This document shows, piece by piece, positions 1 to 64,000 of a stretch of DNA of 64,000 nt. Under the pieces are notes generated by a model that worked only from the letters and a program-made list of their open reading frames with translations, was not told the DNA's origin and did no database searches. The translations under genes and the position numbers were made by a program. Source of the stretch: Porticoccaceae bacterium (lineage in GTDB: Bacteria; Pseudomonadota; Gammaproteobacteria; Pseudomonadales; Porticoccaceae); the NCBI GenBank assembly GCA_002702725.1, contig PABE01000158.1, forward strand, positions 1 to 64,000. Reading direction: 5' to 3'. How positions within the stretch are numbered: position 1 is the stretch's first letter; each line of letters begins with the position of its first letter.

Positions 1-411
1 ACTACACACGGCCTGATTTTATCCTGACCTCAGGTGCCGGAGATACGTTCAAGACCAAACTGTTCTGGAGCTTTGGACCACAGCTCATCGGTTGGTTTTT
101 GACGCTTCTGGTCATGGACAACCTGTTCCGCTGAGTCAAAACGACACTGGTAGCGATTTGCAGGAAATCCCGCCCATTTTGTTAGATCAAGAGCCATTTC
201 AACCGCATGACTACCTGGGTGCGGATTATGGGCTTCGGTTGATACAAAGTGGGCACGGTAAGCGAGTGCTGGCATAGCCACCATTTCTCGGCAATGCCCC
301 TCAATGAGGGGAAATTGAACTTGTCCCTTACAAGTACAGCAGTTGACTCTCCCATTGTTGCAAGCAAAGCCGCTTCATCGTTTTCCTTTGGCGATACCGA
401 CCATTAACAGG

Positions 412-443
412 CCTGGCTCCACCAAAGGAGCCAGGGTCTTTTT
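412..443 (+). terminator. Intrinsic terminator, first of a tandem pair
   Basis: A perfect 9-bp stem (CCTGGCTCC with GGAGCCAGG) around an ACCAAA loop is followed by GTCTTTTT on the plus strand. This is a classical Rho-independent terminator. No upstream plus-strand gene could be identified. Confidence 0.75.
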
Positions 444-460
444 GATAGGCGGTGCAGTGT

Positions 461-496
461 TAGGGGGTATCGCAATGCGATACCCCCTATTTTTTT
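461..496 (+). terminator. Intrinsic terminator, second of a tandem pair
   Basis: A near-perfect 14-bp palindrome (461-474 with 476-489, arms TAGGGGGTATCGCA and TGCGATACCCCCTA) is followed by seven T residues. It is strong and lies only 17 bp after the previous terminator. Confidence 0.8.
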
Positions 497-739
497 GCAT
501 ATTTCCAAGGTCGTCTTTTAGTATAGTTGGTTGTTTTCAGTCAGCTCAGACTGCTGGAGTAGCGGAGTAGCCACAACCTGGAGCCATTGAGGGTACTCTG
601 AAAACATTTGGTTAGTGGTGCCGATATCTCGCTCATACCATCCCTCTTACTTTCCATTTTTTTGTTTAGATGCATCGCCTAACGAATAGTCAACGTGATG
701 TAATACCACCTCCCCTCGGCGAATCCTGTTCGGCGACAA

Positions 740-1027
740 TTAGGATGACCGGCGATCAAGATAATTGACGCCAGACAGAATCCAGTTAATCCCCAAGCCC
801 AAGACAGCATGCCCCATGCTCTGAAGCAGTTTTGCGTAGCATTTCAGCTGAGGCCGATAAACACCGAATGCCACTTCCGGGTTCTCAACCTGATCTGACT
901 TGTGGTCAATAATCCATACGCCACCCTCTGTTTCCAGCACCAGGTCGGCGGTGCCGGATGCCACGGTGCGTAGCGTACGTTCTTTCGCTGTTGAATCGTG
1001 ATCTACCCATGCAACTTGAGATGGCAC
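740..1027 (-). pseudogene. RecB/AddA-type nuclease fragment, in frame after qatD
   Basis: A 95-residue product that matches the C-terminal PD-(D/E)XK nuclease core of UvrD-like helicase-nucleases (AddA/RecB type). The core motifs are visible: GTAD (D28), IIDHKS (D41 and K43) and Q60-x3-Y64. No helicase part is present. The candidate GTG start at 1027 is in the same reading frame as qatD, separated from it only by the qatD TAA and one codon, so readthrough would make a QatD-nuclease fusion. Two readings are possible: the tail of a helicase-nuclease gene whose 5' part was replaced by the Qat operon, or a small co-transcribed nuclease subunit. I favour the remnant because the usual family members exceed 1000 residues and the Qat system as known has four genes. 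Confidence 0.55.
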
Positions 1028-1030
1028 GGT

Positions 1031-1792
1031 TTATCCCCCACTCACGTGTATTCCATCAGAGCTAGCAAGGTATCTAGACAGCCGTAAACCGTTCGCTCGA
1101 AGCAATAATTCCGATTCTTTTCTCTGTATACCCCATATCTCGGCAAGTTTGACTGCCACAGTGGCAGCTTCCCACGGCATGACAGACGCACCACGAACTT
1201 TGGCGAATGGCCCATCACTTTCAGGAACTACACGATCACGGGGCATTTGACCCGCTAATCTCCGGCCATTAGCAGAAGCCAACATTGCAGGCCCAACGCT
1301 GAACCAACAGCCCATCTCCTTGGCTCGGGAAAGTTGCGAAGGTGAATCAGTAAACCAGTGGAGGACAGCTACCCCAAAACCCGAATGGGCTTCAAGTAAA
1401 CCCAGCACTTCCTTTGCAGACGATCGAGAGTGAATACTAAGGACACGCCCCCCGAGAGTTACACTATGCTGCAGAACTGACTGAAATATGTTCTTCTGTA
1501 GTTCAAAATGCTGCTTGTAGCGGGAAGAGCCATCAAGGCCGACTTCACCAACCCCAGAATACAGTTCCATTTGTGAAAGCAGCATCTCCAACTCGCCGAA
1601 CTTCTTATCTGCCACTTCTGGGTGAAGACCGGGAGAAATAAAGATTCGCTCTGATGCTGGAAGGACTTTTGATGTTGCTGCGAAAGCTCTGGGGCTGGTA
1701 GTGACCAACCAAACAAACTCGACCCTATCCGATGCTTCCACATAAACCTTTCGTGCATCAGGATAAAGATCCAAGTGGCAATGAAAGTCCAT
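1031..1792 (-). CDS. qatD: QatD, TatD-like metal-dependent nuclease of the Qat antiphage system
   Basis: A 253-residue TatD-family protein. The metal-ligand pattern of a TIM-barrel amidohydrolase-fold DNase is readable: H4-x-H6 at the N-terminus, E83 in GEVGLDG, H121, H145 and D193 in ESDGPF. Housekeeping TatD proteins are about 260 residues, so this is full length. It is the last gene of a four-gene operon with qatA, qatB and qatC, and its start codon overlaps the qatC stop by one base, which implies translational coupling. In the published QatABCD system all four proteins contribute to phage defence. The exact DNA substrate of this nuclease is not known from sequence. A RecB-like nuclease fragment follows in the same frame after the stop codon. 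Confidence 0.88.
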   Translation of the reverse strand: MDFHCHLDLYPDARKVYVEASDRVEFVWLVTTSPRAFAATSKVLPASERIFISPGLHPEVADKKFGELEMLLSQMELYSGVGEVGLDGSSRYKQHFELQKNIFQSVLQHSVTLGGRVLSIHSRSSAKEVLGLLEAHSGFGVAVLHWFTDSPSQLSRAKEMGCWFSVGPAMLASANGRRLAGQMPRDRVVPESDGPFAKVRGASVMPWEAATVAVKLAEIWGIQRKESELLLRANGLRLSRYLASSDGIHVSGG

Positions 1793-3048
1793 CAGATTAT
1801 GCCGTCCCTGCGAAGCACAACTGCAAGCTCTATTAATCCCTGTTCAATAACACGGCGGTATTGAGGCCGATCCGCCTGAGAGGCAAACGACAACGTGGCC
1901 CCCAGAAAAGAATCGATGCCTTGTTGCTCAGAGGAAAGAACTGCGCAAGCCACGGCCATGGGATCATCCGCCTTTGTCTTACCTGCGGATAATAAAGACG
2001 GAAATTTGTAATGTGTTGTATCAACTTGCCCCCAATGCTGGATGGCAGCCTTGCGAACCATACATGGCACACAACGTCCACAGTGCGTGCGATTGTAGGT
2101 ACGAAAACGACCACAGCTAGTTGTGTCACAAGCATGTTTTTTCAACATTGACTGATCAGCGCATTCTTCCAGCATCTCCCCTTTGGTTTTAAATCGGTAG
2201 GGCATGATTAGACTGGCTTTAATATCCAGATCTACCAACAACTCCTGAAGCATGGTCATAAATAACGGGTATGTAGTTCTGGTACTAAAACTGGCCATCC
2301 TTCCTGGCAATAAAGGCGGGTTGATGCTTATGAACCCATTTTCCGCCACAAGGATCTCTGCTTTTTCCATTGGTAGCAGCGATGTCGCAAGCACTGCCAG
2401 ACCATAGAAGGCCATTGAGCGAGCTCTTGTGGATGTCTCTTTCTTACCTTTGAATACAACACGGTGGCTCCACTGCTGATGCCAATCGCCACCACCAAGG
2501 TCATTGGCATATTTAATTTGTCGGGCTGAATCTTCAAAAGCGAGTTGTGATACAAAGATTGGCTTACGACCTTGCGCTACAGCATTGATCCCCCCTATCA
2601 GGCTATCGAGGCCACCTGAAAGCAAAGCGACACAGTCACGATCGCAAAGCCGGCGCTGGCCGTTGGGTGGGACAGGGCCACCTGCTGAGAATTGCAACGT
2701 CCAAAAATCGCCAGTCAATACACGCAACATCTTCTCGACAAGCTGACGATTGGCCTCCCATGGCGCGGGGTCATTGAGTGTGATATCAAGTTCAATCTGA
2801 CGGGTCCATCCATCGGCGCTTTCCTTTCGGAGAACGGACACATCAGCCGCATAGACAGCAAAGCAAAAAAGTACAAAATCCCACACTGGCACCGACGGGG
2901 CATAACCTTCCTTTTCCAGCTCTCGAAGCCAGCCATGGGCTATACGACCAACTTCAGGTTGGGGTGACGACTCCAGAAATGTGAATGCCTGGACATCCGG
3001 AGGAATATGATCCGGTAGCGATTTAACACTCGAACAAATAATTTTCAT
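1792..3048 (-). CDS. qatC: QatC, QueC-like PP-loop protein of the Qat antiphage system
   Basis: A 418-residue protein with an N-terminal extension of about 135 residues followed by a QueC-like (7-cyano-7-deazaguanine synthase) PP-loop ATPase domain. The PP-loop motif SGGLDS is at residues 144-149. A cysteine cluster near the C-terminal third (CDTTSC and HCGRCVPC) matches the zinc site of QueC. QueC adenylates and amidates carboxy-deazaguanine in queuosine synthesis. QueC-like proteins in defence loci are thought to modify proteins or nucleic acids; the substrate here cannot be told from sequence. No queD, queE or queF genes are adjacent, which supports the defence role. The start overlaps the qatB stop (ATGA) and the stop overlaps the qatD start, so all four genes are probably made from one message. 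Confidence 0.9.
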   Translation of the reverse strand: MKIICSSVKSLPDHIPPDVQAFTFLESSPQPEVGRIAHGWLRELEKEGYAPSVPVWDFVLFCFAVYAADVSVLRKESADGWTRQIELDITLNDPAPWEANRQLVEKMLRVLTGDFWTLQFSAGGPVPPNGQRRLCDRDCVALLSGGLDSLIGGINAVAQGRKPIFVSQLAFEDSARQIKYANDLGGGDWHQQWSHRVVFKGKKETSTRARSMAFYGLAVLATSLLPMEKAEILVAENGFISINPPLLPGRMASFSTRTTYPLFMTMLQELLVDLDIKASLIMPYRFKTKGEMLEECADQSMLKKHACDTTSCGRFRTYNRTHCGRCVPCMVRKAAIQHWGQVDTTHYKFPSLLSAGKTKADDPMAVACAVLSSEQQGIDSFLGATLSFASQADRPQYRRVIEQGLIELAVVLRRDGII

Positions 3049-3911
3049 GATTCAGAAAACACCGTTAGTGCATCTTGAAGAGCGGCATTCGCAATCTCCC
3101 TCATCGCTCTTGGTGCACCACCGGCACGAGCCATTTGCATAGATCGATTGACAACCACCATTACGTAATCGAGAACCTGCCCCAAGCGATTCTGCACGAG
3201 CTGGGGCGCATATTTCAGCTTTTCAAATACCTGACCAAGCTCAAGCTGAATCCGGTTATAAACATCAAAAGCCAACGTGTACGCCATCAAGTTGGCGATT
3301 TGATCGTCCGTCAAATTAAAGATATCGGCGTTCGGTTCCACTTCGTAGAGATGTGCAATAGCATGATCCATGGAGTGTCTGGCTGAATCCTCGTCAACAC
3401 TCCCTCCCGTTGGAATTAATTTCTGCACGACTTCGAGTGCGGTTTCCTTGGCAGAAAGTCCGCGCTGCTTTATTGAATCGACCCAAGTATTAATGCTTGG
3501 ATCAGAACCGTCGCGAGCGGTTGCAAGAAATCCACCCAAAGACGATGCGGCAATTGCGCTTGTCCGCATTCGACTCGCGGCTCTGGACGATCCTCCCATG
3601 CCCTTCTTCACAAAGCTTGAAACACCTCGGCGCAGGTCGGAGCTGCTACCAGACCGTACAAACCCGGTCAATGCACCACGAGCCTGTTGATACCGTCCTG
3701 GCGGAGCTTTGGCAGAACCGGCAGGTGGTGTCGTCGGATTCTGATTATCCTCCCCATCCTCTGTGCTGCTGCCGTCATCTGAGGGGGTTGCGCCCGGGCT
3801 TAGGGGAACTTCCGCGTAGTCGCTATCAATACCGGCACCAGCATCATCCAGCCATGGAGGATCAAAGGGCGCGCCTGTACCCGCACCGGAACTCGATGCT
3901 GACGTACCCAT
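3045..3911 (-). CDS. qatB: QatB, Qat antiphage system protein of unknown function
   Basis: A 288-residue protein placed between the KAP ATPase and the QueC-like gene, the position of QatB. The first 80 residues are rich in Gly, Ser, Pro and acidic residues and are probably disordered. It opens with MGTSASSSG, resembling the Gly/Ser-rich opening I recall for QatB proteins. The rest is predicted helical, with a Gly/Ser/Ala-rich segment around residues 100-130 and no enzyme motif I can name. The start overlaps the qatA stop by one base and the stop overlaps the qatC start. The function is not established; inferred from position it may be an adaptor or the substrate of the QueC-like enzyme. Confidence 0.85.
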   Translation of the reverse strand: MGTSASSSGAGTGAPFDPPWLDDAGAGIDSDYAEVPLSPGATPSDDGSSTEDGEDNQNPTTPPAGSAKAPPGRYQQARGALTGFVRSGSSSDLRRGVSSFVKKGMGGSSRAASRMRTSAIAASSLGGFLATARDGSDPSINTWVDSIKQRGLSAKETALEVVQKLIPTGGSVDEDSARHSMDHAIAHLYEVEPNADIFNLTDDQIANLMAYTLAFDVYNRIQLELGQVFEKLKYAPQLVQNRLGQVLDYVMVVVNRSMQMARAGGAPRAMREIANAALQDALTVFSES

Positions 3912-5782
3912 TATTTCCTCCTCGCATTAGTGATTGCCCGCTTGACAGACTCCTGTGCATCCGCATCGCTTACCCACTTGTCCAGAATGTCCTTTGCCCA
4001 ATCACAGTCCGCCAAAGCAGAAACAAATCCGGGAGCAAGCTGAGCGATAGGCGCTTGACTAATGAATCCAGCCGCACGCGGCCCCGCACTTGGGTGAATG
4101 CGGCAAACCTCAGTCAACATCAAAATTTCGTCATGCTTCTGCCAAGTTCTACCGGACCGCCTTGCATCCCACGCCCTCGCCATAGCAAGACCAGATTGAA
4201 TATCCCCGGCCTCTCGAATCTGTTGTTTTAATGCATCATTTGATGTTCGAGCGGAAACCAGCGAATCACGCAGCGCCTTGCCAGCGGCATTTAGCTCATC
4301 CGCGCCAAAATCCCTGATCGTACTGTCGCGGCTTAAATGCAATATAGGCCTCAAGTCCATGTCGCCAAGAGGTGGTTCGAGCCTGAGCCACTCACGCGAA
4401 AACGCTTTGTCGCCAAAGAGTGCGGGAAGCTTTTGATCCTCATCTTTCGCAACTTCTTCTGCCTCGCGAAGAATTTCAACTTTGCCTTCGTTCTCAGCAG
4501 AGACCCTTTCTGCAAGTGCATTCGCGATTGATTCATCGCAACGTTCAAGAAGGTGCCACTTCGCTAAAACCTGGACATCCACGTCGATGTTTTGAGGTTT
4601 AGCTAGCGTCTTGCGCAGGAATACGGTGTTGAGAAAGCGTTTGACCAATCTCGGATTAGCTTGAACCGTACTTGCACTAAATAGCAGCGGAGCCAACCGC
4701 TCTGCCAACCCCATCAAACCCAGAAGCTCAGAATTCCCTTGCGGAGCGAGACTTTCCAAAAACGTCAGGTCTACGGACTTCCCGGTCCATGTTTCTCTCA
4801 ATCGCGTCTCGACACTGGATTTCGCAGAATCAAAGGTTTCAGCGTCAAGCTGACCATTGCGATGAGCGCGCTCCAAGAACAATAATGCGGTATAGGCTTT
4901 AGTCTCATTCGGACCCAGTCTTGGTACACGCAGTGGCACTTGTATCAACTTGTCGAAGTAGTTAGTTGCGATATCATCATCTAGGCCAGTACCTGCAAAA
5001 TGCACACGCACAGCACCACGAATAAAGACATCATCTGCGGCAATAACGAATGCACTTCGCCGCAAAAATAGCAGTAGACGAATTGCCTCCAGTGTGGAAA
5101 TGGCAGTTTTAGGTAGGCACCTATCCAGGTCGTCGACAAAAACGATCAGCGTGATCCTTAGCTCTTCGAGAAGATCTTCCAGCGCATCCCGGAATGACTG
5201 GATTTCTTTGGGGAGTGAAATGGGCTGAGCTTCATTCAACAGCCCTTTTGTAGCACTTTGTGCTTCCTGTAATGCAGCATGCCCTTCCTGGACAGATTTA
5301 TTCCTCCATGCTTCCGTGCCGGATTCCACCACCTTCCCAATGAGACCGACGGGAACCCCTGTGATGATTGTGGCAGCCGTCTCTCCTCCAAGCTGGGCCA
5401 GTCGCAGGAGATTAATTCGCTTTACAAGTGACTTGGCCTTATCAAGCAGGCCTGCATCTTCCTCGGATTCCTTGAGAACCGCGTCCCCCACTGTTTGCAG
5501 AAGTGCCGTTCGGGCGTCTTCAAAACCTTGATATAGCCATGGGTTGAACGTAACGACTATATACCTTGTACTACCCTGCCCATCTGCTTTCTTGTTGGAA
5601 ACCGGGTCAGGTGATAATTCCGATGCGACCATTCGGACGAGGGAGGATTTACCCATGCCCCAACCACCAGATATGCCGATAGAGATTGGCTCGCCTCCTG
5701 CGTCCCGAACGAGCTCAGCACAAGCCTTGGCTACAAGCCGGAAGTTGACATAGTCAACAGTAGTCTCGTTGTCATGCCACAT
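3911..5782 (-). CDS. qatA: QatA, KAP-family P-loop NTPase of the Qat antiphage system
   Basis: A 623-residue KAP-family ATPase. Walker A is GGWGMGKSS at about residues 39-47. Walker B is FVDDLDRC near residue 215, the characteristic KAP form. The segment TFNPW after Walker A is also typical. Many KAP NTPases have membrane helices between these motifs; here there is only one short, weakly hydrophobic Ala/Gly/Ile stretch, so the protein is probably soluble or peripheral. It is the first large gene of qatABCD and is likely the ATP-driven sensor or remodelling part. An AGGAA ribosome site precedes the ATG. A 35-codon open frame (5794-5901) ends 11 bases before this start. The promoter must lie in the 300-bp region shared with the divergent WYL operon. 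Confidence 0.9.
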   Translation of the reverse strand: MWHDNETTVDYVNFRLVAKACAELVRDAGGEPISIGISGGWGMGKSSLVRMVASELSPDPVSNKKADGQGSTRYIVVTFNPWLYQGFEDARTALLQTVGDAVLKESEEDAGLLDKAKSLVKRINLLRLAQLGGETAATIITGVPVGLIGKVVESGTEAWRNKSVQEGHAALQEAQSATKGLLNEAQPISLPKEIQSFRDALEDLLEELRITLIVFVDDLDRCLPKTAISTLEAIRLLLFLRRSAFVIAADDVFIRGAVRVHFAGTGLDDDIATNYFDKLIQVPLRVPRLGPNETKAYTALLFLERAHRNGQLDAETFDSAKSSVETRLRETWTGKSVDLTFLESLAPQGNSELLGLMGLAERLAPLLFSASTVQANPRLVKRFLNTVFLRKTLAKPQNIDVDVQVLAKWHLLERCDESIANALAERVSAENEGKVEILREAEEVAKDEDQKLPALFGDKAFSREWLRLEPPLGDMDLRPILHLSRDSTIRDFGADELNAAGKALRDSLVSARTSNDALKQQIREAGDIQSGLAMARAWDARRSGRTWQKHDEILMLTEVCRIHPSAGPRAAGFISQAPIAQLAPGFVSALADCDWAKDILDKWVSDADAQESVKRAITNARRK

Positions 5783-5793
5783 TTCAGATTCCT

Positions 5794-5901
5794 TCAGTCT
5801 GGCTGGTTAGATTTACTCACCACAACACCAACCGCGACCATATTTTCACCCTGTTTCGCCTGAGAAACGATGCGGTTAAGCTTGTTTTCAGTGAAACTCA
5901 T
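5794..5901 (-). CDS. Candidate 35-residue leader or small protein upstream of qatA
   Basis: A short frame beginning MSFTENKLNRIVSQ and ending VVSKSNQPD. Its ATG is preceded by a purine-rich GGGAATGAG segment at a plausible ribosome-site distance, and its TGA stop is 11 bases upstream of the qatA ATG on the same strand. It could be a leader peptide, a small Qat accessory protein or chance. It has no recognisable motif. Because the frame is short, the evidence is only its position, its ribosome site and an amphipathic composition. Confidence 0.4.
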   Translation of the reverse strand: MSFTENKLNRIVSQAKQGENMVAVGVVVSKSNQPD

Positions 5902-5991
5902 ATTCTCATTCCCAAGTCAGCAACATGACATTCAGCGCCCTGCTAAACATCACTCCCATGGCCCAGAATTAAATCATGATCATTTTGATGA

Positions 5992-6012
5992 TGTCAACAA
6001 ATCATATTGACA
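5992..6012. promoter_or_regulatory. Inverted repeat, probable WYL-repressor operator
   Basis: TGTCAA at 5992-5997 and TTGACA at 6007-6012 are perfect inverted half-sites separated by nine bases, and the right half coincides with the -35 hexamer of the proposed promoter. Just to the left, ATCATGATC and GATGATG make a second, imperfect dyad. WYL regulators of defence operons (CapW and BrxR types) are known to repress their own promoters through inverted repeats, so this is a natural operator candidate. It could also influence the divergent qat promoter. Confidence 0.5.
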
Positions 6013-6036
6013 TTATTTCCATATCTTTAATATTAT
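6007..6036 (+). promoter_or_regulatory. Sigma-70 promoter of the WYL/SNF2/DUF1156 operon
   Basis: TTGACA at 6007-6012 and TATTAT at 6031-6036 are separated by 18 bases in an AT-rich patch, pointing toward the WYL gene at 6084. The predicted transcript would start near 6043 and leave a leader of about 40 bases. The near-consensus hexamers imply a strong promoter that needs repression. Confidence 0.6.
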
Positions 6037-6083
6037 AGGAGCCTTCTCGATCCGATCCGACCCGAGCCACACTGGACAAACAC

Positions 6084-6985
6084 ATGCCCAACCCCATCCC
6101 AATGGATACCAACCAAGCACAGCGAGAGCGGCTGTCGCACATTGATTTCAAAGCGTGTTTTTTGGGAGCTATCGGGCGCAGCGATCTGGTGGCCCGCTTT
6201 GGCATAAAGGAAGCCGCTGCCACCAGGGACATTACCCTATACAAGGATTTGGCCCCGGAGAACCTGGAATACGACACCAAAGCCAAGATCTACATCCGGG
6301 CACCCTCCTTTGAACCCCTGTTCGATTACTCCCCCAGCCAGGCCCTGGCTGCACTGGCCCACGGATTCGGCGATGACTTTGTCGGTAAGCATAAGGCTCT
6401 GATTGCCTGCGAGGCCCCGGCACAGCTCAACAACCCAGACTTGGAGACTCTGTCCGTACTGACCCGAGCCATCCATCAGCACAAAGCGGTCAGCCTGGTG
6501 TATCGCTCCCTCAGCAGCGGCCGCAGCACGCGCGAGGTGGTTCCATTTGCGCTGGTTGATAACGGTCTGCGTTGGCACATCCGTGGCTACGACCGGAAAC
6601 GCTTAAGATTCTCCGACTTTGTAATTACCCGAATCTCCGACCCGGAAATCCTTGACGGGCCTATAAAGGAGCACGAAAACCGGGAACAGGACATCCAGTG
6701 GAATCGAATCGTCGAGTTGGAAATCGTCCCTCACCCCAAACTCAAGCACCCCAAGACCATTGAAACGGATTACGCCATGGAGAATGGCGTATTGAAGGTC
6801 AATGTTCGGGCTGCCGTGGCGGGTTACGTCCTCCGGCGCTGGAACGTCGACTGCTCAGAAAAACACAGCATGGATGGCTCTGAATACCACCTCTGGCTAA
6901 AAAATAGGCAGGCGCTGTATGGCGTTGATAACCTCGTTATCGCACCCGGTTACAGCCAGAGCAACCAGATTACCAAGGAAGGCGC

Positions 6986-6989
<4 letters not shown>
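6084..6989 (+). CDS. WYL-domain transcriptional regulator (BrxR/CapW-like)
   Basis: A 301-residue protein with an N-terminal winged-helix DNA-binding region (about residues 10-70, with the run [11 protein letters not shown] typical of the recognition region), a central WYL domain (about 125-205, with [11 protein letters not shown] and [10 protein letters not shown]) and a C-terminal WCX-like extension ending near residue 295. This layout matches repressors found in front of BREX, CBASS and other defence operons. WYL domains sense nucleic-acid or nucleotide ligands, so this protein may release its promoter during infection. It lies directly downstream of a strong promoter overlapped by inverted repeats, suggesting autoregulation. 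The stop overlaps the start of the SNF2 gene (ATGA). No good ribosome site precedes 6084, so the next ATG at 6102 is a possible alternative start. Confidence 0.82.
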
Positions 6990-10537
<3,548 letters not shown>

Positions 10538-10546
10538 GGTTCATCA

Positions 10547-13468
10547 ATGACCGAGATAAAAACACCCAAAAAGTTGATTGAGGTCGCGCTACCTCTGGAT
10601 GACATCAATGTTGCGGCTGCACGGGAAAAATCAATTCGTCACGGCCACCCAAGCACGCTGCATCTCTGGTGGGCGCGGCGGCCATTGGCGGCAGCGCGGG
10701 CAGTGCTGTTTGCTCAGTTGGTGAACGATCCCGGTTACCAGCGTGAATTGGGATTCGGCGTAAATAAGAAAGAGGCAGAAAAAAAGCGGGAGAAGCTATT
10801 CCAGATCATTCGCGATTTGGTGAAGTGGGAAAACACCAATAACGAAGAGGTGCTCAACCGCGCTCGCGCAGCGATCTGGGATAGCTGGCGTGAAACCTGC
10901 CACCTGAACCGCAACCACCCACAGGCTGCCGAACTGTTTAACCCGGAAAAGCTGCCCGCATTCCATGATCCTTTCGCCGGTGGTGGTGCCATTCCATTGG
11001 AAGCCCAGCGATTGGGGCTGGAAAGCTACGCCAGCGATCTGAACCCCGTAGCAGTCATGATCAACAAAGCGATGATCGAGATTCCGCCCAAGTTTGCAGG
11101 TCAAGTGCCAGTCGGGCCGCTCACGGAACTGAATACAAGTGGTAAGGACAGTGTCCGCCCTGGCCAATCAATGAATGAGGACTGGTCCGGCGCAAAGGGC
11201 CTAGCCGAAGACGTGCGTCGCTACGGGCATTGGATGCGCGAGCAGGCCTTTAAGCGCATCGGGCACCTGTACCCCAAGGTCGAGATTACCCCGGAAATGA
11301 CGGCTGAACGGCCCGATCTAAAAGCCTATCAGGGTGAAGAGCTGACCGTGATTGCCTGGCTGTGGGCTAGAACAGTAAAAAGCCCTAACCCGGCGTTCAG
11401 TGATGTAGACGTACCGCTGGTACGATCTTTTGTGTTGTCCTCTAAGAAAGGCAAAGAGGCTTGGGTCGAGCCGGTGATCGAGGGCAACAACTATCACTTT
11501 GAAGTGCGAATGGGCAAGCAGCCAGCCGATGCAATTGCCGGTACGGTCGAGCGCACGGGTGCTACCTGCATCATGTCCCAGACAGCCATGCCATTTAAAT
11601 ATGTTCGGGCGGAGGGTAAAGCCGGGCGCATCGGCGAGCGGCTCATGGCGATTGTCGCGGAAGGCGCTCGGGCCCGGGTTTACCTCTCGCCGACAGAGGA
11701 TATGATAAAGGTTGCTCGTACAGCCCAACCCGAGTGGAAGCCAGAGCACAATCTGCCGGTGAACCCGCGAGACTTCAAAACACCGAATTATGGGCTCAAC
11801 ACTTTTGGCGACCTCTTTACCCCCCGCCAACTGGTAGCATTAACGACCTTCTCTGATTTGGTGCAAAAAGCTCGCGAAAAAGCTATTGCCGACGCTAAAA
11901 TCGCTGGCCTGGCGGATGACGGCCAAGGCCTAGCTCACGGGGGCACAGGGGCTACGGCTTATGGGGACGCACTGGCTGTATTCCTTGCATTTGCGTTGGA
12001 CAAAGTTGTTGACCGAGGGTCAACGATAACGCGTTGGGATCCTACGCCCACACAAAGTGGGGTTATTAACACGTTTAGTCGCCAAGCAATTCCAATGACT
12101 TGGGACTTTTCCGAATCGAACCCTCTTGGAGATGCATCTGGAAACTTTGTTAGCAGTACCCTTTTAGTTGCAAAGGTAATGGATAAGTTTCCCTGCCTAC
12201 TAAGCGGATCAATCACACAGAGTGACGCGGCGACTCAAACGATTTCTCAGGACAAGGTTATATCTACTGACCCCCCGTATTACGACAATATCGGCTATGC
12301 TGACCTGTCCGACTTCTTTTACGTTTGGATGCGTCGCGCTTTGCGAAATATATACCCCGCGCTTTTTGGAACTATGGCTGTGCCGAAGGCTGAAGAATTA
12401 GTTGCCACGCCATACCGACATGGAAGCAAAGAAAAAGCCGAAGCCTTTTTTATGGATGGCATGACCCGAGCAATCCAAAACTTGGCAGTTCAAGCACATC
12501 CTGCTTTTCCAGTATCCATCTACTACGCTTTCAAACAATCAGAAACCAAGGAAGGTAGTACGACTAGTACCGGCTGGGTGACCTTTTTGGAGGCTGTTAT
12601 TCAAGCCGGTTTTTCTATCGATGGTACGTGGCCAATGCGAACAGAGCTGGCCAATCGCATGATTGGTTCAGGCAACAATGCACTTGCATCCTCAATCATT
12701 CTGATTTGTCGAAAACGTGAAACCAACGCCGAATCCATCTCTCGTCGCGACTTCCAGCGCCAATTACGGGAAGAGATGCCCGAGGCACTGGAAACCATGA
12801 TCGGTGGTGAAACCGGCCAAACACCTATTGCACCCGTAGACTTGGCTCAATCAGCCATCGGGCCCGGCATGGCGATTTACTCCAAATATGAAGCCGTACT
12901 CAACCAGGATGGTTCGCGCATGAGTGTCCACGACGCCCTGGTTCTGATAAATCGCGCCATTACCGAGTACCTGAGCCCGGATTCCGGCAGCTTCGATGCT
13001 GATACCCAGTTCTGCTCAAGCTGGTTTGAACAATATGGTTGGGGTAACGGCCCCTTCGGCGAGGCCGACACTCTTTCACGTGCCAAGGGCACCAGTGTGG
13101 AAGGCGTGCGCGAAGCCGGCGTACTGGAATCCGGTGGCGGCAAAGTGCGCCTGCTTAAATGGGCCGATTACAAGGCAGATTGGGACCCAACCACCGACAA
13201 CCGCACGCCCATCTGGGAAGCCTGCCACCAGATGATTCGCAGCCTGAACAATCAGGGAGAATCAGCTGCCGGTGAGCTTTTGGCCAAAATGCCAGAGAAA
13301 GGCGAGTCCATCCGTCAACTGGCCTACCACCTCTACACCCTCTGCGAACGCAAAAAATGGGCGGAAGAGGCCCGCGCCTATAACGAATTGATCGGTTCCT
13401 GGCACGCCATTGTCACCGCCTCTCACGAGGTGGGCCATAGTGGTGAACAGACCGGACTGGACTTTTAA
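10547..13468 (+). CDS. DUF1156 DNA methyltransferase
   Basis: A 973-residue protein with the typical DUF1156 opening ([12 protein letters not shown], then [20 protein letters not shown]). A SAM-binding motif [13 protein letters not shown] is near residue 141 and the amino-methyltransferase catalytic motif DPPYYDN near residue 575, so it should methylate adenine N6 or cytosine N4 in DNA. DUF1156 proteins occur in defence islands beside SNF2 helicases and DUF499 ATPases. It most likely marks self DNA. About 12,000-12,720 (residues 485-725, including DPPY) is only about 42-50% GC by hand count of sample lines, against 58-68% on both sides, with different codon use. This suggests replacement of a catalytic/specificity segment by recombination. 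It lies nine bases after the helicase and eleven before the next gene. Confidence 0.9.
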
Positions 13469-13479
13469 GGAGGCATTCG

Positions 13480-16272
13480 ATGACGAGTACAGATTGGCCC
13501 TATCCTGGCTCGCGCTGGTGGAAGTTTGACTTTCACACCCATACGCCTGCCTCTAAGGACACAACCGCGTGGCAGAGGGCTCTCGGGAGCCCTGATGAGT
13601 TAACCGCCGAAGCCTGGTTGCTAAAGTATATGGTAGCCGGGATCGACTGTGTGGCTGTCACGGACCATAACAGTGGTGCGTGGATAGACCAGCTCAAAGA
13701 AGCCTACGCCGCCATGAAGGATCAGGATAACCTGGGGCTTGCGCCTGAGGGTTTTAGAGAACTGACATTGTTTCCCGGTGTTGAAATTTCAGTCAGCGGT
13801 GGCTTCCACCTGTTGGCTATTTTTGGCCCGGAAGCATCTACGCGCACAATAACCGATCTGCTATCGGCAGTTCGTTATCAAGGCACAGATGGCGATAGCG
13901 ATGGTGTCACTCGGGAAGGCCCGGAAACGGTCATTGAGGAAGTTCTGAAAGCCGGCGGACTTCCGGTTCCTGCTCATGCCGATCAAGAGAAGGGCTTACT
14001 GAGGTGCCAGCCAGAATCTAAACGAAGTCAGGTTGACGCCAACACACTGCGCCAGGCCATTGGCATAAAAGGACTGTTGGCCGTGGAATGGTGTGACGGC
14101 AGCAGTCCCTGGCCGGAGTGTGTGGCGGATGCAGAAAGTCGTCTCGCCCGCGTGTTAGGCAGTGACTGTCACAGTTTCCAGGGAAATGCCGTGCCGGGCA
14201 GTCGGTTTACCTGGGTCAAAATGGCTAGCCCCACCCTCGAAGGGCTACGCCTGGCGCTGCTTGATGGCAATGGTGTGTCGATTCGACGCAGCGATGAGGG
14301 TGAGTTTAACCCGTTCCGGGTTCCACCCCACGCCATTACTGCCATAGATATTGAAGGGGGCCGCTATATTGGCAATGGCCGGACTGCACGACTTGAGTGC
14401 TCGCCTTTCTTTAATGCCATTGTCGGAGGGCGGGGTACGGGTAAGTCCAGCGTGGTACATGCCTTACGCCTGGCCGCTCGCCGCGAACAGGAATTAACGC
14501 AACTCGGGCCAGACAGCGAACCCCGTGCTCAATTCGAAGATTTCCGCAAAACCGCCAAGGGGCGCGATGACAAAGGTGCGCTGCGAGACAACACCGAGAT
14601 TCGCGTGGAATGGGAGCACGACGACACCCGGTTACGGTTGCGCTGGCGCGCCGATGGTCAAGGTGTCGTCGTCGAAGAGTGGAATGACAACCAATGGCTG
14701 GAATCCAGTAGCCAAAGCGTAAACGCGGCGCGCTTTCCGCTGCGCATTTTCTCCCAGGGGCAAATCGCCGCAATGGCCGGAAGCGGTCGGCAAACCTTAC
14801 TGTCGATCATTGATGAGGCGGCTAATGTCGAGACATTGAAGCAGGCCTTTGAGGAGGCAAAACGCACATTCTTTACCCAACGGGCCCGGCTGCGGGAACT
14901 CGATGGCAAACTCGCCGGAGAACCTGAGGTTAAACGAAAGCTGGAAGAAACCAGCAGGAAGTTGGCCGCTCTGTCTCAGACCGACCAGGCATCCGTACTA
15001 CGAGCTTATGGTCAGTCACAGCACCAGTCCCGTGAGGTGAAAAACCTGTTTGAGCAGTTGCAGGATGATTCGGGTCGTATTTCCGATCTGGCTGAGCAAA
15101 TCATGCTGGACGACTGGCCCACTCAATACTTCACAGAGCAGGATGCGGATATTCTGGCGTTACGCAAGGAAATTGACGCTCAGGTCGCACAGGTTCGAAC
15201 CGGGCTGCAGGAACAAGCGAAAAAGCTCAGAGGCATTGTTGAGTTTGTTCAGAAAGACCCAGGCTATTCGCAATGGAGCGCACGTGTTCAGTCTGCTCAG
15301 CAAGCCCATACCGAGTTACAACAGAAGTTGGCAACCCAGGGTGTGAGTGATCCGCAAGCCTTCGCCCGTCTGACGCAAGAAAAGCAGCAGTTTGAAACGC
15401 AGTGCAAGGCATTCTCGAAGATGCGTAGCGACCGAGAGGAGTTGTCCCGTCAAATAGGTGCGCAACAAACATTGTTGAGCGAGAAACGAGTAGCTATCAC
15501 TCAGGCGCGAAACACCTTCGTGCAACATACTCTGGCCAACAACACCCACGTGAAAATCGCTGTCGTGCCTAATGGTTATGACGAGCGTCAGCTGGAGCGC
15601 GAGGTGCGCGAGCTGATCGACGTAGGAAATGATCGCTTTGCGGAAGACATTTTGAAATTTGATAACGAAGAGCCCTCCGGCGGGCTCGCGTTTGATCTGG
15701 CTAGAGCCGATAACGCCGAAAAAGAATCCGCCGTTGAAGCCGTCAAGCAGCGATTAATAAATATGGATGGTGTGGGTGGACACTTTCGGAACGCACTGCA
15801 ACGTAAGCACGAAAAGCCAGAATTCGCAGACCATATTGAGGCCTGGTTTCCAGAAGATGATCTGCGCATCGAGTATCAGCGCGAAGGCAGCTGGCACCCT
15901 ATTAGCCGAGGGTCACAGGGTCAACGCTCTGCAGCATTACTGGCGTTCTTGCTTGCGTTTGGTGAGGAACCTATTGTTCTCGACCAGCCTGAAGACGACC
16001 TCGACAATCACTTGATATACGACCTGATCGTGCGACAGATCCGCGAAAACAAGTTGCGTCGTCAGCTCATTATTATTACCCACAACCCAAATGTGGTTGT
16101 AAATGGCGATGCCGAACTGGTGCATGTGATGGAGTTTGGGCGCGGGCAGTGCTACGTCCAGCAAAGCGGCGCTCTCCAGGAGACCGAGCTGCGTAGTGAG
16201 GTATGTAGGGTGATGGAAGGTGGTTACGAGGCTTTTTCCCGGCGCTGGAAGCGATTAGGAACGGAGTTTTAA
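13480..16272 (+). CDS. PHP-domain and SMC-like ATPase fusion (TrlF-like)
   Basis: A 930-residue two-part protein. Residues 15-235 form a PHP phosphoesterase domain: FDFHTHT (H19, H21), VTDHNSG near 61, PGVEIS near 105, AHADQ near 165 and GSDCHS near 228 supply the usual metal ligands. From residue 290 comes an ABC/SMC-type ATPase: Walker A GGRGTGKSS near 317, a long coiled-coil-prone middle, signature SQGQRS near 812, Walker B IVLDQPEDDLDN near 832 and the H-loop THNPN. This matches proteins I recall as TrlF-family AAA-like ATPases. PHP domains are metal-dependent phosphatases or nucleases, so this is the strongest candidate effector nuclease in the operon. It begins eleven bases after the methyltransferase with an AGGAGG ribosome site, and ends one base before the next ATG. 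Confidence 0.85.
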   Translation: MTSTDWPYPGSRWWKFDFHTHTPASKDTTAWQRALGSPDELTAEAWLLKYMVAGIDCVAVTDHNSGAWIDQLKEAYAAMKDQDNLGLAPEGFRELTLFPGVEISVSGGFHLLAIFGPEASTRTITDLLSAVRYQGTDGDSDGVTREGPETVIEEVLKAGGLPVPAHADQEKGLLRCQPESKRSQVDANTLRQAIGIKGLLAVEWCDGSSPWPECVADAESRLARVLGSDCHSFQGNAVPGSRFTWVKMASPTLEGLRLALLDGNGVSIRRSDEGEFNPFRVPPHAITAIDIEGGRYIGNGRTARLECSPFFNAIVGGRGTGKSSVVHALRLAARREQELTQLGPDSEPRAQFEDFRKTAKGRDDKGALRDNTEIRVEWEHDDTRLRLRWRADGQGVVVEEWNDNQWLESSSQSVNAARFPLRIFSQGQIAAMAGSGRQTLLSIIDEAANVETLKQAFEEAKRTFFTQRARLRELDGKLAGEPEVKRKLEETSRKLAALSQTDQASVLRAYGQSQHQSREVKNLFEQLQDDSGRISDLAEQIMLDDWPTQYFTEQDADILALRKEIDAQVAQVRTGLQEQAKKLRGIVEFVQKDPGYSQWSARVQSAQQAHTELQQKLATQGVSDPQAFARLTQEKQQFETQCKAFSKMRSDREELSRQIGAQQTLLSEKRVAITQARNTFVQHTLANNTHVKIAVVPNGYDERQLEREVRELIDVGNDRFAEDILKFDNEEPSGGLAFDLARADNAEKESAVEAVKQRLINMDGVGGHFRNALQRKHEKPEFADHIEAWFPEDDLRIEYQREGSWHPISRGSQGQRSAALLAFLLAFGEEPIVLDQPEDDLDNHLIYDLIVRQIRENKLRRQLIIITHNPNVVVNGDAELVHVMEFGRGQCYVQQSGALQETELRSEVCRVMEGGYEAFSRRWKRLGTEF

Positions 16273-16273
16273 T

Positions 16274-17545
16274 ATGTTTGGTACACGTAGTGAATTGCTT
16301 GAAAAAATCCAGCTGGGCGAAGACAGCTTTCTTGAGCTTAAAGAGGTTCGTTTTGCGGGCGACAAAATCCGGGGGCCGTCACAGGTAGACCTTGCCGATG
16401 AACTGGCGGCCTTCGCGAACAGCGCCGGTGGCGTGCTGGTGCTCGGCGTTGAAGACAAAAGCCGTGAAGTCGTGGGCGTCCCTCTGGAACGGCTGGATGC
16501 ATTGGAATCCTTGGTCCGTGAAGCGTGCGAGCAGTCCATCAAACCACCCTTGGCCCCTATTATTGAACGCATGACGTTACCGGATACCAGCGGTAGCGAA
16601 CAACCAGTCATTCGTATTGATGTTTCTCGCAGCTTATTCGTGCATCAGAGCCCTAGCGGCTATATGCAGCGGGTGGGATCATCGAAACGCCCAATCCCGC
16701 CGGACCAACTTGCACGACTGTTTCAGCAACGGAGCCAGTCTCGCCTGATCCGCTTCGACGAAACACCGGTGGCCAAAGCAACAGTGGCGGACCTGGATGA
16801 AGCTCTGTGGAAGCGGTTTGTACCGTCGCAACACCACAGCGCGCTGGAAACTGTGCTGGACAAGCTGGCTATGGCCGCTCGTGATGACCAGGAAGTATGG
16901 CGGCCCACCGTTGCGGGATTGCTGATGGCCAGCCACGAACCACAGCGCTTTTTGCCAGGGGCCTTTATTCAGGCCGTGGCCTATCAGGGAGCACACGCCC
17001 TGCCTGAAGCTGAAAAAGCTTATCAGCGGGATGCTCAAGACATCACTGGGCCTCTGGACCAGCAAATATTAGGGGCCTGCGCTTTTGTGCGCAAAAATAT
17101 GCAGGTTGCAGCTCGAAAACGCGCAGCGGGCGGGCGTGAAGATTTGCCTCAATTCGATCTGCTCGTCATCTTCGAAGCGGTTACCAATGCCGTTGCCCAT
17201 CGGGACTACTCAATGGGTGGTGCCAAAATACGGCTCCGCCTGTTCGATGACCGGCTGGAGCTGTACTCACCCGGTATGCTCCCCAACACCATGACGCCTG
17301 AGAGTTTGCCATTCCGGCAGGCGGCACGAAATGAGGCACTCACCAGCCTGCTGGCTCGCTGCCCTATTGAAGATGACGCTTTGTCTGCTCACCGTCAGCA
17401 CCTGATGGATAAACGCGGTGAGGGTGTCCCCATTATTCTTGAAATGAGTGAGCGCTTGTCCGGCAAACGCCCGGAATATCAGCTCAGTGATGAGAGTGAA
17501 CTGAAGCTGACGATATACAGCGCACAGATGGAGAACGAACTATGA
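16274..17545 (+). CDS. AlbA_2 (Schlafen-type) ATP-binding protein
   Basis: A 423-residue protein with an N-terminal Schlafen AlbA_2 domain (about residues 15-130; FLELKEVRF, then [18 protein letters not shown]) and a C-terminal HATPase_c_4-like region ([13 protein letters not shown] near residue 301, then [14 protein letters not shown]). These proteins are often called ATP-binding proteins or putative transcriptional regulators; Schlafen-type domains can also act as RNases. It could be a regulator or a nucleic-acid-targeting component. It starts one base after the PHP/SMC gene and its stop overlaps the DUF499 start by four bases (ATGA), so it is firmly part of the operon. Confidence 0.82.
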
Positions 17546-20391
17546 GCCTGAAGCCATGGCGAGAGATTGCCCGCCCGCATAAGGACGTACTGGAAGGCAC
17601 CTTTAAGCAGTCTGAATTCGCTGCCGATATCACTCAGGTTGCTAACGGTACTGCAACCGATGAGTACCAGGATGCAGAGAAGTTCTTTTCCCGCACGTTT
17701 ATTACCGAAGGCATGCGCCTGCTACTGATCTCTGTCGCACAGCGACTGGCTGGCCACGGTGGCGATCCGGTTATTCAGCTGCAAACCGCCTTTGGTGGCG
17801 GTAAAACCCATACCCTTCTGGCTGTGTACCACTTGGCATCCCGTAAAGTCGGCACGGAAAAGCTCCACGGCATTCCGCCGGTGTTGGACGAAGCCGGAAT
17901 TCAGAGCCTTCCCTCGGCCAAAGTAGCTGTAATTGATGGCATCAAACTGTCACCCAGCCAGCCCAGACAATATGGGAACATAACCGCCAACACGCTGTGG
18001 GGCGAATTGGCCTGGCAACTGTTAGGTGATGAAGGTTATCAGATGGTCGCCGACAGTGACGCCGATGGCACCTCGCCCGGGAAGGAAGTTCTGACCGAGT
18101 TGATTCGTAAGGCAGCCCCTTGCGTGATCCTGGTAGATGAGCTTGTCGCGTTTATTCGCCAACTGGAACTTGGCAAGCAATATAAGGCTGGCACATTCGA
18201 CAGCAACATCAGCTTTGTTCAGGCGCTCACCGAAGCGCTGAAGGCGGTACCCAATGCCATCCTGTTGGCATCACTGCCGGAATCGGAGCTGGAAGTGGGT
18301 GGCACCATGGGCCAGCGGGCGCTTAACTCCCTGGAGAAATACTTTGCCCGGGTGGAGTCCGTCTGGAAGCCGGTGGGTACAGAAGAAGCCTTTGAAATTG
18401 TGCGCCGCCGCCTGTTTGAGACTCCTGGCGAACGCGCCGAGGTGGAAGGCATCAGCCGTCAGTTCTCGGACTTTTATCGCAACAATGCCGAGAAATTTCC
18501 GGTCGAAACCCAGTCCAACGAATACTTCGAGCGTCTTTGCCGTTCGTATCCGATCCACCCGGAGATTTTTGACCGTCTCTACGAGGACTGGTCCACGCTG
18601 GAAAAATTTCAGCGTACCCGGGGTGTACTGCAGTACATGGCCATTGTTATCCACCGTCTGTGGAACTCGGACAACAAAGATGCGCTGATCATGCCCGGCT
18701 CACTGCCGCTGGAAGACAGCAATGTACGCAACAAGAGCATCCACTACTTGCCGCAAGGCTGGGAACCGGTCATTGAGCGCGAGGTGGATGGTAGCCGTTC
18801 AGCGCCCCACGATATCGATGGCCACCACACACTGTTTGGTGGCGTTCAGGCGGCCCGTCGTACTGCCCGGACCATTTTCCTCGGCAGCGCACCATCCACT
18901 ACGGATCAGATGATTCGCGGTGTTCAGGTCGAACGTATCCTGCTGGGTACCGTGCAACCCGGGCAAACTATTGGCGTATTTGAGGACGTGCTTAAGCGCT
19001 TGCGGGATCGCCTGCATTACCTCTATTCCGACAAGGACCGGTACTGGCTGGATACGAAGCCCAACCTGCGCCGAGAGATGGAAAGCCGCAAACAGAACAT
19101 CAGCGAGCGCGATGAGCTGCTGCCCCTGCTGAAAACTCGCGTTAACCAGGTGTTTGGGCGCAATCACCAGTTCGGCGGTGTACATGTATTTACACCGTCT
19201 GTCGATGTGCCGGATGACTATGGCACAGGCCCTCGCCTGGTGGTGCTGCCGACCCATGCCGCCTATAGCCGCAGTGAGACCAATCAGGCATTTACGGCAG
19301 CAGAAGAGATTCTGCGCAACCGGGGCGACCTGCCTCGGCAAAAGCAGAACCGCTTGATCTTCCTGGCGCCGGATTACGATGTGGTCAGCCGACTCAAGGA
19401 ACAGGCGCGCATCTTCTTGGCATGGAAATCCATCGTCACCGACATTGAAAACGGTAATTTGAATCAGGATCTCTCCCACCTGAATCAAGCCAAACGCAAT
19501 CGCGATGGCGCGGAGCAATCCCTGTCGCAACTGGTGCGTGAAACCTACAAGTGGTTGATTGCCCCAGTTGAGGAGTTCGTAAAAAGTAAACCAGTGCTGA
19601 ATTGGGAAGTGGTTTCGGTATCCCCCACAGCACCCAGTCTGATTCAGGCTATCGAAGAGAGACTGCGTGAAGAGGAATGGATGATCTACGAGTGGTCGCC
19701 TATCCATCTCCGCAATATACTGAGCCAGTGGTATCTGAAAAGCGATGCAAAGGACGTTGGCGCACTAAAGGTCTGGCAGGACTGCTGCCACTATCTCTAC
19801 CTGCCAAGACTGGTCAACGACAGTGTATTCCGCAATGCCATCAACCAGGGCGTTGAGGCAGAAGACTTCTTCGCTTTTGCCTCGGGGAAGGAAGGTGACC
19901 GTTACTTGGGCTTCACCTTCGGACGCGGTTCGATCGCCACTTTAGATGAGTCTTCGCTTCTCATCGATCGCGAAGCCGCGGTTGCCTACCGCGAGAGCAC
20001 AGCTCAGCCGCCACAGACCACGCCGCATCTTGGCGGTATGGGTGGTGAACCAAAAGGTTCGACAGCACCCGTTGGACAAAGTGGTAGCACAGTGACACCG
20101 CAGCCAACGCCAGGGTCAATAGGCGCTACTCGCGCACCCTTGTCGGCTGCAACTAAGAAGCAGTTTTACGCAACCATCTCGCTTGATCCGGTCAGGGCCA
20201 AAATGGACTTCGCTACAATCATTGATGAAGTCGTGCAGCAGTTCACCTCCAAGCTTGGCGTCAATGTCAAAATTTCTGTTGAGATTGAAGCGACCAGCCA
20301 GGACGGATTCAACGAATCCATGCAACGCACGGTCAAGGAAAATTGCAACGTCCTGCGCTTCAACTCAGCGGAATTTGAAGAGGAATCATGA
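17542..20391 (+). CDS. DUF499 P-loop ATPase
   Basis: A 949-residue DUF499 protein. Walker [11 protein letters not shown] is at about residues 84-93, Walker [11 protein letters not shown] near 194, and the early segment [11 protein letters not shown] is typical of the family. Near residues 820-870 a low-complexity Gly/Thr/Pro/Gln linker precedes a final domain of about 90 residues. DUF499 ATPases recur in defence islands with DUF1156 methyltransferases and large helicases; their mechanism is not established. By analogy with other large AAA-type defence ATPases it may sense or remodel phage DNA complexes. It closes the six-gene operon. No strong terminator follows, only a weak CCGAA/TTCGG hairpin near 20,402-20,423. 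Confidence 0.85.
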
Positions 20392-20645
20392 CCTCAACAA
20401 AACCGAATAATTGCTATTTTTCGGAATCAGGTGTCATCCCATTGCTATAGGCAAAAGGAAAGTATCCACATAATGTTTAAATAATTACACCATGTTTATC
20501 TCTGAATTTAATACGGTATCAAACAACGTTCGAATACATAGAACTCACAAGCATTCGTCAGTTTTCAAGCACAGCATGGAGCCAGTGATCTCCCCACGAC
20601 TAAAACCGGTGAGTTACTTTTTGCCTAACGTAGCCGGCAGAGGCA

Positions 20646-21299
20646 TCACTTACGGCTGGTGCCAAAGCAATGCTCCCAACGGGCATAGCCCTTGGTGTCG
20701 TACTTGCACAGATAACTGGTTCTTCTCAACAACTCGGCAAACCCCTTCTGGTCGTCATGCCCTTCCACTGCTATCACTGGCATATCCGCGTCAAAATGGA
20801 CCAGCCCGTAAACCGCTGACGCAGGTACACCCAGTGCACTGGCCCAGGCTTGATTGATCCGGTTGTACAGGTTATCTCTCCCCTCCTCGAACGTTCCCAA
20901 CGTGAAGAAGGCATGGTGATTGAGCAGCAGCACCACATGATAGTGGGGTCTGCCATCCCGGGTGTATTCCCTCGCCCAAATATACCGAAGGGTACAGGGA
21001 TGGACCCGACTCCCCTGCCTCATCAACTTGGATTGATGGGCCACAATCTGTGCTTTGAGTGACGCTATGAACTGTTCCATTTTCTCATTGGTATAACTTT
21101 CTGGGTGAAATACCCACCCCTGTGGGAAACAGAGTTCACACCGTATACCCAACAACCAGGGATACTGATCCCATGCGCTCTTAAGTGTCCTGTAGGCTCT
21201 ATCCAGATAACTGCGATCCAATGGACCTATCTGAGTCATGACAGGGTATCCCCTGTATTCAGACTCTGTGTATAAATCTATAGCTCTATTCATATGCAT
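20646..21299 (-). CDS. YagK/YfjJ-type (inovirus Gp2-like) protein
   Basis: A protein of about 217 residues related to YagK/YfjJ of E. coli cryptic prophages and to inovirus Gp2-like proteins. The central PHYHVVLLLN resembles the HUH (His-hydrophobic-His) metal motif of rolling-circle initiators, and the C-terminal SYLCKYDTKGYARW is characteristic of the family. This suggests a role in replication or mobilisation of the island. An upstream GTG at 21302 is also possible. It is separated from the YfjI-like gene by two transposase relics, although the two genes are neighbours in CP4-57, so the relics look like later insertions. The strong stem-loops at 21450-21599 lie just upstream of its start. 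Confidence 0.75.
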   Translation of the reverse strand: MHMNRAIDLYTESEYRGYPVMTQIGPLDRSYLDRAYRTLKSAWDQYPWLLGIRCELCFPQGWVFHPESYTNEKMEQFIASLKAQIVAHQSKLMRQGSRVHPCTLRYIWAREYTRDGRPHYHVVLLLNHHAFFTLGTFEEGRDNLYNRINQAWASALGVPASAVYGLVHFDADMPVIAVEGHDDQKGFAELLRRTSYLCKYDTKGYARWEHCFGTSRK

Positions 21300-21449
21300 C
21301 ACTCAATCACTACCACTAATCTACTCCTCTGATGGATAGGGTTATTGACTCTATAGCCTGGTATCTATACTCACGATATATCTCACTACAAATACTGTGT
21401 ACTCCTTCTTTAATATGTCTTACTAATACATACATTTCCGACGCCAGTA

Positions 21450-21484
21450 GGTACCTGGGTTTCTCAGAAATGAGTCCAGGTACC
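21450..21484. repeat. Stem-loop with GAAA tetraloop
   Basis: A perfect outer stem GGTACCTGG (21450-21458) with CCAGGTACC (21476-21484) encloses an inner four-pair stem CTCA/TGAG closed by a GAAA loop. The internal loop is asymmetric (four bases against one). A run of five T residues occurs eight bases downstream on the plus strand, too far for a classical terminator. Confidence 0.65.
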
Positions 21485-21565
21485 AAGCGGGTTTTTCACA
21501 CAGGATTTACTCTGGAAAAACTTTACAAGAAGCAACGCCCATAGAAATCCACCACTCTACTATCG

Positions 21566-21599
21566 CTGATATTTCTGATACGAATATCAGAAATATCAG
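21566..21599. repeat. Perfect 15-bp hairpin with CGAA loop
   Basis: CTGATATTTCTGATA (21566-21580) pairs perfectly with TATCAGAAATATCAG (21585-21599) across the tetraloop CGAA. Each arm contains a CTGATA/TATCAG sub-repeat. There is no T tract, so it is unlikely to be a terminator. It could be an operator, a dimer-resolution or replication site, or a folded single-stranded DNA element. Confidence 0.75.
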
Positions 21600-21600
21600 T

Positions 21601-21671
21601 GTTTCAAGCCTCAATTTGTAGACCAGGCACTCGCCGTTATTTCGAATGGAGTCTCATTGAGGCCTTGAAAC
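21601..21671. repeat. Interrupted inverted repeat
   Basis: GTTTCAAGCCTCAAT (21601-21615) is the inverse of ATTGAGGCCTTGAAAC (21656-21671) apart from one extra G, with 40 bases between. It directly adjoins the IS3-type relic, so it may be part of an old element end, or a further stem of the neighbouring structured region. Confidence 0.55.
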
Positions 21672-22045
21672 CTATCCACCTTCAGCCCGGCCAGTCGATT
21701 CAGCTGATAGACCGGTTGTGATTGCCCTACACGTCCTCGCATCTGAGCGGAATGTGCAAGCGCCAATTACCAAAGCGCCGACGCTCCCGCGCCAAATTGA
21801 CCAGTTACGTCTACAGCCTGGTCTCCAGCATCTGCGTACTTGGCTTGTAACGCAAAACTGTGCGGGAAAACCAGATCAACTTGTATGCGCGGCGCTTGGA
21901 AATGCGAGTGTGAGTCTGCATCTCGCCTACCTCCTCTCGCCGTTCTGTCAGGCTCAGCATTTAACCCGAGCAAGGATCTTGAATGCATCCATGTGTAGCC
22001 GTGCTTCCGCCAGCAACATCCCCAATGGACTGTTATACTAGACAG
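21672..22045 (-). pseudogene. Decayed IS3-family transposase (orfA/orfB junction)
   Basis: On the minus strand, shifting frames spell parts of an IS3-family (IS407-like) orfB N-terminus: RISKRRAYKLIWFSRTVLRY, then LARERRRFGNWRLHIPL, resembling the usual RRACRLVGLSRSxLRY and ERRRFGYRRLHxLLRREG. Upstream, EARLHMDAFKILARV resembles the end of orfA. Stops and frameshifts interrupt it, and the DDE catalytic part is missing. It is an inactive remnant. Confidence 0.65.
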
Positions 22046-22199
22046 CCTCATTCAGGGGTCTTGCGTTCGGCACCGTCAGCCATCGAACCTGGCACGCTAC
22101 GTGTAAATCGAGGCGTTACAAAAACCGAGCTCACGACATAACTCGTTAACCTGTACTCATAACTCGGCCTGATTCAGAAATTACATAATCTCCTATTCC

Positions 22200-22600
22200 T
22201 TAAAATGCTTCTTCATTGGCGCCTCCAATTCGGATAACAGAATCACACGCCACAAATTGTGGCTTAGCATGAAATCTTAGAGGTTTTAATTGGCTCCATA
22301 GTTCAGTACTTTTCGACCCTCTTACATCCAACATTGTTGATGACGGGGTATTCGGGTAGACTTCCTCCAGAGCCACCAGAAAACCCATTTCGCCATACTC
22401 GACAAATATCTTTTACATCTTGAAATTGCGGAGCCAAAACCTCTGCAAAATCTAACGTCACCTATGAGATCATTTCGGATTCTGCCACCAACGGCGAGGA
22501 AGGACTTTCTTCCAAGCTGATTGACGACAGTCCTTAGGACAGCATAAGCCTCGTTTATTCGTCCCACAGTCGCAGCTAGCGATCCAGGGGCTATCATGAC
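22200..22600 (-). pseudogene. Decayed transposase, possibly IS256 (Mutator) family
   Basis: Two minus-strand frames overlap. One contains GFLVALEEVYPNT and the other RIPRHQQCWM, which together recreate the IS256-family segment GFWxALxEVxPxTRxQRCWxHK. No complete frame survives and the DDE residues cannot be assigned. I judge it a relic with moderate confidence. Confidence 0.5.
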
Positions 22601-22893
22601 AGAATGTGGATCTCAGACTTCAACCGATCACACCGCTGACAAATTCTGACTATTACTTGTAATAACATTTTCCTACATTGTCTATTTGGCTTTTCACCTA
22701 TCAATCGATCATGTAATCTAATTTATTTCTACTACTGAATCATTCAATTCGCCTATTGATCGCCTATACGGAGCCCCTTAGAGTAAAACTCACTTGAGTA
22801 CATTTGGGTAACGAGGTCAGCAAATGGGTAATGTTTTAAATCACCCATCTACATACCTGGACGAAAGCTATTTTTCGCATGAATCAATCTAAC
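22601..22893. other. AT-rich non-coding spacer downstream of the YfjI-like gene
   Basis: I see no gene here. The stretch is AT-rich, with a near-direct repeat of the motif TGGGTAA around 22,806 and 22,828. The YfjI-like gene ends at its right edge. Confidence 0.4.
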
Positions 22894-24369
22894 TCATTTT
22901 TCCAAAGCAGCCCATTGCTGATTATCAAAGGGATAACTCGGATAGAGGTCAATAACATGCATCCCTGCTTGAGTACGCAAAACGCATACCTCTCCATTGT
23001 TGCAAAGCCGCTGTAATGAAGCGTCCAGTAGCCTTTTTTTCCTAAGGCGATTTGGACCACTTTGCCTTACAGAATTTTTCCTAAGGTATCTCACGCCATC
23101 CTCCCGCTTTAGCTGTAAAAACTCCCGTAGCTCGATGTCATCTAGCTGCCAACTTGGCGCTCTGCAAACATTCCAGATGAAAGCATCCGAGAAGTAAAAA
23201 GCTAACCTCGCTGCGTCCATCAGAATTCCTATATCGATAATAGCTTCATCACCTTTCTCCATGAAGGCGCATAGGGCCGCTATTCTTGCGGTATTCTCTG
23301 GAAGCTTTGAGGCGAAATCCGCTGCCTGCTCAAACCGTCCCCCTTCCCTCACATTTTCCTCAATGAAATTGTAAATCCATATCCATAAAATGGCTGCATC
23401 TGGCGTGAAAGTGATTGATTTTCTTCCCATTCCGGGACTATTCGTTTTGCACTTTAAAGTTTTTAAAGCTTGCTTCGCTCTGCTTAAATAATAGCTATAT
23501 GCCTCCTCGTCCACATAGGGACTATCGTTGAAGAATCGTGACCCCTGAGTAGACATTGGACTACAAATCAAAAACCTAGCAAGGAAACCATTACCTCGTG
23601 ACTGAGTATTTGTTTTTTCCACAAAATCCCAAAAAACTGTTGGCTGACAGAGGATTGAAATGGACATGCGGTAATCTTCCAAGAGAAAACTACTTGATGT
23701 CTTCCTACCTACAGACCATGGTTCAGCTGCCCAAAATTTATTGAGCATGGCTTGATTTTTGGCTATTCGACCATTCAAAATCGATCCGCCTTCTCCAGAC
23801 CACAGCGAGGCAACCCCAAAACCATCATGGAGAACTTGTGCCATTGATTCAGGAGTGGCGTCCTCATGCAGAATCTTTGGGTCTAACGGTTTTTTTGGCT
23901 TTTGATTGGCCAAGTTTCGCAAGCATTCTTTGACATCTACTGACCAATGACCGTCACTCATAGCTTTGACTGCCATAGACTTCAAGGCTTTTTTCTGCTT
24001 CTCAAATAACTCAAGTTCAAGTTCGTACACAGCTAATGCATCTTCAAACAATAACTGCTCACTCTTTTGAAATTTGATGATTGGCAATTCCAGAAGTCCA
24101 AATAGTTTACTTTTTCTTTCACCTGGAGGAGCGAGACCTAGCGTATTCAATGATACAGGACCAGTTCCAACTCCCGGCCGCTCCACATCAATCACTCCTT
24201 GCGCAAGGCATGAGTATGCCGCCAAAATTGATTGGATAATCAGGGGTCTAGGAGCCTGAGTTTTCGTTTCCAAGTAATTTGTCAACCTATGCGTCATCGG
24301 GCAGCTTTGAAGATCGTAGAGAGGACTACCAAATTCCGGTACGACGAAACCGCTATAATGCCTGCTCAT
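22894..24369 (-). CDS. YfjI-like DUF3987 protein
   Basis: A 491-residue protein of the YfjI/DUF3987 family, carried by P4-like satellites and cryptic prophages. The signature PPGERKSKLF at residues 81-90 is a Walker A-like motif (GERKS replacing GKS), which is usual for the family. SLWSGEGGSILNG near residue 190 and the SILCQPT segment near 240 also fit. Such proteins are thought to act in replication of the element as helicase- or primase-associated ATPases, but the activity is not well established. The start overlaps the AlpA stop by four bases, so the two genes are coupled. Its GC content is clearly lower than that of the host genes. Confidence 0.8.
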   Translation of the reverse strand: MSRHYSGFVVPEFGSPLYDLQSCPMTHRLTNYLETKTQAPRPLIIQSILAAYSCLAQGVIDVERPGVGTGPVSLNTLGLAPPGERKSKLFGLLELPIIKFQKSEQLLFEDALAVYELELELFEKQKKALKSMAVKAMSDGHWSVDVKECLRNLANQKPKKPLDPKILHEDATPESMAQVLHDGFGVASLWSGEGGSILNGRIAKNQAMLNKFWAAEPWSVGRKTSSSFLLEDYRMSISILCQPTVFWDFVEKTNTQSRGNGFLARFLICSPMSTQGSRFFNDSPYVDEEAYSYYLSRAKQALKTLKCKTNSPGMGRKSITFTPDAAILWIWIYNFIEENVREGGRFEQAADFASKLPENTARIAALCAFMEKGDEAIIDIGILMDAARLAFYFSDAFIWNVCRAPSWQLDDIELREFLQLKREDGVRYLRKNSVRQSGPNRLRKKRLLDASLQRLCNNGEVCVLRTQAGMHVIDLYPSYPFDNQQWAALEK

Positions 24370-24587
24370 GACCGTGCCTCTTTTTTCTTTTCAATCCACT
24401 GAGATACTTCTGAGGCGCACCAGCCGACAGCTCCCGCTCCAAGCTTTATTGGAATTGGGAATGAGGGATCATATCTCGGTGATTTTTTGTTGATCTTTTC
24501 GTAGATCGCCGACTTTGATAGCCCGGTTAGATCTTCTACCACCGGACGGCGCAGGATTTTAGTAGTGAATATGGATTTAGTTTGCAT
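24366..24587 (-). CDS. alpA: AlpA-family excisionase/regulator
   Basis: A 73-residue MerR-like helix-turn-helix protein of the AlpA family: ILRRPVVEDLTGLSKSAIYE is the wing and recognition helix, followed by FPIPIKLG and AVGWCASEVSQWIE. In CP4-57, AlpA activates the integrase gene and promotes excision of the element. It lies between a gene of unknown function (24707-25783) and the YfjI-like gene, as in CP4-57. A GGAGG ribosome site is found just upstream of the ATG. Confidence 0.88.
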   Translation of the reverse strand: MQTKSIFTTKILRRPVVEDLTGLSKSAIYEKINKKSPRYDPSFPIPIKLGAGAVGWCASEVSQWIEKKKEARS

Positions 24588-24706
24588 ATTGCCTCCTTCT
24601 TTGTTGGCCAGGCCTACTTTACCTAGCGCAACGAGGCATGAATATTTGAATTATCAATCTATTTTTTGAGATGAACTATCGCAACTCTCTGAGTTTATTA
24701 TCTTTT

Positions 24707-25783
24707 TTATATCGCTTTTTCACTACCCTTTTTTGGTCTCCCCCTTGGGGCTTCATCCGGGCGAATCATTGCTGCGCAGTGTTTTATGAGCGTGGCACTT
24801 AGATTTGCAGTTTTCTTTCGAATCCTGTTCTGTATCTCGTCTGATTTAGGATAACTACGATCCTTTCCAGCCATCGCTAAGTAGGACTGCCAGACTTCCT
24901 GATAAACCTGTAAGATTCCTTGAATATTTGAATTCAGATAGTCAGCACCGAAATATTCATATGGCACATTTACGCCACTCTGACGCTTAGGCAGAAGCAG
25001 ATCAATAGCACTGTATTTATGTTCCCTTTTTTTCCAGTGCATGTTTTGGCTTTCTTTACTCAACCATGCTTTCACTTTGTTAGTGTTAGGTTCATTCGAG
25101 GCATCAGAACCAAATTTTTCACTCATTCTCTTCGCCAAGATGATCAGGTTCTTCAAATCACTTGGGAATTTTTCAATGTCAATATTTGGAATACTATATT
25201 TTTCGATAATGGCTTGGATACTTGTCTTGGAAAGAAGTAAATCTTCACTCTTAACACTCATTTCATATGAAAAAGCGCACTTTCCAATATTCCTCTCTAG
25301 CGTATCGAGCGGATCACTCCACTGATCTGTATCTATCAGAAAAATATGTGAAATCTCTTCTGTAAATGTTACCGGGAGAAGCTCTTTTACTTTTTCCTTG
25401 GATCTTATTTCCGGATATTGTATTTCGTTGTAATCTAGTGCCGATTCAAACTTATAAATATTTTCGGAACCATTTTCGACTACTGACCTGATGTCCCGCT
25501 GCATTAATTGCAGCATAACAACCTCATGAAGCTGTTGAATTTTCCCTCTTTTTTCTTCTATCCTGGAATACAGGCCATGCAGTCTCAATTCCTCATTGGC
25601 TAGCTTTCCACTATTCTCACGATCGAGCAGCCAGATCTCTATGTTCTTTGGAGCTCTAACCCAAATCGCTACCTTATCTCTCAGAATCAATCGAAAAAGT
25701 TCGAACGTCTCAATATTGATCGATTGAGCTGCATCATCAAGCGTGTAGTATCGTCTGAGAACTTTAGCAACTCCTTCAAGCAT
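24707..25783 (-). CDS. Island protein of unknown function (yfjH position)
   Basis: A 358-residue protein that I do not recognise. It begins with RRYYTLDDAAQSINIETFELFRLILRD, an N-terminal pattern I associate with small-helix DNA-binding-like regions in island genes. The centre is acidic and helical, and the C-terminus is basic (PRGRPKKGSEKAI), resembling an AT-hook-like GRPKK tail. It lies between the integrase and alpA, where CP4-57 carries yfjH; I infer equivalent position, not proven homology. It is AT-rich like the rest of the backbone. Confidence 0.6.
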   Translation of the reverse strand: MLEGVAKVLRRYYTLDDAAQSINIETFELFRLILRDKVAIWVRAPKNIEIWLLDRENSGKLANEELRLHGLYSRIEEKRGKIQQLHEVVMLQLMQRDIRSVVENGSENIYKFESALDYNEIQYPEIRSKEKVKELLPVTFTEEISHIFLIDTDQWSDPLDTLERNIGKCAFSYEMSVKSEDLLLSKTSIQAIIEKYSIPNIDIEKFPSDLKNLIILAKRMSEKFGSDASNEPNTNKVKAWLSKESQNMHWKKREHKYSAIDLLLPKRQSGVNVPYEYFGADYLNSNIQGILQVYQEVWQSYLAMAGKDRSYPKSDEIQNRIRKKTANLSATLIKHCAAMIRPDEAPRGRPKKGSEKAI

Positions 25784-25898
25784 TTATGGTTTACTTCCTA
25801 TTTTCAAATTTTCTACCATGTCCATCCTGCGCCTGTGTCCACGCCGCCCCGGCATACATGCCCACTCCAGGTAAAGTGTCTTCGAGGTAATCATGCCT

Positions 25899-26039
25899 TC
25901 AAGCTAGGTCCTCTACCTCTGCTAGCTTGTCTATACAGGCGCGCACCAGTTCGACACGCTCATCAGGCGTGCATAACTTGCAGTAGCTCTCTCCATCAAA
26001 CGTATAGATACGGCCTGAGGTTTCAGAGTGTCCTGTCAT
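25899..26039 (-). CDS. Candidate 46-residue protein with a CxxC motif
   Basis: A small frame that starts MTGHSETSGRIYTFDGESYC, carries C20-x2-C23 and ends with the acidic helix-like LAEVEDLA. It lies on the integrase strand between the integrase and the unknown 358-residue gene. The ribosome site is weak (CCCCTT just upstream). The balanced, protein-like composition and the CxxC support a real small gene, but it could be chance. Confidence 0.4.
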   Translation of the reverse strand: MTGHSETSGRIYTFDGESYCKLCTPDERVELVRACIDKLAEVEDLA

Positions 26040-26077
26040 AAGGGGTATTCAGCTACCAAAAGATCACACCTGCTCCA

Positions 26078-27316
26078 TCATCCTCCTAGTGGAGTGCACT
26101 GATCCGTCGAACGAATAGAATCCAAATAATCTGCCCACCATTGCATCATCTGTGTTCGCTCGTCTAGATAGCGCGCGTGATGGGTATATGCCGCCCGCAC
26201 TCCATTCCTTTCCATGTGAGCCAACTGACGCTCAATAGCATCAGGATTAAAACCCTGTTCATTGAGGATGGAGGAAGCTGTTGCGCGAAACCCATGCGGA
26301 ACTGCCTTCCTCTTCCCAGGCGTTTTGCCATCATACCCTAACTTAAAAATCGCCCTTCGCATTGTATTATCACTCATTGGCTCGTGCCGATGACGTTCAG
26401 ATGGGAATACCAGGTCATAGCTCCCGGAGATTTGCGCTATTTTTTTCAACAGTGTGATGGCTTGTCTGGATAAAGGTACCAAGTGTTCCGTCTTCATCTT
26501 CATTCTTGGCGCGGGGATCCGCCATACCCCGGTATCTAAATCAAATTCATCCCACTTTGCCCCTCTTAGCTCGCCAGAACGAACAAATGTCAATACAAGC
26601 AGCTGAATAGCGTATTTTGTAATCAGTCGACCACGACTGTCGTAACCGTCTAGCGCCCTCAGAAAATCTGGAAGCTGTTCTCTAGGTAGAGAGTCACGGT
26701 GCTTGGATTTTCTTGCTTTCAGAACTCCAGTTAGATCTATCGCCGGGTTGTTAACGAGCCGCCCCGTTTGAACGGCATAACGACAGATACGCCGAACATC
26801 TTGCAGCACTCGGGATGCCACATCCAGTGCACCACGGCTCTCAATCTTCCGTAGTACGGACAAAATATCCGGGGGCTGGATCTGCGAAATAGATAGATGT
26901 CCTAAATAGGGAATGACATCCTCCTTGATTCTGCGCCATACACGATCAGCATGATGTTCGGTCCAGGTACCGCGCTGGTGATCCCACCACTCCTTGGCGA
27001 CAACCACGAACAGACTCGTTTCCTCAAGAACTTCGTCTCGTCGCTTCCTTTGTTTCTCCTGTGAGGGGTCTATGCTATCGACGAGCTTTGCCTTGGCATC
27101 CGCCACTGCATCTCTGGCAGCTTTAAGACTGACAACTGGATAGGTACCACAGGCAAGCGTCTTACGCTTGCCCGCAAACCGGTAGTCATAGCGCCAACAC
27201 TTGGATCCATTGCGTCTGACCAAGAGGTACAGACCGCCACCATCGGTCATCTTATAGTCCTTTTCCCTGGCTTTCGCCTGCCGAACCTTAGTATCTGAGA
27301 GAATGTGTAATGCCAT
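26078..27316 (-). CDS. intA: P4-type tyrosine integrase
   Basis: A tyrosine recombinase of about 412 residues. The N-terminal DUF4102 arm-binding domain begins LSDTKVRQAKAREKDYKMTDGGG, and I place the start at the ATG at 27316 because that is where family members begin; the frame is open to 27367. The catalytic residues are visible: Arg in FVRSGELRGAKW near 245, HGFR near 338, the later His in LAHMERN, and the C-terminal AYTHHARYLDER with the nucleophilic tyrosine. The C-terminal MMQWWADYLD is typical of P4/CP4-57 integrases. It lies 164 bp from the 3' end of tRNA-Leu(GAG), the expected arrangement for an element integrated into a tRNA gene. Confidence 0.93.
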   Translation of the reverse strand: MALHILSDTKVRQAKAREKDYKMTDGGGLYLLVRRNGSKCWRYDYRFAGKRKTLACGTYPVVSLKAARDAVADAKAKLVDSIDPSQEKQRKRRDEVLEETSLFVVVAKEWWDHQRGTWTEHHADRVWRRIKEDVIPYLGHLSISQIQPPDILSVLRKIESRGALDVASRVLQDVRRICRYAVQTGRLVNNPAIDLTGVLKARKSKHRDSLPREQLPDFLRALDGYDSRGRLITKYAIQLLVLTFVRSGELRGAKWDEFDLDTGVWRIPAPRMKMKTEHLVPLSRQAITLLKKIAQISGSYDLVFPSERHRHEPMSDNTMRRAIFKLGYDGKTPGKRKAVPHGFRATASSILNEQGFNPDAIERQLAHMERNGVRAAYTHHARYLDERTQMMQWWADYLDSIRSTDQCTPLGG

Positions 27317-27417
27317 TTGACGGTATCGAGCAAAATTGAACCGAGATACCGGCAACGATACCGTCAAAAAGCGTGGATGGCAATGGAATTGGGAGGACCT
27401 CTACGGGCTCCCTAGAC

Positions 27418-27443
27418 ACAAAAAACCCCGGAAAACCGGGGTG
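27418..27443 (-). terminator. Intrinsic terminator of tRNA-Leu
   Basis: On the minus strand, ACCCCGG and CCGGGGT form a stem around TTTT, followed by six T residues. It ends transcripts leaving secG and tRNA-Leu before the integrase gene. Confidence 0.8.
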
Positions 27444-27479
27444 TTATGTACGTCCTTGGACTGCTGTGGACGTTGAAAT

Positions 27480-27564
27480 GGTGCCCAGGGCCGGACTTGA
27501 ACCGGCACGACTTGCGTCACTACCCCCTCAAGATAGCGTGTCTACCAATTTCACCACCTGGGCT
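27480..27564 (-). tRNA. leuU: tRNA-Leu(GAG), probable attachment site of the island
   Basis: An 85-base leucine tRNA including an encoded CCA end. The acceptor arms GCCCAGG and CCTGGGC pair, the T arm has GGTTCAAGTCC, and the anticodon loop TTGAGGG gives GAG, matching leuU-type tRNAs. It follows secG, as in E. coli and Pseudomonas. The integrase begins 164 bp past its 3' end, so the tRNA 3' half is the likely core of the attachment site. No second copy of this 3' end was seen in the window, so the far island end must lie to the left of position 1. Confidence 0.95.
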
Positions 27565-27577
27565 GAATTTGCAAATT

Positions 27578-27970
27578 TTACGGTTTTTCGCTCTGGTCTA
27601 CGGTGTTTTCCGCCGGCGCAGAAGGGATTGCGCCTCCGGTCTGCTCCGGTGCAACCTGGGGAATATCACCCTGTGGCGCAACCGGTAATTCTACTTCTTC
27701 CATCGACGGAATGTAATCGTCGCCGATATCAACCCCCGCCTTATGCTTGGCCATAACCGCCAGGGTGAAACTGGTGACGAAAAAAATAGTTGCCAGTATT
27801 GCCGTCGCCTTGCTGAAAAAGTTCCAGCTCCCGGCGCTGCCGAAAATCGTCTGGGAGGCCCCGGCGCCAAATGAGGCACCTGCTTCCGCCCCTTTGCCCC
27901 GCTGAATGAGAATCAGGCCAATAATGGCCAGTGCGGTCACAAGGTGTATTGCCAGAACGATCTGTAACAT
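27578..27970 (-). CDS. secG: SecG, protein translocase membrane subunit
   Basis: A 130-residue SecYEG channel subunit that helps move proteins across the inner membrane. Two membrane helices flank the conserved LIQRGKGAEAGASFGAGAS loop. The C-terminal tail after residue 80 is long, acidic and Pro/Gln/Ala-rich, which is common in Pseudomonas relatives. The ATG at 27970 overlaps the tpiA stop by one base, indicating coupling. The open frame continues upstream, but family length and the coupling fix the start here. tRNA-Leu follows 13 bp downstream. Confidence 0.93.
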   Translation of the reverse strand: MLQIVLAIHLVTALAIIGLILIQRGKGAEAGASFGAGASQTIFGSAGSWNFFSKATAILATIFFVTSFTLAVMAKHKAGVDIGDDYIPSMEEVELPVAPQGDIPQVAPEQTGGAIPSAPAENTVDQSEKP

Positions 27971-28725
27971 TAAGGTTGTACTGCCTTTCTGCAAATTGCA
28001 GTGAATTCGTCTGCATCCAGTGAAGCGCCGCCGACCAGCCCGCCGTCGATATCCGGTTGGTTGAACAGCGCTTCCGCGTTGGCGGCTTTGACGCTGCCGC
28101 CGTACAATATTCGTGTTGTCTCGCCTTCTTCGCCCAGCTGTTGCCGTATCGCAGCGTGGACGTCCTGGGCCATCTCGGGCGTTGCCGTCATGCCTGTGCC
28201 GATAGCCCAAACCGGCTCGTAGGCGATGACTCCCTGGCCAAGGCGTGAGTGTCCCAGCAGGTCAATGACAGCGGCCATCTGGGCTTCCACCACCTTGAAG
28301 GTGCTTCCCGCTTCCCGTTCGGCCAGTGTTTCGCCGACACAGAGTACAGGTGTTAGTCCTGCTGTCAGGGCGGTGGCAAATTTGGAGGCCACCATGCCGT
28401 TGCTTTCGCCGTACAGGGTTCGACGCTCCGAGTGGCCTACCAGCACCATGCGACAGCCGATATCCGAGAGCATCGCCGCGGCGACCTCACCTGTAAAGGC
28501 GCCCTCACGCTCATGGCTGACATTTTGTGCGCCAACGGCTATCGCCGTATCAGGCTTGTCGGCCAAAGACCGTATCACCTGGTCCAGATAGATGAACGGC
28601 GGGAATATCGCAACATCGACCCCATCGCCACTCAGGCGATGCTTCAAGGCCTTAATGTGGTCGGTGACGAAGCGCCGGGACCCGTGCATTTTCCAATTGC
28701 CGGCGACCAGCGGTTTACGCATCAC
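27970..28725 (-). CDS. tpiA: Triosephosphate isomerase
   Basis: A 251-residue TIM-barrel enzyme interconverting dihydroxyacetone phosphate and glyceraldehyde 3-phosphate. Diagnostic segments are RKPLVAGNWKMHG (catalytic Lys), VLVGHSERR (His) and VIAYEPVWAIGTG (Glu), plus the phosphate loop ILYGGSVKAAN. It is placed between glmM and secG, as in Pseudomonas. The second ATG at 28722 is an alternative start. Confidence 0.97.
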   Translation of the reverse strand: MMRKPLVAGNWKMHGSRRFVTDHIKALKHRLSGDGVDVAIFPPFIYLDQVIRSLADKPDTAIAVGAQNVSHEREGAFTGEVAAAMLSDIGCRMVLVGHSERRTLYGESNGMVASKFATALTAGLTPVLCVGETLAEREAGSTFKVVEAQMAAVIDLLGHSRLGQGVIAYEPVWAIGTGMTATPEMAQDVHAAIRQQLGEEGETTRILYGGSVKAANAEALFNQPDIDGGLVGGASLDADEFTAICRKAVQP

Positions 28726-28795
28726 CCTTCCACCTTTTCACAAGCCTGCCTCGAAGGGGCGCAAATGGTAGCGAAGTTGATTTCATTGCACAAGC

Positions 28796-30139
28796 TCAAC
28801 ACAGGACTTTTTCGACCACCTCGGCAACCTCCGTTGCAAGACGGGAAACCAGGGCGTGTTCAGGCCCTTCTACCATGACCCGTATCACGGGCTCCGTGCC
28901 GGAGGGCCTGAGCAGAACGCGGCCCTGGCCCGCCAGTGCTTTTTCAGCATTGGCGACGGCGGCCTGGATAGGGCCGTTGTTGTCGAGCCGGGATTTGCCG
29001 GCAATTTTGACGTTAATCATGACCTGGGGCAACTTGGTCATCGATGATGAAAGATCGGCGACCGGCTTGCCAGTATCGACCATTGCCTGGAGCACCTGAA
29101 GTGCGGCGACGATGCCGTCACCTGTACTGGTCAGGTCGCTGCAGACGATATGGCCCGAGCTTTCGCCCCCCAGAGACCAGCCATTGCGGCGCATGGCCTC
29201 AATAACATAGCGGTCGCCAACATTGGCGCGCTCGAAGGGGATGGCCAGACGCTCAAAGGCGAGCTGGAGGCCGTGATTGGACATCAGTGTGCCAACCACG
29301 CCGGGGCAATTCTGTTCGCGGGCGAGCCTGTGCCGGGCGATGATGTAGAGAATTTCGTCACCGTCGACCAGCTCCCCTGCGTGGTTGGCCAGGATGACGC
29401 GATCGCCGTCGCCATCAAAGGCGATTCCGAGATCTGCCTGGTGGTGGGTGACCGCCTGGATAAGAGCCCGGGTGTGTGTTGATCCGCAGTCCCTGTTGAT
29501 ATTGAGACCGTTCGGTTCGATGCTGAGGGGAATAACGGTAGCACCAAGTTCCGTAAAGACGTCCGGAGCAACGTGGTACGTGGCGCCGTTGGCGCAGTCG
29601 ACCACCAGCTTGAGACCATTGAGGGTAAAGCCCCCGGGTACGGTGCTTTTGCAAAATTCGATGTAACGGCCGGCGGCGTCCTCGACCCGGTGGGCGCGGC
29701 CCAGTTGTTCAGACAGTCCGGTTTCCATCGGTTGATCAAGGAACTCTTCGATTCTTGATTCCAGGGCGTCGTCGAGCTTGAAGCCGTCACTGCCGAAGAA
29801 TTTTATGCCGTTGTCATCGAAGGGGTTGTGGGAAGCGCTGATCACAATGCCCGCCTGGGCGCGAAAGGTCCGGGTCAGGTAGGCGATTGCCGGCGTCGGC
29901 ATGGGCCCGAGCAGCCCGACATCGACGCCCGCCGCAATCAGACCCGCCTGGAGTGCCGACTCGAACATATAACCGGACACCCTGGTGTCCTTGCCAACCA
30001 GAATCAGCTTGCGTCCCCGCGCTGTTTCACTGAACACCTTGCCTGTGGCCCAGCCCAGTTTGAGGACAAAATCTGCAGTAATCGGGGCTTTGCCCACTCG
30101 GCCACGGATGCCGTCGGTACCAAAGTATCGTCTGGTCAT
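28796..30139 (-). CDS. glmM: Phosphoglucosamine mutase
   Basis: A 447-residue enzyme making glucosamine-1-phosphate for peptidoglycan and lipopolysaccharide. It opens with [14 protein letters not shown]. The phosphoserine loop [13 protein letters not shown] is near residue 100, metal binding FDGDGDR near 242 and the C-terminal [16 protein letters not shown] phosphate-binding motif is complete. The start lies one base after the folP stop, so it is co-transcribed with ftsH and folP. Confidence 0.97.
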
Positions 30140-30140
30140 T

Positions 30141-30986
30141 TCAACTTTTTTCCTCTACTGCTGCCATGACTGCCAGTGCCTCCACCGTTTCGGCTACGTC
30201 GTGAACCCGAAGTACCCGGGCGCCGGCCTGTGCGGCCAACAACGCCAGCGCGACACTGCCCAGGGTGCGGTTGCCGCTGGCACGGCCGGTAATCTCGCCA
30301 ACCATGCGCTTGCGCGACACCCCCACAAGAACGGGCAGTCCGGTGTCGACGAATCGGGGCAGGGCTCTGAAAAGCGCCAGATTGTGTGCCAGATGCTTGG
30401 CAAAGCCAAATCCCGGATCAATCATCAGGCCCCGGCGGTGGATGCCGGCCTGTTCGCAGGCGCTGACGCGCTCGTTTAGATAATCCAGTACTTCCGTTAC
30501 CACATCCCTGTATTGCGCCAGATTCTGCATGGATTCCGGTTCACCGCGCATATGCATAAGACACACAGGAAGCCCCGTCGCTGCCGCCGCCTCCAGTGCA
30601 CCGGGTCGAGTCAGTGCCCTGACGTCGTTGATCAGGTCCGCTCCGGCATCTGCAGCGGCGGCAATGACATCGGGTTCGCTGGTGTCGACGGAGACGGGGG
30701 TGTCGAACGCCTGCTTGAGCATTGTAACGACGGGTATTACCCGGGCTATTTCCTCTTGGGGGGTGACCGGCGTCGCCCCCGGTCGGGTTGATTCCCCGCC
30801 CACATCGAAGATATCCACCCCGTCATCGACCATGGCGGCGGCCCTGCGCCGGATAAGCGCCAGATCGGGCTTGCCACCGGTAAACAGCTGGCCGCCATCG
30901 GAGAATGAGTCAGGGGTAATGTTGAGAATACCCATGACGGCTGCTCGCCCTTTGGAGGGGAGCAGCCCGGAAACGGGACGGGTCAT
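30141..30986 (-). CDS. folP: Dihydropteroate synthase
   Basis: A 281-residue folate enzyme joining dihydropterin pyrophosphate to p-aminobenzoate, and the target of sulfonamides. Conserved segments are [15 protein letters not shown] near residue 18, [11 protein letters not shown] near 62, and the C-terminal [13 protein letters not shown]. It lies between ftsH and glmM in the standard gammaproteobacterial order. Confidence 0.96.
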
Positions 30987-31010
30987 GGGTTGTTCAAGGA
31001 CGCAGCGGCT

Positions 31011-32915
31011 TCAATGCTCGCCAGCGGGTCCGCCCACTGCATCGGAGGCCGGGCTGGCGCTGGTGCCGTCAGTGGGCGGGCGGCCGATGTTGTCGTCGTG
31101 CCAGTCACGGGGCGGACGAACCGGGCGGCGCGCCATCAGGTCATCCACCTGCTCGGAGTCGAGGGTTTCGTATTCCATTAGCGCCGCCTTCATGGCGTGC
31201 AGGATATCGATATTCTCCTCGAGCAGATTTTTGGCACGCTGATAACAACTGTCGATGATAGTGCGGACTTCCTCATCGATCTCCCGTGAGGTTACGTTTG
31301 AATACTGGGCATTGCCCTGGCCGGGAATCTGGGATTCATCTTCGCCATACAGAATCGGACCGAGCTTGTCGGACAGTCCCCAGCGGGTGACCATGTTGCG
31401 CGCCAGTTGCGTGGCCCGTTCGATATCATTTTGGGCGCCGGTGGTGACGCCGTCAGCACCATGGATTAGCTCCTCGGCGATCCGGCCGCCAAACAGGGTG
31501 CAGATCTGGCTGATGATTTGTCGTCGGTTGAAGCTGTATTTGTCCTCTTCGGGCAGGAACTGGGTGACCCCCAGAGCGCGACCACGGGGGATGATGGTGA
31601 CTTTGTGCACCGGGTCATGTTCCGGCGTCAGACGGCCGATAATGGCGTGGCCGGCTTCGTGGTAGGCGGTATTGGCTTTTTCGGTCTCCGACATCACCAT
31701 GGAGCGACGCTCGGCACCCATCATGATTTTGTCGCGGGCCTTTTCGAACTCTTCCATGGTTACGATTCGGCGATTGGCGCGGGCCGCAAAGAGCGCCGCT
31801 TCGTTTACCAGGTTGGCGAGATCGGCGCCCGAGAACCCGGGGGTGCCGCGTGCCAGCACGCTCAGGTTTACCTTGTCGTCCAGGGGAACCTTGCGCACAT
31901 GGACCTTGAGGATCTGCTCGCGCCCGCGAATGTCGGGCAGGCCGACAAATACCTGGCGATCGAACCGGCCGGGGCGAAGAAGGGCCTTGTCGAGAACGTC
32001 GGGCCTGTTGGTGGCGGCGATGACAATGACCCCTTCATTGCCCTCGAAACCGTCCATTTCCACCAGCAGCTGGTTGAGTGTCTGCTCTCGCTCATCGTGG
32101 CCGCCGCCATAGCCACCGCCGCGATGGCGGCCGACAGCGTCGATCTCATCGATGAAGATGATGCAGGGTGCGGCTTTTTTCGCCTGTTCAAACATATCCC
32201 GGACGCGGGAGGCGCCGACGCCGACAAACATCTCGACAAAGTCGGAGCCGGAAATGGAAAAGAACGGTACCTTGGCCTCGCCGGCAATGGCTTTGGCGAG
32301 CAGGGTCTTACCGGTGCCCGGGGGGCCAACCATCAGCACGCCTTTCGGAATATGACCGCCCAGGCGCTGGAATTTGCTCGGGTCGCGCAGGAATTCCACC
32401 AGTTCGCGCACGTCTTCCTTGGCCTCATCGACGCCGGCGACGTCGGCGAAGTTGGTGTTGATCTGGTCTTCGCCCAGGAGCCGCGCCTTGCTCTTACCAA
32501 AAGCCATGGGGCCGCCACGACCGCCCGCGCCGCCCTGCATCTGACGCATGAAAAACATGAAAATGGCGAGTATCAACAGAATCGGGAACGAGGCCACCAG
32601 TAATTGCGTCCAGATACTGGGTGATTCCGGCTCGCGACCCTCGACCTTGACGCCGTTATTGAGAAGATCTTCCATCAGCTTGGTGTCCGGCACATCGGGG
32701 CGAATCGTGCGGAATCGGCTGCCATCCGTGCGCTCCCCTTCAATGACCAGGTCCTGGATCACCACGCTGCGCACCTGGTCGGACTGGACCTGTTCGATGA
32801 AACTGGTGTAGTCAAGGGTCTGTGCGGTTGGACTGGGGCTGAAATTCTGGAAAACAGAAAGCAGTACAGCGGCAATCACCAGCCACAGGATTAGGTTTTT
32901 CGCCATGTCATTCAC
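31011..32915 (-). CDS. ftsH: FtsH, membrane ATP-dependent zinc protease
   Basis: A protease of about 634 residues that degrades membrane and regulatory proteins. Membrane helices occur near residues 7-23 and about 100-120. The AAA motor has Walker A GPPGTGKT near 195 and Walker [10 protein letters not shown] near 255; the zinc site HEAGH is near 417. I choose the GTG at 32915 ([12 protein letters not shown]) because a GAGG ribosome site lies eight bases upstream; the ATG at 32906 and a TTG at 32921 are alternatives. It is followed by folP and preceded by rlmE, the usual heat-shock cluster. Confidence 0.96.
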
Positions 32916-32969
32916 GGTCAATTCCTCATGTTCGCGGCAAACTATACCAGTAATGGGGCGCCATTTCTC

Positions 32970-33590
32970 TCAGCCCCGATAATCCTTGGCCACGAGATAC
33001 ACCTCGCTGGAACGCGCCCGGGAGGCTTCGGGCTTGCGCACCGCGACGGATTTAAACGCTTGCTTGAGCTGGATGAGCAGCTCGTCGAAACCCTCCCCTT
33101 GAAAGACTTTGGCAACAAAACCGCCGCCGGGTTTCAATACCTGGTGCGCCATGTCCAGTGCCAGCTCCACCAGGTACATGGCCTTTGGTTGGTCGACTGC
33201 CTTCATTCCACTCATGTTGGGGGCCATATCTGAAATAACAAGGTCCACTGACCGGCCTTCAAGGGCATCGAGCAGCTGATCCAGCACCGATTGCTCGGTA
33301 AAATCCCCCTGGACAAAGTGTACGCCGGCGATGGTATCCATGGGCAGGATGTCCGAGGCGATTACCAGTCCCTTGTCGCCCACCCTGTCTGCAGCCACCT
33401 GGCTCCACCCTCCGGGCGCGGCGCCCAGATCCACGACGGTCATGCCCGGGCGCAAAAGGCGGTCCTTTTCGTCGAGGGCCAGCAGTTTGTAACTGGCCCG
33501 GGACCGGAAGCCTTCCTGCCGGGATTTCTGCACGAAGATGTCTTTTTCGTGTTCCTGCAGCCAGCGGCGGCTGCTTTTTGATCGGGCCAT
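32970..33590 (-). CDS. rlmE: RlmE (RrmJ/FtsJ), 23S rRNA 2'-O-methyltransferase
   Basis: A 206-residue SAM-dependent enzyme that methylates U2552 in 23S rRNA. The SAM motif [15 protein letters not shown] is near residue 52, [12 protein letters not shown] near 120 and the catalytic Lys segment KVFQGEG near 162, completing a K-D-K-E tetrad. It is divergent from yhbY and upstream of ftsH, exactly as in E. coli. Confidence 0.96.
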
Positions 33591-33705
33591 CGGTAGATAG
33601 GGTGCTCGTTGCGTGGAGGCGTTGCCGGTAGGGGATAATATAACACCGGTCGTGGCCCGTACCGCCCTTCGGCGCTACAATATCGCACCAACGAGAGAGA
33701 AATGC

Positions 33706-34008
33706 ATGTCTATCACCGCTGTTCAGAAAAAGCGTTTGCGCACACTGGGTCACGGACTCAATCCTGTTGTCACCGTTGCCACCAAGGGCCTTACGGAATC
33801 GGTTATCGCAGAAATCGACCGCGCGTTAAACGACCATGAGTTGATCAAGGTGCGCCTCACTGTTGGTGATCGGGAACTGAAAAAATCGATCATAGAAGAT
33901 ATCTGTGGCCGTCTTGGCGCCGAGGCCGTGCAGGTGATCGGCCATGTCCTGCTGCTGTTCCGCAAGGCGGAAAAGCCCAACCCCAGGCTGTCCAACCTGC
34001 TTCGCTAA
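33706..34008 (+). CDS. yhbY: YhbY, ribosome-associated CRM-domain RNA-binding protein
   Basis: A 100-residue single CRM-domain protein involved in 50S subunit maturation. It begins MSITAVQKKRLRTLGHGLNP and holds the conserved GxxG-type loop region VTVATKGLTESV. The frame is open further upstream, but family members begin at this ATG. It is divergent from rlmE, with the promoters in the 115 bp between them. Confidence 0.93.
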   Translation: MSITAVQKKRLRTLGHGLNPVVTVATKGLTESVIAEIDRALNDHELIKVRLTVGDRELKKSIIEDICGRLGAEAVQVIGHVLLLFRKAEKPNPRLSNLLR

Positions 34009-34027
34009 CCGTGTCGGTCCCGCCGGG

Positions 34028-34795
34028 CTAGAGAATTGTCGCGAGTTCAGCGATAGAATCGAGCGTCCAGTCCGGAGTGATGCCGGATTCCTCCGCGAGT
34101 TCCTGCCGGTATTTGCCGGTTTTGACTTGTACCGCCCTGATGCCGGCTTGCTGGGCACCGCCGATATCGGATTGGATATCGTCTCCCACGACGATGACCT
34201 GGCCCGGTTCGAGGTTCAGGCTGTTAAGGCCGGCTGCGAAGAACGCCGCCGAGGGTTTGCCAGTGGTAACAGCCTGAACGCCCGCGGCATATTCCAGGCC
34301 CGTCACAAAAGCGCCTATGTCAATGTGCAGCCCGTCTTCGGTCTGCCAGTAGCGATTGCGGTGCATCGCAACCAGCCGGGCGCCCGATAGCAGATGCTGA
34401 AAGAGGGTGTCGAGGAGATCGTAACTCCAGGCATCGCCAATGTCTCCGACCACCACCGCATCGGCATCCCGATCGACGTGTTCGATACCTTTGAAATCCG
34501 CGAGCACGGCCGGCGCTACGGCGAAAAAACACCGATTCAAATCGTTGGCAAGTAGGTAGTCGCGTGTCGCCACGGGCGCCGTTACAAGTTGGTCCGGGAC
34601 GATCGGGATACCCATATTTTTCAGCTTGGCGCTGAGCTCTGCCCTGTTCTGGGTCGTTGTATTGGTAATGAAGCGATAGGGTATTCCCCGATCATCAAGG
34701 ACCCCTAACGTGTTTAGTGCACCGGGAATTGGCTGGTTGCCGACATAGAAAACACCGTCCAGGTCGAACAGAACGCCTTCGATAGAACTGCGCAT
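34028..34795 (-). CDS. HAD-superfamily IIA hydrolase
   Basis: About 255 residues; a HAD phosphatase of the LHPP/NagD-like subfamily. Motif I is GVLFDLDGVFY, motif II FITNTT, motif III the Lys in TTGKPS and motif IV VVGDDIQSDI, so it should be catalytically competent. The substrate is unknown. I select the ATG at 34795 since a GGAG site precedes it; the frame is open to 34843. It is convergent with yhbY, with about 20 bp between. Confidence 0.85.
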   Translation of the reverse strand: MRSSIEGVLFDLDGVFYVGNQPIPGALNTLGVLDDRGIPYRFITNTTTQNRAELSAKLKNMGIPIVPDQLVTAPVATRDYLLANDLNRCFFAVAPAVLADFKGIEHVDRDADAVVVGDIGDAWSYDLLDTLFQHLLSGARLVAMHRNRYWQTEDGLHIDIGAFVTGLEYAAGVQAVTTGKPSAAFFAAGLNSLNLEPGQVIVVGDDIQSDIGGAQQAGIRAVQVKTGKYRQELAEESGITPDWTLDSIAELATIL

Positions 34796-34942
34796 GGGAA
34801 GTCTCCAGGCTGCCATCCGTTCAGCGATAACCATGGGCCACAATTACGGAAAAGTATAGTTCTGATGGCCGTGTCAATGGCCTTTGGCGGCCTAAAAAGG
34901 TAACATCTGCGCTCCTCGAAGCCATGCCCTCAAAGGGAAAAA

Positions 34943-36478
34943 ATGACTGATCGCAAGAAACCCGCCGTGCTAATTGTCCTTGATGGCTGGGGCCACAATG
35001 ACAGACCGGAACACAATGCCATCCATTCCGCACGCTCCCCGGTTTGGGATGATTTGTGGCTGCACAGGCCGCACACGCTGATATCCGGTTCCGGCCTCGA
35101 TGTCGGCCTGCCCGAAGGGCAGATGGGCAACTCCGAGGTCGGCCACATGACCCTGGGCGCCGGGCGGATCATCTATCAGAGTTTTACCCGTATCAACAAG
35201 GCGATTGCGGACGGGGATTTTTTTGCCAACCCCGTTTACTGCAATGCCCTCGATGGGGCGAAGGAGCATCACGGCGCGATCCATATTTTCGGTTTGCTGT
35301 CCCCGGGTGGTGTGCACAGCCATGAGCAACACATCGTGGCCGCCCTGGAACTGGCGGCCCGACGGGGTTGCGAGCGCGTCTATGTTCACGCTTTTCTCGA
35401 TGGCCGCGACACGCCACCGAAGAGTGCTGCGTCTTCCATCGAATTGATCGAACAGACCTGTCGCCGGCTGGGTACCGGGCGGATAGCCAGCCTGTCGGGC
35501 CGCTATTACGCGATGGATCGCGACAAACGCTGGGACAGGGTGCAGAAAGTCTACGACCTGCTCACCCTGGGCGAAGCGGAATACGCCGCCAGAACGGCCG
35601 CCGAGGCCCTTGCCCGTGCCTATGCCCGCGATGAAAGCGACGAGTTTGTCACGCCTACCGTGGTTGGTGATGGGGCAGTAGTTCGCGATGGCGATTGTGT
35701 GATCTTCATGAATTTTCGCCCCGATCGCGCCCGCGAGCTGACCCAGGCTTTTGTCGACGACGGGTTTGAGGGCTTTGACAGGCGCGCCTGCCCGGCGCTG
35801 AGTGATTTTGTGATGACCACCGAATATGCCGCGGGTCTCAAGGCCAGTTGCGCCTTCCCGCCGGAAACGCTGGTCAACACCTTCGGTCAGTACCTTGCCA
35901 AGCATGGCAAGACCCAGTTGCGCATCGCAGAAACAGAAAAATATGCCCACGTAACGTTCTTTTTCAGTGGTGGCGAGGAGACGCCGTACCCCGGCGAAGA
36001 GCGCGTGCTGGTGCCCTCTCCGACAGTCGCCACCTACGATCTTCAGCCGGAGATGAGCGCACCGGAGGTGACAGAAAAATTGGTTACCGCCATCGAGAGC
36101 GGCCGCTTTGATGCCATCATCTGCAATTTCGCCAATGGCGACATGGTCGGACACACCGGCAATTTCGATGCAGCGGTCAAGGCGGTAGAGGCCGTAGATA
36201 ACTGTCTCGGACGCGTTTGCCGGGCGCTGGAGGCGATCGGCGGCGAATGTCTTATCACCGCCGACCACGGCAACGTGGAAATGATGCAGGATGAAACCAG
36301 TGGTCAGGCGTTGACGTCCCACACCACTGAGCCCGTGCCATTGGTCTATGTCGGGCCGCGGGCGCTGGTTCTCGAATCCGGCGGCACGCTGGCGGATATC
36401 GCGCCCACCCTGTTGTTTTTGATGGGGTTGCCGCAACCTGCGGAGATGACCGGCCGCAATCTGGCCGTTCCCGCCTGA
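34943..36478 (+). CDS. gpmI: Phosphoglycerate mutase, cofactor-independent
   Basis: A 511-residue manganese enzyme interconverting 3- and 2-phosphoglycerate. The metal site [10 protein letters not shown] near residue 10, the catalytic serine in [15 protein letters not shown] near 63, FLDGRDT near 152 and ITADHGNVE near 437 are all present. It starts a plus-strand run with envC and ctp, matching the order in Pseudomonas. Confidence 0.97.
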
Positions 36479-36490
36479 GATCGCGGGACT

Positions 36491-37651
36491 ATGTCGGCAT
36501 CGCGGATGTGGCAGGCGGTGGCGATCATTTTGATGTTGTCACCAATGTTGTCCCTGGGTGATGAGCGCGAGGATCTCGCGGAAAAAGCTGCCCGGCAGGC
36601 GAGACTGGAGGCGCTGACGCAGGATATCAAGACTGTTCAGGCGCGCCTGGCGGAGCGCCGGGGCGAGCGCGACAAACTCAATGATAGTCTCAGAGAGCTC
36701 GAACTCGCATTGGCCGAGATCAACAGGAAAATCCTTGCCGCCGACGCGGCCATTAACGATCTGAACCGGGAGTTGGACTCGCTTCTGAGCCGGCAGCGAG
36801 AGCTGAGGTCGGAGCTGGCGCAGCAACAGGAGCACATAGCCGTAGCGCTGGATGCCGCCTACCGGCGCGGCGGTGCGGAACCCCTCAAAGTCATTCTCGG
36901 TCAGCAAGACCCTGATCTTTTCGCCCGAAATCTGCGCTACTACCGCTATATCGCGGAGGCGCGCCGGGACAGGATCCTCCACTATCGCGCCCTTCTGGAC
37001 GATCTGCTGACGGTGGAAAAAAATATCGCCGAGCGCGAGCAAGCGCTGGTTGACCGGCGGGCCGAGCTGGCCCGGCAGCACAAGGTGCTCGCCGATAGCG
37101 AAGCGCAGCGTCGCGCGGTGCTGGTGGATATCGAACGCGCCATGGATTCGGAGCAGGCGCAGCTCGAGGAAATGCAGTCACAGCGCAAGACCCTTGAGAG
37201 TATCCTGGCCCGTCTGGAAGAAAGTATTCAGAACCTCGACATACCCGCGGGTACACCATTCCCCAAATTGCGCGGAAAGCTTCCGTGGCCGGTGACCGGG
37301 CGCGTTGCCGGCGCCTTTGGCGCGCGGCGGGCTCAGAGTATTGTCTGGAAGGGCTGGCTGATCGACGCCGCTGAGGGTGCGCCGGTGGCAGCTGTCCACA
37401 ACGGGCGGGTGGTTTTTTCCGACTACCTGCGGGGTCACGGCCTGGTTCTGATTCTCGATCACGGCGATAACTACCTCAGTTTGTACGCCCACAACCAGGT
37501 CTTGCTCAAGGACGTGGGGGAGTGGGTGAAGCAGGGTGAGGCCCTTGCTCTGGCGGGCACCAGCGGCGGTCTCGAAGACAGTGCACTGTACTTTGAAATC
37601 CGTCACAATGGACAGCCTCAGGATCCGAAAGTGTGGTTGACCCGGCGCTAG
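36491..37651 (+). CDS. envC: EnvC-like murein hydrolase activator
   Basis: A 386-residue periplasmic protein. It has a signal peptide (AVAIILMLSPMLSLG), a long coiled coil (about residues 30-260) and a C-terminal LytM/M23 domain. The domain appears catalytically degenerate: GWLIDAAEGAPV stands where active enzymes carry an H-x3-D zinc pair. This is the EnvC pattern, in which the protein activates AmiA/AmiB amidases during cell separation. It begins 12 bp after gpmI and precedes ctp. Confidence 0.9.
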   Translation: MSASRMWQAVAIILMLSPMLSLGDEREDLAEKAARQARLEALTQDIKTVQARLAERRGERDKLNDSLRELELALAEINRKILAADAAINDLNRELDSLLSRQRELRSELAQQQEHIAVALDAAYRRGGAEPLKVILGQQDPDLFARNLRYYRYIAEARRDRILHYRALLDDLLTVEKNIAEREQALVDRRAELARQHKVLADSEAQRRAVLVDIERAMDSEQAQLEEMQSQRKTLESILARLEESIQNLDIPAGTPFPKLRGKLPWPVTGRVAGAFGARRAQSIVWKGWLIDAAEGAPVAAVHNGRVVFSDYLRGHGLVLILDHGDNYLSLYAHNQVLLKDVGEWVKQGEALALAGTSGGLEDSALYFEIRHNGQPQDPKVWLTRR

Positions 37652-37701
37652 ACGCCGGAGGCTGAAACACAGATCTGTTAAAGGCGGACTCGTTCAGGAA
37701 A

Positions 37702-39006
37702 ATGTGTTCAATGAAGCAACTATTACGCTACACCGCAATCGCGCTGCTGACAGCTGTGAGCCTTTGGTCTCAGGCCGAGGAGCCGGCCACTACTACCCCC
37801 GAGTCGCCCTCGATACCTTCAGATGGCCAGCTGCCGCTGGGTGATCTGCAGTTGTTTGTGCAGATCTTTGATCAAATTCGAAGTGCCTATGTCGAGGAAG
37901 TGGACGATAGGACGCTTTTCGATAATGCCATCGAGGGGCTGCTCGCCGGTCTTGATCCCCACTCCAGTTATCTGGATGAAAACGACTACGATGCTCTCCA
38001 GGAAAGCACCACCGGTGAATTCGGTGGGCTCGGTATCGAGGTGGGCACGGAGGGCGGTTTGATCAAGGTGGTGGCGCCCATCGATGATACGCCCGCCTAC
38101 CGCGCCGGTATTCAGGCCGGTGACCTGATCGTCAAGCTCGATGATCAGGCCGTTCAGGGCATGAGCCTGCGCGAAGCCATCAACCTCATGCGCGGACCGA
38201 AAGGTGAGCCCATTGTGCTGACCATTCTTCGCCAGGGTATGGATGCGCCGCTGGAGATCACCGTCGTCCGGGACATTATCAAGGTTACCAGTGTGCGCAG
38301 CAGGTTCCTTGAAGAAGGCTTTGGGTATATCAGAATCGCCCAGTTTCAGACCGAGACCGGGACGCAGTTCAGCGAATCGCTTGAGGCCATGAATACGCCG
38401 GACAGCCCACTGAAGGGGCTGGTTATCGATTTGAGAAATAACCCGGGCGGACTCCTGCCTGCGTCCATTGAGGTTGCCGACGCGCTCCTGGATGAAGGCT
38501 TGATCGTCTATACCGAAGGGCGGATTCCCAGTGCCAATATGAAATTTCGCGCCACCGCCGGCGATCTCGCCGATCGGGTTCCGGTGGTGGTGATTATCAA
38601 CAGCGGCAGCGCCTCGGCGTCGGAGATTCTCGCCGGTGCGTTACAGGATAATGGTCGAGCGATCGTCATCGGTACCCAGAGTTTTGGCAAGGGGTCGGTG
38701 CAGACAGTACTTCCACTCCGGGATGGCAAGGCCATCAAATTGACGACAGCCCGTTATTACACACCGTCCGGACGCTCCATTCAGGCGGAAGGTATCCGCC
38801 CCGATATTGTTGTTGCGCCGGCGCAGATTAAAGTGCTGGACGAAAAGCGGGGCATTTCCGAGGTAAACCTTGCCGGCCACCTGCAGAACGGCAACGAAAG
38901 GCCCGGGGAAAAGGAAAAAACTGACGCTGAGTCACCTTTGAGTGTTGACAATCAGCTTTATGAAGCGCTTAATATTTTAAAGGGAATTGCAATATTCAAG
39001 GGATGA
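37702..39006 (+). CDS. ctpA: Carboxyl-terminal processing protease (S41 family)
   Basis: A 434-residue exported protease. A signal peptide (residues 1-25) is followed by a Ser/Asp-rich linker, a PDZ domain (about 105-190, GFGGLGIEV replaced here by EFGGLGIEVGTEGG) and the S41 catalytic domain with serine in NSGSASASEI near 295 and lysine in QSFGKGSVQT near 327. Such proteases trim or destroy periplasmic and cell-wall proteins. It belongs to the gpmI-envC-ctp cluster. Confidence 0.94.
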   Translation: MCSMKQLLRYTAIALLTAVSLWSQAEEPATTTPESPSIPSDGQLPLGDLQLFVQIFDQIRSAYVEEVDDRTLFDNAIEGLLAGLDPHSSYLDENDYDALQESTTGEFGGLGIEVGTEGGLIKVVAPIDDTPAYRAGIQAGDLIVKLDDQAVQGMSLREAINLMRGPKGEPIVLTILRQGMDAPLEITVVRDIIKVTSVRSRFLEEGFGYIRIAQFQTETGTQFSESLEAMNTPDSPLKGLVIDLRNNPGGLLPASIEVADALLDEGLIVYTEGRIPSANMKFRATAGDLADRVPVVVIINSGSASASEILAGALQDNGRAIVIGTQSFGKGSVQTVLPLRDGKAIKLTTARYYTPSGRSIQAEGIRPDIVVAPAQIKVLDEKRGISEVNLAGHLQNGNERPGEKEKTDAESPLSVDNQLYEALNILKGIAIFKG

Positions 39007-39087
39007 TCACGCCCTTGAAATGGAGCAAGGGCTTTTGGTTAAGGGACTCTTATACTATTTCTTAAAATGAGAGGAGCCTAGGCTAAA

Positions 39088-39342
39088 ATGCAATCAGCTC
39101 TCATGCGACGCGACGATGATTTGTACCAGGGTTTTGAGCGCCACGAGCGTTATGTAGGCCTCGAAGGCAAATGGTACTTCACGACCCGAGAAGGGATTGT
39201 GATGGGTCCCTACCCCTCGGTGGTTGAGGCAAAAAAGGCAACCCGTGAATACATCGACTTTATCCGCTCAGCTCCCGCGGTCATCCTGAAAGCGCTGAAT
39301 CGCGAAAAAATGACCGTTTCCCCGCAAAGAGCTTGCGCCTGA
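39088..39342 (+). CDS. Small conserved protein (DUF6316-like)
   Basis: An 84-residue protein with RYVGLEGKWYFTTREGIVMGPYPS, a short beta-rich region resembling the DUF6316 family of Pseudomonas relatives, followed by an alpha helix (VEAKKATREYIDFIR). The function is unknown. It is preceded by a GAGGAG site and lies downstream of ctp on the same strand, ending 10 bp from the convergent hisF. Confidence 0.7.
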   Translation: MQSALMRRDDDLYQGFERHERYVGLEGKWYFTTREGIVMGPYPSVVEAKKATREYIDFIRSAPAVILKALNREKMTVSPQRACA

Positions 39343-39352
39343 ACTGTTCCGT

Positions 39353-40135
39353 TCAGTCAGTTTCTCTCATCTCAATGCCCTGAGCCGCCATAAAGGCTTT
39401 GGCTTCCCTGATGCTGTATTCGCCAAAATGGAAAATACTGGCGGCGAGTACGGCGTCGGCGCCCCCTTGCAGAACACCGTCGGCAAGGTGGTGAAGGCTG
39501 CCCACGCCACCGGAGGCGATGACGGGAATATTGACTGACTCGGTTACCGCACGTGTCAGTTCCAGATCAAAACCGCTCTTGGTGCCATCCTGATCCATGC
39601 TGGTGAGCAGTATTTCTCCGGCCCCATAGTCAGCCATCTTTACCGCCCACTGGACAGCATCGAGGCCCGTCTCTCGACGCCCCCCATGGGTGAACACTTC
39701 CCAGCGGGCCGGTTCTCCCTCAGCGGAGACCCGTTTAGCGTCAATGGCAACGACGATGCATTGGGAGCCGAATCGGTCCGCGGCGGCGCGCACAAATTCG
39801 GGGTCGCGGACGGCGGTGGAATTGATGCTGACCTTGTCGGCGCCGGCATTCAGCAGATTGCGAATATCGTCCAGCGTCCGAATGCCGCCACCCACCGTCA
39901 GCGGAATAAACACCTCGCTGGCCATGCGTTCAACGGTATGGACCATCGTGTCGCGATCTTCGTGGCTGGCAGTAATGTCCAGGAAGGCGATCTCGTCAGC
40001 GCCGGCGGCATCGTAGCGCCGGGCCACCTCTACCGGATCGCCGGCATCGCGAATATCGACAAACTTCACACCTTTCACCACGCGGCCATTGTCCACATCC
40101 AGGCAGGGAATGATTCGTTTCGCCAGCCCCATCAA
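39353..40135 (-). CDS. hisF: Imidazole glycerol phosphate synthase, HisF subunit
   Basis: A 260-residue TIM-barrel cyclase of histidine synthesis. It begins [19 protein letters not shown], with the catalytic Asp in PCLDVD and the second Asp in VVAIDAKRV; the phosphate loops GGGIRT and ASGGVGS are intact. It normally works with HisH, but hisA, hisH and hisI are not adjacent, so the his genes must be scattered. The start overlaps the ribA stop by four bases; 40132 is an alternative. Confidence 0.96.
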
Positions 40136-40734
40136 TCGTGTACCTCGTCGTTGAACAAATGGCCCAGTTTTCCCGCTTTGGTGGCCAGGTAACGGGCGTT
40201 GTGAGGGTTGCTGCCCAGTTGCAGGGGCAGGCGCTCCAGCACGTCAAAACCCATGGCCTCCAGGGCACGCATCTTGCGCGGGTTGTTGGTCATTAATCGA
40301 ATTCGCTTGACACCCAGGTGCTTGAGCATGGACTTGCAGATGCTGTAGTCGCGCATGTCGGCGCCAAAGCCCAGTTGCTCGTTGGCTTCGACCGTATCGG
40401 CCCCGTTATCCTGTAGATGATAGGCCTTGATTTTATTCAGCAGGCCGATCCCGCGGCCCTCCTGGCGCAAATACAGAATGACGCCACGGCCCTCCTCGGC
40501 AATGCGACGCATTGCTGCTTCCAGTTGCGGCCCGCAGTCACAACGCATGCTGAACAGCGCATCGCCGGTGAGACACTCGGAATGGATGCGCACCAACACA
40601 GGCTGGCCGTTTGAGACATCGCCCATGGACAACGCGATATGTTCTTTCTCCGTATCGGGGTCTTCAAATCCGTGAATATGAAATTCGCCCCAGTGGGTTG
40701 GCAGGCGGGATGATTCAACAAATTTAAGGGTCAC
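40132..40734 (-). CDS. ribA: GTP cyclohydrolase II
   Basis: The first enzyme of riboflavin synthesis, opening GTP to a diaminopyrimidine. The zinc site [17 protein letters not shown] and the catalytic loop RQEGRGIGL are complete. I choose the GTG at 40734 ([18 protein letters not shown]) because it gives the usual length of 200 residues; the frame is open to 40803. This separate copy explains why the GCH II-like half of the neighbouring RibBA has lost its zinc site. Confidence 0.95.
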
Positions 40735-40826
40735 TGTGATACCGAATTCGTGAAAGGCGCTATTGTAACGGCGCGTGCCGTTGAGTAAAGGAAATCCGGG
40801 CAACCGCTGCGCGGTGACTGTACGGC

Positions 40827-41468
40827 TCAGAATTTTTGCCGCAGTACCATCACGTCGGATTCCATTTGCATTTCCAGACGTCCCAGAAGGGAGTTGCCGA
40901 GAAGTATCTGCACCGGAAAATCCCCTTCGATGATCGCAGCGGGAACCTGGCGTACGGTAATTGTGCCCAGGGTCACCTTGTCGAGTTGGACAATATAGTT
41001 ATTCACCAGCCCGCTTGCGGTGGCGGATCTGCCGCGCTTCCCCTGTTGGTAGTCGATGCCCAGGCGGTCGGCATCCCGGGAGTTCATGGCCACCAGGGTT
41101 GCACCGGTATCCACCATCATTTGCACAGGGTGGCCATTGATGGTTCCGCGCACCCAGTAGTGGCTATCCGCGGCCCTTGGGACGCGCAGTTCGGCCTTTT
41201 CCGCGGCCGAAAAGGATGTCGAAATTCGTCGGGACAGGGACAGGGTCTGGCGCTCACCGTTGATTTCAACTTCCGCTGATTTGCTGTTGCTGGCAACCAG
41301 CAGGACCCCTTCGGGGCTTGTCTCTCCGGCCTTCAGCAACCGGTTTTGCCCGTCGATGACCAGAATGGCCCGGCCATTGAACAGGCCCTTGACCTCGATT
41401 GTCGTGGCGGTACAAACCCCACTGACAAAAAGCAGGCACAAGGCCAGCCAGAAACCGCGCGTACTCAT
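40827..41468 (-). CDS. Exported retropepsin-like aspartic protease
   Basis: About 213 residues with a signal peptide ([16 protein letters not shown]) and a C-terminal clan AA aspartic protease domain. The active-site [11 protein letters not shown] is near residue 112. This matches TIGR02281-like periplasmic proteases found in many proteobacteria; the natural substrate is unknown. The start codon overlaps the pgpA stop by four bases; the frame is open to 41585 but the signal peptide and coupling mark 41468. Confidence 0.85.
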
Positions 41469-41956
41469 CCCAATACCTCCCTGGCCATGAACAGTAGCAG
41501 CCAGGCAAGGCCACCGGCAAGCAAGTCGTCGAGCATGATGCCCAGGCCTCCGTGGACGCGGCGATCCAGCAACCGGATAGGCCACGGCTTCCAGATATCA
41601 AAAATGCGGAACAAAACAAATCCCGCCACCAGCCAGGGCCAGGTGGCGGGGAAGGTACTCATCGTCACCCAGACACCGGCGATTTCATCCAGGACAATAC
41701 CCCCGTGGTCGTGGACACCGAGTTTATCGGCCGCGCGGCCGCAAACAGCAATACCGACAATGATGGTGATGCCAAGAATGACCCAGTAGGTGTTGGCGGG
41801 CAGGGTCGCCAGCAAGGGGTACAGGGCGATTGCCAGGAGACTGCCGGCGGTGCCGGGGGCTTTCGGTGACAGGCCACTACCGAAGCCGAAGGCCAGCATC
41901 AGGGTCGGATCCCGAAGCAGGTCGCGAAAGGTGGGAGTGGCTTTAGAAGTGGGCAT
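41465..41956 (-). CDS. pgpA: Phosphatidylglycerophosphatase A
   Basis: A membrane lipid phosphatase of about 163 residues, making phosphatidylglycerol. GFGSGLSPKAPGTAGSLLAI is the family signature, followed by several membrane helices and LDEIAGVW with conserved acidic residues. I place the start at 41956, which overlaps the end of thiL by 14 bases; the frame is open to 42013. The thiL-pgpA pair is usual in gammaproteobacteria. Confidence 0.92.
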   Translation of the reverse strand: MPTSKATPTFRDLLRDPTLMLAFGFGSGLSPKAPGTAGSLLAIALYPLLATLPANTYWVILGITIIVGIAVCGRAADKLGVHDHGGIVLDEIAGVWVTMSTFPATWPWLVAGFVLFRIFDIWKPWPIRLLDRRVHGGLGIMLDDLLAGGLAWLLLFMAREVLG

Positions 41957-42911
41957 AGCCGGCTTGTTCCAGACGGAATGGCTGACCGTCACTGCTGACA
42001 CAGCTGACGCCACTTATACCGCGACCCATGACGCCGATGCGCGTGACCTGTTCACCGGCACCGGCCATCGCCAGCTCCATTTCAGCGGCCCGGCCCGGAG
42101 GAACGGAAAAACATAACTCGTAATCATCGCCGGCGGACAGTGCCCATCGGGTAGCCTGCTCGACACCGAACTCGTCGACAAGCGGCGTACTCAGTGGCAG
42201 CTGGTCCCAGACCAGAGTGCAACCCAGACCACTGTGATGACAGAGGTGTCCGGCGTCCTGAACAAGACCATCGGAGACGTCGATGGCGGCGGACGCAAAA
42301 CCCGCGAGCAACTCACCGGCAGCGAGGCGGGGTGTGGGCAGCCAGTAACGCTCGAGCAGGTACTGGTTGTGACGTTCACCGCCGGAGGTCATTATCGCCA
42401 ATCCGCCGCCGGCATCCCCGGGGGTTCCGGTAACGTACAGGTAGTCGCCGTCGGCCGCCCCGTCGCGCCGCAATGCGTGATTCCTTTCGACGGTGCCCAT
42501 CAGGGTAATGGAGAGGGTCAGCGGTCCTTTGGTGGTGTCGCCGCCGACCAGGGGGCATTGAAAGGTTGATGCGTCTTGCGCCAGACCGAGGCTGAAGGCG
42601 GCGAGCCAGCTGACATCGACAGAGGGCAGGGTCAGCGCCAATTGAAAGCCAAGGGGCCTGGCGCCCATGGCAGCCAGATCGCTGAGGTTGACCCTGAGAG
42701 CGCGGCGGGCCAGCAACGCAGGATCGCAGTTGGCGGGAAAATGGACGGACTCCACCAGGGTGTCCGTCGTGACCGCCAGTTGTCGGTCGGCAGGAATGCT
42801 GAGCAGCGCGCAGTCGTCGCCCACCGCCAGATCGATGCCATCCCCGTCACCACCGAGTCCGGTAAAGTAACGGCGGATCAGGTCGAATTCCCCGGTTGCC
42901 ACCGGCAGCAC
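41943..42911 (-). CDS. thiL: Thiamine-monophosphate kinase
   Basis: A 322-residue ATP-dependent enzyme making thiamine diphosphate. It starts EFDLIRRYFTG and carries VGDDCALL, TTDTLVESVHF, NLSDLAAMGA and AIDVSDGLVQD, the metal and nucleotide sites of the AIR-synthase-like fold. It lies two bases after nusB, in the nusB-thiL-pgpA order of many gammaproteobacteria. Confidence 0.96.
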   Translation of the reverse strand: MLPVATGEFDLIRRYFTGLGGDGDGIDLAVGDDCALLSIPADRQLAVTTDTLVESVHFPANCDPALLARRALRVNLSDLAAMGARPLGFQLALTLPSVDVSWLAAFSLGLAQDASTFQCPLVGGDTTKGPLTLSITLMGTVERNHALRRDGAADGDYLYVTGTPGDAGGGLAIMTSGGERHNQYLLERYWLPTPRLAAGELLAGFASAAIDVSDGLVQDAGHLCHHSGLGCTLVWDQLPLSTPLVDEFGVEQATRWALSAGDDYELCFSVPPGRAAEMELAMAGAGEQVTRIGVMGRGISGVSCVSSDGQPFRLEQAGYAHF

Positions 42912-42913
42912 CT

Positions 42914-43363
42914 TCAGCCTCCGGACCGGCTGGCCCGGATTTCCACCTGGCGGCTTTGGGCCGCCAGTTTATCCAGCACCCCGTTGATATACTTGTGGGC
43001 TTCGCTGGGGCCGTAGGATTTGGCCAGGTTGACGGCTTCGTTGATGGCGACTTTGTACGGCACGTCAATCCGGAACAGCAGTTCATAGGCGCCTATGCGC
43101 AGCACAGCCCGGGAGACAGGGTCCAGGTCTCCTTCCTTGCGGTCGAGGTAGGGGGCGACGGCATTGTCGATTTCCGAGACCCGCCGGGGAATCGCGTGTA
43201 ACAGTTCCCGAAAGAAATGTGTGTCGACCTTGTCCATCTTGTTATCGGTGAAGAATTCCGCCTCGATGACGCCGATATCCGCCCCGGTGAGTTGCCATTG
43301 ATACAGGGCCTGGACGAGCAGGCTGCGGGCCTTGCGGCGGTTGGACGGTTTGTTGCGTTCCAT
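42914..43363 (-). CDS. nusB: NusB, transcription antitermination factor
   Basis: A 149-residue all-helical protein that pairs with NusE (S10) at boxA RNA in rRNA antitermination. It opens with KARSLLVQALYQWQLTG, followed by RVSEIDNAVAPYL and LRIGAYELLFRIDVPYKVAINEAVNLAKSYG. The start at 43363 follows family length; the frame extends upstream only as a shadow of ribH. Confidence 0.95.
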   Translation of the reverse strand: MERNKPSNRRKARSLLVQALYQWQLTGADIGVIEAEFFTDNKMDKVDTHFFRELLHAIPRRVSEIDNAVAPYLDRKEGDLDPVSRAVLRIGAYELLFRIDVPYKVAINEAVNLAKSYGPSEAHKYINGVLDKLAAQSRQVEIRASRSGG

Positions 43364-43370
43364 GATTCGC

Positions 43371-43844
43371 CTACCCCAGCTGCTTGAGGAGGGAGACCAT
43401 TTCCAGCACCGTGAGCACCGCCTCTTCGCCCTTGTTTTCCGGGTTTTCCCCGGAGCGGGCCTGTGCCTGGGCAAGGGTGTCGCAGGTGAGCAGACCAAAG
43501 CCCACAGGCAGACCGGAATCCAGACTGATTCGACCGAGACCGCGGGTGCACTCAGCGCAGACATAGTCAAAGTGGGGGGTGTCGCCGCGGATCACACAGC
43601 CCAGGGCGACAATGGCGTCGACGGTGCCGGAAGCAGCGATTTTCTGGCTGGCCAGGGGCAGCTCAAAGGCCCCCGGGACCCGCACAACCTGAATCTGGCT
43701 GTCGGCGATGCCGTGCCGGCCCAGTGCGGCCAGGGCGCCGTGCAGCAGGTTTTCGGTAATGTCATTGTTCCATCGACTGACGACCACCGCGATGCGGGCA
43801 TCGGCGGCGTCGTAGCTGCCCTCAAGGGGCCTTAGTTTGCTCAT
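43371..43844 (-). CDS. ribH: Lumazine synthase
   Basis: A 157-residue enzyme condensing the ribityl-aminopyrimidine with dihydroxybutanone phosphate. ARIAVVVSRWNNDIT, VPGAFELP and VALGCVIRGDTPHFDYV carry the binding residues, including the catalytic His. It lies between ribBA and nusB, a standard arrangement. Confidence 0.96.
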   Translation of the reverse strand: MSKLRPLEGSYDAADARIAVVVSRWNNDITENLLHGALAALGRHGIADSQIQVVRVPGAFELPLASQKIAASGTVDAIVALGCVIRGDTPHFDYVCAECTRGLGRISLDSGLPVGFGLLTCDTLAQAQARSGENPENKGEEAVLTVLEMVSLLKQLG

Positions 43845-43859
43845 GGTCTGGTCCTGATG

Positions 43860-44987
43860 TCACTCGGCGGCAATGTGTTCGACCACTTCCAGGTCAAACC
43901 CGGACAGGCCCGCATACTTGATCGGTGCGCCCATGACGCGCATTTTGTGCACGCCCAGGTCGCGGAGAATTTGTGAGCCGACACCCACCTGCTGAAACTG
44001 AATCTGCTCGGAGCCGGGTTGGGATTTTTTCACCTTTTCACCGAACACATACTCGAGATCTTCCTCGACGGCGCGGCCGTCCAGGGGGCTGTCGGCGTTG
44101 ATGATAATGATTACCCCGGAATCCTCCCGGGCCAGACAATCCATGGCTTTGTGGATCGTCCAGCGGGGGTACTGTTGCTTGCCGGGTTCGATCAGTGTGA
44201 AAAAATCCCGCAGCTGGCTGGGAATATGCACCCTTACCAGGGTTGGTTTGTCGGGGTCGATGGTGCCCTTGACCATGGCGTGATGGTGCTCGCCCCGGGA
44301 TGCATCGACATAGGTGCGTAGCTGGAAATGCCCGTATTCGGTCTCGATCTCGCGCACCTTGGTGCACTCAACGGTTTTCTCGTGGGCGATGCGATGGTGG
44401 ATCAGGTCGGCAATGGTGCCGATCTTGATACCGTATTGTTCGGCAAAAATTTCCAGGTCGGGGCGTCGGGCCATGGTGCCGTCATCGTTCATGATCTCGA
44501 CGATCACGGCGGCGGGCTCGTAACCGGCCAGACGCGCCAGGTCGCAGCCAGCTTCGGTGTGGCCGGCGCGGCTCAATACGCCGCCGGGCTGGGCCATCAG
44601 GGGGAATATGTGGCCGGGCTGAACGATGTCCCGGGCGGAGGCATTGGGCGCCACCGCCACTTGCACCGTGCGGGCCCGGTCGGCGGCGGAAATGCCGGTG
44701 GTGACCCCTTCGGCGGCCTCGATGGACACGGTGAAGTTGGTGCCGTGGGACGCGCCGTTGGCGTCCACCATCAGCGGCAGGTTGAGCTGCTGGCAGCGCT
44801 CCCTGCTCAGGGTCAGACAGATCAGGCCGCGGGCATTTTTGGCCATGAAGTTGATATCTTCCGGGCGAACCCGGGAGGCAGCCATGATGAGGTCGCCCTC
44901 ATTCTCGCGGTCCTCGTCGTCCATGAGAATGACCATCCGGCCTTCGCGGATCTCCTCGATCAACTCCTCGACGGTGTTCAGCTTCAT
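43860..44987 (-). CDS. ribBA: DHBP synthase fused to a degenerate GCH II-like domain
   Basis: A 375-residue protein. Residues 1-200 are dihydroxybutanone-phosphate synthase: MVILMDDEDRENEGDLIMAA, the Cys-free metal site and SRAGHTEAGCDLARLAG. Residues 205-375 resemble GTP cyclohydrolase II but lack the zinc cysteines (no C-x10-C-x-C) and the RQEGRGIGL loop, having instead INADSPLDGRAV. The second half is therefore probably inactive in GTP opening, consistent with the intact separate ribA at 40132-40734. No FMN riboswitch is visible in the 110 bp upstream. Confidence 0.93.
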   Translation of the reverse strand: MKLNTVEELIEEIREGRMVILMDDEDRENEGDLIMAASRVRPEDINFMAKNARGLICLTLSRERCQQLNLPLMVDANGASHGTNFTVSIEAAEGVTTGISAADRARTVQVAVAPNASARDIVQPGHIFPLMAQPGGVLSRAGHTEAGCDLARLAGYEPAAVIVEIMNDDGTMARRPDLEIFAEQYGIKIGTIADLIHHRIAHEKTVECTKVREIETEYGHFQLRTYVDASRGEHHHAMVKGTIDPDKPTLVRVHIPSQLRDFFTLIEPGKQQYPRWTIHKAMDCLAREDSGVIIIINADSPLDGRAVEEDLEYVFGEKVKKSQPGSEQIQFQQVGVGSQILRDLGVHKMRVMGAPIKYAGLSGFDLEVVEHIAAE

Positions 44988-45097
44988 AGGTTTCTAACTC
45001 CCGGGTCTCTGTGCGGCTTGCGACAGACTTTGGCCTTGGCGAAAAGGGTGGCGATTCTACCACATCAGCGGGCTGGGCCGGAGCGCTGCCGTTGGGA

Positions 45098-45706
45098 TCA
45101 GGCTTCCGCCGCCTTGTCGCCGAGCAGCAGGCGTTCTAGGTAGCGGGCAATGACGTCCACTTCGATATTCACCCGGGTGCCCGCCTGATAGCCGCCGATA
45201 ACGGTGACTTCGCGGGTATGGGGCACGATATTGATCTCGAATTCGGCCCCTTCCACCTTGTTGACTGTCAGGCTGACGCCGTCGATGGTCACCGAACCCT
45301 TGTGGGCGATGTAGCGGGCCAGCGGATCGGGGACCCTTACGCGAAACCGCTCCGACCGGGCGTCGCTGATGCGGCTGAGTACCTGGCCGATGCCGTCAAC
45401 ATGGCCGGAGACAATGTGTCCGCCCAGGCGGGACTCGGGTAACAGCGCGCGCTCAAGGTTGACATGGGTGCCGGTCTGCCACTGCCCTGCAGTGGTCATG
45501 GCGAGCGTCTCGCGGGAAACATCGGCGACAAAACCGTCGCCCGGCAGGTCGACCACAGTCAGGCAAACGCCATTGACCGCCACGCTGTCCCCGAGCCGAA
45601 GCTCGGCTGCCGGCAGCTCGCCGGTGTTGACCGTGAGGCGCAGGTCTCCGTCCTTCGGCTCAGTGCGGGCGATCTGGCCCTTGGCTTCGACAATGCCGGT
45701 AAACAT
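45098..45706 (-). CDS. ribE: Riboflavin synthase, alpha subunit
   Basis: A 202-residue enzyme turning two lumazine molecules into riboflavin. It starts MFTGIVEAKG and shows the internal duplication of two barrels: LGDSVAVNGVCLTV and KGSVTIDGVSLTVN. The stop of ribD lies one base upstream of its ATG. The 110 bp gap to ribBA holds a possible TAGAAT-type -10 box. Confidence 0.96.
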   Translation of the reverse strand: MFTGIVEAKGQIARTEPKDGDLRLTVNTGELPAAELRLGDSVAVNGVCLTVVDLPGDGFVADVSRETLAMTTAGQWQTGTHVNLERALLPESRLGGHIVSGHVDGIGQVLSRISDARSERFRVRVPDPLARYIAHKGSVTIDGVSLTVNKVEGAEFEINIVPHTREVTVIGGYQAGTRVNIEVDVIARYLERLLLGDKAAEA

Positions 45707-45707
45707 G

Positions 45708-46829
45708 TTACTTCTCCCCCGGTTTCGCAGTGATACGCCAGTCGCTGCCGACGGCGCGGATATCGGTAATAGTCAGTGGCAGGCTCTCGCCCATGGCTTC
45801 CAGCGGCAGGGTCAGCAGTGGGCGGGCGTTGCTGCCCATCAGCTTGGGCGCCATATACACCACCAGTTGATCGACAAGTCCCGCAGCCACGAACGCGCCG
45901 CACAGCTCGGCGCCGGCTTCCACCAAAACATCATTGCAGCCGCGCTGGGCGAGCTCGTCCAGCAAAGCGCGCAGATCGAGACGTTGCTTCCCGTCCGGGA
46001 GGAGCAGTACCTCGGCATCCATAGCCGATAGTAGCGCGGCTTTCTCCGAGTCAATTTCCCTTGTTGCGACGACCACCTTGCCGGGGCCCTTGAGTACGTT
46101 GGCATGGGAAGGGGTTTGTAACCGGCTGTCCAGGATAACGCGCATGGGGGGATGACTGGCAATCTCTTCGCCATTGGCCAGCTCCAGTTCATGCGCCCTC
46201 ACCGACAGGCGGGGATCATCCCGCAGTACGGTACCAATGCCGGTGACAATGGCGTCACTGGCGGCGCGCAGGCGTTGGACATCCCGGCGGGCTTCCGGCC
46301 CTGTGATCCACTGGCTTTCGCCACTGGCCATGGCGGTGCGGCCGTCGAGACTCATGGCCAGTTTGATCGTCACCCTGGGCAGGCCGCTGGTGCAGCGCCG
46401 GATAAAGCCGGGGTTGAGCGCTTGCGCCTCGGCTTCCATCAGCGGTCCGCGGACGATGATTCCCGAACCGGTCAGCGCCTCAATGCCGCCGCCTGCGATC
46501 CCGTGGGGATCGGCCATGCCGTAAACCACTTCGTGGATGCCGGCCTTGATCAGCGCCTGGGAGCACGGCCCTGTGCGGCCGTGATGGTTGCAGGGTTCCA
46601 GACTCACGTACGCGGTGGCGCCCTGTGCCCGCGGGCCGGCATCGGCGAGGGCGTTGATTTCGGCATGGGGCTCACCGGCGCGGTGGTGGTGGCCCTCACC
46701 GACCACTTCCCCGTCCCGGACGATCACGCAACCGACACGGGGATTGGGTCTTGCTGTGTACCAGCCAAGCCGGGCGAGCCGGATGGCCCTGGCCATGTGG
46801 CGACGATCCTCAGTGGTGAAGGCGGTCAT
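45708..46829 (-). CDS. ribD: RibD, bifunctional deaminase/reductase
   Basis: A 373-residue protein. The N-terminal zinc deaminase domain has [10 protein letters not shown] and [13 protein letters not shown] near residues 50-85. The C-terminal reductase starts near 150 with [12 protein letters not shown] and ends with [11 protein letters not shown] and [10 protein letters not shown]. It deaminates and then reduces the pyrimidine intermediate of riboflavin synthesis. The start overlaps nrdR by four bases. Confidence 0.96.
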
Positions 46830-47302
46830 TTCGACTCCCCTGTTTGAGCGGCCTTTTTTTCCAGCCGGTCCAGCTCGGCACGAAACTCGTTGATGTCCTG
46901 AAAACTGCGGTAAACCGAGGCAAACCGCACATAGGCGACCTGGTCCAGCTCGCGCAATTCATCCATGACCCGTTCGCCGATAAGCCGCGAAGGTACCTCC
47001 CGTTCGCCGGTGGTTTGCAGATCGTGTTTGATGTGGGAGATTGCGGCCTCAATGGCTTCGACACTGACCGGACGTTTTTCCAGCGCCCGTTGCAGGCCCG
47101 AGCGCAGTTTGGATTCGTCAAAGGGTTCCCGGGTGCCGTCGCTCTTGATCACCCGGGGCATGAGCAGCTCCGCCACCTCGAAGGTGGTAAAACGCTCCTT
47201 GCAGGACAGACACTCCCGTCGCCGGCGCACCTGAACGCCGTCCGCCACCAGCCGGGAGTCGATGACCTTGGTGTCTTCAGCGCCGCAAAACGGACAGTAC
47301 AT
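46826..47302 (-). CDS. nrdR: NrdR, repressor of ribonucleotide reductase genes
   Basis: A 158-residue zinc-ribbon and ATP-cone regulator. The ribbon uses C3/C6 ([10 protein letters not shown]) and C31/C34 ([11 protein letters not shown]). The ATP-cone [19 protein letters not shown] senses ATP/dATP levels. It lies between glyA and ribD and overlaps ribD by four bases. Confidence 0.96.
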
Positions 47303-47396
47303 GGCACAAATGCCTATGATTCAGAGAGTTGGAAATAATAGGCCCGGGCAGGACATCAGGCAACCGGAATACGGTCGGGAGCTGGAAAGCGGAAGC

Positions 47397-47421
47397 GCCC
47401 CGCCGGCTCTTGCGGCGGGGC
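47397..47421 (-). terminator. Hairpin between glyA and nrdR, possible terminator
   Basis: GCCCCGCCG (47397-47405) pairs with CGGCGGGGC (47413-47421) just downstream of the glyA stop. On the minus strand the tail is only modestly T-rich (GCTTCCGCTTTCC), so termination may be partial. Confidence 0.5.
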
Positions 47422-47430
47422 AATCTCGGC

Positions 47431-48693
47431 TCAAGCGTAAACCGGGAAACGGCGGCAGATGTCCAGAACCTTTTGCTTGACGTCGGCGATGGCCGGTGCG
47501 GCTTCGCCCCTTTCCAGGGCGTCGAGCACGTCGCACATCCAGTGGGTCAGCTGCACGCACTCCTGTTCCTTGAAACCGCGGGTGGTGACAGCGGGTGTGC
47601 CGACCCGGAGGCCGGAGGTGATAAACGGTGAACGGGGGTCGTTGGGTACCGCGTTTTTATTGACGGTGATATTCGCTTCGCCCAGCGCGGCATCCGCATC
47701 TTTCCCGGTATAGGGCTTTTCGATCAGATCCACCAGCATCAGGTGGTTCTCGGTGCCGCCGGACACAATCTTGATGCCCCGCTCGATAAAGGTGTTGGCC
47801 ATGGCCTTGGCGTTTTTGACCACCTGTTGTTGGTAAGTTTTGAATTGGGGAGTGGCCGCTTCCTTGAAGCTCACCGCCTTGGCGGCGATGACGTGCATCA
47901 GGGGTCCGCCCTGGCCGCCGGGGAACACCGCGGAGTTGAATTTTTTCTGCAGTTCTTCATTGGCGCGGGCCAGAATGATGCCGCCCCGGGGGCCGCGCAG
48001 GGTCTTGTGGGTGGTGGAGGTCACAACATCCGCAAAAGGCACCGGGTTGGGGTAGACGTCGGCCGCGACCAGGCCCGCCACGTGGGCCATATCCACCATC
48101 AGGTAGGCGCCGACCCTGTCGGCGATGTCGCGGAATTTTGCCCAGTCCACCACCTGGGAATAGGCGGAGAAGCCGGCGACGATCATCTTCGGATTGTGTT
48201 CCAGGGCCAGCCGCTCGACCTCGTCGTAGTCGATGAGACCGGTCTCGTTGTCGAGTCCATACTGCACCGCGTTGTACATGCGACCGGAGAAGTTCGGTTT
48301 GGCGCCGTGGGTCAAGTGGCCACCCGCATCCAGGCTCATGCCCAGCACAGTGTCGCCGGGCTGTAGCAGCGCGAGGTAAACGGCGGCGTTGGCCTGGGAG
48401 CCGGAGTGGGGCTGGACATTGGCGTAGTCGGCGCCGAACAGCGCCTTGACCCGCTCTATCGCCAACTCTTCCGCCTGGTCGACGTATTCACAACCACCGT
48501 AGTAGCGTTTGTGCGGGTAGCCCTCGGCGTATTTGTTGGTGAGCACCGAGCCCTGCGCGGCCATGACCAGGGGGCTTGCATAGTTTTCGGAGGCGATGAG
48601 TTCAATGTGCTCTTCCTGGCGGCGCTCCTCTTTCTGCATGGAGGCCCACAGGTCCGGGTCATACTGGGCGAGAGTCAAGGATTGATCGAACAT
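47431..48693 (-). CDS. glyA: Serine hydroxymethyltransferase
   Basis: A 420-residue pyridoxal-phosphate enzyme linking serine, glycine and one-carbon metabolism. [31 protein letters not shown], the PLP-lysine segment [14 protein letters not shown] and [13 protein letters not shown] are present. The start at 48693 ([12 protein letters not shown]) follows family length; the frame is open to 48756. A hairpin separates it from nrdR. Confidence 0.97.
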
Positions 48694-48809
48694 GGCTTTG
48701 CGCTTCCCGAGGTGGTGTGAAGACTGGCGGAAAAGAAAGGGGCGAATTTTACACAAAGCGGGGGTTGACGGCCAATATTAATCCGGAGCCTCGTCGCCGG
48801 AATCGAAAA

Positions 48810-49145
48810 TCAGGGGCGCGCATCGGCTGTGAAATGGAGTGCCAGCCAGAGGGTATCTTCTGTCTCCGACGTCCATTCGACCCGATGGCGGCAGTGGGCC
48901 GGCAGCAATAAATAGTCGCCGGGGGAAAGATCAACTAACCGATCATCGTCCGCCAGCCGCAGTTGCGCCGCTCCTTTAAGCAACACTACCCATTCGTCCT
49001 GCGCCTGGTCGTACCACTGGCCAGGCGACGTCCTGTGTCCCCGTGAAACAATGCGCTCTAACTGAAAGGCGCCGCCCGAAGCGAGGGGTTCGAACAGTTC
49101 CTCCGGCAGGGCAGACGACGGACTGTCAAACAGGTTGCCGGTCAC
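48810..49145 (-). CDS. Cupin-domain protein
   Basis: A 111-residue single cupin barrel. [13 protein letters not shown] and [20 protein letters not shown] are the two cupin motifs; the second keeps His residues, whereas the first has lost the usual HxH and shows only W/V, so metal binding is uncertain. The function is unknown. Its start overlaps the ubiD stop by four bases. Confidence 0.8.
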
Positions 49146-50611
49146 GTTTCAATACCCAGGCTGTCCCAGAGGTCGTCCACCCGCTTGACCACGGCCTCGT
49201 CCATGGCGATGGGCGTGCCCCATTCCCGGGTGGTTTCTCCCGGCCACTTGTTGGTGGCGTCAAAACCGATCTTCGAGCCCAGGCCCGATACCGGCGAGGC
49301 GAAGTCCAGGTAGTCGATGGGGGTGTTGTCGATGATGACCGTATCCCGGCCCGGGTCCATGCGGGTTGTCATGGCCCAGATCACATCGCGCCAGTCCCGG
49401 GCATCGACGTCATCATCGGTCACCACGACAAACTTGGTGTACATGAACTGACGCAGGAACGACCAAACCCCCATCATTACCCGCTTGGCGTGGCCGGGGT
49501 ACTGCTTTCTTATGGTCACCACCGCAAACCGATAGGAGCAGCCCTCCGGCGGCAGGTAGAAGTCGACGATCTCGGGGAACTGCTTCTGCAACAGGGGTAC
49601 GAACACTTCGTTGAGGGCCACGCCGAGTACCGCCGGCTCGTCCGGCGGCCGGCCCGTGTAGGTGCTGTGGTAGATCGGGTCCCGGCGGTGGGAAATACGT
49701 TCGACGGTGAATACCGGAAAGCGGTCCACTTCGTTGTAATAGCCGGTGTGATCGCCAAATGGCCCTTCGTCCGCCATGTCGTCGGGATGGATATGCCCTT
49801 CGAGGATGATTTCCGCGGTGGCCGGCACCTGCAGGTCAGAGCCCAGGCATTGCACCACTTCGGTTTTCTCGCCCCGCAAAAGGCCTGCGAAGGCGTACTC
49901 GGACAAAGCATCCGGCACCGGTGTTACGGCGCCGAGGATCGTCGCGGGGTCGGCGCCCAGGGCAACGGCGACCGGGAATGGCTTGCCCGGATGCTCCCGC
50001 TGCCAGTCCCGAAAATCCAGGGCTCCGCCCCGGTGCGACAGCCAGCGCATGATGACCCGGTTCCTGCCGATGACCTGCATCCGGTAGATGCCCAGGTTCT
50101 GGCGCACTTTTTCCGGCCCCCGGGTGACCACCAGCGGCCAGGTAATCAGCGGGCCGGCATCGCCGGGCCAACAGGTCTGGACGGGAATGGTGCCGAGGTC
50201 TACAGCCTCGCCTTCAATCACGTTGTCCTGGCAGGGGGCTTTTTTGACCACCTTCGCGGGCATGTTGAGCACCTGCTTGAAATCGTGGCGCTTGGCCCAC
50301 AGGTCGCGCAGTCCCTTGGGCGGCTCGGGCTCCTTGAGAAACGCCAGCAGCTGGCCCACGTCCCGAAGCGCTGCGACGTTGTCCTGCCCCATGCCGAGGG
50401 CGACTCGCTCCGGGGTGCCGAACAGGTTGGTGAGCACCGGCATTGATGAACCCCTGACGTTCTCGAACAACAGGGCGGGGCCCCCGCGCTTCAGGGTGCG
50501 ATCGCTGATTTCGGTGATTTCCAGGTGCCGGTCAACCTCCTGGCGAACACGTTTCAGTTCGCCGCGCTTTTCCAGCAATGCAATAAATTCCCTTAAATCC
50601 CGATAGCTCAC
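49142..50611 (-). CDS. ubiD: UbiD, prenylated-FMN decarboxylase of ubiquinone synthesis
   Basis: A 489-residue enzyme removing the carboxyl group from octaprenyl-hydroxybenzoate. It begins [47 protein letters not shown] and [10 protein letters not shown] are conserved family segments. It needs prenyl-FMN from UbiX, which is not in the window. It lies downstream of rho, separated by a terminator. Confidence 0.95.
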
Positions 50612-50741
50612 GTGGTTTTTCTTCCGCTAAAGATGGAGGCAAAGTGTTGCCCCTGTGCCTGGGGAATGCAAGAGTCCGGTCTGCGCCTGACATCTTTTGG
50701 CCCTGTCCCGGCAACGGCTTGCCCTGGAGAGCCGAAAATAA

Positions 50742-50767
50742 AAAAGCCGGCGGTGAGGCCGGCTTTT
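50742..50767 (-). terminator. Rho-gene intrinsic terminator
   Basis: AAAAGCCGGC (50742-50751) and GCCGGCTTTT (50758-50767) form a 10-bp stem around GGTGAG, followed on the minus strand by T-rich sequence. It lies 22 bp after the rho stop and would also work weakly on the plus strand. Confidence 0.8.
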
Positions 50768-50789
50768 ATCGCGGAGCGCAAAAGGGGGG

Positions 50790-52049
50790 CTATTTGCGCT
50801 TCATGGCATTGAAGAACTCGTCGTTGTTCTTGAAGCTTTTGAGCTTGTCGACCAGGAACTCCGTGGCCGGCACATCTTCCATGTCGTTGAGCAGCTTGCG
50901 CAGGATCCACACCCGCTGGAGCTCGCCCTCGCCCATGAGCAGTTCTTCCCGGCGGGTACCGGAGCGGCGGATATTGATGGCGGGAAATACCCTGCGCTCG
51001 GCGATCTTGCGGTCGAGATGCAGCTCCAGGTTACCGGTGCCCTTGAATTCTTCGTAGATAACCTCGTCCATTTTCGAGCCCGTATCCACCAGGGCCGTGG
51101 CAATGATGGTGAGGCTGCCACCCTCCTCGATGTTCCGGGCGGCGCCGAAAAAGCGCTTGGGCTTTTCCAGGGCATGGGCGTCGACACCACCGGTCAGTAC
51201 CTTGCCGGAGGACGGTTGGACGGTGTTGTAGGCGCGGGCGAGACGGGTGATGGAGTCGAGGAGAATAACCACATCTTTTTTGTGTTCCACCAAGCGCTTG
51301 GCTTTTTCGATTACCATCTCGGCCACCTGTACGTGGCGGGCCGGCGGCTCATCGAAGGTGGATGCCACCACTTCGCCGCGGACGGTGCGCTGCATTTCGG
51401 TGACCTCCTCCGGGCGCTCATCGATCAGCAGCACGATCATGTAGCACTCGGGATTGTTGCGGATGATCGCCTGGGCGATGTGCTGCATCATGATGGTTTT
51501 ACCGGCCTTGGGCGGTGCCACGATCAGTCCCCGCTGACCCTTGCCGATGGGGGAAACCAGATCGATGATGCGGCCGGTCAAGTCCTCAGAACTGCCGTTG
51601 CCCGCTTCCAAGGGCAGACGATCGTTGGGGAACAGGGGCGTCAGGTTTTCAAAGAGGATCTTGTTGCGGGCATTTTCCGGCTTGTCGAAATTGATATTGT
51701 CGACCTTGAGCAGGGCGAAGTAGCGCTCGCCTTCTTTCGGCGGGCGAATCTTGCCGGAGACGCTGTCCCCCGTACGGAGGTTGAAGCGGCGAATCTGGCT
51801 GGGGGATACGTAAATGTCGTCGGGGCCGGCGAGATAGGAGGCGTCGGCGGAGCGCAGAAAGCCAAAGCCATCGGGCAGAATTTCCAGCACCCCATCACCG
51901 TAGATGTCTTCGCCGCTTTTGGCGTGGCGTTTGAGGATGTTGAAGATAATGTCCTGTTTGCGCGAACGGGCGACGTTTTCGAGGCCGATTTCTTCGCCGA
52001 TTTGCACGAGTTCGGCAATGGGTTTGGTTTTCAGATCAGTCAGATTCAT
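50790..52049 (-). CDS. rho: Transcription termination factor Rho
   Basis: A 419-residue hexameric RNA helicase. The N-terminal RNA-binding domain contains [15 protein letters not shown] near residue 55, Walker [12 protein letters not shown] near 180 and [13 protein letters not shown] near 208. The C-terminal part has [19 protein letters not shown] and NLELHLDR. It lies downstream of trxA, as in Pseudomonas and E. coli. Confidence 0.98.
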
Positions 52050-52299
52050 AGGGGGAAGTGGTTGTTGCTGTTTGTTGTTGAAGGGTTCGTGGGACGGATA
52101 CTGTCCCGGAATTCAAAGTGCCTGTATTCAAGACCCAACGGCTACTGATTCCCGTGTTTTATAGTGGTGACAGCTGAATGGGGTACAGCGTCGAGAAAGT
52201 AAGGAGCGGGGGGTGGCGTCGGGTGATTGGGCGGATTATAGCGGCATTACCCCAAAGCGCAAGGGGTTTTGGCAGGCCGGGGGTCGGCCTGCCATCAAC

Positions 52300-52626
52300 T
52301 CAGATGTTGCTTTCGACAAATTCACCCAGCTGGGTCTTCGACAGGGCGCCCACTTTGGTGGCTTCCAGTTCGCCGCCCTTGAACAGCATCAGGGTGGGAA
52401 TACCACGCACGTTGAATTTCGCCGCTGTCTGGGGGTTGGCATCGACATCGACCTTGCAGACCTTGACCTTGCCCGAGTATTCCTCGGATAACTGGTCGAG
52501 CAGGGGGGCGATCATCTTGCAGGGACCACACCAGGCGGCCCAGAAATCCACCAGCACAGGGATGTCGGAACCGAGTACGTCGCCCTCGAAGCTGGAATCG
52601 GTCACGTGAACGATCTGTTCGCTCAT
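52300..52626 (-). CDS. trxA: Thioredoxin 1
   Basis: A 108-residue disulfide reductase with the WCGPCK active site and [11 protein letters not shown] (cis-proline). It lies upstream of rho and divergent from ppx; the 120 bp between holds both promoters. Confidence 0.97.
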
Positions 52627-52748
52627 GGGTTACTCCGTTTGTAATGTGAAACACAAAATTGAAGGGTAGAATGCGGGCCATGATATCACCAGCCGGTGCC
52701 CGGTCACAATGACGCCTTCGCCAGCTTGTCCATGGAGCCGCTGTTTTT

Positions 52749-54257
52749 ATGGTTGAAACCCACGTTCTGCCCGCCGCTCCGCTGGTGGCCGCCATTGATT
52801 TGGGCTCCAACAGTTTTCATATGATGGTGGCGCGGATCGAGCACGGCGAGATGCGTCCCGTGGAGCGCCTTGCCGAACCTGTCCAGCTGGCGTCGGGCAT
52901 GCGCAACGGCGCGCTGTGTGACGACGCCATTGCCCGCGGCCTGGAGTGCCTGGCCCGCTTCCGGCAGGCGCTCGATACGTTGAAACCCGGCCGGGTTCGC
53001 ATAGTCGGCACCAATGCCCTGCGTGTAGCCCGTAACGGCCGTCATTTTCGAACCGTCGCTGAAAAGGTTGTCGGCCACCCGGTAGAGGTCATCTCCGGAC
53101 GCGAGGAGGCGCGCCTCGTCTACCTGGGCGTGGCCCATACTCTTGCCGATGATGACGCGCGCCTGGTGGTGGATATCGGCGGCGGCAGCACCGAGTTTAT
53201 TATCGGCGAGCGTTTTGAGCCGCGGCTGATGGAGAGCCTTCATATGGGTTGTGTCTCCTATGGCGATCGCTTTTTTGGCGACGGCAAAATCACAGACAAG
53301 GCGTTTGAGCAGGCCTATCTTGCCGCCTACCGGGAAGTGCTCAATATTCGCACCGCCTATAAACGCCATGGCTGGAGCAATGTTGTCGGCTCCTCGGGCA
53401 CGCTGCGTTCCCTCGAGAGCGTGATTCGCGCCCAGGGTTGGTCGGAAGCCGGCATTACCGGCGACAACCTCAAGAAGCTCCGCAAGCAGCTCGGTAAATA
53501 CCGCTCGGTTAAAGAGCTCTGCGCCCTGGCGGGGTTGAGTGATCGCCGGCGCAATGTCTTTGCCTCCGGACTTGCTATCTCCTGCGCATTTTTCGATGCC
53601 CTCGGTATCGAGCACATGAGTACGTCTTCCGGCGCCCTTCGGGAAGGGCTGATCTATGACCTGATGGGGCGTCACTCCCACGAGGATGTGCGCGAACGGT
53701 CGGTGACGGCCATGATGCAGCGTTATGGCGTTGACGAGGCGGCGGCCCGGCAGGTCGAGGAAACCGCCCGCTACCTGTTTGTCTGTGCCCGGGAGAGCTG
53801 GGGCCTCGCGGACGAGGATCAGGATTTACTGGTCTGGGCCGCACGGCTCCATGAAGTGGGTCTGGCGATCGCCCACAGCCAGTTTCACAAGCACGGGCAG
53901 TATCTGGTTGAGCGCTCCGATCTGCCGGGCTTTTCGACAACCGAACAAATCGAGATCGGTCTTCTGGTGCGCGGCCATCGGCAGAAATTCCCCCAGAAGG
54001 AATTTGCCTTCAAGGCCAACGGGTTGCGAGAGACCCTGGAGCGGCTGTGTATCCTTCTGCGATTGGCGGTCATGTTCAAGTTCGTTATTCCCGTAGATGG
54101 AAGCCCCTCCTACCATCTTCAGGTTGCGGGTCGCGGGGTCTCCCTGAATGTGCCGGGCAGTTGGCTCCAGGAGCATCCACTGACCCAATTCGCCTTGCAG
54201 TCCGAGCAAGCCTATCTCGCCAGGGCGGGGTACACCCTTGAGATTGCCCGGTCGTAG
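52749..54257 (+). CDS. ppx: Exopolyphosphatase (Ppx/GppA family)
   Basis: A 502-residue phosphatase that shortens polyphosphate. The ASKHA-fold phosphate loops AAIDLGSNSFHMMVAR (near residue 15) and VVDIGGGSTEFI (near 142) are clear, as is the C-terminal HD-like domain with AARLHEVGLAIAHSQFHKHG near 363. ppx is next to trxA-rho, as in Pseudomonas; no ppk is seen here. Confidence 0.95.
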   Translation: MVETHVLPAAPLVAAIDLGSNSFHMMVARIEHGEMRPVERLAEPVQLASGMRNGALCDDAIARGLECLARFRQALDTLKPGRVRIVGTNALRVARNGRHFRTVAEKVVGHPVEVISGREEARLVYLGVAHTLADDDARLVVDIGGGSTEFIIGERFEPRLMESLHMGCVSYGDRFFGDGKITDKAFEQAYLAAYREVLNIRTAYKRHGWSNVVGSSGTLRSLESVIRAQGWSEAGITGDNLKKLRKQLGKYRSVKELCALAGLSDRRRNVFASGLAISCAFFDALGIEHMSTSSGALREGLIYDLMGRHSHEDVRERSVTAMMQRYGVDEAAARQVEETARYLFVCARESWGLADEDQDLLVWAARLHEVGLAIAHSQFHKHGQYLVERSDLPGFSTTEQIEIGLLVRGHRQKFPQKEFAFKANGLRETLERLCILLRLAVMFKFVIPVDGSPSYHLQVAGRGVSLNVPGSWLQEHPLTQFALQSEQAYLARAGYTLEIARS

Positions 54258-54283
54258 CCGGGGCGGGTTGGAATCGTTCTTAA

Positions 54284-54297
54284 TTGATGCAAATCAT
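54284..54297 (+). promoter_or_regulatory. FNR/Dnr-type box upstream of hcp
   Basis: TTGAT-GCAA-ATCAT matches the FNR/ANR consensus TTGAT-N4-ATCAA except for the last base. It lies about 100 bp upstream of the hcp ATG and points to activation under low oxygen or nitrosative stress, which suits Hcp. Confidence 0.65.
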
Positions 54298-54398
54298 ATG
54301 AATCTTATGACCCCCGCTCTTACCATGACTGCAACGGGGCCCTGACGTGCAGGCTGTTGTGCCCCGATCAATCAATACTAATCACAGGGGCTTTCATT

Positions 54399-56069
54399 AT
54401 GTTTTGTATTCAGTGCGAACAGACATTGCGTTCCAGCCACCGGGCCGACGGTTGCCGGCTGGCTCGGGGTATCTGCGGTAAAGACGCCACCACCGCCGAC
54501 CTCCAGGATCTTCTGGTTTATCTTGTCGAAGGCATCGCCATGTACGGCGCCCGAGCCTACCGTCTCGGTGCCGATGTATCGGAGATCGAGGGCTTCGTTA
54601 ATTTTGCCATGTTCACCACGCTGACCAACGTCAATTTCGACGCGGCGCGTTTTGACGAGCTGATTGATCAGGCCGTGGCCGTGCGCGACCGCGCCCGCGC
54701 CCTCTACGAAAATACCTGCCGTTCAAAGGGTGAGATACCGGAACAGCTTTCCGGTGCCGCCACCTGGCTGCCCCCCGCGACCCGGGAAGAACGGCTGGCA
54801 CAGGCCTCGGTCTCCAGTCTGGAACTGGACCGCGACACCGTCGGTGATGATGTCATCGGCCTGCGTCTGCTGTTGTTGTACGGCCTGAAAGGCTGTGCCG
54901 CCTATGCCGAGCATGCCAAAGTGCTGGGGGGTGAGGATGGCGCCATCGCCGGTGAGATGCTCGAGCATCTGGACTTCCTCGCATCCCGTCCCACCGACAT
55001 TCAGGCGCTGCTCGATCGGGCGATGGCGGTCGGTCAGTTGAATTTCAGGGTTATGGAATTACTCGACGCCGCCGGTACCGGCCGTTTTGGTCATCCGGAA
55101 CCGACCCAGGTGCGTGTTACGCCGATAAAAGGCAAATGCATTCTGGTCAGCGGTCACGACATGGTCGACCTGGAGGCGATCCTCAAGCAGACGGAAGGCA
55201 AGGGCATCAACGTCTACACCCACGGCGAGTTGCTGCCCGCCACCGCCTACCCGGGCCTGAAGAAATATCCCCATCTCGTGGGTAACTACGGCACCGCCTG
55301 GCAGAACCAGAAAGACGAGTTTGCCCGCTTCCCGGGGGCCGTGGTCATGACCTCCAATTGCCTGATGGACCCGTTCGAAAACGACTACGGCCACCGTTTG
55401 TTTACCTCCGGCCCCGTGGGTTGGGCCAATGTCCGGCATATCGACAACGGCGATTTCAGCCCCGTGGTCGAGGCGGCACTGGCGGAGCCGGGCTTTGCCG
55501 AGGATCATATCGAGCAGTACATCACCAACGGTTTTGCGCACAACAGCGTGATGGGCGTTGCCGATACGGTGGTCGATGCCATCAAGCAGGGCGCTATCAA
55601 GCATTTCTTCGTGGTCGGTGGTTGTGATGGCGCCAACCCCGGACGCAATTACTACACCGATTTCGCGGAAAACACCCCCGACGATACCGTGGTACTGACC
55701 CTCGGCTGCGGAAAATACCGTTTCAACCGCCACGATTTCGGCGATATTGGCGGTATTCCCCGACTGCTGGATGTTGGCCAGTGCAATGACACCTATTCGG
55801 CACTGAAGATTGCCCTGGCCCTTGCCGACGCCTTCGAATGCGGCGTCAACGACCTGCCACTGACGCTGGTCATTTCCTGGTTCGAGCAAAAGGCCGCGGC
55901 GGTTCTGCTGACACTGTTGTCCCTGGGGATCACCAACATTCACCTGGGGCCGACCCTGCCGGCATTCCTGACCCCCAATTTGCTCGGGGTGCTGGTGGAT
56001 AAGTTCCAGCTTCAGCCGGTGGGCGATGCCCGTGAGGACATTCAAAAAGCGATGAAGCTGGCCTCCTAA
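54399..56069 (+). CDS. hcp: Hybrid-cluster protein (hydroxylamine/NO reductase)
   Basis: About 556 residues. The N-terminal cysteine motif is C3-x2-C6-x12-C19-x6-C26, close to the class II Hcp pattern of E. coli (spacing 11). The hybrid-cluster region near the C-terminal half has [15 protein letters not shown] and LGCGKYRFN. In E. coli Hcp reduces NO or S-nitrosylates proteins under anaerobic nitrate/nitrite growth. I set the start at 54399 (MFCIQCEQ), preceded by an AGGGG site; the frame opens at 54357. No hcr reductase gene follows. Confidence 0.95.
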
Positions 56070-56121
56070 TACCGGGGGGGAGGCGATGCCGGTCGAGCTG
56101 GATCGGACGGCGAAACCAGAG

Positions 56122-56152
56122 AAAAACGGGGGCCTGTGAAGCCCCCGTTTTT
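56122..56152 (+). terminator. Intrinsic terminator of hcp
   Basis: AAAAACGGGGGC (56122-56133) pairs with GCCCCCGTTTTT (56141-56152) across CTGTGAA. It is a 12-bp stem with a T tract, 53 bp after the hcp stop. Confidence 0.85.
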
Positions 56153-56239
56153 CGTTGGCAACGATGTTCATACTTGGTTGTACCCGCCATTTTCCCGTAA
56201 GCTGCAGGGCCAATCCGGCTCGGCAGGAGAGCAATAACA

Positions 56240-56770
56240 ATGGCTGTTTCGATGTATGACTTTTCAATCCCCGTTTTCAGACATGCCCTGGGCAGCCTCG
56301 CCCTTGTCCTGGGCAAAGGCCAGGTGCACTGTGCCAACCATCAGCTCGACGAAAGCGTGTTGTTCGATGCGCGTCTTTACCCCGATATGTTTCCGCTGCA
56401 TCGCCAGGTGCAGGTCAGCTGCGATCAGGCCAAGAACGCCAGCGCCTATCTCGCCGGGGAAACACCGGTCGGCTTCGAGGATACGGAAAGCACCTTCGCG
56501 GACTTGATTGCGCGGATCGAAAAAACCCGAGCGGCGCTCGACCAGTTGGGTCCGGAATTGTTCACCGGAATGGAAAGCGAGCCGGTGTCATTTGTCGTCG
56601 GCGCCTACCGTATGGTGTTTCCAACCGGACTCGAGTATTTGCAGCGTTTTGCGTTGCCGAACTTCTATTTCCATGTTTCCACCGCCTACGACATTTTGCG
56701 ACACAATGGCGTCGAGCTGGGCAAAGGCGATTTTCTGGGAGAGATGGGCGCTGAGATCGGGCCAGCTTAA
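56240..56770 (+). CDS. DUF1993 (DinB-like helical) protein
   Basis: A 176-residue protein of the DUF1993 family. MYDFSIPVFRHALGSLALVL opens the helical bundle; HRQVQVSCDQAKNASAYLAG and the conserved LPNFYFHVSTAYDILRHNGV near the C-terminus match the family. The function is unknown; related DinB-fold proteins bind metals or thiols. It is convergent with katG. Confidence 0.85.
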   Translation: MAVSMYDFSIPVFRHALGSLALVLGKGQVHCANHQLDESVLFDARLYPDMFPLHRQVQVSCDQAKNASAYLAGETPVGFEDTESTFADLIARIEKTRAALDQLGPELFTGMESEPVSFVVGAYRMVFPTGLEYLQRFALPNFYFHVSTAYDILRHNGVELGKGDFLGEMGAEIGPA

Positions 56771-56892
56771 GGAGCGCGGTAGTCGCGCAATCGTCTGTTC
56801 TGCCTGAACTCTAATTAACCCGGGCCCGAATAAAAGGGGTCGACGGGTTGATTGGCGGATCAATCAATTCCCCAATGTGACAGTGCAGAGGT

Positions 56893-56918
56893 ATCCGGGC
56901 ACCCGAAGGTGCCCGGAT
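56893..56918 (-). terminator. Hairpin terminator between DUF1993 gene and katG
   Basis: ATCCGGGCACC (56893-56903) pairs with GGTGCCCGGAT (56908-56918); on the minus strand the loop is TTCG, typical of stable terminators. The T tract is absent, so it may be weak. It is placed to end katG transcripts. Confidence 0.55.
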
Positions 56919-56928
56919 TTCAACGGGT

Positions 56929-59564
<2,636 letters not shown>

Positions 59565-59641
59565 TGGTAGCTACGGGTGGACTTGAACCACCGACCCCAG
59601 CATTATGAATGCTGTGCTCTAACCAGCTGAGCTACGTAGCC
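59565..59641 (-). tRNA. metT: tRNA-Met(CAT), elongator
   Basis: A 77-base tRNA with encoded CCA. The acceptor stem GGCTACG with CGTAGCT, the D arm AGCTCAGCTGGTTAGAGC, the anticodon loop TTCATAA and the T arm GGTTCAAGTCC fit an elongator methionine tRNA. A GC-paired start at the acceptor argues against the initiator tRNA. Confidence 0.95.
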
Positions 59642-59768
59642 GAAGTGATTGAGGGCGCGAATTTTCCCGGCTTTTGCTACCGTTGTCAATAATCAATTTA
59701 ACCTGTGCGGTTCCGTGTTCCGGCCCTTCCGGAGCCCCCGCAAGTCATTGTTTGCTAGAGGTAAAACC

Positions 59769-60791
59769 ATGGAATATCGTCAACTCGGTGGATCCGGGCT
59801 AAGGGTATCGGCGCTGTCATTCGGCACCGCTACCTTTGGCGGCGCCCAGTTCTTCAAAGCCTGGGGCAGTATCGCCGGCAAACAGGCCAGGGTGATGGTC
59901 GACCGCTGTATTGATGCGGGGATCAATCTCTTCGATACGGCGGATTCCTATTCCCAGGGGTTGTCGGAGGAGATTCTCGGCAGGAGCCTTGCGGGACGCC
60001 GCGATCAGGTATTGATTTCCACCAAGACGACATTTCCGATGGGTGAGGGACCCAACGACTACGGTTCCTCCCGGTACCGCATCATGGGGGCCATCGAGGC
60101 TTCCCTGCGTCGGCTCGGCACGGATTATGTCGACATCTACCACATGCACGGTTTTGACGCCCATACGCCGGTGGAGGAAACACTGAGGACCCTGGACGAT
60201 CTGGTCACCTGCGGCAAGGTGCGGTATATCGCCTGCTCGAATTTTTCCGGCTGGCATGCGATGAAGTCCCTCGCTGTTTCGGAACGCTACGGGTTTGTGC
60301 GCTATGTCGCCCACCAGGCCTGTTATTCCCTGCTGGATCGCGAGTTTGAGTGGGAGTTGATGCCCCTTGGACAGGATCAGGGGCTGGGCACGCTGGTCTG
60401 GAGCCCCCTTGCCTGGGGACGTCTGTCGGGGAAATATCGAAGGGATCGCGCCCCGGATACCCGGGCGCGCCTGGGTACAGCCAATGTCGACGACAGCGGA
60501 ATGACCGAGCAGGCCCACCAGGTGGTCGATACATTAGAGGCCATTGCCCGGGAGAGCGGACGAACGATTTCCCAGGTTGCGATTAACTGGCTGCTGCAGC
60601 GGCCGACAGTATCCAGTGTTATTCTCGGAGCCCGAACCGACGATCAGCTGGCGGAAAACCTCGGGGCCGTCAATTGGGCGCTGTCATCGGAGCAAATGGC
60701 GCGGCTTGATGGGGTGAGCGCCAAACCTCGAATCTACCCCTATTCCCATCAGCGCAATTTCACACAATTGTCCGATTCCCTGGTGGACTAG
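59769..60791 (+). CDS. Aldo/keto reductase
   Basis: A 340-residue NADPH-dependent oxidoreductase of the AKR superfamily. It opens MEYRQLGGSGLRVSALSFGTATFGG. The catalytic tetrad is visible in NLFDTADSYSQG (Asp, Tyr), STKTTF (Lys) and VDIYHMHGFD (His). NADPH-binding SSVILGARTDDQLAEN is near the C-terminus. The substrate is unknown. A TetR gene follows on the same strand. The start at 59769 is chosen for family length. Confidence 0.9.
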   Translation: MEYRQLGGSGLRVSALSFGTATFGGAQFFKAWGSIAGKQARVMVDRCIDAGINLFDTADSYSQGLSEEILGRSLAGRRDQVLISTKTTFPMGEGPNDYGSSRYRIMGAIEASLRRLGTDYVDIYHMHGFDAHTPVEETLRTLDDLVTCGKVRYIACSNFSGWHAMKSLAVSERYGFVRYVAHQACYSLLDREFEWELMPLGQDQGLGTLVWSPLAWGRLSGKYRRDRAPDTRARLGTANVDDSGMTEQAHQVVDTLEAIARESGRTISQVAINWLLQRPTVSSVILGARTDDQLAENLGAVNWALSSEQMARLDGVSAKPRIYPYSHQRNFTQLSDSLVD

Positions 60792-60908
60792 TGCAACGCG
60801 ACGCATTAAGACGTATGCTTAATCACTTCTGCGAAGGTAACAGGTGGGTGTGCCTCTGCGCAGATTCCAGCGGTCGGCAGTAACGCCGCTCAAATAGAGA
60901 ATAAAGCT

Positions 60909-61535
60909 ATGTCTAGTAGTCGCAAACGCAATTCAGCCCAGACGATACAGGCTATCCTCGAAGCCGCCCGTGAGGAATTTATCGAGAGCGGCATCAACAA
61001 GGCGAAAATCGAAACAATCGCCGAGCGTGCCGGTGTCAGCCAGCAGCTTATCTATCACTACTTCGGCGGCAAGGAAAATCTCTACCAGGAGATGCTAACG
61101 GACCTGGCCACATTGGATGTGACGCGGGCCAAATCGCTGAGTTTCGATGATGTCGAGCCCGTCGAAGCCCTGACCCAGTTCATCAGTATTCTGTTTGCCG
61201 CCAATCATCGGGCCGGTCGGCTTGTGATCGATCAGATCCAGCAGGAGGGCAAGCAGATCATCGACCGCAACCCCATACGGGCTTCCACGGCCAAGCATAT
61301 AGAAACGCTGACGTCGATTCTTGAGCGGGGCAAGGCGGCGCGGGTGTTTCGGGACGATATCAACGGTGAGGATTTGTTTATCCTGATCTGGATGTTGTCG
61401 TTCGGCCTTTCCAGTTTTGGACCGATGGCCTCCAAGTACATTGACCGGGATTTTGTCGCCGAAATCAATGGCGGCTATTGGCGCGACTTTGCCATCAACT
61501 TCATACTGAATTCGGTCGCCACCCGATCTCGCTGA
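60909..61535 (+). CDS. TetR-family regulator
   Basis: A 208-residue repressor with an N-terminal helix-turn-helix (AREEFIESGINKAKIETIAERAGVSQQLIYHYFGGKENLY) and a variable ligand-binding domain. It lies 117 bp after the aldo/keto reductase on the same strand, so it may regulate that gene, but no operator was identified. Confidence 0.88.
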   Translation: MSSSRKRNSAQTIQAILEAAREEFIESGINKAKIETIAERAGVSQQLIYHYFGGKENLYQEMLTDLATLDVTRAKSLSFDDVEPVEALTQFISILFAANHRAGRLVIDQIQQEGKQIIDRNPIRASTAKHIETLTSILERGKAARVFRDDINGEDLFILIWMLSFGLSSFGPMASKYIDRDFVAEINGGYWRDFAINFILNSVATRSR

Positions 61536-61550
61536 TCTCGCAGGCAATAT

Positions 61551-61579
61551 AAAAGCCCGCCTAAAGACGGCGGGCTTTT
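61551..61579. terminator. Bidirectional terminator between the TetR gene and ychF
   Basis: AAAAGCCCGCC (61551-61561) pairs with GGCGGGCTTTT (61569-61579). T tracts on both strands serve the convergent TetR and ychF genes. Confidence 0.85.
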
Positions 61580-61594
61580 ATGTTTTGGCGTTCG

Positions 61595-62686
61595 CTACAC
61601 GTTAAAGCGGAAGTGGACCACGTCGCCATCGTGAACCACATAGTCCTTGCCTTCCAGGCGCCACTTGCCGGCATCCTTGGCACCCTGTTCGCCCCTGTAG
61701 TTGATAAAGTCGTCGTAGGCGACGACCTCGGCCCGGATGAAACCCTTTTCGAAATCGGTGTGGATTTTGCCCGCCGCCTGCGGGGCGGTGGCGCCAACGG
61801 GGATGGTCCAGGCGCGAACTTCCTTGACGCCAGCGGTGAAGTAGGTCTGCAGGCCCAGCAGTCTGTAGCCAGCGCGGATGACGCGGTTCAGGCCCGGTTC
61901 GTCCATACCCATTTCAGCCAGGAACTCGGCCTTGTCGGCGTCGTCCAGTTCGGCGATTTCCGCCTCCAGCTTGTTGCAGATGGCGACCACTTCGGCGCCT
62001 TCGGTGGCGGCGATTCGCTCGATTTCCGACAGCAGCGGGTTGTTCTCGAAACCCTCCTCGTTGACATTGGCAATGTAGAGCGTGGGCTTCAGGGTGAGAA
62101 GGGACAGTTCGCGCAGTTGCTTTTTCTCGTCACCGGAGAGATCGGCACTGCGTAAGGGCCTTGCCTCGTTGAGGTGGGGCAGGACTTTTTCCAGCAGGGC
62201 GACCATGGCAATGGCGTGCTTGTCCTGGCCCTTGGCTTGCTTGCTGTAGCGGTTCAGCGCCTTCTCGCAGGTCTCCAGATCCGCCAGGGCCAGTTCGGTG
62301 TTGATCACCTCGACATCTGCACTGGGGCTGATTTTGCCTTCCACATGAATGACATTGTCGTCCTCGAAACAGCGCACCACGTGGGCGATGGCATCGGTCT
62401 CGCGAATATTGGCGAGGAACTGGTTACCCAGGCCCTCGCCCTTGGAGGCGCCGGCCACAAGGCCCGCGATATCGACAAATTCCATGGTGGTGGGAACGAC
62501 CCGTTCCGGATTGACGATTTCCGCCAGCCGATCCTGCCTGGCGTCGGGTACCGGCACAATGCCCGTGTTGGGTTCGATCGTGCAAAAGGGGAAGTTTTCC
62601 GCGTCGATGCCGGCCTTTGTCAGGGCGTTGAAGAGGGTGGATTTACCCACATTGGGCAGGCCCACGATACCGCATTTAAAACCCAT
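61595..62686 (-). CDS. ychF: YchF/Ola1 ribosome-binding ATPase
   Basis: A 363-residue Obg-family protein that hydrolyses ATP rather than [21 protein letters not shown] is the P-loop, VDIAGLV the G3 motif and ICNKLEAE the altered G4 motif that favours ATP. A TGS domain closes the protein ([13 protein letters not shown], then [15 protein letters not shown]). It lies downstream of pth, as usual. Confidence 0.97.
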
Positions 62687-62736
62687 AGCATTGTTCCCCG
62701 TATGACCGGCCCCAGTGGTGCCGGTTCGAAAATGAA

Positions 62737-63318
62737 TTACCTGGAGTGCAGCGCTTTCATAGCGTCATTCCACCGGCCCGCGGCAAGTTGGGGCAGAACG
62801 TAGAGGGCCGCATCGATGGCTTGCTCAAGTAGTTTTTGCTCGCCGTCGGGCGCCCTGCGCAGCACATAGTCCACTACCTGGCTGGCGTGCCCGGGATGGC
62901 CTATTCCCAGGCGCAGACGGGCAAAGTCCCGGCTGTTGGCGAGGGACTGTATGGTATCGCGAAGACCGTTATGGCCGCCGTGGCCGCCGCCAATTTTCAG
63001 ACGTGCGACGCCAGGGGGTAAATCGAGCTCGTCGTGGGCGACGAGGATTTCCGCCGGCGCCAGGCTGTAAAAATTTGCCAGTGCCGCCACCGACTGACCG
63101 CTGCGGTTCATGTAGGTGGTGGGAATGAGCAGGCGGATATCCCGGCCCTGCAGGGTCAGCTTGCCGGCCAGGCCAAAAAATTTTTTGGCCTCGCGCAGCT
63201 CGACGTTGTGCCTGCGTACCAGCGCGGAAACGAAATCGGCCCCGGCATTGTGACGGGTCCGGTCGTATTGACTGCCCGGGTTTCCCAGGCCGACGATCAA
63301 CTTTACCGGAGTATCCAA
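62737..63318 (-). CDS. pth: Peptidyl-tRNA hydrolase
   Basis: A 193-residue enzyme freeing tRNA from stalled peptides. [21 protein letters not shown] carries the catalytic His, [12 protein letters not shown] the Asn and [11 protein letters not shown] the Asp. The rplY-pth-ychF order is standard. Confidence 0.97.
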
Positions 63319-63360
63319 TGTCGGGGCCTTACACTTCCTTCAACAGGAATGGAGACAGTC

Positions 63361-63996
63361 TCAACCCTCTTCGGGCTCTGACTCTTCGCCTTCGTCTTCC
63401 TCGGTCTCCACCGCACCGCGAGGCTTGATCACAGTGGCAACGGGCAGATCGTGATCTGCACCGTGGGTAAGTGCCACGCTCTCGACGCCCTTGGGCATGT
63501 TGATGTCGGAAATGTGCAGGATCTCGCCGAGATCCAGGTTGGCCAGGTCCACTTCAATAAACTCGGGCAGATCCTTCGGCAGACACTGGATATCCAGCTC
63601 GGTCAGCAGGTGGGAGACAATACCGCCGCCCTGTTTGACACCTTTGGCGACTTCTTCATTAATGAAGTGCAGCGGAACCTTGGTGCTCAGCTTCTGGTCC
63701 TTGTCAACGCGCAGGAAATCCAGGTGGAGGATTTTCGGCTTGGCGGGATGGCGCTGGACGTCTTTCAGGATGACGTCCTGTGCCTTGCCGTCCACTGACA
63801 GTTTGATAATGTGGCTGTAGAACGCTTCGTTCTCCAGCGCATGGTGGACATCATCGTGTACCAGGCTGATGTTTTCGGGTTCGGCCTTGCCACCGTAAAT
63901 GATGGCGGGTATTTCGTTGGCCAGACGACGCAGGCGGCGGCTCGCACCTTTCCCCTTGTCCTCTCGGGCCTTGGCGTTCAAAGCGAAATCGACCAT
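63361..63996 (-). CDS. rplY: Ribosomal protein bL25 (general stress protein CTC form)
   Basis: A 211-residue bL25 of the long CTC type, binding 5S rRNA. It begins MVDFALNAKAREDKGKGASRRLRR, then EIPAIIYGG, has the TL5 C-terminal beta domain (about residues 95-185) and ends in an acidic Glu-rich tail. The whole gene lies in the window; the start is four bases from the right edge. Confidence 0.95.
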   Translation of the reverse strand: MVDFALNAKAREDKGKGASRRLRRLANEIPAIIYGGKAEPENISLVHDDVHHALENEAFYSHIIKLSVDGKAQDVILKDVQRHPAKPKILHLDFLRVDKDQKLSTKVPLHFINEEVAKGVKQGGGIVSHLLTELDIQCLPKDLPEFIEVDLANLDLGEILHISDINMPKGVESVALTHGADHDLPVATVIKPRGAVETEEDEGEESEPEEG

Positions 63997-64000
63997 GGTC

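Follow-up and report, generated by a model that had tools for sequence, protein, structure and literature searches.

In the 64,000-nucleotide stretch of Porticoccaceae bacterium DNA analyzed here (the window), the low-GC segment of the hmaB gene is probably part of the target recognition insert of HmaB, an insert with two modules (A and B) that are exchanged separately and that we propose read DNA. Each module has moved between lineages independently of the other and of the remaining operon.

The operon contains HmaA, HmaB and HmaC together, each with a full-length PADLOC match:

6084..6989, + strand: WYL-domain protein, likely the operon regulator (Pfam WYL)
6986..10537, + strand: hmaA, SNF2-type helicase with NOV_C domain (PADLOC HmaA, 2250 bits; Pfam)
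10547..13468, + strand: hmaB, DUF1156 alpha-class adenine-specific DNA methyltransferase, 973 aa (full-length match to PADLOC HmaB, 1791 bits; Pfam DUF1156)
17542..20391, + strand: hmaC, DUF499 AAA+ ATPase (PADLOC HmaC, 1605 bits)

Pfam places DUF1156 (PF06634) at the N-terminus of HmaB (residues 14-87, E 1.1e-30) and NOV_C at residues 1054-1143 of HmaA. As judged from these matches, the operon is an Hma defence system, i.e. a type-1 DUF499-centred BREX-related system. Systems of this kind methylate host DNA, restrict phage and carry a C-terminal PD-(D/E)XK nuclease on the helicase. The Hma system was described in PMC8565338, in which the family is known from 26 phyla, and was redescribed as the type-1 DUF499-centred BREX-related (BR) systems in PMC12839542.

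The hmaB reading frame is open over all 973 codons, and the following features are distinguished in it:

10967..10987, + strand: motif I DPFAGGG (SAM binding), residues 141-147, from the translation
11453..11812, + strand: module A, residues ~303-422, first hypervariable module, beta-rich in the structure model, not low-GC in the window's strain
11822..12019, + strand: two predicted spacer helices between A and B, residues 426-452 and 469-491, from the model
11993..12244, + strand: module B, residues ~483-566, second hypervariable module, low GC3
12002..12721, + strand: low-GC3 tract, residues 486-725, from GC, GC3 z and codon permutation
12269..12280, + strand: catalytic motif IV DPPY, residues 575-578, from the translation; invariant in 74 homologues
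12272..12721, + strand: residues 576-725, conserved catalytic half, low GC3 in the window's strain

In the same 74 homologues D141, P142, F143, G145 and G147 of motif I are also invariant. The motif order (motif I, a long insert, then DPPY) is, on sequence grounds, that of an alpha-class amino-methyltransferase. PMC8565338 predicted HmaB to be an m5C methyltransferase; DPPY and the motif order here point to an amino (N6-adenine) enzyme, the type likewise stated by PMC12839542. In a structure model of HmaB (mean pLDDT 81) the insert splits a Rossmann core: strands 139-141 and 160-164 come before it and strand 570-574 after it, so that it follows core strand 2. For the model core, alignment to class I methyltransferases gives at best Z 14.1, with an rmsd of 3.1 over 168 residues; no solved structure related to HmaB by sequence was found. 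The location of the insert matches the placement of the target recognition domain in PMC12839542, where the HmaB-family insert was so assigned from sequence and structure. Within the insert, spacer residues 426-452 are well conserved among homologues.

A sequence-only reading of this DNA had described 12000-12720 as a low-GC segment, in an intact frame and including DPPY, that looked like the product of allelic exchange of a target-recognition region. The descriptive part of this holds. The dip is real: the segment has 46.7% GC, whereas 720-base windows across the operon (span used for GC statistics, 6084-20391) have a mean of 55.3% (sd 2.2, minimum 46.7%), which makes it the lowest-GC stretch of that size in the operon. 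The frame is indeed intact and DPPY lies inside the segment. Along hmaB, GC3 is about 0.38-0.53 over residues ~480 to ~720, down from about 0.62-0.65, and returns to about 0.6 past ~740. Measured against codon usage in the flanks of hmaB itself, GC3 z values were: residues 455-575, -4.4; 576-650, -2.9; 651-725, -4.1; 311-425, +0.4. When synonymous codons were permuted within hmaB, the lowest 240-codon GC3 window was found to begin at residue 486 (GC3 0.425, p = 2e-4), in agreement with the extent first proposed (residues 485-725). Amino-acid composition as the source of the dip is ruled out by the z values against the flanks and by the permutation.

Does the loss of identity among homologues coincide with this tract? 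Only in part. The drop that had been anticipated over residues 485-725 is sharp at 476-575 (36-57% identity with the nearest homologues) but ends at ~567. Residues 576-725, the DPPY half that had been counted as replaced, are as conserved as the rest, with 93% protein identity to the nearest homologue (L002) and not to the relatives of module B (L019 and L030). Furthermore, comparison with 83 homologues reveals that identity drops at two places, A (~303-422) and B (~483-566), where the sequence-only reading had recognized a single exchanged segment and overlooked module A. Module A of the query (the window's HmaB) is 77-90% identical to that of homologues L002-L006 and about 50-60% identical to that of other homologues with equally similar flanks. 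Its module B is unlike that of all close homologues, but over residues 483-542 it has about 70-90% identity with L030 (Rhodanobacter) and L019 (Grimontia), two homologues with more distant flanks. Among pairs whose flanks match at 80% or more (n=175), A has a median identity of 49% and B one of 44%, near the level of all pairs. The two modules are not detectably homologous to each other (profile comparison, probability 0.2%).

Exchange is also evident from correlations between operons. Among 57 operons, the pairwise identities of HmaA, HmaC and HmaB-tail segments are mutually correlated (0.69-0.91), whereas those of A and B correlate with these segments at -0.06 to 0.17 and with one another at 0.01; the genome pairs in these correlations are not independent. 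Mantel p values were: A-B, 0.43; A-HmaC, 0.60; B-HmaC, 0.11; HmaB tail-HmaC, 0.0005. In sliding windows the correlation is lost over about residues 200-680, with a sharp end in windows starting at 681. Saturation is not the cause of the decoupling of A and B since HmaC 810-900 is equally divergent yet correlates with HmaC at 0.76. Trees give the same picture. The query is placed differently in the flank, A and B trees: with Rhodanobacter and Grimontia in the B tree, and with others in the A and flank trees. AU tests reject moving the query (p <= 1e-4), although these p values are optimistic because the B clade was named only after the B tree had been seen.

The most clear-cut example of exchange is a natural one, visible in the DNA of Escherichia coli and Kosakonia pseudosacchari JM-387. 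The E. coli strains AW1.7 and ET846 do not differ at all in DNA over >2.8 kb ending near codon 450; past this point about half of the positions agree over B and about 65-87% as far as codon ~711, and then 95-100%. AW1.7 and Kosakonia, on the other hand, share a block from B to residue ~725 that differs by two bases in about 800, whereas their A modules have only 63% protein identity. The right end of this block falls at, or very near, the end of the query's low-GC tract; its left end lies about 35 codons before the tract. In this exchange the catalytic half (576-725) travels with B, and exchanged tracts may reach about residue 725. The idea that a recognition region has been exchanged is therefore borne out by the identity drop, the conflicting trees and the E. 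coli/Kosakonia block; what does not stand is the use of GC content as evidence for it, and the inclusion of the catalytic half.

Low GC3 characterizes the family in A and B and, to a lesser degree, in the 150 codons that follow. Once amino acids are corrected for, significantly low GC3 is seen in 80 of 89 homologues at residues 455-575 (B), in 66 at A, in 40 at 576-650 and in 50 at 651-725; for control segments the figures are 1 to 11 of 90. Across hosts, the GC3 of B follows that of the flanks with a slope of 0.52, against 1.07 for the control. This sharing of the dip is what the sequence-only reading had itself named as evidence against a replacement private to the strain. A recent single replacement of residues 485-725 in the window's strain from a low-GC donor, with the dip as its scar, is accordingly unlikely. 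The sharp borders of the dip near residues 486 and 725 are in its favor, as are the right-hand border in common with the E. coli/Kosakonia block and the GC3 of the query's residues 576-725, which is below that of about 70-80% of the homologues. However, the query's B is not lower in GC3 than that of the homologues, about 70% of which have a stronger dip, and residues 576-725 resemble L002 and not L019 or L030. The unusually low GC3 of 576-725, taken with the identity to L002, makes a separate history of that half possible. As a caution, a GC dip within a specificity gene need not signal recent transfer into a given strain.

If A and B are exchanged, do they bind DNA? That their ligand is a partner protein or phage inhibitor instead of the DNA target is less likely still than a single replacement. 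Such a role would fit the outcome of a fold search with the insert alone, which gave no convincing match in PDB or BFVD and no solved DNA-binding fold. Against it, no co-variation links either module to the variable regions of HmaA or HmaC (partial r -0.07 to -0.17), and the insert is at the alpha-class target recognition domain position, as assigned in PMC12839542.

Fast point evolution in surface loops under diversifying selection, with drift to AT and without exchange, is very improbable. Variable regions do tend toward lower GC3 in hmaA, hmaB and hmaC (Spearman 0.50-0.64), but HmaA regions as divergent as the modules have almost no GC3 deficit, in equally divergent HmaC regions it is small or absent, save in HmaC 801-900, and these regions have kept the operon history. 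Moreover, point evolution is contradicted by the close sharing of B between distant lineages and by the near-identical DNA of the AW1.7/Kosakonia block. It is of note that the C-terminal part of HmaC (~801-900) is hypervariable and low in GC3, yet tracks operon history (0.76), and so evolves fast without exchange.

Phase variation of the kind found at some hsdS loci, in which silent cassettes or an inversion switch the gene within one genome, has next to no chance of being correct. Modular exchange resembles the hsdS case (PMC7394358), but the window's genome (a draft of 165 contigs, 91% complete) has a single match, no second or partial copy of the recognition region occurs in the window or in the fetched loci of 92 alleles, and no 12-base repeats flank the low-GC tract. 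Because A and B are not detectably related and silent cassettes were not found, the process resembles allelic exchange between genomes and not switching within one. Further searches gave the following. Viral contigs contain no relatives of the full HmaB protein; with residues 455-724, 15 IMG/VR loci (L127-L141) were matched, the best at 63% identity, and none is a donor. The only phage relatives were distant Sulfolobus virus methylases (26%), and a search with module B in plasmids and 398 genomes of the phylum gave a best match of about 53%.

Most likely, then, the two modules together make up a bipartite target recognition domain swapped by recombination, a role in specificity that we infer. 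Each module would contact part of the DNA target, and swaps would take place by homologous recombination within the conserved flanks. One swap would change the methylated and the protected sequence while leaving the helicase and ATPase unaltered. The modules would remain AT-rich if their circulation through AT-rich donors outpaced adaptation to each host. Their AT-richness may come from such an AT-rich donor pool, or GC-biased gene conversion may fail to act on them where sequences are too dissimilar to recombine.

Type I, III and IIG enzymes are well-known cases of recognition-domain exchange (PMC3077401, PMC7379913). HsdS of Type I systems resembles HmaB in having two variable modules, a conserved helical spacer and separate exchange, and also in having AT-rich recognition parts beside GC-richer conserved parts: in E. 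coli K-12 the recognition parts of hsdS have a GC3 of 0.12-0.26 in most windows and hsdM has 0.66 (a single-gene comparison, and thin). AT-rich recognition modules are thus not peculiar to Hma. Unlike HsdS, HmaB is one polypeptide that includes the catalytic domain, and whereas the target recognition domains of HsdS can move between positions (PMC3077401), A and B of HmaB are without detectable relationship. In the Type III Mod and Type IIG enzymes of Helicobacter pylori (PMC7379913) recombination likewise replaces a recognition part inside the methyltransferase and leaves the rest conserved, but the Mod proteins have one recognition domain each and HmaB has two modules exchanged separately. 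In BREX, one methyltransferase (PglX/BrxX) sets the specificity of both methylation and defence, and engineering it retargets both (PMC11341690); by analogy, HmaB might do the same. PglX is, however, of the gamma class with its target recognition domain on the C-terminal side, whereas HmaB has the alpha-class order and an internal insert. No reports of recognition-module exchange in Hma/BR systems were found in the open-access literature (subscription papers were outside the scope of the search). The new element is the presence of two separately exchanged modules inside an alpha-class methyltransferase.

We tentatively extend this to a two-part code, in which the unrelated modules A and B might each read part of the target, and Hma/BR systems across phyla might combine specificities from an AT-rich pool shared across genera. 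If A and B do set separate parts of the target, natural pairs of strains that share A without B, or B without A, are the informative ones. Were the code confirmed, it would become possible to read directly how a widespread family of defence systems encodes recognition, and retargeting without re-evolution of the helicase and ATPase would be explained.

In its three Hma proteins, matched end to end, its DUF1156 N-terminus and its internal recognition insert, the window's operon is like the Hma (PMC8565338) and type-1 BR (PMC12839542) systems; it differs in that a TrlF/Ppl-family ATPase and an AlbA/Schlafen-type protein lie between hmaB and hmaC (13480-17545, + strand). Relatives of this pair were found in few of the 81 loci searched; in one of these, L003, they have the same position and 88-92% identity. 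Other genes adjoin hmaB in E. coli operons, and the hma operon seems to provide slots in which accessory genes can sit. A complete QatABCD defence system (1031-5782, - strand) is located directly upstream of the hma operon and is transcribed in the opposite direction:

3911-5782, - strand: QatA
3045-3911, - strand: QatB
1792-3048, - strand: QatC
1031-1792, - strand: QatD

No attachment-site repeat of the tRNA-Leu end of at least 14 bases is present within the window. A tyrosine integrase adjoins tRNA-Leu(gag) (27479-27563; whole region 26078-27563, - strand), and its position beside this tRNA gene makes the qat-hma region look like an integrated island.
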